A stretch of 64,000 nt of DNA from an alpha proteobacterium BAL199 (GTDB lineage Bacteria > Pseudomonadota > Alphaproteobacteria > Thalassobaculales > Thalassobaculaceae), in contig ABHC01000012.1 of assembly GCA_000171835.1 (NCBI GenBank), forward strand, positions 62,001 through 126,000. Reading direction: 5' to 3'. Shown here one piece after another: positions 1 to 64,000 of the stretch; position 1 is the first letter of the stretch, and each line of letters begins with the position of its first letter. Both the position numbers and the translations under genes were made by a program. Below the pieces are notes generated by a model. It searched no databases. It was not told the DNA's origin and saw only the letters and a program-made list of their open reading frames with translations.

Positions 1-1
1 C

Positions 2-391
2 ACCCTCTTCGGCGGCGGCGGCAACGACGTGCTGTACGGGGTGACCGGCAACGACGTGTTGTATGGCGGTGACGGAGCCGATCTGTTGTCCGGCATGGAT
101 GGCAACGACACGCTGGCCGGTGGTACCGGAGCCGACCTGCTGCTCGGTGGAGCCGGCAACGATGTCTTCCTGTTCAACACTGGAGACGGAGTCGACACGA
201 TCCTCGACTTCACGAACGGCGACGATCTTGTCGATCTTGATGATGCCTATGGCATCAACAGCCAGGCGGCACTTGACGCGATAGCCTCGGACGACGGCTC
301 GGGCAATGCCGTTCTTGATTTCGGCAACGGCAACAAGATCGTGCTGATGGGTGTCGATTATCGGGATCTGTTGATTGGCAGCTTCTACTGA
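2..391 (+). CDS. RTX calcium-binding repeat protein, C-terminal fragment
   Basis: This is the 3' end of a gene whose start lies before the window; the frame is open from base 2 to a TGA at 389-391. The first ~50 residues are glycine- and aspartate-rich nonapeptide repeats of the GGxGxDxLx type ([50 protein letters not shown]). Such repeats fold as calcium-bound parallel beta rolls in proteins exported by type I secretion. After the repeats comes the usual RTX tail ([19 protein letters not shown], then a short segment ending LLIGSFY) that carries the uncleaved export signal. The catalytic or adhesive part cannot be seen, so the substrate or role is unknown. No type I transporter genes lie in the window. 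Confidence 0.9.
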
Positions 392-405
392 TCGCCTTTG
401 AGCCT

Positions 406-446
406 TCAGATGCGGAATGCGCCAGGGATGGCGGTTCCGCATCTGA
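406..446 (+). terminator. Rho-independent-type terminator hairpin after the RTX gene
   Basis: A perfect 12-bp inverted repeat, TCAGATGCGGAA (406-417) and TTCCGCATCTGA (435-446), encloses a second 4-bp stem (CGCC 420-423 with GGCG 430-433) and is followed by GTTT. It begins 15 bases after the RTX stop codon. The gap to the next gene end at 533 holds no other clear feature. The hairpin could also serve the minus-strand genes converging from the right. Confidence 0.7.
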
Positions 447-532
447 GTTTCCTCATAGTCGACCTGAGAGGAGTACCAGCCGATTTAGTGAATTGCCAGA
501 CATCCACCCAGCGGGATCTGGTGGTAGCTAGG

Positions 533-1411
533 TCAAGCAGTTGAGCCCTCCCAGTGGCGCGCGATATCGCCAGCGTGGCACAGCCAGACGGCCTCACGGT
601 GGGCGGCGATGTGCTCGAGCGCTCCTCGCAAGGGGCGCAGCCGATGCGGCTGGCCGACGATGTAAGGGTGAAGGGCAATACCGAAGACCAGTGGCTGCTT
701 AGCCGACTGCGCCAACTGCTCATCGAACCCGTCGACGATAATCTCCGCGAACTGCCGACCCTCAACCCGACGGGCCACGATGGCGGGAATGTCATTGAGT
801 TCCTGCGGGTATGGGATCGACAGGATGCGGCTGCCGCCGCGCGTGGCCATCCAGACCGGCTGGTCGTCGTGGCACCAGTCGAGCAGGTAGCGGTAGCCAG
901 CCTCGGCCAGCAAGTCCGGCGTGGTCCGGCTCTGCGAGATCCAGGGACCCAGCCATCCTTCGGGGCGACGCCCCTCCTCCTCTGAGATGCGCGTTGTCGC
1001 CTCGGCGATCAAGTCGCGTTCGGCCGGTTCGTCGAGGACGCCCTGACGCTCGGCGTTGGTGCGGCCGTGGGCGACCACCTCGTCGCCGCGCCGACGAAAC
1101 GCCTCCATGATGCCCGGGCACTCGTCATAGGTCCGAGAGTTGGCCAGAACCGTGATCGGCAGTTCCAGGCGGTAGAATTCGTCCAGCATGCGCCAGACTC
1201 CGACGCGGTTGCCGTAGTCGCGCCACGCGTAGTTCAGGACGTCGGGCTGCGGCCCGCCTGGTGCCAACTCGGCGCCCAGACCTTCGCCGAACGCGAAAAC
1301 CTCGATGTTCAGAGCGATGTATACCGCCAGCCGCTTCCCGCCGGGCCAGTCGCCCGACGATCGATCCTCGATCGATCGGTAGGCGTAACGACCATGCCCG
1401 GGCAGCGGCAC
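533..1411 (-). CDS. Polysaccharide deacetylase / PuuE-like amidohydrolase
   Basis: The 292-residue protein has a NodB-type fold. The GTG start at 1411 lies 5 bases after the racemase stop, and the protein then begins PLPGHGRYAYRS, as relatives do; a longer reading to 1504 would overlap the racemase. The classical first motif TFDDG is replaced by LNIEVFAFGEG, and the His motif reads VVAHGRTNAERQ. These are traits of the PuuE branch, which acts on cyclic ureides such as allantoin or on other amides rather than on sugar N-acetyl groups. Coupling to an Asp/Glu/hydantoin racemase suggests catabolism of a cyclic amide or ureide. The family is secure; the substrate is inference. Confidence 0.8.
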   Translation of the reverse strand: MPLPGHGRYAYRSIEDRSSGDWPGGKRLAVYIALNIEVFAFGEGLGAELAPGGPQPDVLNYAWRDYGNRVGVWRMLDEFYRLELPITVLANSRTYDECPGIMEAFRRRGDEVVAHGRTNAERQGVLDEPAERDLIAEATTRISEEEGRRPEGWLGPWISQSRTTPDLLAEAGYRYLLDWCHDDQPVWMATRGGSRILSIPYPQELNDIPAIVARRVEGRQFAEIIVDGFDEQLAQSAKQPLVFGIALHPYIVGQPHRLRPLRGALEHIAAHREAVWLCHAGDIARHWEGSTA

Positions 1412-1415
1412 GGTC

Positions 1416-2114
1416 TCAGGCTGCCGCCGCTGCCTGGCCGTTGGGCCGGCCAAGACGGATCGCGGTGATCGCCATGCCGACCGCCGCCTGGGTCGGGTCG
1501 ACAACCGGTATGCCGACCCGTTCCGCCAGCCGCTCGCGATAACGGGCCATGCCGGCGCAGCCCATCACCAAGACGTCGGCGCCGTCGCGATCGCGCAGCG
1601 TCTCGCCGACTTCGACCATCCGGCCGAAGGTCTTGTCCTCATTGGACAGTTCGACGACACCCAACTCGATCGCCCGGTCGCCGGCCAGCCGCCCCTCGAG
1701 CCCGAGGGAACGCACGTAACGCATGTGACGCGGGATCGAGCGGTTGAGGATCGCGATGATTCCGGCCTTGGCCCCAAGCGCGAGGGCGGTCAGCAAACCG
1801 CTCTCGGCGATGCCGAACACCGGCTTGGCCGTGCTCTCCCGCGCTGCATACATTCCGGGATCCGAGAAGCAGGCAATCACGAACGCCGATGCATCGTTGT
1901 CATGCCCGCGGATGATGCTGCGGATGTGCGCCGATACATCGTCGACATGGGCCTGGCACTCGATGCCGGGAGGGCCGTCGGGGTTGGTGACGCTGATGAT
2001 CTCTGGTCCGTCGGCCATCCGCAAAGGGTCCAGTGCTCGATCCATTGCGGCGGTAACCGCCTCGGTCGAATTCGGATTGATCACGACGATACGGTCGGCC
2101 ACGGCGCTCTCCAT
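1416..2114 (-). CDS. Asp/Glu/hydantoin racemase family protein
   Basis: The 232-residue protein has the two-domain layout of cofactor-independent racemases. It carries one putative catalytic cysteine in each half: AFVIACFSDPG (about residue 80) and VLVMGCAGMA (about residue 185). The N-terminal VINPNSTEAVT matches the start typical of hydantoin racemases. Such enzymes deprotonate a carbon alpha to a carboxylate or carbonyl with a Cys pair. It follows pepN after 16 bases, and the next gene, the PuuE-like hydrolase, starts 5 bases after its stop. Together they may racemise and open a ring substrate. Asp, Glu, hydantoin and allantoin chemistry cannot be told apart from sequence alone. Confidence 0.85.
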   Translation of the reverse strand: MESAVADRIVVINPNSTEAVTAAMDRALDPLRMADGPEIISVTNPDGPPGIECQAHVDDVSAHIRSIIRGHDNDASAFVIACFSDPGMYAARESTAKPVFGIAESGLLTALALGAKAGIIAILNRSIPRHMRYVRSLGLEGRLAGDRAIELGVVELSNEDKTFGRMVEVGETLRDRDGADVLVMGCAGMARYRERLAERVGIPVVDPTQAAVGMAITAIRLGRPNGQAAAAA

Positions 2115-2130
2115 AATCTCTGGGTATCGG

Positions 2131-4806
2131 CTACGACAATGCCTTGGACGCGATCTCGTAGACGTCCTTGGACAGATTGGGACGGGCGACGATCCGGCGC
2201 AAGGCGTCGGTCATGGCCTGTCCCCGTCCGGCGTCGAATTTGCGCCAGCGCACCAGCGGCTGGGTCATGCGTGCCGCCACCTGCGGGTTCATCGGATCCA
2301 ACGCCAGGACCTGGTCGGCCAGGAAGTTGTAGCCGGAGCCGTCGGCCTCGTGGAACCGGACCGGGTTGCCGGCCGTGAAGCCGCCAATCAACGCCCGCAC
2401 CCGGTTCGGATTGCGCAAGCTGAACCCCGGGTGGTCCAGCAGGCTGACAACCTCGCCGAGCGTGCCCCGACGGGCCGACCCGGCCTTCAACGCGAACCAC
2501 TTGTCGAGCACCAGCGGAGAATCGCTCCAACGCTGATGAAACGCCTCGAGGGCGGCATCACGCTCTGGGCGTTCCAGATCGTTCAGCGCGGCAAGCCCGC
2601 CCATTACCCGAGTCATCATGCCGTTGGGCCTGGCCTGGGCGACCGCACGCGCCACGCCGTCTTCCCGGCCGCTTGCCACCAGATAGCCAAGAGCGACATT
2701 GCCGAGTGCCCGCCGTCCCATGGCGGCGGTCGACACGTCAGATCCACCCTCGCCTGCTGCGTCTGCGGCAGACAGCCGGTCGTACGCCGCCGCCCAACCG
2801 TCGAACAGCGCCTCGCCGATCATCCGCCGGGCCTCACCGCGGGCCGCGTGCACCTCGTCGACGTGCCAGATGTCCAGAGCCTGCCCGAGCAGCGACTCAC
2901 CGGGCAGCGACAGCAGTTCGGCGAGGAACGCCGGTTCCAGCGCGTCGTCGGCGAGGCTGGCCTTGAACGCTGCGATCACCCGAGGGTCGAGCGGAACCGA
3001 CCGGCCGTCGCGCAGTCCGGTGACCATGGCCAGGAGTGCCCGGGTTGCCAGTGACTGCAGGGCTTCCCAGCGGCCGAACGGATCGTTGTCGGTGCCGGCA
3101 AGGAATGCGAGGTCGTCCTCGGTCCACGCCGCATCCAGCTTGACCGGTGCACTGAACCCACGCAGCAGCGACGGAACGGTGCCGGGCGCCACATCCAGGA
3201 ACGACACTGTCATCGCGTCCCGGTCGAGCACCACTACCCGCTCGGCCTCGCTCGCACCGTCTGTATCATTGGCGGTTCGCATCGGCACCGCCGAGCCGTT
3301 CCGACCGATCAGCGCCGTGCGGATCGGGATTGGCATCGGCCGCTTGCCGGACTGTCCCGGGGTCGACGGCAGCGACTGTGACAGCGTCAGGTCGAGTTGC
3401 CGGGTAACCGGATCATGGGTCCAGCGCGCGGTGACCGTGGGCGTGCCGGCCTGCGAATACCACAACCGGAACTGCGACAGGTCGACGCCGCTCGCGTCCT
3501 CCATCGCTGCCACGAAATCATCGCAGGTGACCGCCTGACCGTCATGACGTTCTACGTACAGGTCGATGCCCTTGCGGTAGGCCTCGGCGCCCAACAGGGT
3601 GTGGATCATCCGCACGACTTCGGCACCCTTCTCGTAGATCGTGACCGTGTAGAAGTTGTTGATCTCGATATAAGTATCCGGGCGAACCGGATGGGCCGTC
3701 GGCCCGGCGTCCTCAGGGAACTGCACGGTTCGCAGCAGTCGCGCGTCGGCGACCCGCTTGACCCCAGCGTTGTGCATATCGGCGGAGAACTCCTGGTCGC
3801 GGAAGACGGTGAGGCCTTCCTTCAACGACAGCTGGAACCAGTCGCGGCAGGTGATCCGGTTGCCGGTCCAGTTGTGGAAGTACTCGTGCGCGACGACGCC
3901 CTCGACCCGCTGGAAATCGGCATCGGTCGCGGTCGCCGGGTCGGCCAGGATGAACTTGTCGTTGAAGATGTTGAGACCCTTGTTCTCCATCGCCCCCATG
4001 TTGAACGCCGACACCGCGACGATCATGAAGATGTCCAGGTCGTATTCGAGGCCGTAGACCTCCTCGTCCCATTTCATGGAGCGTTTCAGCGACTCCATGG
4101 CATGGCCGGTCCGGTCCTCGTTACCATGGTCGACATAGATCCGCAGCGTGACGTCCCGTCCGGAGCGGGTGACGAAGCGGTCCTCAACGCATCCCAGATC
4201 GCCCGCCACCATCGCGAACAGATAGGCCGGCTTGCGGAACGGATCGTGCCACTCGGCGTAATGCCGCCCGAACGGCAGGTCGCCGGTCTCGACCCGGTTG
4301 CCGTTGGCCAGCAGGACCGGGAAGCGGTCCTTGTCCGCCTCGATCCGGACGGTGAAGACCGCCATGACGTCCGGGCGATCCGGGTAGTAGGTGATGCGCC
4401 GGAAGCCCTCGGCCTCGCACTGCGTGCAGTACAGGTCACCGGACCGGTACAGACCCTCCAGCGCCGTGTTCTCCTGCGGCCGGATACGGGTCTCGATCAC
4501 CACCTCGAACGGACCGTCAACCGCCGGCAGGGTCAGCCGTTCGGGCTCAAGGGTGTATTCCGTTTCGGTCAGGCGCCGGCTGTCCAGCATCACCGACACC
4601 AACTGCTGGTCCTGACCGTCGAGCACGATCGGCGCCGGGCCTTCACCGGCTGCCGGATTGCGTCGGCCGCGCAGGATCGCCCGAACCTTGGTCCAGTCGT
4701 CGCGAAGCTCGACCGTCAGGTTGACGGCGTCGATCAGATGGGTGGGCGGGGTGTAGTCCCGCAGGTGGATGGGCTGCGGCGAAGCGGCGGGCGCGGCACG
4801 ATCCAT
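2131..4806 (-). CDS. pepN: Aminopeptidase N (M1 family)
   Basis: An 891-residue zinc aminopeptidase of the usual PepN length that removes N-terminal residues from cytosolic peptides. The exopeptidase motif GAMEN starts near residue 270. The zinc site is H307-E-x-x-H311 with E330 in SLKEGLT. The N-terminal beta domain, thermolysin-like domain and C-terminal helical repeat region follow in the usual order, and no signal peptide is seen. It lies between an SDR (38 bases upstream) and the racemase pair, all in one direction. No unusual residue was noticed in the active site. Confidence 0.97.
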   Translation of the reverse strand: MDRAAPAASPQPIHLRDYTPPTHLIDAVNLTVELRDDWTKVRAILRGRRNPAAGEGPAPIVLDGQDQQLVSVMLDSRRLTETEYTLEPERLTLPAVDGPFEVVIETRIRPQENTALEGLYRSGDLYCTQCEAEGFRRITYYPDRPDVMAVFTVRIEADKDRFPVLLANGNRVETGDLPFGRHYAEWHDPFRKPAYLFAMVAGDLGCVEDRFVTRSGRDVTLRIYVDHGNEDRTGHAMESLKRSMKWDEEVYGLEYDLDIFMIVAVSAFNMGAMENKGLNIFNDKFILADPATATDADFQRVEGVVAHEYFHNWTGNRITCRDWFQLSLKEGLTVFRDQEFSADMHNAGVKRVADARLLRTVQFPEDAGPTAHPVRPDTYIEINNFYTVTIYEKGAEVVRMIHTLLGAEAYRKGIDLYVERHDGQAVTCDDFVAAMEDASGVDLSQFRLWYSQAGTPTVTARWTHDPVTRQLDLTLSQSLPSTPGQSGKRPMPIPIRTALIGRNGSAVPMRTANDTDGASEAERVVVLDRDAMTVSFLDVAPGTVPSLLRGFSAPVKLDAAWTEDDLAFLAGTDNDPFGRWEALQSLATRALLAMVTGLRDGRSVPLDPRVIAAFKASLADDALEPAFLAELLSLPGESLLGQALDIWHVDEVHAARGEARRMIGEALFDGWAAAYDRLSAADAAGEGGSDVSTAAMGRRALGNVALGYLVASGREDGVARAVAQARPNGMMTRVMGGLAALNDLERPERDAALEAFHQRWSDSPLVLDKWFALKAGSARRGTLGEVVSLLDHPGFSLRNPNRVRALIGGFTAGNPVRFHEADGSGYNFLADQVLALDPMNPQVAARMTQPLVRWRKFDAGRGQAMTDALRRIVARPNLSKDVYEIASKALS

Positions 4807-4844
4807 CGGGGTCGTCCTCTTTCAGGTCGCGGGCGGTGGTGGCG

Positions 4845-5615
4845 TCAGTTGGCCATCCAACCGCCGTCCACCATCAGGTTCTCCCCCGTGATATAGCTCG
4901 CCTCGTCGCTGCTGAGAAACAGCACGGCGTTGGCCACATCCTCGGGCCGTCCGAGACGCGGCCACGGCGTGCGCGACTGCGAGTACGCCAGCATTTCAGG
5001 CGCAATCGCCCGGCCGGTCTTGCCGGTCAGGATCTTGCCCGGGGCCACGGCGTTGCACACGATGCCCTGCTCGGCGTAGTCACCGGCGATCTGGCGGGTC
5101 ATGTAGACGACCGTCGCCTTGCCGACCCCATAGGCGAAGTCGTTCGGCGCGCGGATCATGCCGTGCTGCGAGGAGATATTGACGATCCGGCCCCGCACCT
5201 CGCCGCGCGGTTCCTGCGTCACCATGCGGCGTACCGCCTCGCGGCAGCCCAGGAATACGCCCTTGGCGTTGACCGACATCACCCGTTCCCAGTCGGCCTC
5301 GCTGGTTTCCAGCAACGGCGTATCGGTGCCGATGGCAGCGTTGTTGACCATGACATCCAGCCGACCGCCCAGACCGACGGCCATGTTGATGGCTGCGGTC
5401 AGATCATCGGCACGCGACACATCACATCGGCAGAACACGGCTCGACCGCCTGATGCTTCGATCGCCGACACGGTGGTGACGCCACCTTCGCGAGGCGTCT
5501 CGTCCAGATCGGCAATCACGACGATCGCACCCTCCGCCGCAAAGCGGAGGGCGATCGCCTTGCCGATCCCGGAGGCGGCGCCGGTGACGACCGCCGTCCG
5601 ATCCTTCAAGCGCAT
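4845..5615 (-). CDS. SDR family oxidoreductase
   Basis: The 256-residue classical short-chain dehydrogenase has the NAD(P) motif TGAASGIGKAIA near residue 12, an NNAAIGT motif, and an active site of Ser (VNISSQHG) with YGVGK in place of the more common YxxxK spacing (Tyr and Lys four apart are kept). Asp in VIADLDE after the second strand suggests NAD rather than NADP. The C-terminal GENLMVDGGWMAN is typical. It resembles glucose/ribitol or gluconate-type dehydrogenases. The stop is 38 bases before pepN, and gcrA ends 15 bases upstream. The substrate is unknown. Confidence 0.9.
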   Translation of the reverse strand: MRLKDRTAVVTGAASGIGKAIALRFAAEGAIVVIADLDETPREGGVTTVSAIEASGGRAVFCRCDVSRADDLTAAINMAVGLGGRLDVMVNNAAIGTDTPLLETSEADWERVMSVNAKGVFLGCREAVRRMVTQEPRGEVRGRIVNISSQHGMIRAPNDFAYGVGKATVVYMTRQIAGDYAEQGIVCNAVAPGKILTGKTGRAIAPEMLAYSQSRTPWPRLGRPEDVANAVLFLSSDEASYITGENLMVDGGWMAN

Positions 5616-5630
5616 GTCAGGCTCGCTTGA

Positions 5631-6023
5631 TCAGGCGGCCTTCTCGCGTGCCGTGGTGTAGGCCTTCGCGCAATGGGCGGTGCAGTACGGCCGACCCGGC
5701 GCAACCTGATCACCGCAGAAGCTGAAATTGTCGGTCTTCGGATCACCTGTCGGCCAGCTGCAGGTGTTGCGGTCCCACTGTTCCAGAGTCAGCGGCACGG
5801 CCCGGCGGCGCTGCACCGGCGCTTGCGGTGCCCGCGGCTTGTCCGACTTCACGATCGGCGACTGCCGCTTCGGCAGGCCCATCCGGTGAACCTTACCGAC
5901 CACCGCGTTGCGCGACACGCCGATTACGAGGCCGATCTGGGTGATCGACAGCCCCTCGCCCCAAAGCCTGGTCAGATCCGCCAGACGGTCTTCGGTCCAT
6001 ACGCTCTGCAGGTTGTCCGACAT
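5631..6023 (-). CDS. gcrA: Cell cycle regulator GcrA
   Basis: A 130-residue protein beginning MSDNLQSVWTEDR. The N-terminal helix-turn-helix carries the family signature (WGEGLSITQIG, VSRNAVVGKVHRMGLP). A basic proline-rich linker leads to the C-terminal sigma-70-binding segment with conserved Cys and Trp (TCSWPTGDP, FCGDQ, YCTAHC). GcrA is found in alphaproteobacteria, where it joins RNA polymerase holoenzyme at promoters carrying CcrM-methylated GANTC. The ATG at 6023 is preferred to one four codons upstream because it begins the conserved N-terminus. Upstream lie a DnaA box and two GANTC sites, described separately. Confidence 0.95.
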   Translation of the reverse strand: MSDNLQSVWTEDRLADLTRLWGEGLSITQIGLVIGVSRNAVVGKVHRMGLPKRQSPIVKSDKPRAPQAPVQRRRAVPLTLEQWDRNTCSWPTGDPKTDNFSFCGDQVAPGRPYCTAHCAKAYTTAREKAA

Positions 6024-6152
6024 GGTCGCCTCCATTGAACCGTTCGCGTGAGCGGCGACTCGTTGCCACCCACATCTTGTGTTCGGATGACAAGAGGCTA
6101 CGGGATATGGGTTGCGACAACAAGCAGGACCACCATATCTGGCGTAATTTTA

Positions 6153-6161
6153 TGTGGATAA
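6153..6161 (-). promoter_or_regulatory. DnaA box upstream of gcrA
   Basis: The minus strand reads TTATCCACA, an exact match to the consensus high-affinity DnaA box, in the AT-richer gap between the beta-lactamase homologue and gcrA. It is about 130 bases before the gcrA start. GANTC sequences occur at 6176-6180 and 6209-6213. In Caulobacter, DnaA is known to activate gcrA transcription directly, so position and polarity make biological sense. Binding itself is inferred. Confidence 0.6.
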
Positions 6162-6211
6162 CACAAGAAACCGCCGATTCGCTCCGATTGTCCGTCGCGG
6201 AGCAAGCCGAA

Positions 6212-7066
6212 TCAGCGGCCCAGCTCGGCAATCTGCATGGGTTCGGCAGTGATCGCAGCGACGCTTGGCGCGGGAGCACAGTTCGTTTCGTCGCCGATGC
6301 CCAGGCGGCTGAAGACGTCCAAGGTCACCTGCCTGGCTCTGGATCGGACCAATGCCGGATCGCCTTCGATAGCGGTTGCGAACAACCAAACCTCTCGCGG
6401 CATCTCGACCCACCCGACCAGCCAGCCCAGTTCGGCCTCTTCGCCGTTGTCTCGTACGGTTGGTGCCCAGCTCGACTTGGCGCGGAACACCGCATCACAG
6501 CCTACCGGCTCGCCGGGCACGATATCGCGGGCCACGGTCTGCGAACGGGCGCTCGCGGGCAGGGTGCCGAGCAGCAACCGTTCAACGAAATCCACCTGCT
6601 GAACCGGTGTCACCCGCAAGCTGTCGTTCATCAGAAAACGGGTACTGCCGCCAGCGGCCCCGGCGTTGCCATAGTTGAGACGGTGCAACCAGTCGGCCAT
6701 TCGTTCGGCCCCGATCGCCGCGGTGATCTGCTGCAGTTCGGGGCCGGACGTGATCGGGCCGGCATCGCGCATCACGCCGGTCTCAAGCGCGATCAGCAGG
6801 TGCGGCAGTTTGAAGGTCGATGCCGGCGGCAACCCTCGCTCGGCGGTGTCCAGGTCGGAAACGAAACTGCGGCGGTCGCCAAGACGGCGCAACACGATGG
6901 TGCCGCTGACCCCGGAGGTTTCGAATGCGCTGCGCCATTCAGGGATCTCGACCACATCGTCGCTGGCCCGGCCGTCGGCCCCTGCGGGCGCACCAGCCAC
7001 GATCCCTGCCAGAACGATCATGGCGGGGCCCATCCAGCGGGCGCGTTTGTGCATCGATACCGGCAT
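6212..7066 (-). CDS. Class D (OXA-type) beta-lactamase homologue with altered motifs
   Basis: A 284-residue secreted protein; the ATG at 7066 has GGAGG five bases before it. A signal peptide is visible to about residue 30 (hydrophobic MIVLAGIVAGAPAGA). The serine motif PASTFKLPHLLIALETG gives S83-x-x-K86, diagnostic of class D enzymes, and LNYGN (132-134) is the YGN motif. Two features are abnormal. The segment between ETG and the second motif is about 35 residues shorter than in OXA enzymes, with SGP where SxV is expected, and KTG is KSS (197-199). GWLVGWVEMP matches the following strand. It may be a weak or non-hydrolysing penicillin binder. The family is firm; activity is uncertain. Confidence 0.85.
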   Translation of the reverse strand: MPVSMHKRARWMGPAMIVLAGIVAGAPAGADGRASDDVVEIPEWRSAFETSGVSGTIVLRRLGDRRSFVSDLDTAERGLPPASTFKLPHLLIALETGVMRDAGPITSGPELQQITAAIGAERMADWLHRLNYGNAGAAGGSTRFLMNDSLRVTPVQQVDFVERLLLGTLPASARSQTVARDIVPGEPVGCDAVFRAKSSWAPTVRDNGEEAELGWLVGWVEMPREVWLFATAIEGDPALVRSRARQVTLDVFSRLGIGDETNCAPAPSVAAITAEPMQIAELGR

Positions 7067-7164
7067 CTCAACCTCCATCAGGTCAGCTTCCCTCGTATGG
7101 GTAACGCTGCAGACGGATTGCGGTGCCCGAACGGCGGAGTCAGGGCATTACGGCGATGCCGCCG

Positions 7165-8184
7165 TCACTCCGCCGCCGCAATTCGGCCCGGCACGAGTCC
7201 CCAGCCGTTGAACGCGATCCGCGGCGAGGCAAAGTGCCGGTTGCGCTCGCGGATCAGGTAGTCGACCAGGGCCTGCGGCGCCGACACCCCGGCCGCGCGC
7301 TCGGCGTCCGGGTTGTAGTTGGTGTTGGTGTTCACGTCGTAGACGTAGGGCCGTCCGTCGGCGTCGCGCGCGAACTCCACCCCGGCGATGTCAATGCCGG
7401 CGTCGCGCAGGAACACGCCGATCGCCTGCTCCAGTTCCGGCTCGACCACATTTTCCACCACGGTGAACACCGGTCCGCCGGTTGCGGCCGCCTCTTCCGG
7501 GGCACAGACATCGGCCGGGCACAGCTCGAACGTGCCACCGGTGTCGATCCGCACCGCGTAGAACAGCCGGCCGCCGATGAACTCGGCACGGGTCACCGAG
7601 CCGTCGGTCGTCCGGATATAGTCCTGCAGCAGGGTGATGCCGTCGGTCGAACCGGGCAGCGTGCCGGCGCGGGACCGTGCGGCGGCTTCATGGGCATTCT
7701 CGAACAGCTGGATGCCCAGACCCTTGCCGCCGCGGTTCGGCTTTACGATGACCGGACCCGGCGCGAAGCTCTCGGCGGCCTCGGCGACCTTCTCGGCGCC
7801 CAATGCAGCCACCGTGCGCGGCACCGGCTCGCCGGCACGCTCAAGCCGCGCCAGTTGGGCCGCCTTGTTGACCTCCAGCGCAATCGCTCCGGGACCGTTG
7901 ATCACCGGCCGGTCGTGGGCGGTCAGCCACGCGATCACCGCGCTGGCGTATTCCGGGGAGTAGCGGTGGCCGCGGCTGTGCGCCGACGCGCTCATCCGGT
8001 TGTAGAACAGTCCGGCCGGTGGCGGTGTCGACAGGTCGAACGCACCGTCGGACAGGTTCCAGTCGACGAACCCCTCGCCGCGCGCCGCGAACGCCTTGGC
8101 GAACGGCGGCAGCCAGTCCGGGTTCTCGTGGATGACGTGGATCGGCGGGACGGCGTTCGACGTAAAGACGGTCGGCTGGGTCAT
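7165..8184 (-). CDS. ATP-grasp ligase (RimK/glutathione synthetase-like)
   Basis: The 339-residue protein starts at an ATG with GAGGGGA six bases upstream (8184). The centre shows an ATP-grasp fold: GPVIVKPNRGGKGLGIQLF is the nucleotide-binding lysine and glycine loop, and the metal-binding end reads IAGVEFARDADGRPYVYDVNTNTNYN, whose Glu, Asp and Asn residues fit Mg-ATP ligands. Such enzymes activate a carboxylate as acyl phosphate and couple it to an amine or thiol. The N-terminal ~110 residues (VIHENPDW, NRMSASAHSRGH) resemble those of uncharacterised RimK-like ligases. No biosynthetic partner is adjacent, so the product is unknown. Confidence 0.8.
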   Translation of the reverse strand: MTQPTVFTSNAVPPIHVIHENPDWLPPFAKAFAARGEGFVDWNLSDGAFDLSTPPPAGLFYNRMSASAHSRGHRYSPEYASAVIAWLTAHDRPVINGPGAIALEVNKAAQLARLERAGEPVPRTVAALGAEKVAEAAESFAPGPVIVKPNRGGKGLGIQLFENAHEAAARSRAGTLPGSTDGITLLQDYIRTTDGSVTRAEFIGGRLFYAVRIDTGGTFELCPADVCAPEEAAATGGPVFTVVENVVEPELEQAIGVFLRDAGIDIAGVEFARDADGRPYVYDVNTNTNYNPDAERAAGVSAPQALVDYLIRERNRHFASPRIAFNGWGLVPGRIAAAE

Positions 8185-8297
8185 AGCGTTTCCCCTCGCG
8201 GCGTTAGACGCTTGAGATCGCCCCTCCCGATCCATTCCGCAACCCATCGAAAATCTGCAGCGTACGCCAACACCCGTGCGTGACTGGCATTAATCGC

Positions 8298-8708
8298 CTA
8301 CCCGTCGCCGCCGGCATAGATCCACATGGCCTGACAGTCGCCGGCCTTGGTGAACCCGCACCGTTGGTAGAAGCCGACCGCCTCAGCGTCGGAAATCAGG
8401 GCGTGCTGGTGAAACCCGGCGTACCGTTCCTGCAGCCGGGCGATGATCGCCCGTCCCACGCCCTTGCCGTGCCAGTCCGGGTGCACCAGCAGATGCGGGT
8501 AGTAGACCACCAGCGCACCGTCGGACAGCGCGTTGCCGAGCCCAATCAGCGTGTCGTCTGCCCAGGCAGTCACCACGCTGTCGCTGTTGCCGAGCGCGGT
8601 CATCAACAGGTCCGGTTTGGTGGCTGACGACCATCGGTTTGCCTGGTAAAGGCCGACCACGTCGTCGCGGGCCAGATCCTGGCCCTCTCGAAGCGTATAA
8701 TCGTCCAT
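8298..8708 (-). CDS. GNAT family N-acetyltransferase
   Basis: The 136-residue protein has the acetyl-CoA pyrophosphate loop HPDWHGKGVGRAIIARL after the strand YYPHLLV, followed by ALISDAEAVGFYQRCGF, the usual GNAT motif B. The start MDDYTLREG at 8708 falls 11 bases after the AroE-like stop, so the two are probably co-transcribed; the frame runs upstream without a stop but only by overlapping that gene. The acceptor substrate cannot be predicted. Confidence 0.85.
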   Translation of the reverse strand: MDDYTLREGQDLARDDVVGLYQANRWSSATKPDLLMTALGNSDSVVTAWADDTLIGLGNALSDGALVVYYPHLLVHPDWHGKGVGRAIIARLQERYAGFHQHALISDAEAVGFYQRCGFTKAGDCQAMWIYAGGDG

Positions 8709-8719
8709 CGCCGCGGCCG

Positions 8720-9535
8720 TCACGCCGGGATCGGGCAGCCGATGAACGCCGCGATCAGCTTGATCTGCTCGTCCAGCATCGGTCGCCCGTAATGGACGGC
8801 GTGGCCGCCGGCCTTCGCCGCCTTCAGCAGCGCGGTTTCCTCGGGAATCATGATGATCTCGCTGACCACGGTCGCGGCATCCAGTCGCGCGATGTCGACC
8901 GGCAGCGGGTCGCCGTCGTGCAGGCCGAGCGAGGTGGTGTTGATCACCAGATCGTATCCGGCCGGATCGGCATCGGCCGGCAGGCCGCGGACCGCGCACC
9001 CGGGAAACAGCTTGTGCACCCGGCTCGCCAGTTCATCGGCCTTGGCGACGGTGCGGTTGGCGATGCTGAGGCTCGCGGCCCCGGCTTCCGCCACCGCGAA
9101 CGCGATCGCCATGCCGGCGCCGCCGGCGCCCAGCTGCAGGACGTCTTTGCCGGTGAAGTCGAAGCCGCCGGCCTTCACCCCGGCGACATAGCCCTGGCCG
9201 TCGAAATTGTCGCCGATCATCCGCCGGTCGGCGTCGAACAGCACCGCGTTGGCCGCCCCGACTCGTTTCGCGCCGGCGCCCAGTTCGTCGCACATCTCGG
9301 CAATCGCCACCTTGTGCGGCACCGTCACACACAAACCGCGCAGGCTGCGGTTCGCCTTCATCCCGGCGACCGCCGCCGGCAGGTCGTCGGGATGGACGTG
9401 GAACGGCACCATGACGGCGTCGATCCCGTGCGTCTCGAACTGCGGGTTGAACACCGTCGGCGCTCGAACGTGATCGATCGGATGGGCTAGGATTCCGTAG
9501 ACCGTGGTTTTGCCGGTGATGGTCAGGGTGGGCAT
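8720..9535 (-). CDS. Shikimate dehydrogenase-like protein
   Basis: The 271-residue protein has AroE architecture: an N-terminal substrate domain with CVTVPHK (catalytic Lys) and DNFDGQGY (catalytic Asp), then a Rossmann domain (LQLGAGGAGMAIAF) with NRTVAKADELA, suggesting NADP. The substrate-binding signature usually read as SxSxxxHN is here HVRAPTVFN, so both shikimate-contacting serines and the His are absent, and NTDG is NFDG. A paralogue acting on another hydroxy-acid or a quinate-like substrate is therefore more likely than the biosynthetic AroE. It precedes a GNAT gene. Confidence 0.8.
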   Translation of the reverse strand: MPTLTITGKTTVYGILAHPIDHVRAPTVFNPQFETHGIDAVMVPFHVHPDDLPAAVAGMKANRSLRGLCVTVPHKVAIAEMCDELGAGAKRVGAANAVLFDADRRMIGDNFDGQGYVAGVKAGGFDFTGKDVLQLGAGGAGMAIAFAVAEAGAASLSIANRTVAKADELASRVHKLFPGCAVRGLPADADPAGYDLVINTTSLGLHDGDPLPVDIARLDAATVVSEIIMIPEETALLKAAKAGGHAVHYGRPMLDEQIKLIAAFIGCPIPA

Positions 9536-9660
9536 GCGTCTCGCTTCCGGAAGAAAGTCGGCCCGGCCTCTGTGCTTGGAACATCCGAGCGTCGGAGGGG
9601 TCGGGCCGATGTGTCAGTCAAGGAGTATGACCGCTGAGACGCCTCAGAGGCCGTTCCAGA

Positions 9661-10599
9661 TCAGAATTTCACCTGATCGCCGCCCTTGAGGTCCAGCATC
9701 TCGCGGGCTTCGGTCGGGGTCGCGACTTCCAGGCTCATGTCCTCGATGATTCGGCGGATCTTGGAGACCTGCTCCGCGTTGCTCTGGGCGAGCTTGCCCT
9801 TGCCGATGAACAGGCTGTCCTCCAGCCCGACCCGCACATTGCCGCCGTTCAAGGCGGCCATGGTGGTGAAGCCCATCTGGTGGCGGCCGGCGGCCAGCAC
9901 GCTCCAACGGTACTGCTCGCCGAACAGCTTGTCGGCGATCCGCTTCATGTGCATCAGGTTCTCGGTGTCGGCGCCGATGCCGCCGAGAATGCCGAAGATG
10001 GTCTGGACGAACAGCGGCGGCTTGACCAGCCCGCGCTCCAGGAAGTGGGCCAGGTTGTACAGGTGGCCAACGTCGTAGCACTCATACTCGAAGCGCACGC
10101 CGTGACCTTCTCCCAACTCCTTAAGAACGTATTCGATATCTTTGAATGTATTGCGAAAAATGAAATCGCGGGAATTTTCCAGAAATTGCGCTTCCCAGGG
10201 GTGCTGGAATTCCTTCACCTTGTCGAGGATCGGGTACAGGCCGAAATTCATCGAGCCCATGTTCAGCGAGGTCATCTCCGGGCTGGCCACGTAGGCGGCG
10301 GCCAGCCGTTCGTCCAGGGTCATGCCGTGGCCGCCACCGGTGGTGATGTTCACCACCGCGTCGGTGTTCTGCTTGATGCGCGGCAGGAACTCCATGAATA
10401 CCTTCGGATCGGCGGTCGGGCTGCCGTCGGAAGGGTTGCGCGCGTGCAGGTGCAGGATCGAGGCACCGGCCTCGGCCGCCGCGATCGACTGCTGGGCGAT
10501 CTCGTCCGGCGTCAGCGGCAGATGCGGGCTCATGGTCGGGGTGTGGATCGAGCCGGTTACGGCGCAGGTGATGATGACCTTGTTCTGGGGGGCCGCCAT
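9661..10599 (-). CDS. BKACE family beta-keto acid cleavage enzyme
   Basis: The 312-residue TIM-barrel protein matches the 3-keto-5-aminohexanoate cleavage family (formerly DUF849). The start at 10599 has GAGGAGA upstream and gives the conserved beginning KVIITCAVTGS. The zinc ligands are visible in ILHLHARNP (His-x-His), with the family motifs NITTGGGHGMTLDER, LNMGSMNFG and ALNGGNVRVGLED. These enzymes condense a beta-keto acid with acetyl-CoA and split it to acetoacetate and a new acyl-CoA. Which beta-keto acid is used cannot be read. The next gene on the strand (AroE-like) is 125 bases away. Confidence 0.92.
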   Translation of the reverse strand: MAAPQNKVIITCAVTGSIHTPTMSPHLPLTPDEIAQQSIAAAEAGASILHLHARNPSDGSPTADPKVFMEFLPRIKQNTDAVVNITTGGGHGMTLDERLAAAYVASPEMTSLNMGSMNFGLYPILDKVKEFQHPWEAQFLENSRDFIFRNTFKDIEYVLKELGEGHGVRFEYECYDVGHLYNLAHFLERGLVKPPLFVQTIFGILGGIGADTENLMHMKRIADKLFGEQYRWSVLAAGRHQMGFTTMAALNGGNVRVGLEDSLFIGKGKLAQSNAEQVSKIRRIIEDMSLEVATPTEAREMLDLKGGDQVKF

Positions 10600-10766
10600 G
10601 GCTCGTCTCCTCGGGGCGTATTTCTTGGGATGGTCTTTTGACGGCGAGAGCCTAGCCGGATCGGGGCTCAATTGAAAAGGTGCGACGGAACTCCGTGGAG
10701 CGGACGTTGAAGTAAATGAGGTCGGGCGATCCCGGCCGCTCCCGCCCCCCAACGGAGAACCAGACG

Positions 10767-11267
10767 ATGACCCGCAGCAAACTCACGATCGCCGCCGTGC
10801 TGGCCCTCGCCACGGCCGGCGCCGGCACCGCCGCCCTCGCCTATGGCGGCGGCAAGCACGCCGTGCGTGCCGAGGCGCACTTCGCCGAAATGGACGCCGA
10901 CAAGGACGGCAAGGTCAGCGCTGCCGAGATGCGCGCCTATCGGGCCGCCCGCTTCGCCAAGGCCGATGCCAACGGCGACGGCAAGCTGAGCGTCGAGGAA
11001 CTGGACGAGGCCCGCAAGGCCCAGCGGATCGAGCGCCTGCAGAAAATGGTGCTGTGGCTCGACAGCGACGGCGACGGCATGCTCTCTGTCGAGGAGTTCG
11101 ATCCCCGCAAGGGTGCCATGCTGTCGCGCATGGACGCCGACGGCGATGGCAGCCTGACCATGGAGGAGATGCGTGACGCCAAGCAGGGCCGGCATCACCG
11201 CAGCGGCGGCAGGCACCATGGCGGGCACCACCAGGCTCAACCGGCCCAGCCGGACGCAAAGAACTAA
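10767..11267 (+). CDS. Secreted EF-hand calcium-binding protein
   Basis: The 166-residue protein has a signal peptide (TRSKLTIAAVLALATAGAGTAALA cleaved near ALA-YGG) and four EF-hand loops: DADKDGKVSAAE, DANGDGKLSVEE, DSDGDGMLSVEE and DADGDGSLTMEE. The tail is rich in His and Gly (RHHRSGGRHHGGHHQ), which could bind transition metals. The ATG at 10767 follows GGAG. It leads a run with an ECF sigma factor 18 bases downstream, so the group may sense periplasmic calcium or metal. A role as signal input is inference. Confidence 0.88.
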   Translation: MTRSKLTIAAVLALATAGAGTAALAYGGGKHAVRAEAHFAEMDADKDGKVSAAEMRAYRAARFAKADANGDGKLSVEELDEARKAQRIERLQKMVLWLDSDGDGMLSVEEFDPRKGAMLSRMDADGDGSLTMEEMRDAKQGRHHRSGGRHHGGHHQAQPAQPDAKN

Positions 11268-11285
11268 CCATCCGGCGACGACTCG

Positions 11286-11858
11286 GTGACGGGAATGCCG
11301 GAGGATGATCCCGATGCGGCTCTCATGCCTCGAATCGCTGACGGCGATCCCGTCGCCTATCGCGCCCTGGTGGATCGGCACACTGACCGGCTGCTCGCTT
11401 TCGCCGAGCGGCTGGTCGGTGACCGGGCCAGCGCGGAGGATGTCGTCCAGGACGCCTACCTGGCGGTCTGGCGGACCGCGGCGCGCTGGACCCCGGCCGC
11501 CAAGGTATCGACCTGGATGTACCGGATCGCGCGCAACGCCGCCCTCGACCGGCTGCGCCGCCGCCGTCCAACCGTCGACCCGGAGACCGTAGTCTTGGTG
11601 GACACCGCCGACCGCGCCGATCGCCAGATCTCCACCCGCCAGACCTCGGCGGCGGTGCGGGGAGCGCTCGACACCTTGCCCGAGCGCCAGCGGACGGCGA
11701 TCGTGCTGGTGCATTATGAACAACGTTCCGGCGCCGAGGCGGCGGACGTCCTGGGCGTCTCGGTCGAGGCGCTTGAATCGCTCCTGGCCCGCGGACGGCG
11801 GGCCTTGCGTGCGGCGCTCGAAGGCCAACGCGCCGACCTGATCGGAGGTGAGCCATGA
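11286..11858 (+). CDS. ECF-type RNA polymerase sigma factor
   Basis: The 190-residue protein carries sigma region 2 (VDRHTDRLLAFAERLVGD, then SAEDVVQDAYLAVWRTAARW, STWMYRIARNAALDRLRRRR) and sigma region 4 (TLPERQRTAIVLVHYEQRS, EAADVLGVSVEALESLLARG). Regions 1 and 3 are absent, as in extracytoplasmic-function factors. Translation may begin at GTG 11286 or ATG 11295. The next gene starts inside its stop (ATGA, 11855), indicating coupling to a membrane protein that is probably its anti-sigma factor. Confidence 0.93.
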   Translation: MTGMPEDDPDAALMPRIADGDPVAYRALVDRHTDRLLAFAERLVGDRASAEDVVQDAYLAVWRTAARWTPAAKVSTWMYRIARNAALDRLRRRRPTVDPETVVLVDTADRADRQISTRQTSAAVRGALDTLPERQRTAIVLVHYEQRSGAEAADVLGVSVEALESLLARGRRALRAALEGQRADLIGGEP

Positions 11859-12313
11859 CTTTAGTGACGGCAGATCGGGTGCGTGCCCTGCTCGCGGCCT
11901 ATGGTGCCAACCCGGACCGCTGGCCGTCGGCGGAACGCGATGACGCCCGCCGGCTGGTTGCCTTGGATCCGGCCCTGGCCGCCGAAGTCGCCGACGCGGC
12001 GGCGTTCGACACCCTGCTCGATACTCTCCCGACCCCCGCTCCCAGCCCGGCGCTCCGGGTCGCACTCAAGGATATTCCAGAGCGTGCCCGCTTCGGCTGG
12101 ACCGATCGGCTGGCAGGGTTGTGGCCGTTCTTCGGCGCGCCCTGGCGGCCGGCAGCCGGACTGGTCGCCGCCGCGGTGATCGGGATCGTCGTCGGGGTCA
12201 CCACCTCGGACGTCTCGGTGGCCGATACCGCCGGCCTGTATGCCGACTACGACCCGATCGCCGATGCCGCGGCCATGGCGTCCGGTGCCGGCTTCGTGGA
12301 GTTCCTGCCATGA
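11855..12313 (+). CDS. Putative anti-sigma factor, single-pass membrane protein
   Basis: The 152-residue protein overlaps the sigma gene by four bases. The first ~85 residues are acidic and alpha-helical with no zinc-binding His-Cys-Cys motif. One membrane segment (about residues 92-112, AAGLVAAAVIGIVVGV) is followed by a short acidic periplasmic tail ending FVEFLP. Size, topology and tight coupling to an ECF gene fit an anti-sigma factor, and NPDRWPSAERDDARRLV resembles openings seen in such alphaproteobacterial proteins. The role is inferred from context. Confidence 0.6.
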   Translation: MTLVTADRVRALLAAYGANPDRWPSAERDDARRLVALDPALAAEVADAAAFDTLLDTLPTPAPSPALRVALKDIPERARFGWTDRLAGLWPFFGAPWRPAAGLVAAAVIGIVVGVTTSDVSVADTAGLYADYDPIADAAAMASGAGFVEFLP

Positions 12314-12780
12314 CGGGCCGTCTGCGCCTAGTGTCGATCGCGCTATTCGTGTCGCTGATCGTCAACCTGTTCCTGGGCGGCTTGATGGTTGGGCGCTGGC
12401 TCGACCCGCACCGTCCGCACCACCGAATGGAGCGCACGACGGCGGAAGGGGCGGCCCCCGGCTGGATGCACCGCGCGCTCGGACCCGAGGGCGCTCCTGC
12501 CCTGGAGCGCGCATGGCAGGCTCACGCCAAGGAAATCAAGCCACTGCGCGATGAAATGCGCCGCTCACGCGAGGCGGTGACTGCCGCACTGGAAGCCGAG
12601 CCGTTTGACCGGCAGGCCTATACAGACGCCCTGGCCGCAATGCGCTCGGAGATGGGCGAGTTCTATACCGCCATCAACGCCGTGATGGTCGATGTGGTCA
12701 GTCAACTCACCCCGGAGCAGCGGCGAGCCGTGGTGGAACGCAGCCGGGAATGGGAACGGCGAAAAGCCGGTCGTAACTAG
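12310..12780 (+). CDS. CpxP/Spy-like periplasmic heavy-metal sensor protein
   Basis: A 156-residue protein whose ATG (12310) overlaps the preceding stop. An N-terminal membrane anchor (LRLVSIALFVSLIVNLFLGG) leads to a helical periplasmic domain with a long charged helix and a C-terminal LTPEQRRAVVER, the LTxxQ-type motif of the Spy/CpxP/ZraP group. Members bind metals or unfolded proteins in the periplasm and feed back on envelope-stress systems. With the EF-hand, sigma and anti-sigma genes it forms a four-gene envelope-response set. Confidence 0.8.
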   Translation: MTGRLRLVSIALFVSLIVNLFLGGLMVGRWLDPHRPHHRMERTTAEGAAPGWMHRALGPEGAPALERAWQAHAKEIKPLRDEMRRSREAVTAALEAEPFDRQAYTDALAAMRSEMGEFYTAINAVMVDVVSQLTPEQRRAVVERSREWERRKAGRN

Positions 12781-12820
12781 GCTGCCCTTCGATCGAAGGG
12801 CGCCGCAGGAGGAAAGGTGC

Positions 12821-13285
12821 ATGACACGGAACGCTTGGCTGGTCAGGACGCTCGTCGTGTTGACGTGCGCGATACCCTTGGTCGTCACCCTGGCCGAACC
12901 GGCGAACGCCGACCGGCGACGCGGGGGCGGCGACGAAGGCAATTGGCGCGGCAACGACAGAGGCCATCACCGAGGCGGGCACCACGGCAGGAGCCATCAC
13001 CGCTATCGCGGCGGCAGTGATTGGCACCACCGCGGCCACCGCCATCACGGCAGCAGTTTCTCCGGCTTGTTCATCTGGGACATGACCCCACCGCCGCCGA
13101 GATACGTCGTCGTCGAGCCGCCCCCGCCGGTGATCATCCAGCAGCCGCCAGTGTACATGCAGCAGCCGCCGGCCTATTGCCGCGAGTACACCACCACTGC
13201 CTACGTGAACGGCCGGCCGGTCGAGACCTACGGCACCGCCTGCCGGCAGCCGGACGGCAGTTGGCGGATCGTCAGCATGAACTGA
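12821..13285 (+). CDS. Secreted His/Gly/Pro-rich protein of unknown function
   Basis: The 154-residue protein starts at an ATG 8 bases after AGGAGG. A signal peptide (LVRTLVVLTCAIPLVVTLAEPANA) precedes a low-complexity His-Gly-Arg region (GHHRGGHHGRSHHRY), a Pro-Val stretch (PPPPRYVVVEPPPPVIIQQ) and a conserved-looking end: CREYTTTAYVNGRPVETYG, then TACRQPDGSWRIV. That last block resembles the C-terminus of 17-kDa surface-antigen/glycine-zipper proteins. Two Cys could form a disulphide. Metal binding by the His tract is plausible but unproven. Confidence 0.7.
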   Translation: MTRNAWLVRTLVVLTCAIPLVVTLAEPANADRRRGGGDEGNWRGNDRGHHRGGHHGRSHHRYRGGSDWHHRGHRHHGSSFSGLFIWDMTPPPPRYVVVEPPPPVIIQQPPVYMQQPPAYCREYTTTAYVNGRPVETYGTACRQPDGSWRIVSMN

Positions 13286-13289
13286 CGTT

Positions 13290-14483
13290 TCAGATCGACG
13301 CGGCGGCAGCCAGGGCCTGCTCGATGTCCTCCAGCAGGTCGTCGGGATCTTCCAGGCCGATCGACAGACGCACCACACCTTCGGTGACGCCAATGTCCAG
13401 GCGCTCCGCCTCGGTCAGGCGCGAATGGGTGGTGGTCGACGGGTGGCAGACCAGCGACTTGGCGTCGCCAAGGTTGTTCGAGATGTCGATCAGCGACAGG
13501 GCGTCGAGAAACTTGAACGCCGCCGCCTTGCCACCGGGCAACTCCACGGTCACCAGACTGCCGAATCCTGACATCTGACGCTTGGCCAGGTCGTGCTGCG
13601 GATGGCTGTCGCGCCCTGGGTAGCGGACTTGGCGGATGTCGGAGCGGGCTTCCAGCCAGCCGGCGATCCGTGCCGCGTTGGTGGTCTGGCGCTCGACCCG
13701 CAGTTCCAGGGTCTCCAGGGCCTTCGCCATGACCCAGGCATTGAACGGGCTCATTGACGGACCGGTGTTCCGGTAGAACGGCTGGAACACGTCGTCGATG
13801 AAGTCCTTGGCGCCCAGCACGGCACCGCCGAGGCAGCGTCCCTGCCCGTCGATGTGCTTGGTTGCGGAATAGACGACGACATCGGCGCCGAGTTCCAGCG
13901 GGCGCTGGAACAACGGAGTGGCGAACACGTTGTCGATCACCAACCGGGCACCGGCCCGGTGCGACAACTCGGCGACCGCTGCAATGTCGACGATGTCGAG
14001 CATCGGGTTGGACGGACTCTCCAGGAACGTGACGGTAGCCGGCCGCGACAGCGCCTTCTCCCAGGCGCCGAGATCGGTGCCCTTCACGAACTCGACCTCC
14101 ACGCCCCAGCGCGGCAGCAGCTTGGCGATGATGAAGTGGCATGACCCGAACAACTCGCGCGCCGCCACCACCCGGTCGCCGGCCTTGACCTGGCACAGCA
14201 GGGCAGCGAACACCGCCGCCATGCCGGTCGCGGTCGCCCGGCAAGCAGCAGCGCCTTCCAGCGCCGCCAGCCGATCCTCGAAGGTGGCGACCGTCGGATT
14301 GCCATAGCGCGAGTAGATGAACACATCGACGTCGCCGTTGAACGCCGCCTCGGCCTGGGCGGCATCGTCGTAGACGAAGCCCGAGTTCAGGAACAGCGCT
14401 TCACTGGTCTCGCGAAACTGCGAACGGCGCAGGCCACCGCGCACCAGTTTGGTCGCGGGCCGCCAGTCGGATTGATCGATCAT
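13290..14483 (-). CDS. metZ: O-succinylhomoserine sulfhydrylase
   Basis: The 397-residue PLP enzyme belongs to the Cys/Met metabolism family. YSRYGNPTVATFEDRLAALEG is the conserved front, and the PLP lysine lies in VVYSATKHIDGQGRCLGG. The C-terminal SLVCHPSTTTHSRL and GVVRLSIGLEDPDDLLEDI are standard. It converts O-succinyl- or O-acetylhomoserine with sulfide to homocysteine in methionine synthesis; the ending and gene context fit MetZ rather than cystathionine lyases. Its ATG overlaps the stop of a 66-residue protein by one base. The stop at 13290 converges on a secreted-protein gene ending at 13285. Confidence 0.92.
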   Translation of the reverse strand: MIDQSDWRPATKLVRGGLRRSQFRETSEALFLNSGFVYDDAAQAEAAFNGDVDVFIYSRYGNPTVATFEDRLAALEGAAACRATATGMAAVFAALLCQVKAGDRVVAARELFGSCHFIIAKLLPRWGVEVEFVKGTDLGAWEKALSRPATVTFLESPSNPMLDIVDIAAVAELSHRAGARLVIDNVFATPLFQRPLELGADVVVYSATKHIDGQGRCLGGAVLGAKDFIDDVFQPFYRNTGPSMSPFNAWVMAKALETLELRVERQTTNAARIAGWLEARSDIRQVRYPGRDSHPQHDLAKRQMSGFGSLVTVELPGGKAAAFKFLDALSLIDISNNLGDAKSLVCHPSTTTHSRLTEAERLDIGVTEGVVRLSIGLEDPDDLLEDIEQALAAAASI

Positions 14484-14683
14484 CAGGATTCCGCCTTCGG
14501 AGCTTCGAGGTATTCGGGCAGCACGACAGCCTGGCCGACGACCATGCCGTCGGGACCGAGCGTCATTACCGGAGCGCCCCACAGCCGATAGCCGTCCCGC
14601 AGCGCGCCGCTGTTCCGCAAGCAGAATTCGGCGGTGTCAGGTCCGGTGAGCAGCCAGTAAGCTTTACGTGGTGCGTCGGTCAT
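14483..14683 (-). CDS. Small protein translationally coupled to metZ
   Basis: A 66-residue protein (MTDAPRKAYWLL...) whose TGA shares a base with the metZ ATG (TGATG). It is compact, with alternating hydrophobic residues suggesting a small beta-rich domain (YRLWGAPVMTLGPDGMVVG). No catalytic motif or membrane segment is recognised. Tight coupling argues that it is a real gene made with MetZ. It is preceded by a long hairpin at 14697-14735. Function unknown. Confidence 0.6.
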   Translation of the reverse strand: MTDAPRKAYWLLTGPDTAEFCLRNSGALRDGYRLWGAPVMTLGPDGMVVGQAVVLPEYLEAPKAES

Positions 14684-14696
14684 GGCGGGGTCCGTT

Positions 14697-14735
14697 GGAT
14701 GTCGCTGCGGCAGAGTTGCACCGCAAGCGACATCC
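14697..14735 (-). promoter_or_regulatory. Long leader hairpin before the small gene and metZ
   Basis: On the forward strand GGATGTCGCT-GCGG (14697-14710) pairs with CCGC-a-AGCGACATCC (14721-14735), giving a 14-bp stem with one bulged base and a 10-base loop. It ends 13 bases before the start codon at 14683. It may be a structured leader of the methionine operon or the terminator of the upstream thiamine-diphosphate gene; no T-run follows in the minus direction, which favours the former. It was not recognised as a known SAM riboswitch class. Confidence 0.4.
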
Positions 14736-14791
14736 ATTAAAACAGATCCCGTCCGCTATAAAGAACTTTCGGACAAGCCGTTCGAAGTTAT

Positions 14792-16493
14792 TCAGAGACT
14801 GCTGGCAATCGCCGCTTCGCGGATCTGGGTCAGCGACCGGGCGGGTGTCAGGGCTTCCGGATCGACCCGGATCTCAATCAACGCCGGTCGGCCGGACGCC
14901 TTTGCGCGCTCGAACGCTCCGGCGAAGTCCTCTGTGCGGGTCACCACCTCGCCATGGGCGCCATAGGCCAGCGCAAGCGCCGCAAAGTCCGGATTGCGTA
15001 GATCGGTGGCGCTGATGCGGTTCGGATACTCGCGCTCCTGGTGCATGCGAATGGTGCCGAACATGCCGTTGTTCACCACCAGGAAGATGGTGTTGACCCC
15101 ATACTGCACCGCGGTCGCCAGTTCCTGGCCGTGCATCATGTAGCAGCCATCGCCGGACACGGAGACGACCGTTCGGTCCGGATGCACCAGCTTGGCAGCC
15201 ACCCCGGCCGGTACGCCGTAGCCCATCGACCCGCAGGTCGGCGCCAGACAAGTCCGAAAGCCCTTGTAGCGGTAGTAGCGATGGACCCAGGTCGCGTAGT
15301 TGCCGGCGCCGTTGGTGATGATCGCGTCGTCCGGAAGTTGTTGATCGAGCCAGCCCACCACCTCGGCCATCTGCACGGAACCTGGTGTCGGCAGCGGCTT
15401 CAGCAGCGCCTCGTAGTCCGCGCGCGCTACCGGCGTCTCCGACGCCCAGGCCGATGAGTCCACCGGCTGCATCTCCGCCACCGCCGCCAGAAAGCCGCGT
15501 GGCTGGCGTGGATCGGCAGGTCGGTCTGTAGACCCGTCCCAACTCGTCTGAGCCGGCGTGCACGTGCACCAACCCTTGGCGTGGGCGCGGAATTTCGAGC
15601 AGCGAATAGCCGCTGGTCGTCATCTCGCCGAGCCGGGCGCCCACGACGATCAACAGGTCGCTGTCACGCACCCTCGCACCGAGCTTCGGGTCGATGCCGA
15701 TGCCGACATGGCCGACATAGTTCGGATGCCGGTTGTCGAGGTAGTCCTGACAGCGGAACGACGCACCGACCGGCAACTTGTTGGCCTCGGCGAAACGGGC
15801 CAGCGACGCCGAGGTCCCGGCATCCCAACCGCCGCCGCCGACAACTACCAGCGGTCGCTTGGCGGCAGCCAGCATTTCGCGGAACCGGGCAAGATCGGCC
15901 GGTCCCGGATGCGGTTCGCTGCGCTTGTAGGGGTCGAAATCCGATACCGGCGCCCGCTCGACCAGCATGTCCTCCGGCAGCGCCAGCACGACCGGTCCGG
16001 GGCGGCCGGACACGGCGGTGTGGAACGCCCGGCTGATGTATTCCGGGATGCGTGCCGGATCGTCGATCTGGGCTACCCATTTGGCCATCTGGCCGAACAT
16101 CCGGCGGTAATCGATCTCCTGGAACGCCTCGCGGTCCACCATCTCGCGGCCGACCTGGCCGACCAGCAGGATCATCGGCGTGGAGTCCTGGAACGCGATG
16201 TGGACGCCGGCGCTGGCATTGGTGGCGCCCGGGCCACGGGTCACCATGCAGATCCCGGGCTTACCGGTCAGCTTGCCATAAGCCTCCGCCATCATCGCGG
16301 CACCGCCTTCCTGGCGGCACACGACGGTGCGGATCTCCGGCGCGTCGACCAGACCATCCAGCACGGCGAGATAGCTCTCGCCTGGAACAGCAAACGCCAG
16401 ATCGACGCCGTGCGCCCGCAGGCAGTCTACCAGGATGTGGCCGCCGATGCGGCCGGTGTTGGTTCGGTCAGTGCTCGATGGGTTCGTCGACAT
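14792..16493 (-). pseudogene. Thiamine-diphosphate enzyme (acetolactate synthase-like), frameshifted
   Basis: The reading covers a complete three-domain ThDP enzyme of about 560 residues. The Pyr domain has the catalytic Glu in CRQEGGAAMMAEAYGKLTG, the middle domain has VVGARLGEMTTSGYSLLEI, and the PP domain has GDGCYMMHGQE and VNNGMFGTIRM. The frame breaks near 15500-15545. The first frame runs to DELGRVYRP, a second frame gives DLPIHASHAAF (the expected continuation), and a third gives LAAVAEMQPVD to the end. This equals two single-base losses about 30 bases apart. It may be a real inactivation or assembly error. The reaction is unknown; it overlaps the cupin gene by 26 bases, and the liv operon lies upstream. 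Confidence 0.8.
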
Positions 16494-17133
16494 AGCCTGT
16501 GTACCGTTGGGATTTGGGCTTCTCGTGATCGTCGGGATTGACGTACTGGATGGAGGATTTGCCGCGGAGTTCGGCGGGAAGGACCATTACTCGGACGAAT
16601 TTGGTGCACTCAAGCTCGCTGGCTTGGGCGAAGACGGGATCGGGGCCAGGCTCGAACCAAGCCTGACCAGGCAGATAATGGGTCGACCCGGCCGGCGTGT
16701 CGATCCGGATCTGCCCCTGGCGCAGGCACCGTATGCCGGGGCCCTGGTGGGTGTGGGTAAGTGCCGCTCCACCGATCGGGAATTTGACGCTGTCGCAGCG
16801 CATGATCCACTCCGCAGCCGGATCAGGACCATCGAGCGGCGCCGTCAGATTCTCGATCGAAGTCACCCCTTCTCCCCGCGCCAGCACCGGCTCTGATTCC
16901 TCCGACGCCAATTCCCAGCGCCAGATGACCGCACCATCGGGTCCGGCGGTGATGGTCACGGCATCCGCGCCGTACCATGCACCGTCCTCGGCGAACGCCG
17001 CGCCGTCGCCGGTCTCGAAACTGCCGCGGTGGCAGAATAGCACCCGGTTCAGCGCAGGCAGCGGCTCAGCCAAGCGTGCTCCCGGCTCCAGGCGATCCAC
17101 CATCTGCCGAAGCAGATAACCGGTAGCGGACAT
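16468..17133 (-). CDS. Cupin-domain protein
   Basis: The 221-residue protein has a C-terminal cupin barrel: LTHTHQGPGIRCLRQGQIRI holds the two metal-type His of motif 1, and HYLPGQAWFEPGPDP is motif 2. The N-terminal half (residues 20-100) looks like a second, degenerate barrel (VLFCHRGSFETGDG). It may be a small-molecule binder or dioxygenase/isomerase. Its 3' end overlaps the start of the thiamine-diphosphate gene, and it begins 54 bases after livF with a GGGAGG site. It is probably part of the liv transcription unit and may act on the imported compound. Confidence 0.75.
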   Translation of the reverse strand: MSATGYLLRQMVDRLEPGARLAEPLPALNRVLFCHRGSFETGDGAAFAEDGAWYGADAVTITAGPDGAVIWRWELASEESEPVLARGEGVTSIENLTAPLDGPDPAAEWIMRCDSVKFPIGGAALTHTHQGPGIRCLRQGQIRIDTPAGSTHYLPGQAWFEPGPDPVFAQASELECTKFVRVMVLPAELRGKSSIQYVNPDDHEKPKSQRYTGYVDEPIEH

Positions 17134-17187
17134 ATCAGCACCTCCCGTTTCTTATTTCTCGCTTGTGCGATCAGGCTCTATGGCCTG

Positions 17188-17850
17188 TCAGGTAACGGCC
17201 GCCTCCTCGCGACGCAGGACGCTGCCGCGCTCGATCACATAGGTATGGTCGAGCAGGCCGTGCAAATGGGTGTCATTGGATTCGGCAATCAGAACCGACA
17301 TCCCCTCGCCCTTCAGGTTCGAGAGAACATCGACGATCCGACGGGCCAGGATCGGGGCGATCCCCTCGGTCGGCTCATCCAGCAGCAACAGGCGACGGCC
17401 CACCATCAATGCTCGGGCCAGGGCCACGAGCTTCTGCTGCCCTCCGGACAGACTCATCGACGGCCGGCTGCGGAATTCCTCGACTTCAGGCATCAGGTCG
17501 TAGATCCACCGCAGCCGGTCCTGTGGCTGGTCGATCCCGGTCGACCAGACCGGCAGCATCACGTTCTCTTCGACGGTCAATGCCGGAACCAGCTTGCGGT
17601 CTTCCGGCATGTAGCCGATCCCGATACGGGCCCGCTCGAAGCCGTTCATCGCCAGGAGATCGTCGTCGTCGAACCAAATGACGCCGGCATGGGCCTTCAA
17701 CAGCCCCATCACGCCCCGCATCAGGGTGGTCTTGCCGGCACCGTTGCGGCCAATCAGACCGCACATCGCGCCGCTCGGAACCACCAGTTCGACCCCGCGC
17801 AGGATCGGGACCGGCCCGATCGAAACCTCCAGGCCTTCAACCGCGAGCAT
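17188..17850 (-). CDS. livF: Branched-chain-type ABC transporter ATPase LivF
   Basis: A 220-residue ABC ATPase with Walker A IGRNGAGKTTLM, signature LSGGQQKLVALARALM and Walker B LLLLDEPTEGIAP. The ending (THLHGLLDHTYVIERGSV) and small size are typical of LivF. It powers, with LivG, import through LivH/LivM. The gene overlaps livG by 14 bases. The ligand of this HAAT-family importer may be an amino acid, amide, urea or aromatic acid; sequence alone does not decide. Confidence 0.92.
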   Translation of the reverse strand: MLAVEGLEVSIGPVPILRGVELVVPSGAMCGLIGRNGAGKTTLMRGVMGLLKAHAGVIWFDDDDLLAMNGFERARIGIGYMPEDRKLVPALTVEENVMLPVWSTGIDQPQDRLRWIYDLMPEVEEFRSRPSMSLSGGQQKLVALARALMVGRRLLLLDEPTEGIAPILARRIVDVLSNLKGEGMSVLIAESNDTHLHGLLDHTYVIERGSVLRREEAAVT

Positions 17851-18646
17851 CGGGGGCCTCCTGCAATACGCCGCCTTGAAGCAGCGTTTGATTGTGCAGA
17901 TCCTCGCCGATCACGAATTCCTTCACCTTGGGATCGGCTAGGGCGACCAACGGCGGAGCGTCGCAGATGATCTCGCCCTGATAGAACGCCACAACCCGGC
18001 TCACGTACCGGCCGACGATCTCCATGTCGTGCTCGATGAACAGGACGGTGACACCGTCCTCCTTCAGGGCGCCCATCACGACGTCCATCAGTTCGAACTT
18101 TTCGTCGCTGGAGATCCCGCTGGTCGGTTCATCCAGCAACAGGACCTTCGGTGCCGCTACCATCGCCATCGCAATATCCAGCAACTTACGCACGCCCTGC
18201 GGCAGGGTTCCGGCGCTCTGGTCCCGATAGTCGGCGATCCCGTAGCGGGCCAGCAGAGCGTCGGCCTTGTCAGCCAAATCCGGACGGCGCAGCAGCCGTA
18301 GGGCGGCCAATCCCCTGGCCTCGGCAATACCGAGCGCAATCAGCAGATTGTCGAACACACTGGCCGACCCAAAAATCTGGGCGACCTGGAACGAGCGGCA
18401 GATGCCGAGCCGGGTAATCTGGCGCGGCGTGCGCCCGACGATGTCGTGGCCCTCGTAAAGAATTCGTCCGGAGGTCGGCTTCAGCCAGCCGGTAACCATG
18501 TTCACGAACGTCGTCTTGCCGGCACCGTTTGCCCCGATGATCCCGACGATCTCGTGCGGGGCGACAGAAATGTCGATGTCGCGGGCCGCCGTGACCGCTC
18601 CGAAGCTTTTATTCAGCCCGCGGGCTTCCAGCAGGGCCGACATCAC
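17837..18646 (-). CDS. livG: Branched-chain-type ABC transporter ATPase LivG
   Basis: The 269-residue ATPase has Walker A IGANGAGKTTFVNM and Walker B VLLLDEPTSGISSDE. The signature region is unusual, LPQGVRKLLDIAMAM, where LSYGQQR is common, so the LSGGQ Ser and Gln are not standard. The C-terminal IEHDMEIVGRYVSRVVAFYQGEI is the LivG-type H-loop region. It overlaps livM by four bases and livF by 14. Confidence 0.9.
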   Translation of the reverse strand: MMSALLEARGLNKSFGAVTAARDIDISVAPHEIVGIIGANGAGKTTFVNMVTGWLKPTSGRILYEGHDIVGRTPRQITRLGICRSFQVAQIFGSASVFDNLLIALGIAEARGLAALRLLRRPDLADKADALLARYGIADYRDQSAGTLPQGVRKLLDIAMAMVAAPKVLLLDEPTSGISSDEKFELMDVVMGALKEDGVTVLFIEHDMEIVGRYVSRVVAFYQGEIICDAPPLVALADPKVKEFVIGEDLHNQTLLQGGVLQEAPDARG

Positions 18647-19602
18647 TCAACCTCCCGGCGGCGCAACCGCGCCAGCAACGACCACACCCCGCCCGGCAGG
18701 AAGAAGATGATGCTGAGCAGCGTCACCCCGACGATCAACTGCCAGGCATGCGGCAGCCACTCGAAGGCATAGGTTCGGATCAACTCGTAGATCATCGAGC
18801 CGATGAACGGGGCCGCAACGCTACCCGGGCCTGACAGGATGGTGACGAACACCAACTCGCCCGAGACCGTCCAGTTCACCATGGAGTCCGGGTCAACCTG
18901 ACCGAGGGCAATGGCAAGTATCCCACCACCGAGTCCGGCCAATGCCGCCGACATCACGTATTTGCCGTGGATCGCCTGAGCGACGGAATACCCCAGATAC
19001 TCAACCCGGATTTCATTGTCGCGGATCGCGGTGGTCAGTCGGCCCAGCGTGGACTGCAGATAACGGTGGACCAAGACCGCCACGGTCCAACACAGCGCGC
19101 AGAGCACGAGAAAGATCGCCCGTAAGGTGGTTCCGGCATCCTCTGGTGCAAAGCCCAGAAACGTCGGGGTCCGGACGTTGAACCCATCGGTCGATCCCAA
19201 GGCTTCGGTCTTTACCAGAATGCCGTACAGCACCATCGAGAACGCCAAACTCAGCATTGCGAAGAAGATCTCGCGGTACCGCCGCACGATGAACCCCAGA
19301 AACAATCCGACCGTTGCCGCCACCAGAGTCGCGGCCGGCAGGGTGATCAGCACCTCGGAGATCCCGTCATCCTTGCCGAGCAGCGCCACCGTATAGGCGC
19401 CCAGCCCGAAATACAGGGCATGCCCGAACGACACTAAGCCAGTCCGCCACAGTACCATTAGCCCGACGACCGCGAGAGCGCGTGCGAACGCAATGACAGT
19501 CAGATTCATCAACCAGTCCGGCAAAAACAACAGTCCGAGAACCGCAACCGCCGCGAAACCGACGGTGACGCCGGGGATGGTCCAGTCGCGCGTAGTCTCC
19601 AT
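18643..19602 (-). CDS. livM: Branched-chain-type ABC transporter permease LivM
   Basis: A 319-residue inner-membrane permease with 8-10 hydrophobic segments (for example VTVGFAAVAVLGLLFLPDW and AATLVAATVGLFLGFIV). The family motif LVSFGHALYFGLGAYTVALL lies near residue 60, and the EAA-like loop reads LGRLTTAIRDNEIRVEYLGY. It pairs with LivH to form the channel. The start overlaps none; livH stops 9 bases upstream. Confidence 0.92.
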   Translation of the reverse strand: METTRDWTIPGVTVGFAAVAVLGLLFLPDWLMNLTVIAFARALAVVGLMVLWRTGLVSFGHALYFGLGAYTVALLGKDDGISEVLITLPAATLVAATVGLFLGFIVRRYREIFFAMLSLAFSMVLYGILVKTEALGSTDGFNVRTPTFLGFAPEDAGTTLRAIFLVLCALCWTVAVLVHRYLQSTLGRLTTAIRDNEIRVEYLGYSVAQAIHGKYVMSAALAGLGGGILAIALGQVDPDSMVNWTVSGELVFVTILSGPGSVAAPFIGSMIYELIRTYAFEWLPHAWQLIVGVTLLSIIFFLPGGVWSLLARLRRREVE

Positions 19603-19611
19603 TCCGCTCCC

Positions 19612-20508
19612 TCAGATCTTTCGCGCGCTGGCCGGCGCAAACAGGCCTTCCGGCCGAAAAACCAGAACCACGGCCATGACACCGTAGACCACGAATAATT
19701 CGACCTCCGGGAGCTTGTGGACCGCGATCGCCCGGGCGATGCCTACAACCAAGGCGCCGATCGCGGCACCCGGAATGCTGCCCATGCCGCCGATCACGAC
19801 GACCGCGAACGACAGAACGATCACCTCGACGCCGAAACCCGGTGCCACCGACACCATCGGTGCCACATAGGCACCGCCGAGCGCTCCGAGCACGGCGCCC
19901 AGCATAAAGGTGAGGACGTAGACCTTGGTGACGTCAATCCCCATCGCGACCGAAAGTTCGCGATCGTGAATCACCGCCGCCAGCAGCTTGCCCCAGCGTG
20001 TCTGAGTGAGGCCGACCCACAGCACGATACCGACGACTGCTGCCAACCCGATCAGGGTGAGCGAGTACACGTCGCGTAGAATGCCGCCGAGTTCGGCTGA
20101 ACCGAGATAGGCCATCGGCTGGTACGCGAAGTACGGATCGACGCCGAAGACCAGGAGAATCACATCCTCCAGGATGAGAAAGGTCGCGAAGGTCGCCAGC
20201 ACGACGATGACCTCGTCGCGGGCGTACATGAACTGGATCAGGCCGCGTTCAAGCACGAAACCAAGAACGCAGCCGACGACCAGAGCCGCCACCGCAATCA
20301 TCAGGAAGGTGCCGGCATCGCCGAACCCGGCCTCGGACCAAACCCCGATCAGGTAGGCCGACGTGTAGGCCCCCCAGGCGTACAAACTGCCGTGCGCCAC
20401 GTTCAGGATTTTCATCACCCCGAAGATGATCGTCAGCCCGACCGAGACCAGGAACAGATATGAGGAGAACACCAGCCCGTCCAATAGGATGGTGATGGCC
20501 GTTTCCAT
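19612..20508 (-). CDS. livH: Branched-chain-type ABC transporter permease LivH
   Basis: The 298-residue permease has about eight membrane helices. The N-terminal block VGLTIIFGVMKILNVAHGSL is the LivH hallmark, and the loop WGKLLAAVIHDRELSVAMGI is the cytoplasmic coupling region. The ATG at 20508 is chosen because AGGAG precedes it; a TTG two codons upstream is the alternative. It lies between livK (81 bases upstream) and livM. Confidence 0.92.
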   Translation of the reverse strand: METAITILLDGLVFSSYLFLVSVGLTIIFGVMKILNVAHGSLYAWGAYTSAYLIGVWSEAGFGDAGTFLMIAVAALVVGCVLGFVLERGLIQFMYARDEVIVVLATFATFLILEDVILLVFGVDPYFAYQPMAYLGSAELGGILRDVYSLTLIGLAAVVGIVLWVGLTQTRWGKLLAAVIHDRELSVAMGIDVTKVYVLTFMLGAVLGALGGAYVAPMVSVAPGFGVEVIVLSFAVVVIGGMGSIPGAAIGALVVGIARAIAVHKLPEVELFVVYGVMAVVLVFRPEGLFAPASARKI

Positions 20509-20589
20509 GGACAACGCTCCTGGAGGGTCGAACTGAGGATGCAGAGAAGCCGGCGGGCGCCGGAACCAGTCGACGCCCGCCGTGCCCGA

Positions 20590-21891
20590 TCAGCACTTGG
20601 CGCCGGGCATGCCCTTCTCGATCCAATCGACGCTGGTCACGCCGTCCGGCGGCATGATGCATTCGGCCGGGTAGAACTTAACGTCGGTCACACCCGGCTC
20701 CGCGGCGTCGGCATTCCACTTGGTGAGGCCGTAGACGTTCTCCGTCAGAGCCTGATGGCCGCCGGCGAGCGCCATCTTTACGTTCGTCGAAAAGCTCTCG
20801 AATTCGAGGCCCTTGAACGAGGCAATCACCTGCTCCTTGCTCGGGAAGCCACCGGCTGCAGCCGCCGCCTTGTCATAGGCGATCTTGGTCGCCAGGACCG
20901 CTTGGCCGTACTGGTATGCCGGTCCGGACGGATAGGTGCCGTACCGGTCAAAATAGGTCTGAATGAACCACTCGTTCAGCGCCGTCTTCCGGTCACGCAC
21001 CAGGATGCCATACGGTCCACGGGCGCCGAGGATCAGGCCATCGGGCATTTTCTTGCCAAGACGATAAGCCGCCGTCCCGCCAACCGTGAAGATCACCTTC
21101 TTCTTGGTGAACAGGCCACGCGGCGCCGCCTGGAAGATGAAGCCTTCGAGATCGCCATCCCAGAACGACGAATGGACCAGTTCGGCATCGTCAAGCGACA
21201 ACGCTGATATCTCCGATCCATACTGCCCGGCGAAGATCTTCGGGAACTGTACCTTGTCGGACTGCTTGGCACCCGGCATCAGGACCTTCATCGCCAGCTC
21301 AAAATCGCGCCAGCTATCCTGTCCCCAGGCGTAGTTCTGATTGATACCGGTGTAGGTCTTGACGCCCGGGAACATGTCCTTGACGTAGTGCGCCGCGGCA
21401 ACGTTGTCGGCGGTCGCGTGACTCATTGTGCGGAAGATGTACTCCCGGGGGCCGTCCTCGAACACGCGAGGCGTCCCGCACACCGCGAACACGGTCAGGG
21501 TCTTCAGTTCCTCGACCACCGGGGCAAGCGCCGCGCAGGATCCCGAGGAGATGTAGCCGATGATCGCGTCGACCTCGCGCTTCTGCACCAGATTGCGATA
21601 TTCGGCGACCTGCTTGGTGTTGCCTCCGCTCTCGTCGATGTAGTCGGCCGTTACCGTGGCACCGGCGAAGCCTTTGCTGTCATAGGGCGCCGGCAGTTTT
21701 CCTGCGTTGATCGCGTCGATCACCATCTCGGCGCCGTTGCGTGCCGGAACGCCGAACGGCCCGGCCGCCGGACCGGACAAGAATGCCGGAACGGCAATCG
21801 TCACAGAGTCCTTCGCGACCGCAGGTACGGCCATGATCAATGAGGCGGCGACCAAAACGCCGATCGCCCCCATCCGTGCTTTAGTTGTCAT
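20590..21891 (-). CDS. livK: ABC transporter periplasmic substrate-binding protein (LivK-type)
   Basis: A 433-residue secreted binding protein. The signal peptide ends near PAVA-KDSVT. The mature part has the two-lobed type I fold of the LivJ/AmiC group: SGPAAGPFGVPARNGAEMV, then VDAIIGYISSGSCAALAPVV, then INQNYAWGQDSWRDFE. The ATG at 21891 has AGGGG six bases upstream. It heads the liv gene run, divergent from an aldehyde dehydrogenase whose product might share the pathway. The ligand is unknown; SGSCAAL at the usual carboxylate-binding loop is compatible with acids. Confidence 0.9.
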   Translation of the reverse strand: MTTKARMGAIGVLVAASLIMAVPAVAKDSVTIAVPAFLSGPAAGPFGVPARNGAEMVIDAINAGKLPAPYDSKGFAGATVTADYIDESGGNTKQVAEYRNLVQKREVDAIIGYISSGSCAALAPVVEELKTLTVFAVCGTPRVFEDGPREYIFRTMSHATADNVAAAHYVKDMFPGVKTYTGINQNYAWGQDSWRDFELAMKVLMPGAKQSDKVQFPKIFAGQYGSEISALSLDDAELVHSSFWDGDLEGFIFQAAPRGLFTKKKVIFTVGGTAAYRLGKKMPDGLILGARGPYGILVRDRKTALNEWFIQTYFDRYGTYPSGPAYQYGQAVLATKIAYDKAAAAAGGFPSKEQVIASFKGLEFESFSTNVKMALAGGHQALTENVYGLTKWNADAAEPGVTDVKFYPAECIMPPDGVTSVDWIEKGMPGAKC

Positions 21892-22103
21892 CTCCATCCC
21901 CTTTTGCCGGTGTTCCAGCCACGCAATCCCAATCCCTGTTCCCGCGGACGGTTTTTCCCATCCGTCATGCCCGCTTGGTCGCGGGGAGCGAAATGGAACC
22001 ATGTGCGCCGCCAACATGCAACGCGGGGGACCGCTTGCCAGGGCCGCAGGCGAGGGTTACTCAGTTTCCAAACTCACATGAATTAACATCAGGGAGACGC
22101 CTC

Positions 22104-23540
22104 ATGGGTGTGCAGCAGAACTTCATCGGCGGTGAATGGGTCGACGGCGCGACCGCGCGCGACAACGTCAACCCGTCCGACCTCTCCGATATCGTCGGCA
22201 CCTATGCGCAGGCGGATGCTGCCGGCGTGACCCGCGCCGTCGATGCGGCAAAGTCGGCCGCGCACGCCTGGAACCGGTCGACGCCGCAGCAGCGCTACGA
22301 CGTTCTGGAGTTCGTCGGCAACGAGATCATGGCGCGGCGTGAAGAGCTCGGACGCCTGCTGGCCCGCGAAGAGGGCAAGACACTGCCAGAAGGCATCGGC
22401 GAAGCAACCCGCGCAGCCCAGATCTTCAAGTTCTTCGCCGGCGAGACGCTGCGCATCCAGGGCGAGAAGCTCCAGAGCGTAAGGCCGGGCGTCGACGTTG
22501 AGATCACCCGCGAGCCGGTCGGCATCGTCGGCATCATCACGCCGTGGAACTTCCCGATCGCCATCCCGGCCTGGAAGATTGCGCCGGCTCTGGCGTACGG
22601 GAATTGCGTCGTGTTCAAGCCGGCCGACTTGGTGCCAGGGTGCGCCTGGGCGATCGCCGAGATCCTGTCGCGCTCCGGCCTGCCCAAGGGCGCATTCAAC
22701 CTCGTCATGGGCCGCGGGTCGGTGGTCGGCGAAGCCATCCTGAACAACGATGCGATCGGCGCGGTGTCGTTCACCGGTTCGGTCGATACCGGAAAGCACG
22801 TTGCTGCAACCTGCACCGCGCGGTTTGCCAAGGTCCAGTTGGAGATGGGCGGCAAGAACCCGATGGTGGTTCTGGACGACGCCGATCTCGACGTCGCCGT
22901 CGGTGCGGTGGTCAACAGCGCGTTCTTCTCCACCGGACAGCGCTGCACGGCGTCGTCACGGGTTGTGGTGACCGCGGGTATCCATGACCGGTTCGTCAGC
23001 GCCGTGGTCGACAAGATCAAGACCCTGAAGATCGACGACGCCCTGGCCGCCGGAACCGACATAGGCCCGGTGGTCGATGAGAGCCAACTGTCCCAAGACA
23101 TGAAGTACCTGGAGATCGGCAAGAGCGAAGGCGCCAAGCTGGCGTTTGGCGGCGAGCGCCTGAACCGATCCAAGGAGGGATTCTACCTGCAGCCGGCACT
23201 GTTTACCGAGACCACCAACGACATGCGGATCAACCGTGAGGAGATTTTCGGTCCGGTCGCGTCGGTGATCCGCGTAAAGGACTACGACGAGGCACTGGCG
23301 GTTGCCAACGACACCTCGTTCGGCCTGTCGTCCGGCATCTGCACCACCTCGCTGAAATACGCCAGCCACTTCAAGCGCAATTCCGAGGCTGGCATGGTGA
23401 TGGTCAACCTGCCGACCGCCGGCGTCGACTACCACGTGCCGTTCGGTGGCAGGAAAGGGTCAAGCTACGGCCCGCGCGAGCAGGGCCGCTACGCCGCCGA
23501 GTTCTACACCACGGTGAAGACCGCCTACACGCTGCCCTGA
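22104..23540 (+). CDS. Aldehyde dehydrogenase, 2-oxoglutarate-semialdehyde type
   Basis: The 478-residue NAD(P) aldehyde dehydrogenase has ITPWNFPIAIPAWKIAPALA, catalytic Glu in VQLEMGGKNPM and nucleophile Cys in FFSTGQRCTASSRV. FKFFAGETLRIQGEKLQSV and the end VDYHVPFGGRKGSSYGPREQ are typical of alpha-ketoglutarate semialdehyde (2,5-dioxovalerate) dehydrogenases of sugar-acid and hydroxyproline catabolism. The start follows AGGGAGA. It is transcribed away from livK. Assignment to this subfamily is by motif memory and should be treated as probable. Confidence 0.85.
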   Translation: MGVQQNFIGGEWVDGATARDNVNPSDLSDIVGTYAQADAAGVTRAVDAAKSAAHAWNRSTPQQRYDVLEFVGNEIMARREELGRLLAREEGKTLPEGIGEATRAAQIFKFFAGETLRIQGEKLQSVRPGVDVEITREPVGIVGIITPWNFPIAIPAWKIAPALAYGNCVVFKPADLVPGCAWAIAEILSRSGLPKGAFNLVMGRGSVVGEAILNNDAIGAVSFTGSVDTGKHVAATCTARFAKVQLEMGGKNPMVVLDDADLDVAVGAVVNSAFFSTGQRCTASSRVVVTAGIHDRFVSAVVDKIKTLKIDDALAAGTDIGPVVDESQLSQDMKYLEIGKSEGAKLAFGGERLNRSKEGFYLQPALFTETTNDMRINREEIFGPVASVIRVKDYDEALAVANDTSFGLSSGICTTSLKYASHFKRNSEAGMVMVNLPTAGVDYHVPFGGRKGSSYGPREQGRYAAEFYTTVKTAYTLP

Positions 23541-23551
23541 GGCACGACCGA

Positions 23552-24835
23552 CTAGGCCGCCTCCCCGTTGTTCGACAGACCTTCGGGGAGGCGCGCATTC
23601 TCCATCTTGGAGCCGGTAAAACTCGCCCGAGTGACCACGCAGCCGGCCAGTTGAGCGTAGCTCAGGTCGGCTCCGTCAAACACTGCATCCGCCAGGTTCG
23701 CTCCGGACATGTCGACCCGGCTGAAATTGGCGCCCTCGGCGTGGACGCCTGACAGGTCGGTCGGCCATTCACCCTTCTTTTCACCGCTGCGCGGGTCGAC
23801 GAGGGGCATTGCCACCAGCGAGCTGCTTTGCAGGTCGGCGTTGTCCAACAACGCCCCCCGGAAACTCACCCCGCGAAGATCGGACCGGTTCAACTGGGCC
23901 GACATCAGATTGGCCCCGCCAAACTTGGCGAACCGGAACGAACACCGCCTCAAGTTGGCGCCCGAAAGATTGGCTCCCGAAAAATCGGCCGCCGAGAGAT
24001 CCGCTCCAGACAGATTGACGCCGCTCAGGTCGCGCTCCGCAAAGCTGGCGGGCGTACCCTTGCGACCACCGGAACTGATCCAGGCGAAATGCTCGACCAC
24101 CAACGCCCTGATATCATCGTCGAGTTCGTCCATGCCGGACGCGATGACGCAATCGGTCAGGTCGGCACCCGACATGTCCGCGCCGTCGAGGTGGCAAGAG
24201 CGAAGGTCGGCGCCGGTCAGGTCGGTGTTGGACAGCGTCGCGTCGGCAAAGTTCACCTCCTGGAGATTGGCACCGCGCAAACTGGAACTGACGAACGTCG
24301 CGTGCTCAAGATTGGCACCTTTGAAGTTCGCGCGATCCAGCGACGCCCCATCGAAATGCGCGCCCCGCGCCGTGGCGCCCATCAGGCTCGCCCGGGTGAG
24401 GTTGGTGCGCACCGCCTTGACGTGATCCAGGTCGGCGCCATCGAGCTTGGTCGCGATGTCGCTACCGGCCGGAGCGCCGATCGTGGTGGCCCTGAAATCA
24501 GCGTCGGTGATGTCTGATGACGTCAGTTTGGCTTGTTCCAGGTCGGCACCGCGAAAGTCGGTCTTCACCAACTTGGCGCCGCTCAGATCCGCTACCCTAA
24601 GCTGGGAGCCTGCCAGGGTCGCCTCGGAGAGGTTGGCACCGACGAACTGGGCACCTCGAAAATCCGCCGCCGACATCATGGCCCGCCGCAGATCCACGCC
24701 GTTCAACTGCGCGCCGTTGTGCCGACCACCACGCATGTCGGCGCGCTGACCGCCCGGATAGTTATTCAGGAAGTGTCCGTGCTTGCGAATCAGCTCGGCG
24801 GTTTTCCAGTCAACATTGTTCGGGTCGAAACTCAC
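23552..24835 (-). CDS. Pentapeptide-repeat protein
   Basis: A 427-residue protein built almost wholly of A(D/N)LxX repeats (for example ADLSGAKLVKTDFRGADLEQ), which fold as a right-handed square beta helix. A non-repeat spacer near residues 225-260 (IASGMDELDDDIRALV, HFAWISSGGRKGTPASF) splits it into two blocks of roughly 210 and 165 residues. There is no signal peptide and no other domain. Proteins of this group sometimes shield gyrase from inhibitors by mimicking DNA, but many have other scaffold roles. It converges on the aldehyde dehydrogenase with 11 bases between them. A sigma-70-like promoter lies in the phnF end upstream. Confidence 0.92.
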   Translation of the reverse strand: MSFDPNNVDWKTAELIRKHGHFLNNYPGGQRADMRGGRHNGAQLNGVDLRRAMMSAADFRGAQFVGANLSEATLAGSQLRVADLSGAKLVKTDFRGADLEQAKLTSSDITDADFRATTIGAPAGSDIATKLDGADLDHVKAVRTNLTRASLMGATARGAHFDGASLDRANFKGANLEHATFVSSSLRGANLQEVNFADATLSNTDLTGADLRSCHLDGADMSGADLTDCVIASGMDELDDDIRALVVEHFAWISSGGRKGTPASFAERDLSGVNLSGADLSAADFSGANLSGANLRRCSFRFAKFGGANLMSAQLNRSDLRGVSFRGALLDNADLQSSSLVAMPLVDPRSGEKKGEWPTDLSGVHAEGANFSRVDMSGANLADAVFDGADLSYAQLAGCVVTRASFTGSKMENARLPEGLSNNGEAA

Positions 24836-24884
24836 TTCACCAGTCCTTCCCGGTCGAATTCTACAACCGACGATTACCTAGCAT

Positions 24885-24914
24885 ATCATACCAGATATCA
24901 CGGCTCTTCCTCAA
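24885..24914 (-). promoter_or_regulatory. Predicted sigma-70 promoter of the pentapeptide-repeat gene
   Basis: The minus strand reads TTGAGG (24914-24909), an 18-base spacer, then TATGAT (24890-24885). The -10 element matches five of six consensus bases and the -35 four of six. The expected start site is near 24878, about 43 bases before the ATG at 24835. The -35 lies inside the 3' end of phnF. Confidence 0.45.
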
Positions 24915-25665
24915 AGGTGGGGCCGGCAACCGGCCGCGTCTCGAACACCATCTGGACGCGGTCAGCGGCATAGCGGACATGGGACGCCTGGACCGGTTGG
25001 CCATTGATCGCGACGTTCAGCGATTCAACATAAAGAATCGGACGATTGCGTGGTTGCTTCAGCAGATCCGCCTCGGCGGCGTCGGGCATGCGTGCTGTCA
25101 CCTTCGTCACCGCCCGTTCGTAATCGCCGAAACCGTGCGCTTCCATCACCTGGGTGATCGATCCGGATCCGGTCGCGCGATAGGTCTCCTCGAATCGCGG
25201 GAACAGCTTGGCAGCGAACCAATGCGATCCATACGACACCGGCCGACCGTCGACTTCACCGACCGTCTCGAGATGAACGACCTGCGCCCCGGCACGGATT
25301 CCAAGAACGCCCGCCACCTCGCGGTCGACCCGTTGTCTGGTCAATGAGATCGCATGACCGCCGGGCGAGCGGTTGACGCGCTTCACGTTCTCCGTGAACC
25401 GGGTCCGCCGCCCGATCAGGTACTCCAGCACGTTCTCCCGCACGAAGATGCCGCGCCCCTGCTCGACCCGGACCAGTCCGCGATCGGCCAGCCCGCCGAC
25501 GGCACGGCGCACGGTGTGGCGGTTCACTCGGAACCGCTCCGACAACTCGCCCTCGGTCGGCAGGCGGGCGCCCTCACCCCACTGCCCTGTACGAATTTCC
25601 TCGGACAGGGTTTGCTCGATCTGGCGCCAGACTGAGACGCCTGAGTCCCGATCGATCACCGTCAC
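24898..25665 (-). CDS. phnF: Phosphonate-operon repressor PhnF (GntR/UTRA family)
   Basis: A 255-residue regulator. The N-terminal winged helix is GntR-type (LPTEGELSERFRVNRHTVRRA, LADRGLVRVEQGRGIFV), and the C-terminal ~165 residues form the UTRA effector domain (ETVGEVDGRPVSYGSHWF, near the end QASHVRYAADRVQMV). The start is GTG 25665 after GGGGAG. It is divergent from phnG by 111 bases. PhnF proteins of this subfamily repress phosphonate genes until the ligand appears. A 10-bp TCTAGA-centred palindrome in the gap is a likely operator. Confidence 0.92.
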   Translation of the reverse strand: MTVIDRDSGVSVWRQIEQTLSEEIRTGQWGEGARLPTEGELSERFRVNRHTVRRAVGGLADRGLVRVEQGRGIFVRENVLEYLIGRRTRFTENVKRVNRSPGGHAISLTRQRVDREVAGVLGIRAGAQVVHLETVGEVDGRPVSYGSHWFAAKLFPRFEETYRATGSGSITQVMEAHGFGDYERAVTKVTARMPDAAEADLLKQPRNRPILYVESLNVAINGQPVQASHVRYAADRVQMVFETRPVAGPTFEEEP

Positions 25666-25703
25666 CGCCTGCTCCCCGTCATCAAAACTTCATTCGGACG
25701 CGC

Positions 25704-25732
25704 TTTACAGCGCCGGTCTTCGGCAGCATAGT
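25704..25732 (+). promoter_or_regulatory. Predicted promoter of the phn operon
   Basis: TTTACA (25704-25709), a 17-base spacer, then CATAGT (25727-25732). The -35 matches TTGACA in five of six positions and the -10 matches TATAAT in four of six. Transcription would begin near 25739, with the palindrome TGTCTAGACA just downstream. Confidence 0.5.
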
Positions 25733-25750
25733 GTCGAAAATTCATATGGA

Positions 25751-25760
25751 TGTCTAGACA
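25751..25760. promoter_or_regulatory. Candidate PhnF operator palindrome
   Basis: TGTCTAGACA is a perfect 10-bp palindrome in the divergent phnF-phnG region. HutC/PhnF-type regulators are known to bind TCTAGA- or TATAGA-centred palindromes such as TGGTCTAGACCA. It sits at about +12 to +21 of the predicted promoter, 16 bases before the phnG start codon, so bound repressor could block transcription. Confidence 0.5.
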
Positions 25761-25776
25761 ACATTGGAAGTCGTCC

Positions 25777-26259
25777 ATGCCGACAGAACATTCCTCCGCC
25801 GCAACTCCGGAACAGTCAGCCGAACGCCGTGCCCGTCAACGCTGGATGTCGATCCTGGCGAAGGCAGAGTTCAGTGATCTCGACACGCTCTGGAACAACC
25901 TGCCGTCCAAACCGACCTGGACCGTCGTGCGCCTACCGGAGATCGGCATGGTCATGGCCCGCGGTCGTGCCGGCGGAACCGGCCAGCGTTTCAATCTCGG
26001 CGAAGTCGCGGTCACGCGCTGTGCCGTCCAGCTTGAGTTCGGCGCGGTCGGCTTTGGCTACGTGATGGGCCGGAACCGTCGGCACGCCGAGTTGGCGGCC
26101 GCGGTCGACGCAATGCTGCAGACCCCGTCCCGGCGCGACGCGCTGGAGCGCGCCATCATCGCACCGCTGACCCTCCGCCTGGACGAAAAGCGCCTGAACC
26201 GCAGCCGCAAGGCCGCCGCGACCAAGGTCGAGTTCTTCACGATGGTCCGGGGAAGCTGA
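25777..26259 (+). CDS. phnG: C-P lyase subunit PhnG
   Basis: The 160-residue subunit of the C-P lyase core complex (PhnGHIJ), with family blocks RQRWMSILAKAEFSDL, RLPEIGMVMARGRAGGTGQR and FNLGEVAVTRCAVQLEFG followed by GFGYVMGR. PhnG with PhnH and PhnI helps attach phosphonate to ATP as a ribose 1-phosphonate triphosphate. The ATG 25777 is preferred over one nine codons upstream because GGAAG lies just before it and the upstream site overlaps the operator. phnH follows after three bases. Confidence 0.95.
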   Translation: MPTEHSSAATPEQSAERRARQRWMSILAKAEFSDLDTLWNNLPSKPTWTVVRLPEIGMVMARGRAGGTGQRFNLGEVAVTRCAVQLEFGAVGFGYVMGRNRRHAELAAAVDAMLQTPSRRDALERAIIAPLTLRLDEKRLNRSRKAAATKVEFFTMVRGS

Positions 26260-26262
26260 GCC

Positions 26263-26859
26263 ATGACCGACACCATTGATCTTCGCCCCGGCTTTGCCGA
26301 CCCGGTCATTGAGGCACAGAATGTCTTCCGGCTGGTGCTGGACGCGATGGCACGCCCGGGCCGCATTGCAACGATTCCCGAGAGCCTGCAGCCGCCGTCC
26401 CCGTTGAGCGTCGGCGCCGCCGCGATCTGCCTGGCGCTGGCCGATCACGACACGCCGATCTGGTTGGCGCCTGAGTTCAGAACACCCTCGGCGATCGCAT
26501 TCCTGAAGTTCCACTGCGGCTGTCCGATCGTCGACGTGCCGGCCAATGCCGCGTTCGCCATCGCCAATGGCGCCACCGTGCCGGCGTTGGACCAGTTCGC
26601 GATCGGCGACGATGCCTGGCCGGAGACCTCGACCACGGTGATCGTGCAACTCGACGATCTCGCAGTTGGGGACGGATTGGTCCTGTCTGGCCCGGGCATC
26701 GAGACCACTCACAGGCTGAACGCGCGGGGCTTGCGAGTGGACGTTTGGGGAGAATGGCGCGCCAACCAGGGGCTGTTCCCGTGTGGCGTCGACCTGATCC
26801 TGGTCGCCGGCAACCGGATCGCCGCCCTGCCCCGCACAACCACTGTCTCGGAGAACTGA
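26263..26859 (+). CDS. phnH: C-P lyase subunit PhnH
   Basis: The 198-residue core-complex subunit. The start PGFADPVIEAQNVFRLVLDA with MARPGRI, and the end GVDLILVAGNRIAALPRTT, match PhnH, a PLP-transferase-like fold without PLP. The length is close to E. coli PhnH. Spacing to phnG and phnI is three bases on each side, showing strict co-expression. Confidence 0.95.
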   Translation: MTDTIDLRPGFADPVIEAQNVFRLVLDAMARPGRIATIPESLQPPSPLSVGAAAICLALADHDTPIWLAPEFRTPSAIAFLKFHCGCPIVDVPANAAFAIANGATVPALDQFAIGDDAWPETSTTVIVQLDDLAVGDGLVLSGPGIETTHRLNARGLRVDVWGEWRANQGLFPCGVDLILVAGNRIAALPRTTTVSEN

Positions 26860-26862
26860 GCC

Positions 26863-27960
26863 ATGTATGTTGCCGTCAAAGGTGGCGACCGGGCCATCGA
26901 GAACTCCCAGAAGCTGCTCGACGAGGAGCGCCGCGGCGACCCGCGGGTGCCGGAGCTGTCGCTTGATCAGATCCGCGAGCAGATGTCCCTGGCGGTCGAC
27001 AGGGTCATGACCGAAGGCTCGCTGTACGATCCGGAACTGGCGGCACTTGCCATCAAGCAGGCGCGCGGAGACCTGGTCGAGGCGATCTTCCTGCTGCGGG
27101 CCTACCGCACCACCTTGCCGCGCTTCGGCGTTGGCGAGCCGATCGACACGGCCAAGATGGCGGTCCGTCGTCGTATCTCGGCCACCTACAAGGATCTGCC
27201 CGGCGGCCAGTTGCTCGGCGCCAGCTTCGACTACACCCACCGGCTACTCGATTTCGCTCTCGCCGCCGGAGACGAACGACCCGTCGCCGAGATCGCGCCG
27301 GAAGGCGTGGAATCCGGGATGCAGCACGTCGCCGACATCCTTGACCACGAGGGGCTGATCGAGCGCGAGGACCCGGACGACGAGAATCAGCCGGTGTTCG
27401 ACTTGACCCGGGAGTCGCCGCGCTATCCGGCCGACCGGGCGGCCCGCCTCCAGAACCTCGCTCGCGGTGACGAAGGCTGGTTGTTGGCGCTCGGCTATTC
27501 GACCCAGCGCGGGTACGGCAATAATCACCCGTTCGCCGGCGAGATTCGGGTCGGCGAGGTGGCGGTCGAATTCGCGCCGGAGGAGCTCGGCTTTCCGATC
27601 GAAATCGGCGAGATCACCGTCACCGAGTGCGAGATGGTCAACCAGTTCAAGGGGTCGGCACAGGTCCCGCCGCAATTCACCCGCGGCTACGGCCTGACCT
27701 TTGGGCATTGCGAGCGCAAGGCGATGGGCATGGCCCTGGTCGATCGCGCCCTGCGGGCTCGTGACTTCGGTGAGGCTACGGAGGCGCCGGCCCAGGACGA
27801 GGAGTTCGTCATGGCGCATTCCGACAACGTCGAGGCCTCAGGGTTCGTCCAGCACCTGAAGCTACCGCATTACGTTGATTTCCAGGCCGAACTGGTCACG
27901 GTCCGAGCCTTGCGCCGCAAGGCCGAGGCTGCCCGCGCCATTGCCGACGCCGCCGAGTGA
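26863..27960 (+). CDS. phnI: C-P lyase subunit PhnI (nucleosidase)
   Basis: A 365-residue protein, the catalytic subunit that displaces adenine from ATP by phosphonate when PhnG and PhnH are present. Typical blocks are YVAVKGGDRAIENSQKLLDE, LLGASFDYTHRLLDFAL and LALGYSTQRGYGNNHPFAGE; GLTFGHCERKAMGMALVDRA holds conserved His and Cys. Length matches the family. The stop lies 8 bases before the phnJ ATG. Confidence 0.97.
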   Translation: MYVAVKGGDRAIENSQKLLDEERRGDPRVPELSLDQIREQMSLAVDRVMTEGSLYDPELAALAIKQARGDLVEAIFLLRAYRTTLPRFGVGEPIDTAKMAVRRRISATYKDLPGGQLLGASFDYTHRLLDFALAAGDERPVAEIAPEGVESGMQHVADILDHEGLIEREDPDDENQPVFDLTRESPRYPADRAARLQNLARGDEGWLLALGYSTQRGYGNNHPFAGEIRVGEVAVEFAPEELGFPIEIGEITVTECEMVNQFKGSAQVPPQFTRGYGLTFGHCERKAMGMALVDRALRARDFGEATEAPAQDEEFVMAHSDNVEASGFVQHLKLPHYVDFQAELVTVRALRRKAEAARAIADAAE

Positions 27961-27968
27961 GGAACCCG

Positions 27969-28883
27969 ATGACCACCGTGATCCCGCACCCGAACGCCAG
28001 TGTCGCCACCTCGGCGGCACCCGCCGGGCTCGCCGGCTACAATTTCGCCTACCTGGACGAGCAGACCAAGCGGATGATCCGCCGCGCCCTGCTGAAAGCG
28101 GTCGCCATCCCCGGGTATCAGGTCCCGTTCGGCTCCCGCGAGATGCCCCTGCCCTATGGCTGGGGCACCGGCGGCATCCAGGTGACCGCCGCCGTCATTG
28201 GCCCTGACGATGTCCTGAAGGTCATTGACCAGGGGGCCGACGATACCACCAACGCCGTCAGCATCCGGCGGTTCTTCGCCAAGACCGCCGGCGTTGCCAC
28301 TACCGACCGGACGGTCGACGCCACGGTGATCCAGACTCGGCACCGGATCCCGGAAGTGCCGCTGACCGAAAACCAGATCCTGGTCTATCAGGTGCCGATC
28401 CCGGAGCCGTTGCGCCAGTTGGAGCCGCGCGAGGCCGAGACCCGCAAGATGCACGCCCTGGAGGAATACGGGGTGATGCATGTCAGCCTGTACGAGGACA
28501 TCGCCAAGTTCGGGCGCATCACCCGGTCCTACAACTATCCGGTCCGGGTAAACGGCCGCTACGTGATGGCGCCAAGCCCGATCCCGAAATTCGATAATCC
28601 GAAGATGGACCGGATGCCGGCCCTGCAACTGTTCGGCGCCGGTCGCGAGAAGCGGATCTACGCGGTCCCGCCCTACACCGACGTCAAGTCGCTCGACTTC
28701 GAGGATCACCCCTTCGAGATCGAGACCTGGGAGGAGGACTGCTCGCTGTGCGGGGCCCAGGACAGCTACCTCGACGAAGTCATCGTCGATGACAAGGGAA
28801 CCAAGATGTACGTCTGCTCCGACAGCGACTACTGCCGGGAGCGCCGGGAAGCCGGCCACCAGGGTGACGGAGGCCCGAAATGA
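27969..28883 (+). CDS. phnJ: Radical-SAM C-P lyase PhnJ
   Basis: The 304-residue enzyme breaks the carbon-phosphorus bond of ribose 1-phosphonate 5-phosphate, releasing an alkane and the 1,2-cyclic phosphate. The non-canonical cluster cysteines are visible in EDCSLCGAQDSYLDE (C258, C261) and YVCSDSDYC (C283, C289), the C-x2-C-x21-C-x5-C pattern that supplies three cluster ligands and the catalytic thiyl Cys. The ATG 27969 has GAGGA upstream; GTG four codons earlier is less likely. The last four bases overlap phnK. Confidence 0.97.
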   Translation: MTTVIPHPNASVATSAAPAGLAGYNFAYLDEQTKRMIRRALLKAVAIPGYQVPFGSREMPLPYGWGTGGIQVTAAVIGPDDVLKVIDQGADDTTNAVSIRRFFAKTAGVATTDRTVDATVIQTRHRIPEVPLTENQILVYQVPIPEPLRQLEPREAETRKMHALEEYGVMHVSLYEDIAKFGRITRSYNYPVRVNGRYVMAPSPIPKFDNPKMDRMPALQLFGAGREKRIYAVPPYTDVKSLDFEDHPFEIETWEEDCSLCGAQDSYLDEVIVDDKGTKMYVCSDSDYCRERREAGHQGDGGPK

Positions 28884-29665
28884 CCGGCAGCGTTCGCGAT
28901 CCGCTGCTCCAGGTCCGGGACCTGACGCACCACTACGGCCGGCACCTCGGCTGCCGCGACGTATCCTTCGACCTGCACCCCGGTGAAATCCTTGGCATCG
29001 TCGGTGAATCCGGGTCGGGCAAGACCACCCTGCTGAAATGTGTGTCGGGTCAGTTGCAGCCGACCGACGGTTCGGTCTCCTACCGCACTCGCGACCTTGG
29101 CCCGGTCGACGTATATGGCATGTCGGAGGCGCGCCGCCGTCTGCTGATGCGCACCGACTGGGGCATCGTCTACCAAAACGCCCGCGACGGGTTGCGCATG
29201 AAGGTGTCCGCCGGCGCCAATGTCGGTGAACGGCTGATGGCGATCGGCGACCGGCACTACGGCCACATCCGCTCCGAAGCCGTCGACTGGCTGGAGCGGG
29301 TCGAGATGGACATGGGCCGGATCGACGACATGCCCGGCACATTCTCCGGCGGCATGCAGCAGCGCCTGCAGATCGCTCGCAACCTCGTGACCAAACCGCG
29401 GCTGGTATTCATGGACGAGCCGACCAGCGGCCTAGATGTTTCCGTGCAGGCACGGTTGCTCGACCTGATCCGCGGCCTCGTCGGATCGCTCGGCATCGCC
29501 TGCATCGTGGTCACCCACGACCTCGGCGTGGTCCGGCTGCTGTCCCACCGGCTGATGGTGATGAAGGGCGGACAAGTAGTCGAGCACGGCCTGACCGATC
29601 AGGTGCTGGACGATCCCCAGCACCCCTATACCCAGCTTCTCGTTTCCTCGATCCTGCCGGTGTGA
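28880..29665 (+). CDS. phnK: C-P lyase-associated ATPase PhnK
   Basis: The 261-residue ABC-type ATPase has Walker A GESGSGKTTLLKC, signature TFSGGMQQRLQIARNL and Walker B LVFMDEPTSGLDV. In E. coli PhnK docks on the PhnGHIJ core as a soluble ATPase rather than a transporter. QNARDGLRMKVSAGANVGERL is characteristic of PhnK. It overlaps phnJ by four bases; phnL follows four bases after the stop. Confidence 0.95.
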   Translation: MTGSVRDPLLQVRDLTHHYGRHLGCRDVSFDLHPGEILGIVGESGSGKTTLLKCVSGQLQPTDGSVSYRTRDLGPVDVYGMSEARRRLLMRTDWGIVYQNARDGLRMKVSAGANVGERLMAIGDRHYGHIRSEAVDWLERVEMDMGRIDDMPGTFSGGMQQRLQIARNLVTKPRLVFMDEPTSGLDVSVQARLLDLIRGLVGSLGIACIVVTHDLGVVRLLSHRLMVMKGGQVVEHGLTDQVLDDPQHPYTQLLVSSILPV

Positions 29666-29669
29666 TGCC

Positions 29670-30386
29670 ATGACCTCGACACTCGAAGCCGACGTGATGC
29701 TGCGGGCCGAGCGGCTGGCCAAGTCCTTTGTCCTGCACAACCAGGGCGGGGTGACGATCAACGTGTTCGACGGGTTGGACCTGGAGGTTCGGCGCGGCGA
29801 ATGCCTGATCCTCGCCGGCCCGTCAGGCGCCGGAAAGTCCAGCCTGCTGCGCTCGCTGTACGCCAACTACAAGCCGCAGTCCGGATCGGTCCTGGTTCGC
29901 CACGAGGACCGGGTCGTCGACCTGTGCGCAGCCGAGCCCTACGAGGTCCTGGAGGTACGCCGACGGACGCTCGGCTATGTCAGCCAGTTCCTGCGGGTGA
30001 TCCCGCGGGTGCCGACGATCGATCTGGTGACCGAACCATTGACCACTCGAGGTGTCGATCCGGCCGAAGCGCGGGAACGCGCCGGTACTCTGCTCACCCG
30101 GCTGCGCATCCCGGAAGCGCTGTGGCGCCTGCCCCCCGCCACCTTCTCGGGCGGCGAGCAGCAGCGCGTGAACATTGCCATGACCTTCGTGCAAGATTAT
30201 CCGATCCTCCTGCTGGACGAACCGACTGCTTCTCTGGACGTGGACAACCGCCGGACCGTGACCGACCTCATCACCGAAGCCCATGAGGCCGGTGCCGCGA
30301 TCGTCGGCATCTTCCACGATGCCGAGGTTCGCGCCGCCGTCGGCACCCGCTCCTATGACCTCTCCGCCAATAGGCAGGCCGCATGA
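29670..30386 (+). CDS. phnL: C-P lyase-associated ATPase PhnL
   Basis: A 238-residue ABC-type ATPase with Walker A AGPSGAGKSSLLRSL, signature TFSGGEQQRVNIAMTF and Walker B LLLDEPTASLD. PhnL is thought to work with PhnK on the lyase complex. VSQFLRVIPRVPTIDLVTEP is a family block. The gene overlaps phnM by four bases. Confidence 0.95.
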   Translation: MTSTLEADVMLRAERLAKSFVLHNQGGVTINVFDGLDLEVRRGECLILAGPSGAGKSSLLRSLYANYKPQSGSVLVRHEDRVVDLCAAEPYEVLEVRRRTLGYVSQFLRVIPRVPTIDLVTEPLTTRGVDPAEARERAGTLLTRLRIPEALWRLPPATFSGGEQQRVNIAMTFVQDYPILLLDEPTASLDVDNRRTVTDLITEAHEAGAAIVGIFHDAEVRAAVGTRSYDLSANRQAA

Positions 30387-31528
30387 CTGCAGACATGATC
30401 CTGAGCAACGCCCGGCTGGTGCTGGCCGACGAGGTGGTGCACGGCACCGTGCGGGTCTCAGGCGGCCGGATTGCCTCTTTCGACTCCGGCAATACGGCGG
30501 TAGCCGGGTCCGAGGATCTAGATGGCGACTACCTGATGCCAGGCCTGATCGAGTTGCATACCGATAATCTGGAGCGGCACATCCAGCCGCGCCCGAAGGT
30601 CAACTGGCCGACTTCCTCGGCGCTGCTGGCGCACGATGCCCAGGTGGCCGCCGCCGGAATCACCACGGTGCTCGACGCCATCGCCGTGGGCGGCACCCTG
30701 ACCGAGGACATCCGCGACCGAATCGTACGGGAATCGGCGGAGGCGATCCGCAGCTTCCGCGAGGCCGACCTGCTGCGCGCCGATCATCACCTGCACATGC
30801 GCTGCGAAGTGGCGCACAAGGACGTGCTGCGCCTGTTCGAGCCGTTCAAGGACGACCCGCTTGTCTTGCTGGTCTCTTTGATGGACCACACGCCGGGGCA
30901 GCGGCAGTTCGTCAACCTCGACAAGCTGCGCGTCTACTACCAGGGCAAGCACGCCATGAGCGATGCGGAGTTCGAGCGCATGATCGTCGATCGCAAGGCG
31001 GCGCAGGAACTGTACTCCGACCGGCACCGCCGCATCCTGGTCGAGATGGCGTTGAGCGCCGGGCACACCATCGCCAGCCACGACGACGCGACCCAGGAGC
31101 ACATCGACGAAGCGGCCGAACTGGGCCTGACCATCAGCGAGTTCCCGACGACCATGGCCGCCGCGCACGCTGCCCACGCCAAGGGCCTGACGACCATCAT
31201 GGGTGGCCCGAACGTGGTGCGCGGCGGCTCCCACTCCGGCAACGTTTCGGCCGGAGAACTGGCCGAGGCCGGCGTGCTGGACGCGCTGTCGTCCGACTAC
31301 GTACCGTCCAGCCTGCTGCACGGCGCACTGATGCTGCACGAAAGGCACGGCATGACCCTGCCCGGCGCGATCGCGACCGTAACCCGCAATCCGGCGGACA
31401 TGATCGGCTTGGATGACCGCGGCCGGATCGCAGCAGGCACCCGCGCCGACCTGATCCGGGTCAAACGCCTGGACGACGGCGTGCCGGTGGTGCGCCGAAC
31501 CTGGCGCGAAGGCCGGCAGGTGCTGTGA
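30383..31528 (+). CDS. phnM: Alpha-D-ribose 1-methylphosphonate 5-triphosphate diphosphatase PhnM
   Basis: A 381-residue amidohydrolase-superfamily enzyme that trims pyrophosphate from the ribose triphosphate intermediate. The metal site begins at [16 protein letters not shown] (H59, H66) and continues with DHTPGQRQF and [29 protein letters not shown] is diagnostic of PhnM. The TGA shares its A with the next start codon. Confidence 0.97.
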
Positions 31529-32145
31529 TGGCGGGCAAGAATCTGTCGCCCGACGGCCCGTGGATCCACCCGGAAGCCCACGTGGTAGGCTCGACATTCG
31601 GCGCCTGGACCGAGGTTGGCGCCCGCACATCGGTGGTTGAGACCACCATGGGCGACTACAGCTACGTGGTCAGCGACAGCCAGATCATCTACGCCACCAT
31701 CGGTAAGTTCGCGAACATCGCCGCACATACCCGGATCAATCCCGGCAACCACCCGCATTGGCGGGCCTGCCTGCATCATTTCATGTACCGATCCGACGAC
31801 TACGATCTCGGCGAGCGTGACGACGCCTTCTTCGACTGGCGTCGCTCGACCCCGGTGATCATCGGCCACGACGTGTGGATCGGCCACGGCGCCCTGATCA
31901 TGCCGGGCGTCACCATCGGCACCGGGGCGATCGTCGGCGCCGGCGCGGTCGTCACCAAGGATGTCGAGCCCTACGCGATCGTCGCCGGAGTACCGGCCAA
32001 GCCGATCCGCCGCCGGGTGTCTGAGGAGACCGAAGCCAAGCTGATGGCAATCGCCTGGTGGGACTGGACCCACGACACGCTGCGCGAGCGAATGGCCGAC
32101 TTCCGAGCCCTCGACGCCGACGCGTTCGCTGACCGATATGCGTGA
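31528..32145 (+). CDS. Phosphonate-associated hexapeptide-repeat transferase
   Basis: The 205-residue left-handed beta-helix protein resembles chloramphenicol/xenobiotic acetyltransferases. Hexapeptide repeats run through [20 protein letters not shown] and [16 protein letters not shown]; the active-site-like His is in [14 protein letters not shown]. Such a gene is regularly seen inside C-P lyase operons and may acetylate aminoalkylphosphonates, the job of the unrelated PhnO elsewhere. That function is inference. Starts at ATG 31528, coupled to phnM (TGATG), and overlaps phnN by eight bases. Confidence 0.85.
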
Positions 32146-32752
32146 CCACGAGACGCCGCGCGGCCTGCTGGTCCTGGTGGTTGGACCGTCGGGCGTCGGC
32201 AAGGACACGCTCATCGATGCGGCACGGCGGGCATTGTCGGATGATCCGTCGGTGGTGTTTCCCCGCCGCGAGATCACCCGTCCCGCCGATGCCGGCGGCG
32301 AAGACCACATCCCGGTCGACATCGACACGTTCCGAACCCGCCGCGCTGCCGGCGCCTACGCACTGGCCTGGGAAGCGCACGGACTCGGATACGGCGTCCC
32401 GATCGCCGTCGCTGCAGACCTTGCGGCGGGCCGGCGCGTCGTCGTGAACGTGTCACGCGGCGTACTAGATGAAGCACGCCAACGTCACGGACCGGTTCGC
32501 GTGCTGAGCCTGAACGTGCCGGCCGCCGTGCTGCGCCAACGGCTCACGGCGCGCGGCCGCGAGGATCACGACGAAATCGAACGCCGGGTCGGCCGGGCCG
32601 ACGCCTTCACCGTCGAGGGACCGGACGTGGTGACGGTCGTCAACGACGGCGAGATCGACACCGCAGCCTTGCGCTTCGTAGAAGCGGTTCGCGCACCGGC
32701 ACTTCCACCGGGTGAGTCATCGAACCGCAACGCTCCGGACGCTGAAACTTAA
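32138..32752 (+). CDS. phnN: Ribose 1,5-bisphosphate phosphokinase PhnN
   Basis: The 204-residue guanylate-kinase-like P-loop enzyme turns ribose 1,5-bisphosphate into PRPP, feeding the lyase product into nucleotide metabolism. The P-loop is [37 protein letters not shown] and [16 protein letters not shown] bind the acceptor. The C-terminal ~20 residues ([15 protein letters not shown]) look disordered. A 120-base gap before phnC holds no clear gene. Confidence 0.93.
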
Positions 32753-32872
32753 CGACACCGTCACCGTCACGTTGCGAAACATGCGTACCCACCGCACTGC
32801 AAAACGCGTGCGACCACCGGCCCTCCGAGCCGGTCCGAATACGGTCGCGCGCCCAGCATGCGGGACGCGACG

Positions 32873-33697
32873 ATGCTTGAGATCACAAACCTTGAAAAGC
32901 GCTTCGGCGCAGTGGCGGCCGTCGATCGGGTGTCGCTTACGATCCCGGATGGCCAGATGGTCGGCGTTATCGGTCGGTCCGGGGCCGGCAAGTCGACCCT
33001 GCTGCGCCTCATCAACCGGCTGGCTGAGCCGACCAGCGGACAGATCCTGTATGCCGGCGAGGATGTCTCCGTACTGAGGGGCCGTCCCTTGATGGCGTGG
33101 CGCGCGCACTGCGCCATGATCTTCCAGCAGTTCAACCTGGTGAACCGGCTCGACGTGATGACCAACGTCCTGCTCGGGCGGCTGAACTACCACGGGTTCG
33201 TAGCTTCGATGCTGAAGCGGTTCACCCCGGCGGAACGCGCCTTCGCGATCCGCGCGCTCGACCGACTGGACATGGCGCAGACCGCCTTGCAGCGCGCCGA
33301 CACCCTGTCCGGGGGGCAGCAGCAGCGCGTCGCCATCGCGCGCGAACTGATGCAGGAGCCGAAGATCCTGTTGGCCGATGAACCGATCGCCTCGCTCGAC
33401 CCGCGCAACGCCACCATCGTCATGGATGCCCTGCGCACCATCAACCGCGAGGCAGGCATCACAGTAGTCTGCAACCTGCACACCCTCGATACCGCCCGCG
33501 CCTACTGCGACCGCATCGTCGGTATGTTCAAGGGGGCCGTCGTCTTCGACGGGTCTCCGTCCGAACTGACGGTCGACGCGGCGCGCGCGATCTATGGGGT
33601 CGACGGCCTCGACGAGGCGCTGAGCGAAAGCGTCACCTCCACCTCAATCGGACCGGCCACGGGGGCGACCGTTCCGTCTCGCCTTGCGGTCGCCTGA
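32873..33697 (+). CDS. phnC: Phosphonate ABC transporter ATPase PhnC
   Basis: A 274-residue importer ATPase with Walker [16 protein letters not shown], signature [16 protein letters not shown] and Walker [33 protein letters not shown] is typical of PhnC. Two ATGs (32858, 32873) are possible; the second begins the conserved [13 protein letters not shown] 30-residue Ser/Thr-rich tail follows the ATPase core. It drives uptake through the two PhnE permeases. Confidence 0.95.
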
Positions 33698-33742
33698 GCA
33701 CGCCGCAGTCCCCATCGCCTTCTCTTCAGGGAGTATCTCTCA

Positions 33743-34681
33743 ATGATCGCACGTCGCACTCTGGGCGTCGCATTCGCCGGCCTGGCGACTCTGGCCGCCC
33801 TCACCACGATTGCCTACGCGGCCGACGACTGGCGCAAGCAGGTTCCGGTATTCCGCGTCGGCATCCTCGGCGGTGAAAACGAAGCCGACCGACTGAAGGA
33901 CAACGCGTGCTTCAAGGAATTGCTGGAGACGCGTCTCGGCGTGCCGGTCGAACTGTACCCGGCTTCGGACTACGCGGGGGTCATGCAGGGGTTGATCTCG
34001 AAGAATCTGGAGTATGCGGGCCTCGGCTCCGCAGCCTATGCCGGGATCGTTATTCAGGATCCGGACGCGGTGGAGCCGCTCGTGACGACCGAGCAGATTG
34101 ATGGCTCGCTCGGCTACTATTCGGTGCTCTATGTGCGCGCCGACAGCCCCTACAAGTCGATCGAGGACTTGAAGGGCAAGAGTCTGGCGTTCGCGGACCC
34201 GAACTCCACCTCGGGCTACCTGGTGCCCGCCTTCGAATTGAAGCAGCAGGGCTATGATCCCGCCAAATTCTTCTCGCAGACCGGCTTCGGCGGCGGTCAC
34301 GAGCAGGCCGTGGTCGCGGTTCTGAACAAGCAGTACGACGCAGGCGTCACCTGGACCTCCGGCGTCGGCGAGTTGTCGGAGGGCTACTCGCGTGGCAACC
34401 TGCGCAAGATGGTGGACAAGGGCGCCTTGGACATGAAGGACATCCGGGTTGTCTGGAAGTCCAACCTGATCACCAACGGCCCCCGGGTGATCCGAAAGGA
34501 CGCCCCGCAGGAGTTGAAGGACCTGGTCCGCGGCATCCTGGTGAACATGCCGATCGAGAACCGGTTGTGCGCCGAAGCGATCGCGGGCGGCGAGTTCAAC
34601 TCGTTCCAGCCGGTCAGCCACGACTTCTACAAAACCATCATTGAGATGCGCAACGAGTTGAAGAAGGCTCGTCGCGGCTGA
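33743..34681 (+). CDS. phnD: Phosphonate periplasmic binding protein PhnD
   Basis: The 312-residue binding protein starts after GGGAG. The signal peptide is visible to AYA-ADDW near residue 27. FRVGILGGENEADRLKDN opens the mature fold, and VMQGLISKNLEYAGLGSAAY with LAFADPNSTSGYLVP form the ligand cleft; ST-S-G residues of that motif bind phosphonate oxygen in relatives. It is followed by a perfect hairpin before phnE. Confidence 0.95.
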   Translation: MIARRTLGVAFAGLATLAALTTIAYAADDWRKQVPVFRVGILGGENEADRLKDNACFKELLETRLGVPVELYPASDYAGVMQGLISKNLEYAGLGSAAYAGIVIQDPDAVEPLVTTEQIDGSLGYYSVLYVRADSPYKSIEDLKGKSLAFADPNSTSGYLVPAFELKQQGYDPAKFFSQTGFGGGHEQAVVAVLNKQYDAGVTWTSGVGELSEGYSRGNLRKMVDKGALDMKDIRVVWKSNLITNGPRVIRKDAPQELKDLVRGILVNMPIENRLCAEAIAGGEFNSFQPVSHDFYKTIIEMRNELKKARRG

Positions 34682-34692
34682 TTGATCCACGG

Positions 34693-34725
34693 ACAGGCCG
34701 GCCGCGAACCACGCGGCCGGCCTGT
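34693..34725 (+). terminator. Perfect hairpin between phnD and phnE
   Basis: ACAGGCCGGCCGC (34693-34705) and GCGGCCGGCCTGT (34713-34725) form a 13-bp perfect stem around a 7-base loop, followed by TCCTTTCT. It begins 11 bases after the phnD stop and ends 29 bases before the phnE start. Such structures after binding-protein genes commonly stabilise that mRNA and reduce read-through, giving more binding protein than permease. Full termination is unlikely because phnE lacks its own visible promoter. Confidence 0.6.
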
Positions 34726-34754
34726 TCCTTTCTGATCTGTGCGTGGAGGTCCGC

Positions 34755-35663
34755 GTGACCAGCGAGATACTGGCGGCATCGGCCGTCGACACCCCGGTCG
34801 GGCGCTTCGAACGACACCGTGCCGAGTTGGCTGCCCGCCGCCGACGCGCCACCCTGGTTTATGCCATGCTGTTCCTGGCGGCCCTGGCCGGATCGGTCTA
34901 CATCAGCAACTTCTTTCCCGATCGTCTGGCGGCCGGCGCCCCCAAGGTCGGCGACTATCTGTACGAGATCCTCCCGGTCCTGAGCGCCGAGCACCTGTTC
35001 GCCGACACCAAGACCGAGGGCTCGCTCGCCTACTGGTACTTCAATCTGCCGAAGTATGCGCAGCTGCTGCTCGAAACGGTGAACATGGCGCTGTTCGCCA
35101 CGATCCTCGGCACGTTCGGCGGCTTCATCATGTGCTTCCCGGCGAGCCACAACCTCGCTCCGAACAGCTGGGTATACCAGGGATTCCGGCGGGTAATGGA
35201 GTTCTGCCGCGCCGTCCCGGAGGTGATCTTCGCGATCCTGTTCGTCTGGGCCGTCGGCGTCGGCCCGCTTGCCGGCATCCTGGCGATCGCGATCCATTCC
35301 AGCGGCGCGCTCGGCAAACTGTTCTCGGAGGTCAACGAGAACGTCGACCACAAGCCGATGGACGGCATCCGCGCCTCCGGCGGGTCCTGGTTCGGTGAGA
35401 TCCGCTACGGCGTGGTGCCGCAGGTCCTGCCGAACTTCGTCAGCTACGCGCTGCTGCGCTTCGAGATCAACATCCGGGCGTCGTCGATCATCGGGTTCGT
35501 CGGCGCCGGCGGCGTCGGCCAGGAACTGTACTACGTCATCAATTTCAACTTCTACGAAGAGGTCAGCGCCTTGGTCCTGATGGTGGTCGCCACGGTGACC
35601 TGCGTCGACCTGCTGTCCGCCCGCATCCGCCACCGCTTCATCGGCCGGGAGCAACTGGCATGA
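34755..35663 (+). CDS. phnE: Phosphonate ABC transporter permease PhnE (first copy)
   Basis: The 302-residue permease starts at GTG 34755 with GGAGG six bases upstream (a GTG four codons earlier overlaps that site). It has about six membrane helices and the BPD-permease coupling motif in PMDGIRASGGSWFGEIRYGV. The first hydrophobic segment is MLFLAALAGSVYISNFF. It is followed, with ATGA overlap, by a second, related permease, so a heterodimeric channel is likely. Confidence 0.93.
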   Translation: MTSEILAASAVDTPVGRFERHRAELAARRRRATLVYAMLFLAALAGSVYISNFFPDRLAAGAPKVGDYLYEILPVLSAEHLFADTKTEGSLAYWYFNLPKYAQLLLETVNMALFATILGTFGGFIMCFPASHNLAPNSWVYQGFRRVMEFCRAVPEVIFAILFVWAVGVGPLAGILAIAIHSSGALGKLFSEVNENVDHKPMDGIRASGGSWFGEIRYGVVPQVLPNFVSYALLRFEINIRASSIIGFVGAGGVGQELYYVINFNFYEEVSALVLMVVATVTCVDLLSARIRHRFIGREQLA

Positions 35664-36523
35664 GCACGACCGTCTCTTCCCTGTCCGAAGCCGAGATTGC
35701 GTCCCTGCAGGCCCGGTTCCCGGATGCACTAGGGCACGACCTGTGGCGCCTGTGGATGCCGCGCGCTGTTGTCGCCGGCGTGATCGGCTACCTGGCGCTG
35801 AGCTGCTGGGTGTTCGACATCACCTTCGCGCGGCTTTTCGGCGGCCTCGACAAGATGTGGATCGTCATCCGCTCGATGGTGGTCTGGAAGGACATGGAGA
35901 CCTGGGACTACTCCGGCATCTTCCAAGGGCTGGCCGAGACCTTGGGGATGGCGTTCCTCGGTACGTTCGTGGCGACGCTGCTGGCGACGGTGCTGGGGTT
36001 CGTCGCTGCCCGCAATATCGTGTCCAACCGGATCGTTCACCATTTGGTGCGCCGGTTCCTGGACCTGCTCCGCGGCGTCGACACCTTGATCTGGGCGCTG
36101 GTGTTCGTTCGCGCAGTCGGCTTGGGTCCGCTTGCCGGCGTGCTGTCGATCATGGTCAGCGACACCGGGACCCTGTCCAAGCTGTACTCGGAGGCCGTCG
36201 AGAACGTCGATCAACGGCCGATTGAGGGCGTGCGTTCGACCGGGGCCAGTGCTCTGAAGATCTGCCGGTTCGGCTACCTGCCACAGGTACTGCCGGTGTT
36301 CCTGTCGACCTCGCTGTACTGGTTCGAAAGCAACACCCGCTCGGCCACCATCCTCGGGATCGTCGGGGCCGGCGGCATCGGCATGCAATTGTCGGAACGC
36401 ATGAAGGTGCAGTACTGGGACCAAGCCTGCTTCATTATCCTGCTGATCCTGGTCACCGTGGCAATCATCGACGTCATCTCGAAGTGGATCCGCACGAACT
36501 TGATTGGCAAGCGGGAGCTTTGA
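35660..36523 (+). CDS. phnE: Phosphonate ABC transporter permease PhnE (second copy)
   Basis: A 287-residue permease related to the preceding one: GVLSIMVSDTGTLSKLYSEA and RPIEGVRSTGASALKICRFG mirror it. It has about six membrane spans starting at residue 35. Tandem phnE genes are usual in alphaproteobacterial phosphonate loci. It is the last gene of the phn transcription unit; a MBL-fold gene begins 55 bases later. Confidence 0.93.
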   Translation: MSTTVSSLSEAEIASLQARFPDALGHDLWRLWMPRAVVAGVIGYLALSCWVFDITFARLFGGLDKMWIVIRSMVVWKDMETWDYSGIFQGLAETLGMAFLGTFVATLLATVLGFVAARNIVSNRIVHHLVRRFLDLLRGVDTLIWALVFVRAVGLGPLAGVLSIMVSDTGTLSKLYSEAVENVDQRPIEGVRSTGASALKICRFGYLPQVLPVFLSTSLYWFESNTRSATILGIVGAGGIGMQLSERMKVQYWDQACFIILLILVTVAIIDVISKWIRTNLIGKREL

Positions 36524-36578
36524 AGCGGCGTTTCGCAGAGGCTTGCACCGGCGATCGAACCGGTTAAGGTCGCCGCCC

Positions 36579-37607
36579 ATGAGCAAACCGATCGACTACG
36601 TCTTTGGAGACGCGCTGCCGGAGCCGGGTACGGTGATGACGGTGGCGGACGGCGTGCGCTGGGTGCGAATGCCCCTGCCCTTCGCCCTCAACCATGTGAA
36701 CCTGTACCTGATCGACGACGGCGACGGCTGGGTGCTGGTCGACTGCGGCATTGCCGACGACCGGACTCGCGATCTCTGGACTAGCATTCTGGAGAATCAT
36801 CTCGACGGCCGGCCGATCACCCAGATTGTGGTCACGCACTATCACCCGGATCACATGGGCAGTGCCGGCTGGCTGCTGGAACGCACCCCGGCACAGCTGT
36901 GGATGACCCGCTCGGAGTGGCTCTCGGCCCGGGCCATCCGTCTCGACGACACCGAGGAGTTGCTGGACGGCATCGTCGGGTTCTACCGACGCACCGGCCT
37001 CGGCGATGCCGACGTGGCCGACATGCGGGCACTCGGCAACTTGTACCGCCGCATGGTCTCGCCGATCCCGCTGACTTTCAACCGGCTGGCATCGGATACC
37101 GTGCTGGAGATCGGCGGCCGGCGTTGGGTGGTGGTGATCGCATCAGGCCACTCGCCCGAGCACGCTTGCCTGTACTGCCCGGAAGCCGGCTTGATGCTCG
37201 GCGGCGACTTCCTGCTGCCGCGAATCTCGCCGAACATTTCGGTGTGGTGGAACGAGCCGGACGGCAATCCGTTGCAGGACTACCTGCGGTTCCTCGATTC
37301 CCTGGATCCGATTGCCGACGACACCCTGGTTCTGCCATCGCACGACCGGCCGTTCCGCGGCCTGAAGCCGCGCGCGGTCGATCTGTCGGAGCACCACGAC
37401 CAGCGCCTCGATCTGGCGGCCCGTGTTTGCCAGACACCATCGACCGCCATCGACGTCATGAACGCCATGTTCCAGCGTAAGATGGACGCGCACCAGACCC
37501 GGTTCGCGGTCGGCGAGTCGCTGGCGCACCTGAACTTTCTGATCGACCATGGACGGGTCAGCCGCCGGCTCGACGACGACGGGGCCTGGCGCTATCTCGC
37601 GACGTAG
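36579..37607 (+). CDS. MBL-fold metallo-hydrolase
   Basis: The 342-residue metallo-beta-lactamase-fold protein has the metal motif THYHPDHMGSAGW (H87, H89, D91, H92), a later His in ASGHSPEHACLY, an Asp in MLGGDFLLPRISP and His in LPSHDRPFRG. The C-terminal ~70 residues form a helical winged domain (RVCQTPSTAIDVMNAMF) as in LACTB2-like hydrolases, not PhnP. No signal peptide. It lies after phnE but not tightly coupled, so a part in phosphonate use is uncertain. Confidence 0.85.
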   Translation: MSKPIDYVFGDALPEPGTVMTVADGVRWVRMPLPFALNHVNLYLIDDGDGWVLVDCGIADDRTRDLWTSILENHLDGRPITQIVVTHYHPDHMGSAGWLLERTPAQLWMTRSEWLSARAIRLDDTEELLDGIVGFYRRTGLGDADVADMRALGNLYRRMVSPIPLTFNRLASDTVLEIGGRRWVVVIASGHSPEHACLYCPEAGLMLGGDFLLPRISPNISVWWNEPDGNPLQDYLRFLDSLDPIADDTLVLPSHDRPFRGLKPRAVDLSEHHDQRLDLAARVCQTPSTAIDVMNAMFQRKMDAHQTRFAVGESLAHLNFLIDHGRVSRRLDDDGAWRYLAT

Positions 37608-37611
37608 CCGG

Positions 37612-38646
37612 TCAGGGGACGGATTCGGTCGACCCGACGATCCCGCTGACCAGATTGCGGCCGTACAGCGCATCCTCGTCCAGCCACGGTTCGGCTGAGC
37701 CGAACCATTCGATCGCCCGGGCGGTTCGCTCTTCCAGGACGCGTCGGGCCGCTTCTGCCTGCTCGACGGAGACCGCGGCGAACCGCAAGGCGTCGCCCGG
37801 CTTCATTCGGCCGAGCCGAGGCACATCGGCCGAAATGACCGCGCCGAGCTTTGGATATCCGCCGGTGGTCTGGTGATCTGCCAGCAAGACGATCGGTCGG
37901 CCGTTGCCGGGCACCTGGATCGCGCCGGTCACGATGCCGTCGGACACGATATCGTGGCCGCGCGCATGCTTGAGCACCGGTCCGTCGAGGCGCATGCCCA
38001 TGCGGTCGGCCTCGCGCGTCACCGTGTACTCGCCGCTGAAGAACGCCTCCAGACTGTCGGCCGTGAAGTGATCGTCCTGGGGTCCCAGGATCACCCGGAT
38101 AGGCCCGTTCTCGCGTCGCCACGACAGATCCGTGCAACGGCGTTCCGCACGCTCTTCCGCACGCTCGACCCGCAACGGCAGCGCATCCCCGTCGCGCAGC
38201 GCCCGACCGTCGACGCCACCGATCCGAGCCCGGACGTAAGTCGACAGGCTGGCGTAGACCGGTTCAATCGCGAAGCCACCCTCAACGGCCAGATAAGCAA
38301 CGCCCGTATCGGACAGTCCGCCGATCCGGAACCGCCGTCCGCGGGTCAGCCGGATTGACTGGTGCGACGGCGCTTCCACACGACGCTCGCCCATGATCTC
38401 AAGGGTGGCGGAGGTTCCAACCAGGGCCACCCGTACCGCGTCGGAGGCGACCTCCAACGTCGGTCCAATCACCCGCAACTCGATCGCCGCCGTATCGGCC
38501 GGATTGCCGACCAGCGCGTTGGCGATCCGAAGCGCCGTGGTGTCGAGGGCACCGGACGGCGGAACCCCCAGATTCTGCACGTGCGGTCGGCCAAAGTCCT
38601 GAAGGGTCGGCGCGAAGCCGGCCGAAACGACCCGCAGCGCGTTCAT
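37612..38646 (-). CDS. pxpC: 5-Oxoprolinase subunit C (biotin-dependent carboxyltransferase family)
   Basis: The 344-residue protein starts MNALRVVSAGFAPTLQDFGR, the family signature, and contains SGALDTTALRIANALVGNP, LADHQTTGGYPKLGAVISAD and GDALRF. PxpA, PxpB and PxpC together open 5-oxoproline to glutamate using ATP. Overlaps pxpB by four bases. Both are on the opposite strand from pxpA, which is unusual but keeps the three genes together. It converges on the MBL gene. Confidence 0.9.
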   Translation of the reverse strand: MNALRVVSAGFAPTLQDFGRPHVQNLGVPPSGALDTTALRIANALVGNPADTAAIELRVIGPTLEVASDAVRVALVGTSATLEIMGERRVEAPSHQSIRLTRGRRFRIGGLSDTGVAYLAVEGGFAIEPVYASLSTYVRARIGGVDGRALRDGDALPLRVERAEERAERRCTDLSWRRENGPIRVILGPQDDHFTADSLEAFFSGEYTVTREADRMGMRLDGPVLKHARGHDIVSDGIVTGAIQVPGNGRPIVLLADHQTTGGYPKLGAVISADVPRLGRMKPGDALRFAAVSVEQAEAARRVLEERTARAIEWFGSAEPWLDEDALYGRNLVSGIVGSTESVP

Positions 38647-39398
38647 GCCGATTCTCCCGCATCGACCGGATGAAAGCTCGTGTCTCCCGACTTCACCCGC
38701 TCGGCGAGATCGTCGTAAGCATCCTTGGCCACTGAACGGAATCGGACCCGATCGCCGGCCGCCAACAGGATCGGCGGGTCACGCTGCAGGTCGAACAGCC
38801 GGACCGGCGTCCGGCCCAGCAAATGCCAGCCACCGGGCGATTCGTCGGAGTAGACGTTGGTCAGGTTGATGGCGATCGACACCGATCCGGCAGGCACCCG
38901 AACCCGGGGTTCGGAGCGGCGCGGCAGTTCGAGTTCTTTCGGAATGATGCCGAGATACGCAAGCCCCGGCATGAAGCCCATCATGTAGACTTTGTAGTCG
39001 GTACCGGCGTGCAGCTCGACCACCCGCTCCGGCGTCAGGCTCGTACGCTTGGCGACATCCTCGAGGTCCGGTCCGAACTCACTTCCGTACAGTGTCGGGA
39101 ACTCCCAGAGACGTCCCTCCTTCGCCTCTGAATCGCGATCACTCAGCAACCCGCGCAGGCTTGCTTCGACGGCTCCGCGTGACGTCACCAGCGGGTCGTA
39201 GTGCACCAGCAGCGACCGGAAGGTCGGCACAAGGTCGACCAGACCCGGAATCTCGGCAGCCCGCGCCGCATCGCCGAGTTGCATTACCCGGCGATTCACC
39301 ACCGGGTCGACCGTCTCGCCGAACTCGACTACGAGCGCGGTATCACCGGCGGACAGGAAGCGGGGAAGCACGCGCGGTGCGGAGGTGGTCTCGGTCAT
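38643..39398 (-). CDS. pxpB: 5-Oxoprolinase subunit B
   Basis: A 251-residue KipI/AHS1-type protein: RFLSAGDTALVVEFGETVD, VPTFRSLLVHYDPL, YKVYMMGFMPGLAYLG and NLTNVYSDESPGGWHLLGRT are family blocks. It is the kinase-like partner of PxpC. The ATG 39398 begins the conserved N-terminus. It is divergent from pxpA with 80 bases between starts, which must hold both promoters. Confidence 0.9.
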   Translation of the reverse strand: MTETTSAPRVLPRFLSAGDTALVVEFGETVDPVVNRRVMQLGDAARAAEIPGLVDLVPTFRSLLVHYDPLVTSRGAVEASLRGLLSDRDSEAKEGRLWEFPTLYGSEFGPDLEDVAKRTSLTPERVVELHAGTDYKVYMMGFMPGLAYLGIIPKELELPRRSEPRVRVPAGSVSIAINLTNVYSDESPGGWHLLGRTPVRLFDLQRDPPILLAAGDRVRFRSVAKDAYDDLAERVKSGDTSFHPVDAGESA

Positions 39399-39478
39399 GG
39401 ACCTCGGCCGTTGGTTGGGTGTTAACTGACCCGGCCGCGACGCGGCTTTGGCACCACGATCCCTAGGCTGAGTGACGC

Positions 39479-40255
39479 ATGGCACGCAAGGTCAATCTCA
39501 ACGCGGACATGGGCGAAGGCTTCGGCGCCTACGACATCGGCAACGACACCACCCTGCTGGACATCATCACCTCGGCCAACGTCGCCTGCGGATTTCACGC
39601 CGGCGATCCAAACGTCATGGACCGGGTGTGCAAGCAGGCCAAGGCCAAGGGCGTGTCGATCGGCGCCCATCCGGGCTTCAACGACCTGTGGGGCTTCGGC
39701 CGCCGGATGATTTCCATGCCCGCAGGCGACGTCGAGCGCATGGTGATCTATCAGATCGGCGCTCTGCAGGGCATCGCCGTCGCCAACGGCATGGCCGTCA
39801 CGCACGTGAAGATCCACGGCGCGCTGAACAACATGGCCGCGCTCGACCTTGATCTGGCAATGGCCATCGCCCACGGGATCAAGGCGATCGACCCCAACCT
39901 GATCTTCCTGGTCCCGACCGGTTCCGAGTTGATCACAGCTGCCCAGAAGACCGGCCTGCCCTATGCGTCCGAGGTGTTCGCCGACCGGACCTACACCGAC
40001 GAGGGCGACCTGACGCCGCGCAGCCGACCGAACTCAATGGTGCACGATCCCAACGAAGCGGTCGCACGTGTGCTGCACATGATCGAGCACCAGGAAGTGG
40101 TGTCGACCAGCGGCAAGCACGTCCAGGCCCAGGTGCACTCGGTTTGCGTTCACGGCGACGGCCCGACCGCGGTCCAGGTCTCCACCGCGGTTCGCCGCGG
40201 ACTCGAGGCCGCCGGTGTATCGGTGGTTCCGCTCCCCGAACTCACGCTTTCCTGA
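39479..40255 (+). CDS. pxpA: 5-Oxoprolinase subunit A (LamB/YcsF family)
   Basis: The 258-residue protein opens KVNLNADMGEGFGAYDIGND, followed by SANVACGFHAGDPNVM and SIGAHPGFNDLWGFGRR, the PxpA signatures. HVKIHGALNNMAA and the end GLEAAGVSVVPL are also conserved. It supplies the metal-binding hydrolase part of the ATP-dependent 5-oxoprolinase. The M24 gene starts eight bases after its stop, suggesting co-expression. Confidence 0.93.
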   Translation: MARKVNLNADMGEGFGAYDIGNDTTLLDIITSANVACGFHAGDPNVMDRVCKQAKAKGVSIGAHPGFNDLWGFGRRMISMPAGDVERMVIYQIGALQGIAVANGMAVTHVKIHGALNNMAALDLDLAMAIAHGIKAIDPNLIFLVPTGSELITAAQKTGLPYASEVFADRTYTDEGDLTPRSRPNSMVHDPNEAVARVLHMIEHQEVVSTSGKHVQAQVHSVCVHGDGPTAVQVSTAVRRGLEAAGVSVVPLPELTLS

Positions 40256-40262
40256 GGGTGTC

Positions 40263-41438
40263 ATGAAACCAGCGTTCGCGAAGGCCGAGTATCAGGCTCG
40301 GGTCACCGCCGCCAAGTCCCGCATGGCTGCGGCCGGCATTGATGTTCTGGTCGTCACCGAGCCCTCCAACATGGGCTGGCTGACCGGCTATGACGGCTGG
40401 TCTTTCTACACCCCGCAGTGCCTGCTGGTCGCCCAGACGCTCGACGAGCCGGTGCTGATCGTACGCGGCATGGACGCCAACGCCGGCAAGGTCACCACCT
40501 ATCTCGACCACGGCAACATCCTGGGCTACCCGGACCACTACGTGCAGCAGCCGGACCGTCACCCGATGGACTGGGTTGCCGAGGAGATGGCGCGACGCGG
40601 CATCGCCACCGGTTCGGTCGGTCTGGAGATGGACAGCTACTACTTCTCGCCGATGGCCTACGAGCATCTGAAGGCCGCGCTGCCGAACTGCCGGGTCGCC
40701 AACGCCAACAACCTCGTGAACTGGTGCCGCAGCATCAAGTCGCCCGCCGAGATCGCCTACATCCGGGAGGCGGCCCGGATCGTCGAACACACCATGGCGG
40801 TCGGCATTGAGCACGTAACCGCCGGTACCCGGCAGTGCGACGCGGTGGCCGCGATCTATGACGCCCAGATCCGCGGCGCCGGCGGTGTCGGCGGGGATTA
40901 CCCTGCGATCGTGCCGATGCTGCCGACCGGCGTCGGTGCCTCGACCCCGCACCTGACGTGGTCGGACGACGTGTTCAAGGCCGGCGAGGCAACCATCCTG
41001 GAACTGGCCGGCACCCGCCGACGCTACCACTGTCCGATGGCCCGGACCGTCTCGCTCGGCCGGCCACCGCAGAAGTTGGCCGATGCCAGCGCGGTGATCT
41101 GCGACGGCATTGCCGCGGCCCTGGAAGCCGCCAAACCGGGCGCGACCTGCGAGGAAGTCGAGCAAGCCTGGCGGCGAGAGCTGGCGAAATCCGGTTTCAT
41201 CAAGGAGAGCCGGATCGGCTATTCGGTCGGGCTGAACTACCCGCCCGACTGGGGCGAGCACACCATGAGCCTGCGCGCCGGCGACCGGACCGTGATCCAG
41301 CCGAACATGACCTTTCACATGATCCCGGGTCTGATGCTGGACGATTGCGGAATCGAGATCTCGGAATGCTTCCTGATCACCGAGACCGGATCGGAATGCT
41401 TCTGCGACTTTCCGCGCCCGCTGGTGGTCAAAGACTGA
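40263..41438 (+). CDS. M24-family hydrolase, creatinase/ectoine-hydrolase (DoeA)-like
   Basis: The 391-residue pita-bread-fold protein has an N-terminal creatinase domain with PSNMGWLTGYDGWSFYTPQC. The C-terminal domain lacks the usual paired metal Asp residues: where prolidases read DxG...D, this has LELAGTRRRYHCPMARTV, as in creatinase and DoeA, which work without metal. Such enzymes open C-N bonds of small nitrogen compounds; DoeA opens ectoine. No other doe genes are near. With pxpA it may process a cyclic amide or amidine. The substrate is inference. Confidence 0.8.
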   Translation: MKPAFAKAEYQARVTAAKSRMAAAGIDVLVVTEPSNMGWLTGYDGWSFYTPQCLLVAQTLDEPVLIVRGMDANAGKVTTYLDHGNILGYPDHYVQQPDRHPMDWVAEEMARRGIATGSVGLEMDSYYFSPMAYEHLKAALPNCRVANANNLVNWCRSIKSPAEIAYIREAARIVEHTMAVGIEHVTAGTRQCDAVAAIYDAQIRGAGGVGGDYPAIVPMLPTGVGASTPHLTWSDDVFKAGEATILELAGTRRRYHCPMARTVSLGRPPQKLADASAVICDGIAAALEAAKPGATCEEVEQAWRRELAKSGFIKESRIGYSVGLNYPPDWGEHTMSLRAGDRTVIQPNMTFHMIPGLMLDDCGIEISECFLITETGSECFCDFPRPLVVKD

Positions 41439-41468
41439 TACCGCAGTCGCAGGAGCCAATGCGAACCT

Positions 41469-42578
41469 ATGGACATTCGGACCTACGACGAAGCGGAAAG
41501 ACGTGCCCGGGAGTCGGTTGCGGCATGGCAGCTTCTGCGACTTTTCAGTCCCGTCACCTTCGACAAATCCGAGTTCCCGACCCGGGCCGGAACACTTTAT
41601 GACCTTCTGCCTCTCCTGGATGCGATGCACGGGGGGCGTATGGCGGATTTCGTCCGCGAGCGCGGCGGGTTCGGCGAAGACGATGTCGACGCAATCGCCA
41701 ACGCGCTTGCCTGTTTCGTCGAATTCCACCGGCGCACCTTTGGTGGCCCCGAGGCATTGCTGCCCATCGCGTCGATGGTGTCGCAGTATCTCATCTACAC
41801 GAAGATCCAGGGATTTCCGAAACGCGCCCGGGTCCTCGAGATCGGATCAGGCTGCGGGTATCTCTCGTTCTTCCTGGCGAGCGATCCCGCGGTGGAGCGG
41901 TACGACAAGATCGAGATCACTCAAAGCCTGTACGTCTTGCAGGCCCTGGTCGATGCGCACTGCTACGGTGGCGCCTTCGAGAACCGCGCTCTGCGGCCGC
42001 CTCAACTCGCTCAAGTGGGGCTCCTCCGGTTGGAGGGGAGCCAACTCTTCAGCACCCGGACTACAGTCACCGTTTCGACCGAACCGCGTAGCGTGCTGCA
42101 TCCGTGGTGGCGCATCGATGACGCCCTGACGCGGTCCTACGATGTCATCACGGCGAACGCGAACCTGGCCGAGATGCGATACGGAGCACTCGTCTATTAT
42201 CTGACCGCCATAAAGCGATGCCTGGCCGATGAAGGGGTTCTGGTGATCCAGTGCCTGGGCAGTCAGGGCGGCGGGGTAAGTCGACCCACAGTGATCAAGA
42301 CCCTTCAGGAACTCGGTTTTCGGCCGCTGGTCCTGGTGGCAGGCCCGCATGACGGCAAACACTTCGCGCTCGACAATCTGCTGCTGATCGGCCCGCGCCA
42401 TCCGGACTACCAATCCGCTCCGGCGTCGTTCGACTCACCGGCATTCTTGTCGGATCACCCATTGGTCCGATCGATCTACGGCCTCGATCGTCCGCCCGGC
42501 AGTTCGGTTTCCGGTTCAGACTTCGTCAAAGCGACCGTAAAACGTCTCCCGCAGAAGCCTTCGTCTACACCGGTTTAA
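41469..42578 (+). CDS. SAM-dependent methyltransferase-fold protein
   Basis: A 369-residue protein whose middle has a class I methyltransferase motif: RARVLEIGSGCGYLSFFLA (SAM loop) and later SYDVITANANLAEM. An N-terminal ~110-residue helical part and a C-terminal tail with VIKTLQELGFRPLVLVAGP flank it. The architecture recalls putative sugar O-methyltransferases. It lies alone between the M24 gene (30 bases) and typA. Base use looks slightly less GC-rich than neighbours, a weak hint of transfer. Confidence 0.65.
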   Translation: MDIRTYDEAERRARESVAAWQLLRLFSPVTFDKSEFPTRAGTLYDLLPLLDAMHGGRMADFVRERGGFGEDDVDAIANALACFVEFHRRTFGGPEALLPIASMVSQYLIYTKIQGFPKRARVLEIGSGCGYLSFFLASDPAVERYDKIEITQSLYVLQALVDAHCYGGAFENRALRPPQLAQVGLLRLEGSQLFSTRTTVTVSTEPRSVLHPWWRIDDALTRSYDVITANANLAEMRYGALVYYLTAIKRCLADEGVLVIQCLGSQGGGVSRPTVIKTLQELGFRPLVLVAGPHDGKHFALDNLLLIGPRHPDYQSAPASFDSPAFLSDHPLVRSIYGLDRPPGSSVSGSDFVKATVKRLPQKPSSTPV

Positions 42579-42671
42579 AAACAGGGCTTTACACGGCCTC
42601 TGACGACTCATCTTGCATTGCAGCAAAACGAGAGTACATTCCGCGGGAAATTTCAGCTCGGAAAACCAGCA

Positions 42672-44501
42672 ATGCAACTGCGCAACGTCGCGATCATCGC
42701 GCACGTCGACCACGGTAAGACAACCTTGGTCGACGTCCTCCTCCGCCAGTCGGGTACCTTCCGCGCCAACCAGAAGGTGGCGGAACGCGCGATGGATTCC
42801 AACGACATCGAGCGCGAGCGCGGGATCACCATCCTGGCGAAGTGCACTTCGGTGCTGTGGAAGGAAACACGGGTCAACATCGTCGACACTCCCGGCCACG
42901 CCGACTTCGGCGGCGAGGTCGAACGCATCCTGTCGATGGTCGATGGCGCTTTGCTGCTGGTCGATGCGTCGGAAGGCCCGATGCCGCAAACCAAGTTCGT
43001 GCTCGGCAAGGCGCTGGCGCTTGGCCTGCGTCCGATTGTGGTGATCAACAAGGTCGATAAACCCGAACAACGTGCCTACGAAGTACAGAACGAGGTATTC
43101 GATCTGTTCAGTGCGCTTGGCGCCGACGAGCAGCAGCTCGATTTCCCGACTATCTTCGCATCGGCCAAGCAGGGCTGGGCGTCGGAGACGCCGGACGAAA
43201 CCGGTACCGACATGGCCGTGCTGTTCGAGCGCATCGTCGCGCACACCCCGCCGCCGACCGTCGAAGCGAACAAGCCGTTCCGCATGCTGGCGACCACGCT
43301 GGAGGCCGACCCGTATCTTGGCCGGCTGTTAACCGGGCGGATCCTAAGCGGATCGATCAAGCCGGGCACCAGCCTGAAGGCGCTGAACCGCGACGGCAAG
43401 GACATCGAGCGCGGCCGCGTCTCCAAGCTGCTGGCCTATCGTGGCCTCGAGCGGACACCGCTGGAAGAGGCGCATGCCGGCGACATCGTCGCGATCGCCG
43501 GTTTCTCCGAAGCCACGGTTGCCGATACCCTGTGCGCGCCGGAAGCCATGGAAGCGATCGCCTCGTCTCCAATCGACCCATCGACCATTGCCGTCACTTT
43601 CTCGGTGAACGACAGCCCGCTGGCTGGCCGCGAGGGTGACAAGGTCACCTCCCGAATGATCCACGACCGGTTGTTCCGCGAGGCCGAGGGCAACGTCGCC
43701 GTCCGGGTCCGCGAGACCGACGACAAGGACGCCTACGAAGTTGCCGGCCGCGGCGAGTTGCAGCTGGCGGTGCTGATCGAGCAGATGCGGCGTGAAGGCT
43801 TCGAGATGTCGATCAGCCGTCCGCGGGTGCTGATGCGCTCCGATCCGGAGACCGGCCAGCGCCAGGAGCCGATCGACGAAGTCGTCGTCGATGTCGACGA
43901 CGAGTACACCGGTCCGGTGATCGAAGCGGTTACCCAGCGCAAGGGCGAACTGCTGGAGATGAAGCCGGCGGGTGCGGGCAAGACCCGGTTGGTGTTCCAC
44001 GCCCCGGCACGCGGTCTGATCGGCTATCACGGCGATTTCCTGACCGCGACCCGCGGTACCGGCATTATGAACCGGGTGTTCCACAGCTACGCGCCCTATA
44101 AGGGAACGATCCCCGGCCGGCGCGTTGGCGTGCTGATCTCCACCGAGCAGGGCGAAGCGCAGACCTACGCGCTCGTGAACCTTGAGGACCGCGGCCCGCT
44201 GATGGTCGGGCCGGGCGACAAGGTCTACTCTGGGATGATCCTGGGCGAGCACAACAAGGGCAACGACCTGGACGTCAATCCGTTGAAGGCCAAGCAGTTG
44301 ACCAACTTCCGAGCGTCCGGCAAGGACGAGAACGTGGTCCTGACGCCGCCGTTGCGGATGACGCTGGAGAAGGCGATCCCGTACATCGAGGACGACGAAC
44401 TGGTCGAAGTCACGCCGAAGTCGGTCCGACTGCGCAAGCGCTACCTCGATCCACACGAGCGCAAGCGGTACGCCAAGCGCTCGGCCGCCGAAAGCGCCTG
44501 A
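42672..44501 (+). CDS. typA: Ribosome-associated GTPase TypA/BipA
   Basis: The 609-residue translational GTPase has G1 [15 protein letters not shown] (from residue 10), G2 region [12 protein letters not shown]3 [15 protein letters not shown] and G4 [16 protein letters not shown]-like domains II, III and V and the TypA-specific C-terminus ([15 protein letters not shown]-type segment [12 protein letters not shown]) follow. It assists ribosome assembly and stress adaptation. The ATG 42672 begins the conserved QLRNVAII; the frame extends upstream without homology. Confidence 0.97.
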
Positions 44502-44564
44502 CGGCTATCCCCTAGCCGCCGTCCAACTGGTCGTCGGCACGACAGCACCTCACCGCAAATCCAC

Positions 44565-44597
44565 TCACCCTGACGGTGCCTCGTACCGTCAGGGTGA
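44565..44597 (+). promoter_or_regulatory. Perfect inverted repeat covering the Rieske-gene ribosome-binding site
   Basis: TCACCCTGACGGT (44565-44577) and ACCGTCAGGGTGA (44585-44597) form a 13-bp perfect repeat with a 7-base spacer. The right arm contains AGGGTG, the only good Shine-Dalgarno match for the ATG at 44603. In RNA the hairpin would hide the ribosome site; in DNA it could be a repressor operator. No T-run follows, so it is a poor terminator for typA, whose stop is 63 bases upstream. Confidence 0.55.
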
Positions 44598-44602
44598 TGT
44601 GC

Positions 44603-45793
44603 ATGCTGGATAACCGTTCGCTCGCGCATGCCATGGAACCGGTGTTCCGCACACCTGGTCAATCGCGCGGCCTGCCCAACCTCTGCTACGTCGACGACGC
44701 CTACCACCGGCTGGAGGCCGAACGGCTGCTGGCGCGCGACTGGCTGTGCGTCGGTGTCGGTGCCGACATCCCGTCACGCGGCGATGCCGTGGCGATCGAC
44801 GCGGCCGGACAGCCGATCCTGCTGGTCCGCGACCGCGACGGCGGCATCCGCGCGTTCCACAACGTCTGCCGGCACCGTGGCAGCCTGCTGCTCGAGGACC
44901 GCCACTCCGGCCCGGTGCTGGTCTGTCCATACCATTCCTGGAGCTACGCACTGGACGGCCGGTTGGTCCGCACCCCCGAGGTCGGCGGACCCGGAGTTCA
45001 CACCTGTCCCAGCGTCGACAAGGAGGCGCTGGGCCTGCTGCCGGTTCGAGTGGGAGTCTGGCTCGATTTCGTGTTCGTGAACCTGTCGGGCGACGCTCCA
45101 CCGCTCGACAGCGTAGTGGCACCGATGGCCGAACGTTGGAGCGACTACGCCACCGACCGACTGGTGCACGCGGCATCCGACACCTACGAGCTGCGGGCAA
45201 ACTGGAAACTGGCGATCGAGAATTATTTGGAGTGCTACCATCTGCCTTGGGTACATCCCGGCCTGAACAGCTATTCGCCGCTTGATGCCCATGAATACCG
45301 GGTGTTTGCCGACCGGTTCTTCGGCCCGATCACCAATGTCTATCGGGCCTCGGTCGCGCCGGAGAAGGTCCTGCCCTGCTTTCCGGGCTTGCCCGAGGCA
45401 CGCCGGCTGGTCGGCGAGTACCCGATCGCCTTCCCGAACCTGCTGCTCGGCATCCAGCGCGACCATCTGTTCGGGATCATCATCGACCCCCTAGCCGTCG
45501 ACCGGACCCGCGAACGCCTGCACATCTACCTGATCGACGACGGTGCCGCGCGCTCGGAAGCCGAGACCGCGCGCATTGAGGCGGCCAAGGCTGATCTGGT
45601 GGCCGGTTGGCGCGAGGTTTTCACCGAGGACATCGGGATCGTCGAGCGCATGCAGCGCGGTCGGGCCAGCGGCGCCTTCGACGGCGGCACCCTCACCGCC
45701 TTCCACGACGGCTGCACCCAGCGCTTCATGCAGCACGTGGCGCGGGCGGTTGCACCCGACGCAATGCCAAACGCAAGGGTCGGTCAGGCTTAG
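44603..45793 (+). CDS. Rieske aromatic-ring-hydroxylating oxygenase, alpha subunit
   Basis: A 396-residue non-haem iron oxygenase. The Rieske 2Fe-2S ligands are C89, H91, C108 and H111 (VCRHRGSLLL, VLVCPYHSW). The mononuclear iron site is ENYLECYHLPWVHPGL (two His after the conserved Asn-Glu), with a later Asp expected near the C-terminal part. The layout is like carnitine/choline, stachydrine or phenylpropionate oxygenases. No reductase is adjacent. AGGGTG precedes ATG 44603, and upstream codons lie in the inverted repeat. The substrate is unknown. Confidence 0.9.
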   Translation: MLDNRSLAHAMEPVFRTPGQSRGLPNLCYVDDAYHRLEAERLLARDWLCVGVGADIPSRGDAVAIDAAGQPILLVRDRDGGIRAFHNVCRHRGSLLLEDRHSGPVLVCPYHSWSYALDGRLVRTPEVGGPGVHTCPSVDKEALGLLPVRVGVWLDFVFVNLSGDAPPLDSVVAPMAERWSDYATDRLVHAASDTYELRANWKLAIENYLECYHLPWVHPGLNSYSPLDAHEYRVFADRFFGPITNVYRASVAPEKVLPCFPGLPEARRLVGEYPIAFPNLLLGIQRDHLFGIIIDPLAVDRTRERLHIYLIDDGAARSEAETARIEAAKADLVAGWREVFTEDIGIVERMQRGRASGAFDGGTLTAFHDGCTQRFMQHVARAVAPDAMPNARVGQA

Positions 45794-45909
45794 AATTTCG
45801 TTAAGGAGGCGGGTGCTAGAGTGCGTACGCATGTATGCGCGCTGGCTCCGTAACCTGACACGAGAGTGCCCGATGCCCAATACGTCCGCACGGCGTGGTT
45901 TCTGACAGT

Positions 45910-47643
45910 ATGGCCCTCCGGGCGCACAGATGTTCGGCAGAGAACAAGGCCGACAAGAAGCACCCTGGCACCAATCCACCGGCGCCATCCTTCAAGGGGC
46001 TGATGCTGCCTCTCGGCCTGCTGATCGGCGGGCTGGCCGCGGTGATCGGCACGCTTCTGGTATTCGCGGCTCGGGAACAAGATCAGCTCGCGGAGCGCGC
46101 CGGCCGACATCTGGCTCTGAGTGCGCTGGGCTCAGAGTCCACGTTGGTTTCGGGCTACACCCGGGATTACGCAGTCTGGGACGATGCCGTCGAGAACGTC
46201 GTGCTCCACCTCAACGAGGCCTGGGCAAACGACAACATCGGAAATTGGGCCCACGACAGCCTGAAAATTGACGCCACCCTAGTGGTTGATGGAGACAATC
46301 AGCCGATCTACGGGATGATCGACGGCGTCCGCGTGGAACGGGATGTCTCCGACAGAATCAAGCACGGAACGGCCGACCTGATCGCCGTCGTCCGGGCCGC
46401 CGGACACTCCACCGATGGCACCGTCGTGTCGGGCTATGTCATGATCGATGGCGTAATGGCGATCGCCGCAGCGTCACCCATTATCTGGCAGGATGGCCGT
46501 CCTGCGACCGACCGCGGCGACGCTGCGACGGTTCTTATCTACATGCGCGCGTTAAACTCCGAAATGCTGCGGTCGTTGGAGGACCGCTTCCTGCTGTCGG
46601 GACTCCAAGTCATGTCTGCCGATGCCCCAACCGTCGACACGGACATCCCGATCGCAACCGTATCCGGAGTCGTGCTGGGTCGCCTGGCTTGGAAACCGGA
46701 GCGACCGGGTCTGTCCACGTTGCGGCCGCTTGCAATTCCAGGAGCCATCGCTCTGCTGATCTTCGGTGGCCTTCTGTCGGTCGTGGTACGCAAGGCACAC
46801 CGGGCCATGCACGATCTTGAGGCCAGTCACCACGCGTTGCATGTGCAGGCCGATTCCCTTGCGGCAGCGCGAGACAGGGCCGAAGCCCAGCAGGTTCTTG
46901 AGGCACAACTGAGGGCACAGGCCGATTCCGCCAGTCGCTCTAAATCCGAGTTCTTGGCGCTGGTCAGCCACGAGTTGCGGACCCCCCTGAACGCCATCCT
47001 CGGCTTCTCCGAAATCATCGCGCAGCAGACATTCGGGCCGTCGACGGCAGACCGTGCCCAGTCATACGCCCGCGACATCAACGAAAGCGGCAACCATCTG
47101 CTGTCGCTGATCAACGACATCCTCGACCTCAGCAAAATCGAGGCGGGTCGTTATGAGCTTATGGAAGAGACGTTCGTCCTCCGTGACGTACTGGACCGCT
47201 GCGCCACGCTGCTTCGCGAAAGAGTTGCCGAGAAGAACATCGGTCTGACCTGCCACGGCACCTCGATCTGCCTGAACGCCGATAGACGGGCGGTAATGCA
47301 GGTCGTGATCAACCTTCTCAGCAACGCCGTAAAATTCACGAGCCCCCGAGGCCGAGTCGAACTGTTCGCCACCGTCGCTCACGACGCGATCGAAATCGCC
47401 GTCTCGGATACCGGAGTGGGTATGAGCCATGAAGACCTGCAACGCTCGCTGCAGCCGTTCGGTCAGGCCGATTCACTGCATACCCGTTCGTCCGGCGGCA
47501 CGGGACTTGGCCTGAACATTGCCGAAATGCTGACCAAACTGCATGGCGGGTCGCTTGGGCTGCGCTCAACGCTAGGTGAAGGCACCGTCGCTACGATCCG
47601 ACTGCCGCTCAATCGCTTGCGCGCCTCCGCCGCTTCGTCATAG
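45910..47643 (+). CDS. CHASE4-domain sensor histidine kinase
   Basis: A 577-residue membrane kinase. TM1 (LMLPLGLLIGGLAAVIGTLL) and TM2 (PLAIPGAIALLIFGGLL) bracket a periplasmic domain with TRDYAVWDDAVENV, the CHASE4 hallmark. After a coiled coil (HALHVQADSLAAARDRAEAQ) come the H-box LALVSHELRTPLNAILGFSE, the N-box VINLLSNAVKF and the G boxes SDTGVGMS and GGTGLGLNIAEML. No response regulator is adjacent (orphan). The start is uncertain: GTG 45895 is also possible, and neither has a strong ribosome site. Confidence 0.9.
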   Translation: MALRAHRCSAENKADKKHPGTNPPAPSFKGLMLPLGLLIGGLAAVIGTLLVFAAREQDQLAERAGRHLALSALGSESTLVSGYTRDYAVWDDAVENVVLHLNEAWANDNIGNWAHDSLKIDATLVVDGDNQPIYGMIDGVRVERDVSDRIKHGTADLIAVVRAAGHSTDGTVVSGYVMIDGVMAIAAASPIIWQDGRPATDRGDAATVLIYMRALNSEMLRSLEDRFLLSGLQVMSADAPTVDTDIPIATVSGVVLGRLAWKPERPGLSTLRPLAIPGAIALLIFGGLLSVVVRKAHRAMHDLEASHHALHVQADSLAAARDRAEAQQVLEAQLRAQADSASRSKSEFLALVSHELRTPLNAILGFSEIIAQQTFGPSTADRAQSYARDINESGNHLLSLINDILDLSKIEAGRYELMEETFVLRDVLDRCATLLRERVAEKNIGLTCHGTSICLNADRRAVMQVVINLLSNAVKFTSPRGRVELFATVAHDAIEIAVSDTGVGMSHEDLQRSLQPFGQADSLHTRSSGGTGLGLNIAEMLTKLHGGSLGLRSTLGEGTVATIRLPLNRLRASAASS

Positions 47644-47655
47644 CCGGCCGGCACG

Positions 47656-48075
47656 CTAAAGCGCCCTGAACAGAATTTTCTCACCGGCCTCCGTTTGCCC
47701 AGCCACGTTCCACCCATGTCGACGGTAGAAGCGCTCGGCCCGGGTGCCGGGACCGGTCGACAGGCGTGCCTCGTCCCAGCCCGCTCTACGCAGGTCATTC
47801 AGCGCACGAGACAGCAGATCGGCCCCGATTCCCCGCCCTTCGGCCGCCGGGTCAACGAATAGCGCCCAGATCGTTCCATCTGCGGGATCGGCGGCACTGA
47901 ACCCCAGGATCGAATCGCCATCGGCGCACAGCCAGATGCCGGGGCCGTCGATGAAGGCCCGATAGGCCTCTGCCGGAACTTTTGCCGGGTCCGATAGCCG
48001 GTTCTCCCGCACCGCCGCGCGGATGCGCATCAGGACAGGAATGTTTTCCACCCGTGCCCTTCTAACCGTGTGCAT
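47656..48075 (-). CDS. GNAT family N-acetyltransferase
   Basis: The 139-residue protein has VDPAAEGRGIGADLLSRALN as the acetyl-CoA loop and RAERFYRRHGWNVAGQTE as the C-terminal motif. The start MHTVRRARVENIPVL at 48075 begins the fold. It converges on the histidine kinase with 12 bases between stops, and an aldo/keto reductase ends 19 bases upstream. Substrate unknown. Confidence 0.85.
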   Translation of the reverse strand: MHTVRRARVENIPVLMRIRAAVRENRLSDPAKVPAEAYRAFIDGPGIWLCADGDSILGFSAADPADGTIWALFVDPAAEGRGIGADLLSRALNDLRRAGWDEARLSTGPGTRAERFYRRHGWNVAGQTEAGEKILFRAL

Positions 48076-48094
48076 CGAGAATGACCCGATCGGT

Positions 48095-49108
48095 TCAGCC
48101 ACCAACCCGCGGAACCCGGCCCTCGATCGGGTACTGCGGATCGTTGTAGCCCGGTGTTGACGGGTGCCCGGCTGCGACCAGCCGATCGACCAGAGCTTCA
48201 TCGTCGGCAGCGAACGGATAGTCCAGCGCCTTGGCGTAGGCCTGCCACTGTTCCATAGTCCGAGGACCCGCGATCGTTGCCGTGATCCGCTTGTTGTTAA
48301 GCACCCATTGCACCGCCAGGTCGATCGGCGTGGCGCCCTTGGCCTCGGCGTGCGCCTTTATCTGCTGGGCGATCTCCAGACTCTCGTGCCGCCATTCGGT
48401 CTGCATCATGCGCTTGTCCTGACGGGCCGCGCGGGTGCCGTCCGCCGGCGTGACGTTCGGTGCGTACTTGCCGGTCAACACACCGCGCGCCAGCGGGCTG
48501 TATGGCACTACACCGAGACCGTAATAATCGCAGGCCGGCAGATGCTCGACCTCCGGCATCCGGTTCAGGGCGTTGTAGTACGGTTGGCTGACGATCGGCC
48601 GATCGATGCCCAGTCGATCGCATAGATTGCAGATCTCCGCCACCCGCCAGGACCGATAGTTCGACACCCCGAAGTACCGGATCTTGCCGGCCCGCATCAG
48701 ATCGCCAAGCGCAGAAACAGTCTCCGACAACGCCGTCGAATGGTCTTCCTTGTGCAGGTAGTAGACGTCGATCACGTCCGTTCCGAGCCGTTTCAGGCTG
48801 GCATCGCAGGCCATATGAATCCAGCGCCGCGACAATCCGCCGGAATTCGGGTCGTCGCCCAGCTTGTTGGCGAGCTTGGTGGCCAGTACCCAGCGGTTCC
48901 GGTCGGCGGCGATCGCCCGACCGACCACGCGTTCGGATTCACCGCCGTTGTAGGCATCGGCCGTGTCTATGAAATTGATACCGAGGTCGCGCGCCGCGGC
49001 GGTGATCTCCCGGCTGTCGGCCTCGGAGGTGGGGCCGCCGAACATCATTGTGCCCAGACACAGCGGCGATACTTTCAAGCCTGAACGGCCAAGCGTGCGG
49101 TAGTTCAT
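48095..49108 (-). CDS. Aldo/keto reductase
   Basis: A 337-residue NADPH-dependent TIM-barrel oxidoreductase. The catalytic tetrad is visible: Asp and Tyr in FIDTADAYNGGESE, Lys in VLATKLANKLG and His in VYYLHKEDH. YFGVSNYRSW and VVPYSPLARGVLTG are typical of the YajO/YghZ-like group. Its start is divergent from the RraA-family gene by 144 bases. Confidence 0.93.
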   Translation of the reverse strand: MNYRTLGRSGLKVSPLCLGTMMFGGPTSEADSREITAAARDLGINFIDTADAYNGGESERVVGRAIAADRNRWVLATKLANKLGDDPNSGGLSRRWIHMACDASLKRLGTDVIDVYYLHKEDHSTALSETVSALGDLMRAGKIRYFGVSNYRSWRVAEICNLCDRLGIDRPIVSQPYYNALNRMPEVEHLPACDYYGLGVVPYSPLARGVLTGKYAPNVTPADGTRAARQDKRMMQTEWRHESLEIAQQIKAHAEAKGATPIDLAVQWVLNNKRITATIAGPRTMEQWQAYAKALDYPFAADDEALVDRLVAAGHPSTPGYNDPQYPIEGRVPRVGG

Positions 49109-49252
49109 CGGGATTCTCCTGCGACCATTCCAGCGCGAGCGGGATCTTCAGACGGTTGGGCTCGAATAACAAACTCTCATCGCCCCTTGTATCGTGTCGG
49201 GCGTCGTGCTCGGATCGAAGTCATCATACAAGTCCGCGAGAGAACGACCACC

Positions 49253-49981
49253 ATGACCGAGCCCCTTTCCGCCGAGACCCGCGACAAGCTTGCCGCCGTC
49301 AGCACCGCAACCCTGACCACCCAGATGTTCAAGCGCGGCCTGCGCAACGTCTACATCCAGGGCGTGAGCCGGCTGACCGCGTCGCACGACCAATCGATGG
49401 TCGGACCGGCGTTCACCTTGCGCTACATCCCGGCGCGCGAAGACATCGACACCCTGGACGTGTTCCAGGACTACGATCACCCGCAGCGCAAGGCGATCGA
49501 AACCTGCCCCGAGGGCTCCGTACTGGTCATGGATTGCCGCGGCGACGCCAGCGTGGCGTCAGCCGGATCGATCCTGGTGACCCGCCTGATGACCCGCGGT
49601 GCCGCCGGCCTGGTAACCGACGGCGGCCTGCGCGACTCACCGGAGATCGGCGAGTTCGACATCCCGACCTATATCGGCGCGCCGTCGGCGCCGACCAACC
49701 TGATCAAGCACCACGCGGTCGAAACCCTGAACGAGCCGATCGGCTGCGGCGGTGTCCCGGTCTATCCGGGCGACATCGTGGTCGGCGACCTGGAAGGCGT
49801 GGTGATCATCCCTCGTCATATGGCCGACGAGGTGGCGCGCGACGCTTTCGAGCAGGAACAGCAGGAAGAATTCATCATTGAAGAGGTCCGGGCCGGCAAG
49901 CCGCTGCGCGGCACCTACCCGCCGAATGCCGAAGCCAAGGCGCGCTATGCCGAGTGGCGCAAGGCCAAGGACGGCGGCTGA
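49253..49981 (+). CDS. RraA family protein (HMG/CHA aldolase-like)
   Basis: The 242-residue protein starts after GAGAGAACGACCACC. The core reads VSTATLTTQMFKRGLRN, MVGPAFTLRYIPA, VTDGGLRDSPEI (the G-G-x-R-D/metal region of class II pyruvate aldolases) and VYPGDIVVGDLEGVVIIP. Members include RNase E inhibitor RraA and 4-hydroxy-4-methyl-2-oxoglutarate aldolases. The Arg-Asp pair (LRDS) keeps aldolase-type residues, so a catabolic aldolase is as likely as a regulator. Confidence 0.85.
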   Translation: MTEPLSAETRDKLAAVSTATLTTQMFKRGLRNVYIQGVSRLTASHDQSMVGPAFTLRYIPAREDIDTLDVFQDYDHPQRKAIETCPEGSVLVMDCRGDASVASAGSILVTRLMTRGAAGLVTDGGLRDSPEIGEFDIPTYIGAPSAPTNLIKHHAVETLNEPIGCGGVPVYPGDIVVGDLEGVVIIPRHMADEVARDAFEQEQQEEFIIEEVRAGKPLRGTYPPNAEAKARYAEWRKAKDGG

Positions 49982-49996
49982 ACGCGGCCCCTGGCT

Positions 49997-50551
49997 CTAC
50001 AGCCAGTTCTCGCACCAGGACGGGTTGCCGTCGACCGGGGTGAACGTCCGGACCTGCCGGATCGGCACGTCCCCCGGACCGATGCCCCGGGATTCCCAGG
50101 AATGCACGGTTGCGCCGAGAATTCGGGCAATTCGACCGGTCCGCGGATCGGCGAACGGCAGAATCAACCGCTCGCCCCGTGCCGGCCGAACTTCTTCGGT
50201 GTAGATCCGGCCGACGATGTGAACGACGGTCGGTCCGTCGACCACCCGATCGAAGTAGCCCAGCACCCGTTTCGCGACTTCCGGTTCGGTCAATTCGGCC
50301 AGGGTTCGGCCGACCAGCGGAACCGAATACGCGGCCCGGATATGATCTCCCGCAAGGCGATAGCGGTAAGCGCGCGGATTCTCCTCCACATCGCACAACC
50401 ACACCTGCTCTAGGATCTGGCGGAACTGCGAGGGATCAATCGCATCAACGCTGGGAACAGGCCGGCCCGATCGTGCCGCAAGCCAATACGAGACAAGTCG
50501 ACGAAACCGGTCATCCTCGACGTGCGCAAAGTCTGCTTCGCTGATGGCCAT
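49997..50551 (-). CDS. PAS-domain protein (PAS_5 type)
   Basis: A 184-residue single-domain protein, residues about 20-160 forming a PAS fold seen in alphaproteobacteria: RRLVSYWLAARSGRPVPSVD, PSQFRQILEQVWLCDVEENP and YRYRLAGDHIRAAY. No output domain is attached. It may be a soluble sensor that binds a ligand and a partner protein. The ATG at 50551 starts the conserved part, though the frame extends upstream. It is divergent from a methyltransferase gene 77 bases away. Confidence 0.75.
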   Translation of the reverse strand: MAISEADFAHVEDDRFRRLVSYWLAARSGRPVPSVDAIDPSQFRQILEQVWLCDVEENPRAYRYRLAGDHIRAAYSVPLVGRTLAELTEPEVAKRVLGYFDRVVDGPTVVHIVGRIYTEEVRPARGERLILPFADPRTGRIARILGATVHSWESRGIGPGDVPIRQVRTFTPVDGNPSWCENWL

Positions 50552-50628
50552 GGCCCCTGCTTCAGCTAACGTACTGTCCCCGTAAGCAGATCTAGCACGG
50601 AACGTATCGCTATCGAAAGGATCACGGC

Positions 50629-51267
50629 ATGGCCGGGCCAACCGTCGACGACGCTATTGCCGCCTACGACCGGCTGTCCGAAGATCTTGCACCGCGCTAT
50701 GCAGCAGGCGGAGGCGAACAGTTTCTCAAGCGTCACGCCGAACTGCTGCCGCCGCTACCGGGCCCGGTTCTGGACATCGGTGCCGGCAGTGGCGTGCATG
50801 CCGACGCACTCGCCGCCCGCGGGTACCGAGTCGTCGCGGTCGAGCCGTCAGCGGGTATGCGCGCCGAGGCTGCCCGGTTGTTCCCCGGCTCATCGGTGGA
50901 ATGGATCGATGACCGCTTGCCTGCGCTTGAACGTGTTCGGCAGGGCGGCGAGTTGTTCGCCTTCATCCTGATCAACGCGGTGTGGATGCATGTACCGCCG
51001 CCTGACCGCCCGGCCGCCTGTGCGGCCTTGGCATCGCTTGCCGCACCGGGCGCGGTACTGTCCCTGGCGTTGCGCCGGGGCCCCTCGCCCGCCGATCGAC
51101 CGATGCACGACTGCGATCCCGACATCATTGCGGCGGAGTTCGTCGACCACGGTTTCGCTGAGATCCAGCGCAGCGTTCACGACGGCAGCGATTCCGGAGC
51201 GGGCGTTACCTTTGTCCGCCTGAATTTCCGGCGAGATGCAATCGCCCCTACCAAGAGGCCATCATGA
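50629..51267 (+). CDS. Class I SAM-dependent methyltransferase
   Basis: The 212-residue protein has GPVLDIGAGSGVHADALAAR (motif I), VVAVEPSAGMRAEAARL (motif II, acidic end), then FAFILINAVWMHVPPPDR. The last four bases overlap the paaG-like start, so expression is coupled. The methyl acceptor is unknown; a small carboxylate or thiol made by the neighbouring CoA pathway is possible. Confidence 0.85.
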   Translation: MAGPTVDDAIAAYDRLSEDLAPRYAAGGGEQFLKRHAELLPPLPGPVLDIGAGSGVHADALAARGYRVVAVEPSAGMRAEAARLFPGSSVEWIDDRLPALERVRQGGELFAFILINAVWMHVPPPDRPAACAALASLAAPGAVLSLALRRGPSPADRPMHDCDPDIIAAEFVDHGFAEIQRSVHDGSDSGAGVTFVRLNFRRDAIAPTKRPS

Positions 51268-52061
51268 CCTACGAGACGATCACATTCGAGCGGATCGGGG
51301 AGATTGCCCGGATCGCCCTGAACCGGCCGGAGAAGCGCAACGCCGTCAACGACGCGGTCCATGCCGACCTGCGCGACTCGCTATCGTCGATCGAGCGCGA
51401 CCGATCAGTCAAAGCGCTGATCCTGACCGGTACCGGCGACCGGGCGTTCTGCTCCGGCCAAGACCTGTCGGCCCGCACACCACCGAAGGCAGGCCGGCCG
51501 GTGCGCGACCTCGGTGCCGGGCTGGAGAAGAGCTACAACGCCCTGATCCGCCGCCTGCGCGACCTGCCGATGCCGGTCATCACCGCCCTGAACGGCGTAG
51601 CAGCCGGGGCCGGCGCCGGGCTGGCACTCGCCGGCGACGTGATGGTCGCGGCACGGTCCGCATCGATGGTGATCTCCTTCGCCAGGATCGGCCTGGTTCC
51701 GGACGCCGGGGTCACCCACCACCTGCCCCGGTTGATCGGCGAAGGCCGCGCCCTGGCAGCGGCGCTCACCATGGACCCGATCGATGCCGAGCGCCTGCTG
51801 GCCTGGGGGATCGCTTGGCAGGTGGTCGACGGCCCGGAACTGCCCGCCGCGAGTCTGGCCATGGCCGAGCGCCTGGCGGTCCTCCCGCCAAAGGCGGTGC
51901 TTGGTACCCGGCGGCTGATGCGCTCCTCCCTCGGCAACGATCTGAACACCCAACTGGCAATGGAACGCGACCTGCAGCGCGAGTGTGGCTTCTCCCAGGA
52001 CTACGGAGAGGGCGTGAACGCCTTCCTGGAAAAGCGCAAACCGAGGTTCACCGGCCAATGA
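51264..52061 (+). CDS. Enoyl-CoA hydratase/isomerase, PaaG-like
   Basis: A 265-residue crotonase-fold enzyme. The oxyanion-hole motifs are DRAFCSGQDLSAR and NGVAAGAGAGLALAGDVMVA; the acidic residue in SFARIGLVPDAGVTHHLPRL is where PaaG carries its catalytic Asp. PaaG isomerises the ring epoxide of phenylacetyl-CoA to an oxepin. Linked to a PaaI thioesterase by an ATGA overlap. Other paa genes are absent, so the pair could serve related CoA esters. Confidence 0.88.
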   Translation: MTYETITFERIGEIARIALNRPEKRNAVNDAVHADLRDSLSSIERDRSVKALILTGTGDRAFCSGQDLSARTPPKAGRPVRDLGAGLEKSYNALIRRLRDLPMPVITALNGVAAGAGAGLALAGDVMVAARSASMVISFARIGLVPDAGVTHHLPRLIGEGRALAAALTMDPIDAERLLAWGIAWQVVDGPELPAASLAMAERLAVLPPKAVLGTRRLMRSSLGNDLNTQLAMERDLQRECGFSQDYGEGVNAFLEKRKPRFTGQ

Positions 52062-52483
52062 CCAACAACGACATCCACCCGGTCGCCCGGCATCTCGCCG
52101 AACACGATACCGCCGCCCGTGAGCTGGGGATCGAGGTTCTGGAAGCCCGTCCCGGTTACGCCCGGTGCGCGCTGACGATCGCGCCGCGCCACACGAACCC
52201 ACACGGCATGTGCCATGGCGGCGTGCTGTTCACCTTCGCCGACAGTACCTTCGGCTACGCCTGTAACGCCTACAATCAGGTTACTGTGGCCCAAGGCGCC
52301 GACATCGATTTCATCCGGCCCAGCAAGCCCGGCGACCGTCTGATCGCGGTGGCGGAAGAACGCGCGCGGGCCGGACGCAGCGGAATCTACGACATCGCCG
52401 TCACGACCGAAGCCGGCGAGACCGTCGCGCTGATGCGCGGGCGCTCGCGCGTCGTCGGCGGTGCAATCGTGCCGGAGAGCTAA
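52058..52483 (+). CDS. paaI: PaaI-type hydroxyphenylacetyl-CoA thioesterase
   Basis: The 141-residue hot-dog-fold thioesterase has NPHGMCHGGVLFTFADSTFG, the active-site segment with HGG and the catalytic Asp, followed by the helix FGYACNAYN. SGIYDIAVTTEAGETVALMRG completes the sheet. It frees CoA from dead-end hydroxyphenylacetyl-CoA. Coupled to the paaG-like gene; it converges on a GNAT with a four-base overlap. Confidence 0.88.
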   Translation: MTNNDIHPVARHLAEHDTAARELGIEVLEARPGYARCALTIAPRHTNPHGMCHGGVLFTFADSTFGYACNAYNQVTVAQGADIDFIRPSKPGDRLIAVAEERARAGRSGIYDIAVTTEAGETVALMRGRSRVVGGAIVPES

Positions 52484-53046
52484 CCTGCCGCCGCCCGCCA
52501 GTCGGACGCAGTCAGCCGGTACAAAACATGCCGACGCATCGGATGACCCTCCTCGATCGACGGATGATCGAAGTCGTTTGCCGAGTCGTGGATCATGCCG
52601 AGCCGTTCCATCACTGCCCGCGACCGCGTGTTGGCGACGACGGTGAACGAGACGACCTCGGGCAGATTCAGGATCTCGAACCCGAACCCGACGGCAGCGC
52701 GCGCCGCCTCCGTCGCATAGCCCTTGCCCCAGGCCGCGCGCGACAGGCGCCAACCGATCTCGACACACGGTCCGCACGGGATCTCGTAGGTCGGCACGTT
52801 CAGCCCAACGAAGCCGATGAACGGCTCACCGCCCTTCACCTCGACCGCATACCAGCCCCAGCCGCGTTCAGCCATGCGGGCGACGATCCGGCCTGCCACG
52901 TCGTCGCTTTCGGCACGCGTCAGCAACCAGGGAAAGTGCTGCATCACCTCCGGGTCGGCGTTCAGGGTCGCGAAGGGCGCGAAGTCGCTGTCCCGCCAAG
53001 CGCGTAGAATCAGACGGTCGGTTTGAATTGATTTGATATCGATCAT
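52480..53046 (-). CDS. GNAT acetyltransferase (RimJ/RimL-like)
   Basis: A 188-residue enzyme opening with IQTDRLILRAWRDSDFAPF, typical of RimJ/RimL-type N-acetyltransferases. EIGWRLSRAAWGKGYATEAA is the acetyl-CoA loop and NTRSRAVMERLGMIHDSANDF the late motif. Stands alone, divergent from arsC. Confidence 0.9.
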   Translation of the reverse strand: MIDIKSIQTDRLILRAWRDSDFAPFATLNADPEVMQHFPWLLTRAESDDVAGRIVARMAERGWGWYAVEVKGGEPFIGFVGLNVPTYEIPCGPCVEIGWRLSRAAWGKGYATEAARAAVGFGFEILNLPEVVSFTVVANTRSRAVMERLGMIHDSANDFDHPSIEEGHPMRRHVLYRLTASDWRAAAG

Positions 53047-53115
53047 GACGATGCGACCATATGCCGGTCATTATCGCGGAGCCAGATTGAGTTTGATCCA
53101 CCTTGAGAGGTCGTG

Positions 53116-53463
53116 ATGTCCGTTCGCATCTATCACAACCCGCGCTGCTCAAAGTCGCGCCAGACCCTGCAGTTGCTGCGCGACCGGGGGATCGAGCCGG
53201 AGGTCGTGGAGTACCTCAAGCACCCGCCGTCGGCGGTGGAACTGGACGCTATCATCCGGGCGCTCGGCATACAGCCGCGCGACCTTATGCGCCGCAAGGA
53301 GGCACCCTACACCGACCTCAAGCTCGACGATCCGGCAATGGCGCGCGGCGACCTGCTGATGGCGATGGTCGAGAACCCGGTGTTGATCGAACGGCCGATC
53401 GTAGTCAACGGCGACAAGGTCGCGATCGGCCGTCCGCCGGAAGCGGTTCTTGCGATCCTATAA
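53116..53463 (+). CDS. ArsC-family arsenate reductase (glutaredoxin-type)
   Basis: The 115-residue thioredoxin-fold protein has HNPRCSKSRQTLQLL with the reactive C11, then LGIQPRDLMRRKEAPYTDL and NPVLIERPIVVNGDKVAIGR, all ArsC signatures. It would reduce arsenate with glutathione/glutaredoxin, but this CSKSR subgroup also includes proteins without proven arsenic roles. No arsR, acr3 or arsB is near. ATG 53116 follows GAGAGG (GTG one codon earlier is an alternative). Confidence 0.88.
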   Translation: MSVRIYHNPRCSKSRQTLQLLRDRGIEPEVVEYLKHPPSAVELDAIIRALGIQPRDLMRRKEAPYTDLKLDDPAMARGDLLMAMVENPVLIERPIVVNGDKVAIGRPPEAVLAIL

Positions 53464-53478
53464 CGCCAAGCGTTGCCG

Positions 53479-54840
53479 CTACTCGGCTGTCCCGACATTT
53501 GGGCGGCCAAAGCGGGCCTCCATCTCCCGACGCACCTTGAAGATCTGGCTGGTCTCGTCGACGTCGACATCGACCCAGGCCAGCCGCTCGCCCAGCTTCA
53601 CATCACGCTTCAGCTTGACGTTATGGGCAAGGCCGAGCGGCAGATACCCGTTCTCCAGCGAGGCCTCCGCTGGTGTCTGCTTGCCCCACACGCAGTAGCC
53701 GCCCTCGCCGTCCAAGGTCTCGCCGGCTTTAAGATCCCGCTTGGCCGTCGCCACCACGTCCGAGAAGAAGCCGATCGGGCTGCCGGTCGGCTCATTGCGC
53801 AACGCGGCGGACGCCACCGACACCCCGAGCTCCAGCCCGATCATGTGGGTCGGGCGGTACAGGGCAGCGTATCGGTACGAGCTGTCGTGGAGCATCTTGT
53901 ACTCCTCGAAGCAGTAGGTCGCGTAGTCGGTCTCCGCCTCGACGACCACGTAGGTCCCGAACTGCAGGTTCACCGGCACGTCCGAGCCGTCGCGATGCAG
54001 CGACGACACCACCTCCGTCGTGCCCGCGAAATCGACCTGTCCGCCAGACGACCGCGGCTTGCAGACCTCCGCCAGTTCCAGCCGCGACGATGGCGGGAAA
54101 TGCAGGCCGTCGGCTTGCGGGCGCAGACCCGTGGCATTGCACACCGCCGACATCTCGATGCCCGACTTGGTGCCATCGATGAAACTGTTGAACATCTTCG
54201 GGTTCAACCGACCGCGCTTCACCATCTCCATGTCGAAGCCGAAATTCTCCCACACCGTGTCCGGGGTCGATGCGTGGTGGCGCGGCAGATAGCGGGTGCC
54301 CTTGCCGGCGCAGACCACCTTGAACCCGATCGATCGCGCCCAGTCGACGTGCTCGCTGATCAGCGCCGGCTGGTCACCCCAGGCCAGCGTGTAGACCAAT
54401 CCGGCCGCTTCGGCCTTCGCTGCCAGTAGCGGTCCGGCGACGACATCTGCCTCGACGTTGACCATGACGATGTGGCGGCCATGCTCGATCGCCATCAGGC
54501 AGTGCTTGATGCCGATGGCCGGATCGCCGGTCGCGTCGATGAGCACCTCCAGCCCGTCGGCCTTGATCAGCGCCTCGGCGTTGTCCGTCACGAACGTTGT
54601 GCCGTCCTTGAGCGCGTCATCAAAACTGGATGCCGCGTACCGTTCCGCCTCCCATTCGATGTGGCGCAGTTGGTCCTTGGCGCGCGGGACGTCCAGATCG
54701 GCGATGCCAAGGATGTGGGTGCCCTTGGTCAGGCGGGCCTGCGAGAGATACATCGCGCCGAACTTGCCAGCGCCGATGATCCCTACCCGGACCGGGCGTC
54801 CTTCTTCGGCCCGCTTGGCCAGCATGCGAGAGAGGTTCAT
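53479..54840 (-). CDS. NAD(P)-binding oxidoreductase with C-terminal SAF domain
   Basis: The 453-residue protein has a Rossmann start VRVGIIGAGKFGAMYLSQA and a homoserine dehydrogenase/Gfo-Idh-like middle (DATGDPAIGIKHCLMAI). The C-terminal ~90 residues look like an SAF domain (ATAKRDLKAGETLDGEGGY, YLPLGLAHNVKLKRDVKLGE). Similar proteins are listed as homoserine-dehydrogenase-like with unknown substrates. It is downstream of the PhyH dioxygenase (37 bases), so it may oxidise the hydroxylated product. ATG 54840 follows GAGAA-type bases. Confidence 0.82.
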   Translation of the reverse strand: MNLSRMLAKRAEEGRPVRVGIIGAGKFGAMYLSQARLTKGTHILGIADLDVPRAKDQLRHIEWEAERYAASSFDDALKDGTTFVTDNAEALIKADGLEVLIDATGDPAIGIKHCLMAIEHGRHIVMVNVEADVVAGPLLAAKAEAAGLVYTLAWGDQPALISEHVDWARSIGFKVVCAGKGTRYLPRHHASTPDTVWENFGFDMEMVKRGRLNPKMFNSFIDGTKSGIEMSAVCNATGLRPQADGLHFPPSSRLELAEVCKPRSSGGQVDFAGTTEVVSSLHRDGSDVPVNLQFGTYVVVEAETDYATYCFEEYKMLHDSSYRYAALYRPTHMIGLELGVSVASAALRNEPTGSPIGFFSDVVATAKRDLKAGETLDGEGGYCVWGKQTPAEASLENGYLPLGLAHNVKLKRDVKLGERLAWVDVDVDETSQIFKVRREMEARFGRPNVGTAE

Positions 54841-54877
54841 CGAATTCTCCAGTTCACGGCGATCCAAACATGCCGCG

Positions 54878-55675
54878 TCAGGCGGCGTGGCGCTCCTGCG
54901 CCGCCAACTCGGTGAGGCAATCGTCGGCCAGCGGCTTGATCGGCGTGAAATCACGGTGCGCGATCCACTCCGCGCGCTTGAAGGCCCGGATGTGGTTGTC
55001 GACGTGGCACAGGCTCAGATAGACGATGGTGCGCGGAAACGGGCTGATGTTCGGCGGGCTGGCGTGCACCAGATTACCGTGGAACACGATGATCGAACCG
55101 GCCGGCCCGGTCGGGGCGACGCAGCCGCCTTCCTTCGCCAGGCGGCTGACCTCATCGCGCGACAAGGTCCACAACGGGTAGCTGGTGGTCTCCAGATCGT
55201 GCCCTGCCTCCAAGGTGCCGGCCTTGTGGCTGCCCGGAATGAACATCAACGGGCCATTGACCGCCGACACCTCGTCCAGGAACAGCGCGATGTTCATGGC
55301 GCGCGGCTCCGGCATCTCGTCGTCGCGGTGCCAGGTGCCGAAATCCTGGTGCCACTGCCAGACATCGCCATCGAACGCGGCTTTGGCGTTGATCTTGAAC
55401 TGGTGCATGTAGACCGGGCCGTCGAGCAACTGCATCACCGTCTCGACCAGCCGCGGATGCGCGCCGAGCCGCCGGAACCCGTCGTCATAGGTGTGGGCGG
55501 CGAACGCGGTGCGGGCAACACCCGTGCTCTCCCGCCACACCTCCTCTCGGTCGAGCTTGAAGATCGACTGGGCGCGCCGGTGCAGCACGCTGGTCTCATC
55601 CGGGGTAAACGCGCTCGGCAAGAACAGGTAGCCGTCCTTGTCGAACTGCTCGAGTTGGCTCTGGTCGAGTTTCAT
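54878..55675 (-). CDS. Phytanoyl-CoA dioxygenase (PhyH) family protein, EctD-like
   Basis: A 265-residue Fe(II)/2-oxoglutarate oxygenase. The iron ligands are H109 and D111 (QWHQDFGTWHRDDEMPEPRA) and H204 (NLVHASPPNISPFPRT), with Arg 215 for 2-oxoglutarate. The stretch around H109 resembles the ectoine hydroxylase signature but differs at several places, and no ectABC lies near. It likely hydroxylates a small zwitterion or amino acid. It is cotranscribed with a GntR regulator (34 bases upstream) and the SAF oxidoreductase. Confidence 0.88.
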   Translation of the reverse strand: MKLDQSQLEQFDKDGYLFLPSAFTPDETSVLHRRAQSIFKLDREEVWRESTGVARTAFAAHTYDDGFRRLGAHPRLVETVMQLLDGPVYMHQFKINAKAAFDGDVWQWHQDFGTWHRDDEMPEPRAMNIALFLDEVSAVNGPLMFIPGSHKAGTLEAGHDLETTSYPLWTLSRDEVSRLAKEGGCVAPTGPAGSIIVFHGNLVHASPPNISPFPRTIVYLSLCHVDNHIRAFKRAEWIAHRDFTPIKPLADDCLTELAAQERHAA

Positions 55676-55709
55676 GGCGTTTCCTTTCCCATCAAGCCTG
55701 CTTTGGGTC

Positions 55710-56402
55710 TCAGGCCGTATTGGCGCTCCGCGCCTTGCTGATCAGTCGCCGCCGGGTTTCCTCGCCGGCCCGGGCGGCGTGCTCGCGGGCCAGGGTTTCG
55801 GCGGTTGCAGCGTCGCCGACGCGGATGGCATCGGCAATCGCGGTATGCTCCAGCCAAATGCGGGTCGCCAACGATCGGTCGGTCTTGACCACCGCCATCA
55901 CCCGGCGGATCTGCGGGCGTTGACTGTCGGAGACCTCGGTCAGCACAGGGTTGCCCGACAGAACGTTGATCGCCGAGTGGAACGCCAGATCCCAGTCAAC
56001 GGCCGCCGGAATATCGCCCACCTGTTCGGCCGCGGCGCCCTTTGCTAGCGCTTCGCTCAATGCGGTTACTTCGAGCGTCGGGTCCGCCGCCACCCGTTGC
56101 GCCGCCAGACGAGCCGACAGGCCCTCCATCACCGCGCGGACTTCGTAGAGGTGGTACAGCCGCTGTGGGTCGATCGGCGCCACTACCAGCCCGCGCACCC
56201 CCTGCTCGACCGCCAGGCCCGAGCTCTTGAGCATGGCCAAGGCATGGCTGACCGGCTGGCGGGAGACGCCGAGATCGGCGGCGAGCTTTTCCTGTCGCAG
56301 GCGTTGTCCCGGCGGCAACGAGCCGATGGAGATCGCATCGACCAGCCGCTCATAAACCTGATCGATCAATACGGGACGGGATTCGAGTGTGCGAAGTTCC
56401 AC
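55710..56402 (-). CDS. GntR/FCD-family transcriptional regulator
   Basis: The 230-residue regulator has a winged helix (YERLVDAISIGSLPPGQRLR, LAADLGVSRQPVSHALAMLK) and an FCD ligand domain (YEVRAVMEGLSARLAAQRV, then VDWDLAFHSAINVLSG, with metal-type Asp and His). It is the first gene of the unit with the PhyH dioxygenase and the SAF oxidoreductase. An AT-rich 17-bp palindrome 12 bases upstream of its start is a likely autoregulatory operator. Confidence 0.92.
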   Translation of the reverse strand: MELRTLESRPVLIDQVYERLVDAISIGSLPPGQRLRQEKLAADLGVSRQPVSHALAMLKSSGLAVEQGVRGLVVAPIDPQRLYHLYEVRAVMEGLSARLAAQRVAADPTLEVTALSEALAKGAAAEQVGDIPAAVDWDLAFHSAINVLSGNPVLTEVSDSQRPQIRRVMAVVKTDRSLATRIWLEHTAIADAIRVGDAATAETLAREHAARAGEETRRRLISKARSANTA

Positions 56403-56413
56403 CGGACGCTCCT

Positions 56414-56430
56414 TTGAATTCTGAATTCAA
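56414..56430. promoter_or_regulatory. 17-bp perfect palindrome, likely GntR operator
   Basis: TTGAATTC-T-GAATTCAA is a perfect 17-bp palindrome in an otherwise GC-rich region, 12 bases upstream of the GntR start codon. FCD-type GntR dimers bind short AT-centred palindromes in their own promoters, so this fits autorepression of the GntR-PhyH-SAF operon. Confidence 0.6.
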
Positions 56431-56477
56431 TAACGTGGATCCGACGATGTCAACGCATCAGTGTAGCGCAAATGCAA

Positions 56478-56501
56478 AGGGCCGCCCCATAGGACGGCCC
56501 T
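56478..56501 (-). terminator. Hairpin downstream of katG
   Basis: AGGGCCG (56478-56484) and CGGCCCT (56495-56501) form a 7-bp stem with a 10-base loop. On the minus strand it is followed by TTGCATTTGCG, a weak T-rich tail. It lies 36 bases after the katG stop and separates katG from the GntR promoter. Confidence 0.5.
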
Positions 56502-56536
56502 CCACGCACTCATGCCGAAACGTCACTCAAAACCGG

Positions 56537-59164
<2,628 letters not shown>

Positions 59165-59884
59165 CTATACCCCGGCGCTGCCCACAGTGAATCCGCCGCA
59201 GACATACAGGATCTGCCCGGTTACGAAGCTCGAACGGCCGTCCAGGAAGAACGCCACAGCGTTGGCAATGTCGGCGGGGACGCCAATCCGGCCAACCGGG
59301 ATCGAGTCCAAGATCTTCTGGGTGCGCGGATCCTGGGACGGGTTGGCGGCGCGCCACAGCGGGGTCTCGATGCTGCCCGGCGCCACCGCATTGACGGTGA
59401 TCCCGTCGCGCGCCAGTTCCAACGCCCAGGTCTTCACCAATCCATGCAGCGCCGATTTGGAAGCCGCGTAGCTGGTCCGCAGTTCCTTGCCCAACGCTGC
59501 GCGCGATGAAATCGCCGCGATCCGCCCGGACCGCGCCGTCTTCATGCCCGGCAGCAGAGCTTGTGTGATGCGGATGGCGGGCCGTACGTTCAACGCCATG
59601 ACCGCGTCGAAGTCTTCCAGCTTGGTATCCTCAAGCAGGTTCGGTCGGACGTGGCCGACATTGTGGACCACCCGGGTGATCGGGCCGTCCGACAACGCCT
59701 CGCGCACCGCCGCATCGGTAGCGTCACCGTCCATCAGGTCGACCTGGATCCAGCGGGCCGCCATCGCCGGTTCGGGACGGACCCGGTCGAGGATGGTTAC
59801 CTCGTATCCATCGTCCAGCAGCCGCTCGACAATGCCGCGCCCGATTGACTGGGAACCGCCCGTCACCAGAACCCGCTCCGTCAT
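59165..59884 (-). CDS. SDR family oxidoreductase
   Basis: The 239-residue short-chain dehydrogenase has VTGGSQSIGRGIVERLL as cofactor loop (SQSIG rather than GIG), Ser in IAAISSRAALG and SYAASKSALHGLVK with catalytic Tyr and Lys. NAVAPGSIETPLWR and VTGQILYVCGGF are standard. ATG 59884 has GGAGG five bases upstream. It follows the 2-hydroxyacid dehydrogenase by 42 bases, likely in one unit with the CoA genes to the right. Confidence 0.9.
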   Translation of the reverse strand: MTERVLVTGGSQSIGRGIVERLLDDGYEVTILDRVRPEPAMAARWIQVDLMDGDATDAAVREALSDGPITRVVHNVGHVRPNLLEDTKLEDFDAVMALNVRPAIRITQALLPGMKTARSGRIAAISSRAALGKELRTSYAASKSALHGLVKTWALELARDGITVNAVAPGSIETPLWRAANPSQDPRTQKILDSIPVGRIGVPADIANAVAFFLDGRSSFVTGQILYVCGGFTVGSAGV

Positions 59885-59926
59885 CGCATCCTCCACGGTC
59901 CAGCTGTTTCCAAGCGAAAGGCTCCG

Positions 59927-60883
59927 TTACCCGTCAATGGCTCGGATCGGCGCGCCACCGGCCCAGGCAGCAATATCCTCGACCATCTGTCCGTAGAACA
60001 GCCGGTAGGTGTCCTCGCTCGAGTAACCGATGTGCGGGGTCAGCACCACGTTGTCGAGCTTGCGGATCGGATCGTCAGCCGGAAGCGGCTCCTTGGAGAA
60101 CACGTCGATTGCCGCCCCCCGAATGCGCCCGGCCTTCAGCGTCTCCAGCAACGCTGTCTCGTCGACGATCGGACCGCGGGACGTGTTCACTAGAATTGCC
60201 GACGGCTTCATCCCGGCGAGATCCTTGGCGCCGATCAGCCCGGTCGTCCGGTCGGACAACAACAGGTGGATGGTGACCACGTCGGAGCGGGCGAACAACT
60301 CGTCCTTCGACACCAGTTCGGCACCGACTTCGGCGCAGCGCTCGGCGGTCAGGTTCTCGCTCCAGGCGATCACCTTCATGCCGAACGCCGACGCCCCGAT
60401 CTTCGCGACGGCCGAGCCAAGCCGCCCGAGTCCGACGCAGCCAAGGGTCTTGCCGGCGAGGTCGAAGCCCATGCGGGTCTGCCAACCGCCCTGCTTCATG
60501 ACCTGCACATCGTGCGGAACGTGCCGGGCGGTCGCCAGAATCAAAGCCCAGGTATGCTCGGTGGTGCTGGTGCCGGACGTCGCGGTGCCGCAGCAGACTA
60601 CACCCCGCTTGATGGCTGCCGCGAAATCCACCGACTTGTTGCGCATGCCGCTGGTGATGAACAGCTTCAGCTTGGGCAGACGCTCGAACACCGCCGCCGG
60701 GAACGGCGTGCGCTCGCGCATGGCGCAGACCACCTCGAAGTCGGCCAGCCGCGCCACCAGGGCGTCGTGCTCCACGAGGTTGTCGTTGAACACCACCGTC
60801 TCGAAGCCCGCCGGCAGGCTCTTCCAATCGGCAAGATCGAGAGCGGCGTTGGCGTAGTCGTCCAGGATCGCGATCCTCGGCAT
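59927..60883 (-). CDS. D-2-hydroxyacid dehydrogenase family protein
   Basis: A 318-residue NAD-dependent dehydrogenase. The NAD loop is LGCVGLGRLGSAVAKIGASA. Arg in VNTSRGPIVDETALLE and the catalytic His in VVLTPHIGYSSEDTYRLFY identify the family; the Glu of the relay lies about 20 residues before that His (VFSKEPLPADDP). ATG 60883 has GGAGG five bases before it. Substrate unknown; the neighbours suggest hydroxy- or keto-acyl metabolism. Confidence 0.9.
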   Translation of the reverse strand: MPRIAILDDYANAALDLADWKSLPAGFETVVFNDNLVEHDALVARLADFEVVCAMRERTPFPAAVFERLPKLKLFITSGMRNKSVDFAAAIKRGVVCCGTATSGTSTTEHTWALILATARHVPHDVQVMKQGGWQTRMGFDLAGKTLGCVGLGRLGSAVAKIGASAFGMKVIAWSENLTAERCAEVGAELVSKDELFARSDVVTIHLLLSDRTTGLIGAKDLAGMKPSAILVNTSRGPIVDETALLETLKAGRIRGAAIDVFSKEPLPADDPIRKLDNVVLTPHIGYSSEDTYRLFYGQMVEDIAAWAGGAPIRAIDG

Positions 60884-60926
60884 CATATCCTCCACTATCA
60901 GATCAAGAAAGACCCGTATAGTATTG

Positions 60927-62144
60927 TTATTTTGACTTTCTTCTCTCTCGGACAACCGTGCCATCGACGGTCAACGCGTCAATCTCCGCCTGGGAGAAGC
61001 CGTGGTCGGCGAGAATGTCCTGGCTGTGTTCGGCAAAGCGCGGCGGCCGGCTCTTGATGGCACCCGGGGTCCGCCGGAACTTGATCGGGATGCCCCAGGA
61101 CCGATAGCCGTCCTTCTCGATCGCCATCTGACGGTGAATGGTGTGCGGGTGCGTCATCACCTCCTCGGTGTTGCGCACCGGCCCGATCGGCAGACCCGCC
61201 GCCAGCAACCGGTCGGTCAACTCGTTGCCGTCGACGTCGGCCAGCAACACCTCGAGTTCGGCGCGCAAGGCGTCGCGGTTGATCATACGGTCGCCATTCG
61301 ACTTGAACCGTGGGTCGTCACCCAACTCCGGCTTGCCGAGTTCGGCACACAACCGCTTGAACGCCCGGTCATTGCCGCCGGCCACGAACACGTCGACCGT
61401 CCTGGTCGGGAACAGGTCGTACGGGCTGATGTTCGGGTGCTGGTTGCCGGTCTGTTTTGGGATCTTGCCGTTCAGCGAGTAGTTCGCGACGTGCGGGTGC
61501 ATCAACGCCAGGCCGCAATCGTACAGCGTCATGTCGATGTACTGGCCCTGCCCCGAACGCTGGCGCTCGTACAGCGCCATCATGATGGCGTTGCAGGAGA
61601 ACAGCCCGGTGCCAATGTCGACCATGGCAAGGCCGAGCCGGGTCGGTCCGCTGTCCGGGGCGCCGTTGACCGAGAAGTGGCCGACCATCGCCTGGATGAT
61701 GCCGTCATAGCCGGGATAGCCGCCATACGGCCCGTCTTCACCGAAGCCGGAGATCCGGCAGTGGATCAGCTCGGGGAAGCGCTCACGCAAGACCGCCTCG
61801 TAGCCGAGGCCCCAACGCTCCATCGACCCCGGCTTGTAATTCTCGATCAGCACGTCGGCGCCATCGAGCAGGCGCAGCAGCACTTCCTTGCCCTTGTCGG
61901 TCGACAAGTCGAGGCCGAGCGAACGCTTGTTGCGGTTCACCCCGAGGAAGTAGCTGGCGTCGCCACCCTCGTCGAACGGCGGGCCCCAGTCGCGCACCTC
62001 GTCGCCCTGCGGCGGCTCGATCTTCACGATGTCGGCGCCGTGGTCACCGAGAAGCTGTGTGCAGTACGGTCCGCCGAGCACACGGGTGCAATCGATGACC
62101 TTGAGACCGGCGAGCGTGCCGCCGGACGGAGTGGCGTCGGCCAC
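60927..62144 (-). CDS. CaiB/BaiF family (class III) CoA-transferase
   Basis: The 405-residue enzyme opens AGLKVIDCTRVLGGPYCTQL, with GADIVKIEPPQGDEVRDWGP and NKRSLGLDLSTDKGKEVLLR. The catalytic Asp lies in MVDIGTGLFSCNAIM. Class III enzymes move CoA between carboxylic acids by an aspartyl anhydride. The gene starts 76 bases after the CoA-transferase B-like stop and precedes a 2-hydroxyacid dehydrogenase. Acid partners cannot be read. Confidence 0.93.
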   Translation of the reverse strand: MADATPSGGTLAGLKVIDCTRVLGGPYCTQLLGDHGADIVKIEPPQGDEVRDWGPPFDEGGDASYFLGVNRNKRSLGLDLSTDKGKEVLLRLLDGADVLIENYKPGSMERWGLGYEAVLRERFPELIHCRISGFGEDGPYGGYPGYDGIIQAMVGHFSVNGAPDSGPTRLGLAMVDIGTGLFSCNAIMMALYERQRSGQGQYIDMTLYDCGLALMHPHVANYSLNGKIPKQTGNQHPNISPYDLFPTRTVDVFVAGGNDRAFKRLCAELGKPELGDDPRFKSNGDRMINRDALRAELEVLLADVDGNELTDRLLAAGLPIGPVRNTEEVMTHPHTIHRQMAIEKDGYRSWGIPIKFRRTPGAIKSRPPRFAEHSQDILADHGFSQAEIDALTVDGTVVRERRKSK

Positions 62145-62220
62145 GGGTTCCTCCTTGGGGATTGGCGATCGGATCTAGCGCATTCGGATCGTCGCGCGTG
62201 GCGAACGGCGGAGCAAGCCG

Positions 62221-62961
62221 CTACGCCGCCTTCGCGGATCCAAACACTGAAGTCGCAAAGGCTGGGTAGACCTCGGCGATCTGTTCGGCGACCGGGCCAC
62301 GGATCAATGCGAGCGTTTCCGCGTCCGGTACCGGCGTCTGCAGAACCGCGTCCGGCACGTCGTAAGCAAACCCGGTGTGCTCGGCGACCTCCTCGACCGT
62401 GTGGCCAGGGTGGACGCTCTCAAGGGTGAACCGGGCGCGGCTCTTGTCGAACGCGAACAGGCAGCGATCGGTGATCATCTTGTACGGCCCGCCGGGGCGA
62501 TAGACATTGGGCTCGGACGTACCTGGCGCGGAGATGAAGTCGACAGTGTCGACCAAGGTCCGCACCGTATGCTCCATCCGGAACAGGATGACCCTCGGCA
62601 CCACGTAGTACAGATAGGCCGATCCGAATGAGCCGGGGAACCGCGCTTTCGGCCGATCCGGGTCGCCGATCGAGACCAGATTGATGTTGGCCTTGCCGTC
62701 GATCTGCGCACCGCTCAGGAAGAACGCGTCGATCCGCCCCTGCCCGGCACAGTCGAACAGTTCCTTGCCGCCATCGGTGAAGAAATTGTGGTCGCGGGAA
62801 CCGAGCACCGACACCCGCAAACTGCCGCCGGAGCGCGCGCGCGCCAGGAGAGCGGCCGCTCCCGGCACCGGCGACGACGCGCCGACCGCGACGTGACGCA
62901 AGTCTGCCAGCATGTCGGCGATGCTGCCGATCAGGATCTCCTCGGGGCGGACTTCAGTCAT
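62221..62961 (-). CDS. Class I CoA-transferase-like protein, beta subunit (GctB/IpdB type)
   Basis: The 246-residue protein resembles glutaconate CoA-transferase beta subunits: VAVGASSPVPGAAALLARA, GAQIDGKANINLVSIGDPD, TDRCLFAFDKSRARFTLESV and HPGHTVEEVAEHTGF. At the place where transferases carry the catalytic Glu this reads RVSVLGSRDHNFF, with no Glu. That fits the IpdB-type hydrolases of steroid ring cleavage more than true transferases. Overlaps the alpha-subunit gene by four bases. Family firm; reaction uncertain. Confidence 0.8.
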   Translation of the reverse strand: MTEVRPEEILIGSIADMLADLRHVAVGASSPVPGAAALLARARSGGSLRVSVLGSRDHNFFTDGGKELFDCAGQGRIDAFFLSGAQIDGKANINLVSIGDPDRPKARFPGSFGSAYLYYVVPRVILFRMEHTVRTLVDTVDFISAPGTSEPNVYRPGGPYKMITDRCLFAFDKSRARFTLESVHPGHTVEEVAEHTGFAYDVPDAVLQTPVPDAETLALIRGPVAEQIAEVYPAFATSVFGSAKAA

Positions 62962-63779
62962 TCAGCCGCCTCCCGGCCGATTACAGTCTCTGACAGGTAG
63001 CGCGCAAAACCGTCCTCGGTCCGCGCCATCTCGGCATAGCGCGCCAGATGCGCCTGATCGGCGGCGTAAACCCCCGGCAGTGCCTGCGGCCAGGCCCCCT
63101 GCTTGGCTTCGGTCATCGCCGTGACGTACAGCGCCGGAATGGTGCCGGCCGCCGTGACCGGATCGGCGGTCAAGTCGCCGTCGACGATCTCTTCGACCGT
63201 TACCAGGCTGTCGCGGGCGGCGTGCGCCATCAGCATGCATTCGCGCCGCACCCCGATCCACACATTGCCGTGACGGTCGGCCTTGGGCGCATGGAACACC
63301 GCGAAATCCGGGCGCAGGGCCGGGATCGCCACCACCGGATCGTCGGTGCCGAACGGATTGTTGATCAGCCGCCAGTCCGGGCGGCGGACCAGGATGTCGG
63401 AGCCGATCAGGCCGCGCATCACGCTGAACGGCGCCCCGCGCTCGGCCGCCTGCAACCCGGCGTGGATCGCCGGACAGGTCGCATCCAGGGTGCGCAGCCG
63501 ACCTTCCTTGACCGCCGCCGTGAAACGCGGGGCCAGCCCGTTCTCGCCTAGGGTAACCGCCGATGTCTCGACCGTCGCCACACAGCCGGCGCCGATCAGC
63601 ACGTCGCCGTGATAGCCGAACACCGGTACGCCGATCAGATGCAGGTTCTTCACGCCCTTGCGGATCGCGGCCCGCCACAGGGCGTTCGCGCAGTACGAGT
63701 AGTCCGGCGGCACGGCGATCCGCGCGCCGTCCGGAATGCGGGCGGCCAGAGCCTCAACGCTCGGCAACAGGTCGGTCAT
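62958..63779 (-). CDS. Class I CoA-transferase-like protein, alpha subunit (GctA/IpdA type)
   Basis: A 273-residue partner of the preceding protein: LPSVEALAARIPDGARIAVP, KNLHLIGVPVFGYHGDVLIG, VETSAVTLGENGLAPRF and HAPKADRHGNVWIGVRRECM are typical of the alpha fold. The Gly-rich GGFG-type loop expected near residue 25 is replaced by PPDYSYCAN. The two subunits would form one active site. GGAGGACG precedes the start. The next gene upstream, an SDR, stops 103 bases away. Confidence 0.82.
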   Translation of the reverse strand: MTDLLPSVEALAARIPDGARIAVPPDYSYCANALWRAAIRKGVKNLHLIGVPVFGYHGDVLIGAGCVATVETSAVTLGENGLAPRFTAAVKEGRLRTLDATCPAIHAGLQAAERGAPFSVMRGLIGSDILVRRPDWRLINNPFGTDDPVVAIPALRPDFAVFHAPKADRHGNVWIGVRRECMLMAHAARDSLVTVEEIVDGDLTADPVTAAGTIPALYVTAMTEAKQGAWPQALPGVYAADQAHLARYAEMARTEDGFARYLSETVIGREAAE

Positions 63780-63882
63780 GGGAGCGTCCTCCTGAAAGAC
63801 GGCTGAATTCTGCGCTCGACGGCAGCGCGCCGCAACAGCACCGGCCGTTGCGACACCATTCGCTGGACGGACCGGACGCGCC

Positions 63883-64000
63883 CTATTGCCCGAAGCCCTC
63901 GATCGCTGCCGGATAGCCGTTATAGGCCTGAGCCACGGTCCAGCCGGCGTCGATCGGCAAGGTAACGCCGGTGATCGCCGCCGCCTGTTCGGACAGCAGA
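63883..64000 (-). CDS. SDR family oxidoreductase, C-terminal fragment
   Basis: The last 38 codons of a minus-strand gene running off the window. LLSEQAAAITGVTLPIDAGW followed by TVAQAYNGYPAAIEGFGQ is the usual SDR C-terminus, with the G-x-x-x-x-x-D-G-G-like motif read here as TLPIDAGW. The cofactor and active-site parts are beyond the edge. It is likely upstream in the same transcription direction as the CoA genes. Confidence 0.7.
   Translation of the reverse strand, partial: LLSEQAAAITGVTLPIDAGWTVAQAYNGYPAAIEGFGQ

Follow-up and report, generated by a model that had tools for sequence, protein, structure and literature searches.

In Caulobacter crescentus, gcrA is directly activated by DnaA (PMC3193534; PMC8203912), its promoter has GANTC sites (PMC2217572) and its transcription peaks right after initiation (PMC3193534). 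A survey published in 2010 detected no DnaA motif at Caulobacter gcrA and judged the DnaA-GcrA-CtrA system to lack class-wide conservation (PMC2877005). With CcrM, these proteins form the textbook bacterial cell-cycle circuit, to which a candidate NrdR site would add a dNTP-sensor input at gcrA.

The boxes bound by NrdR, the dATP/ATP-sensing repressor of RNR, have the consensus acaCwATATwTwGtgt, and nrdAB of Escherichia coli is under NrdR control. With dATP/ATP, NrdR forms a tetramer that represses from two boxes lying over RNR start sites and spaced by about three turns of the helix, dATP-dependent binding being its known mode (PMC9110341). The boxes that it binds are separated by spacers of 14-17 or 24-27 bp, which corresponds to 30-33 or 40-43 bp from start to start (PMC12051234). 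The E. coli nrdAB promoter also carries DnaA boxes (PMC8203912).

We analysed a stretch of 64,000 nucleotides (the window) from the alpha proteobacterium BAL199, and propose from comparison of sequences that its gcrA promoter is probably under dual control (we put this at about 0.78), with DnaA as the activator and dATP-loaded NrdR as the repressor. The gcrA gene (5631-6023(-)) encodes a cell-cycle sigma-70 cofactor GcrA of 130 aa, as indicated by matches to PF07750 (E=3.5e-30), to the GcrA structure in PDB (1.5e-20) and to NCBIfam sig70cofacGcrA (3.6e-25, under that model's cut-off). It is a single-copy gene in this genome of 6,102,701 bp. The ATG at 6023 is preceded by GGAGG, and the start of a 134-aa frame from 6035 is probably set too early. 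The features found upstream of this ATG are collected in Table 1.

Table 1. Predicted regulatory features upstream of gcrA in BAL199 (window positions)
Feature	Sequence	Positions	Strand	Remarks
GANTC	GAGTC on minus strand	6057-6061	(-)	CGAGTCG invariant in 10/10 relatives
NrdR-like box C	ACACAAGATGTGGGTG	6067-6082	(-)	9.8 bits; just downstream of predicted start; nrdJ counterpart GCACAAGATGTGGTTC
Putative -10 hexamer	TAGCCT	6095-6100	(-)	Inferred; GTAGCCTCTTG invariant in 10/10 relatives
NrdR-like box B	AACCCATATCCCGTAG	6098-6113	(-)	Overlaps -10; 31/32-bp phase; nrdJ counterpart CCCCCATATTCAGTAG
Putative -35 hexamer	TTGTTG	6118-6123	(-)	From sequence; 17-bp spacer; TTG kept in 10/10 relatives
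NrdR-like box A	ACGCCAGATATGGTGG	6130-6145	(-)	10.3 bits with NrdR consensus matrix; among best single boxes in 64 kb
DnaA box	TTATCCACA	6153-6161	(-)	Perfect consensus; 129 bp before gcrA
NrdR-like box 0	CGGCGGTTTCTTGTGT	6161-6176	(-)	Weak; one base in common with DnaA box; 31 bp to next box
GANTC	GAATC on minus strand	6176-6180	(-)	GANTC at same place in 10/10 relatives
GANTC		6209-6213	(-)	Overlaps stop codon of gene upstream of gcrA (6212-7078(-))

The product of the gene upstream of gcrA resembles class D beta-lactamase models with scores below the curated cut-offs, as a chromosomal relative. Weak second GcrA-like matches were observed in two genomes of the family, at G021:C15:15134-15499 and G027:C27:9793-10065 (36% and 31% identity), the latter with an internal stop. 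In two complete reduced genomes of 1.5 Mb (G025 and G026, genus g11), gcrA, the CcrM-type RAMA domain and nrdR are all missing.

The gcrA promoter contains four imperfect palindromes of 16 bp that match the NrdR consensus, starting at 6067, 6098, 6130 and 6161, that is at intervals of 31, 32 and 31 bp with NrdR-type spacers of 15, 16 and 15 bp. In other genera the boxes at gcrA include the near-perfect palindromes ACACATAATATAGTGT and ACACAATATTTAGTGG. A consensus matrix was built from the consensus letters with weights of our choosing, and its letters were then checked against the RNR promoters of the family; when it was scanned over the window, all of the three top-scoring 31/32-bp pairs in the 64 kb fell in the gcrA promoter. 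Boxes B and 0 are each weak when scored singly. Single pairs scoring like those at gcrA do occur in simulated windows (maximum 19.2), so it is the array and not any one pair that carries this test: the chain of four boxes reaches 29.0, whereas no chain of the 20 simulated windows exceeded 8.9. A pair matrix derived from the RNR promoters of the family alone gave 31.9 bits at gcrA, the next best match (17.2) lying at the same place, and with such RNR-only sites p reached its floor (0.005) for nearly all gcrA promoters of the family.

The pairs recur at gcrA across the class. With the consensus matrix, 31/32-bp pairs at p<=0.01 were detected in 27/31 loci of the family, 39/83 class loci and 55/80 named loci, counts that shared ancestry raises within families, where loci are not independent. 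Of the 51 other alphaproteobacterial families sampled, 28 have such a pair, and in 17 no pair reaches p<=0.05, even though nrdR occurs in most of these 17. When the pairs of a whole locus were ranked, the top one lay in the 230 bp upstream of gcrA at 28/31, 12/27 and 76/80 loci (2.2, 1.8 and 7.5 expected by length, respectively). When the spacing was left free (17 to 49), the best spacing peaked at 31 and 32 for the class loci and, for the named loci, at 31 and 42; no spacing peak was seen with permuted, shuffled, reversed or flanking controls. A set rich in Caulobacterales peaked at 31 and also at 42, 62 and 104 bp, and gcrA of Caulobacteraceae is preceded by four NrdR-like boxes spaced by 31, 31 and 42 bp. 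The peaks at 31/32 and 42 are thus those of the two spacer classes, 15-17 and 26 +/- 1 bp, that NrdR uses (PMC12051234).

The same boxes occur at an RNR gene of this genome, which also encodes nrdR (G000:C68:395193), as would be expected of an NrdR regulon. Its nrdJ (G000:C60) carries CCCCCATATTCAGTAG, 15 bp and GCACAAGATGTGGTTC, the layout of gcrA in nearly identical letters. A single exact pattern search, on which the genome-wide specificity of this sharing rests, found GTAG-N16-CACWANATNTNG without mismatch only at gcrA and nrdJ in each of four genomes (G000, G001, G012 and G028). At 31 bp, the nrdA promoters of Caulobacter, Brevundimonas and Asticcacaulis give 16-20 bits, with 16-19 bits for Caulobacter itself, which is comparable with the scores at gcrA. 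Paired 16-bp boxes with 15-bp spacers over the start region are also the layout of the NrdR-repressed promoters of nrdJ, nrdAB and nrdRJ. The gcrA promoter differs from these in that its phased boxes number four and not two, that a DnaA box separates box 0 from box A and that the target is a cell-cycle regulator. E. coli nrdAB likewise combines DnaA boxes with NrdR input, but there RNR itself receives both inputs, whereas here gcrA is predicted to do so.

A different regulator with a similar palindrome could control gcrA, nrdJ and a gene for a YciA-like thioesterase, which is not among the known targets of NrdR. The presence or absence of nrdR is uninformative here because nearly every genome has it (78/80 class genomes; the remaining two are split, one with a pair at gcrA and one with none), and two genomes, G114 and the incomplete G011, have a pair at gcrA though nrdR was not detected. 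The box sequence, the two spacing classes, the overlap with the start site and the sharing with RNR genes nevertheless all fit NrdR, which makes an additional factor unnecessary, and we regard one as improbable.

Control by NrdR must also be weighed against the idea that only the DnaA box matters and that the resemblance of the phased palindromes to NrdR boxes is an accident of conserved promoter geometry (-35, -10 and start). In its favour, box B coincides in part with the -10 and box C with the start region, and several genera have a comparable GTAG...CAAGATATGG arrangement at the thioesterase promoter. Boxes A and 0, however, keep the same 31-bp phase upstream of the core promoter, the spacing is selective (in the set rich in Caulobacterales, 42, 62 and 104 bp besides 31), and the window-wide matrix scan found no other promoter in the 64 kb with a comparable score. 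Plain sigma-70 geometry was rejected as the main account on the first two of these grounds, and we consider this reading unlikely. A strict scan of the gcrA upstream region for sigma-70 promoters and terminators gave no match, the -35 hexamer included.

The DnaA half of the proposed control had been put forward by a sequence-only reading of this stretch, which noted a perfect DnaA box about 130 bases before gcrA, with GANTC at 6176 and 6209, and suggested that the DnaA-GcrA-CcrM timing loop is kept in this lineage. Both the box and the two GANTC sites were confirmed at those places, and the activation of Caulobacter gcrA by DnaA on which that reading drew agrees with published work (PMC3193534). 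TTATCCACA occurs once in perfect form in the window and ten times in the genome; the chance of a perfect copy in any given 200-bp stretch is ~3e-4. Among the ten closest relatives, from four genera, GTGTTATCCACA is invariant and stands at a constant distance from the invariant GTAGCCTCTTG of the -10 region and from the invariant CGAGTCG, with drifting sequence in between. The box is therefore conserved at a fixed place, as that reading had expected of close relatives, with both the ATG and the predicted promoter on its downstream side. The conserved ...GTGT half of box 0 accounts for the GTGT that invariably precedes the DnaA box.

Beyond these relatives, a perfect DnaA box was found at five gcrA loci of the AT-rich genus g12, and in total in 15 of the 31 gcrA upstream regions of the family, against 0.03 expected; an order-level search for further gcrA loci gained nothing beyond the family. 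Perfect boxes were also present within 240 bp of gcrA (<=240 bp) in 13/83 loci from the 51 other families, where dinucleotide shuffles gave an expectation of 0.10; these 13 fall in 10 families. The named set has 9 among 80 loci (0.14 expected). DnaA boxes are thus enriched ~100-fold upstream of gcrA across Alphaproteobacteria, and the 2010 conclusion against conserved DnaA control of gcrA (PMC2877005) is revised accordingly. That the box is a chance match, as its imperfect form or absence at many gcrA promoters, those of Caulobacter relatives included, might suggest, is hardly credible and is refuted by its conservation at a fixed position in 10/10 relatives and by its class-wide enrichment. 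All 18 Caulobacteraceae examined have an invariant CTGTGGA in the slot of the DnaA box, a weaker match on the opposite strand, unlike the perfect TTATCCACA on the coding strand in BAL199; this may be the reason why matrices missed the DnaA site at Caulobacter gcrA.

Like the C. crescentus promoter, that of BAL199 has one DnaA box together with GANTC sites. GANTC is rare in the window (119 observed, 317 expected), as expected where CcrM methylates, so that three sites within 160 bp are unusual. Two of the three are conserved in 10/10 relatives and flank the promoter. A CcrM-type methylase is present (RAMA domain match at G000:C52:89743), and gcrA, methylase and promoter GANTC sites, the elements of the GcrA/CcrM epigenetic module, thus occur in one genome. 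Sequence-based evidence from the box, the GANTC sites and the methylase hence supports the suggested DnaA-gcrA link and the retention of the DnaA-GcrA-CcrM layout. The earlier picture of that layout was incomplete: it overlooked the third GANTC (GAGTC at 6057) as well as all four NrdR-like boxes, and the array is a more widespread and more novel feature than the sites first noticed.

Binding by NrdR and DnaA at this promoter, the sign of regulation and its timing are what we infer from these sites. DnaA would bind its box ~65-75 bp before the predicted start and activate gcrA as in Caulobacter, and NrdR would bind the helically phased 16-bp boxes at their 31/32-bp intervals, with B and C covering the -10 and the start region and A and 0 reaching upstream to the DnaA box. 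At high dATP, an NrdR tetramer occupying B and C would obstruct the promoter and switch gcrA off along with nrdJ; another tetramer, bound at A and 0, would lie directly against DnaA. As forks consume dATP, NrdR would leave, gcrA and nrdJ would be released together and DnaA would drive gcrA. Such dual control fits the maximum of gcrA transcription just after initiation in Caulobacter (PMC3193534).

It also fits the behaviour of Caulobacter with raised dNTPs, whose delay of initiation does not depend on CtrA and is accompanied by little change in DnaA levels (PMC12186491). That 2025 study left the mechanism open and does not mention GcrA (PMC12186491). If our reading is true, NrdR at gcrA could be how high dNTP pools delay S phase in Caulobacter, with no causal role for the levels of CtrA or DnaA. 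A Caulobacter delta-nrdR strain spreads like the high-dNTP strain (PMC12186491), which simple repression of gcrA by NrdR alone does not predict; loss of NrdR is expected also to raise dNTPs.

For the class as a whole, the recurrence of the boxes makes it reasonably likely, with somewhat less confidence than for BAL199, that gcrA is a direct, ancestral NrdR target across Alphaproteobacteria, with dATP gating gcrA together with RNR and DnaA giving the initiation signal. The boxes would suggest that many alphaproteobacteria tie the cell cycle directly to the supply of DNA precursors. We found no published report of a link between NrdR and gcrA, nor of NrdR-like boxes at gcrA of Caulobacteraceae, in a literature search at title and abstract level with partial coverage, and gcrA is not mentioned in the main text of a regulon reconstruction that includes 186 NrdR regulons.

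Two further promoter arrangements were observed. The promoter of the YciA-like acyl-CoA thioesterase gene carries a similar GTAG-N16-CAAGATATGG in several genera of the family (L181, L183, L197, L192, L193 and L188), and in genus g9 this gene lies ~10 kb from gcrA; it is a possible further member of the gcrA/nrdJ regulon. Several genera also have a second 31-bp box pair ~390-440 bp upstream of nrdJ (L150, L154, L151 and L149), which perhaps serves a divergent gene.
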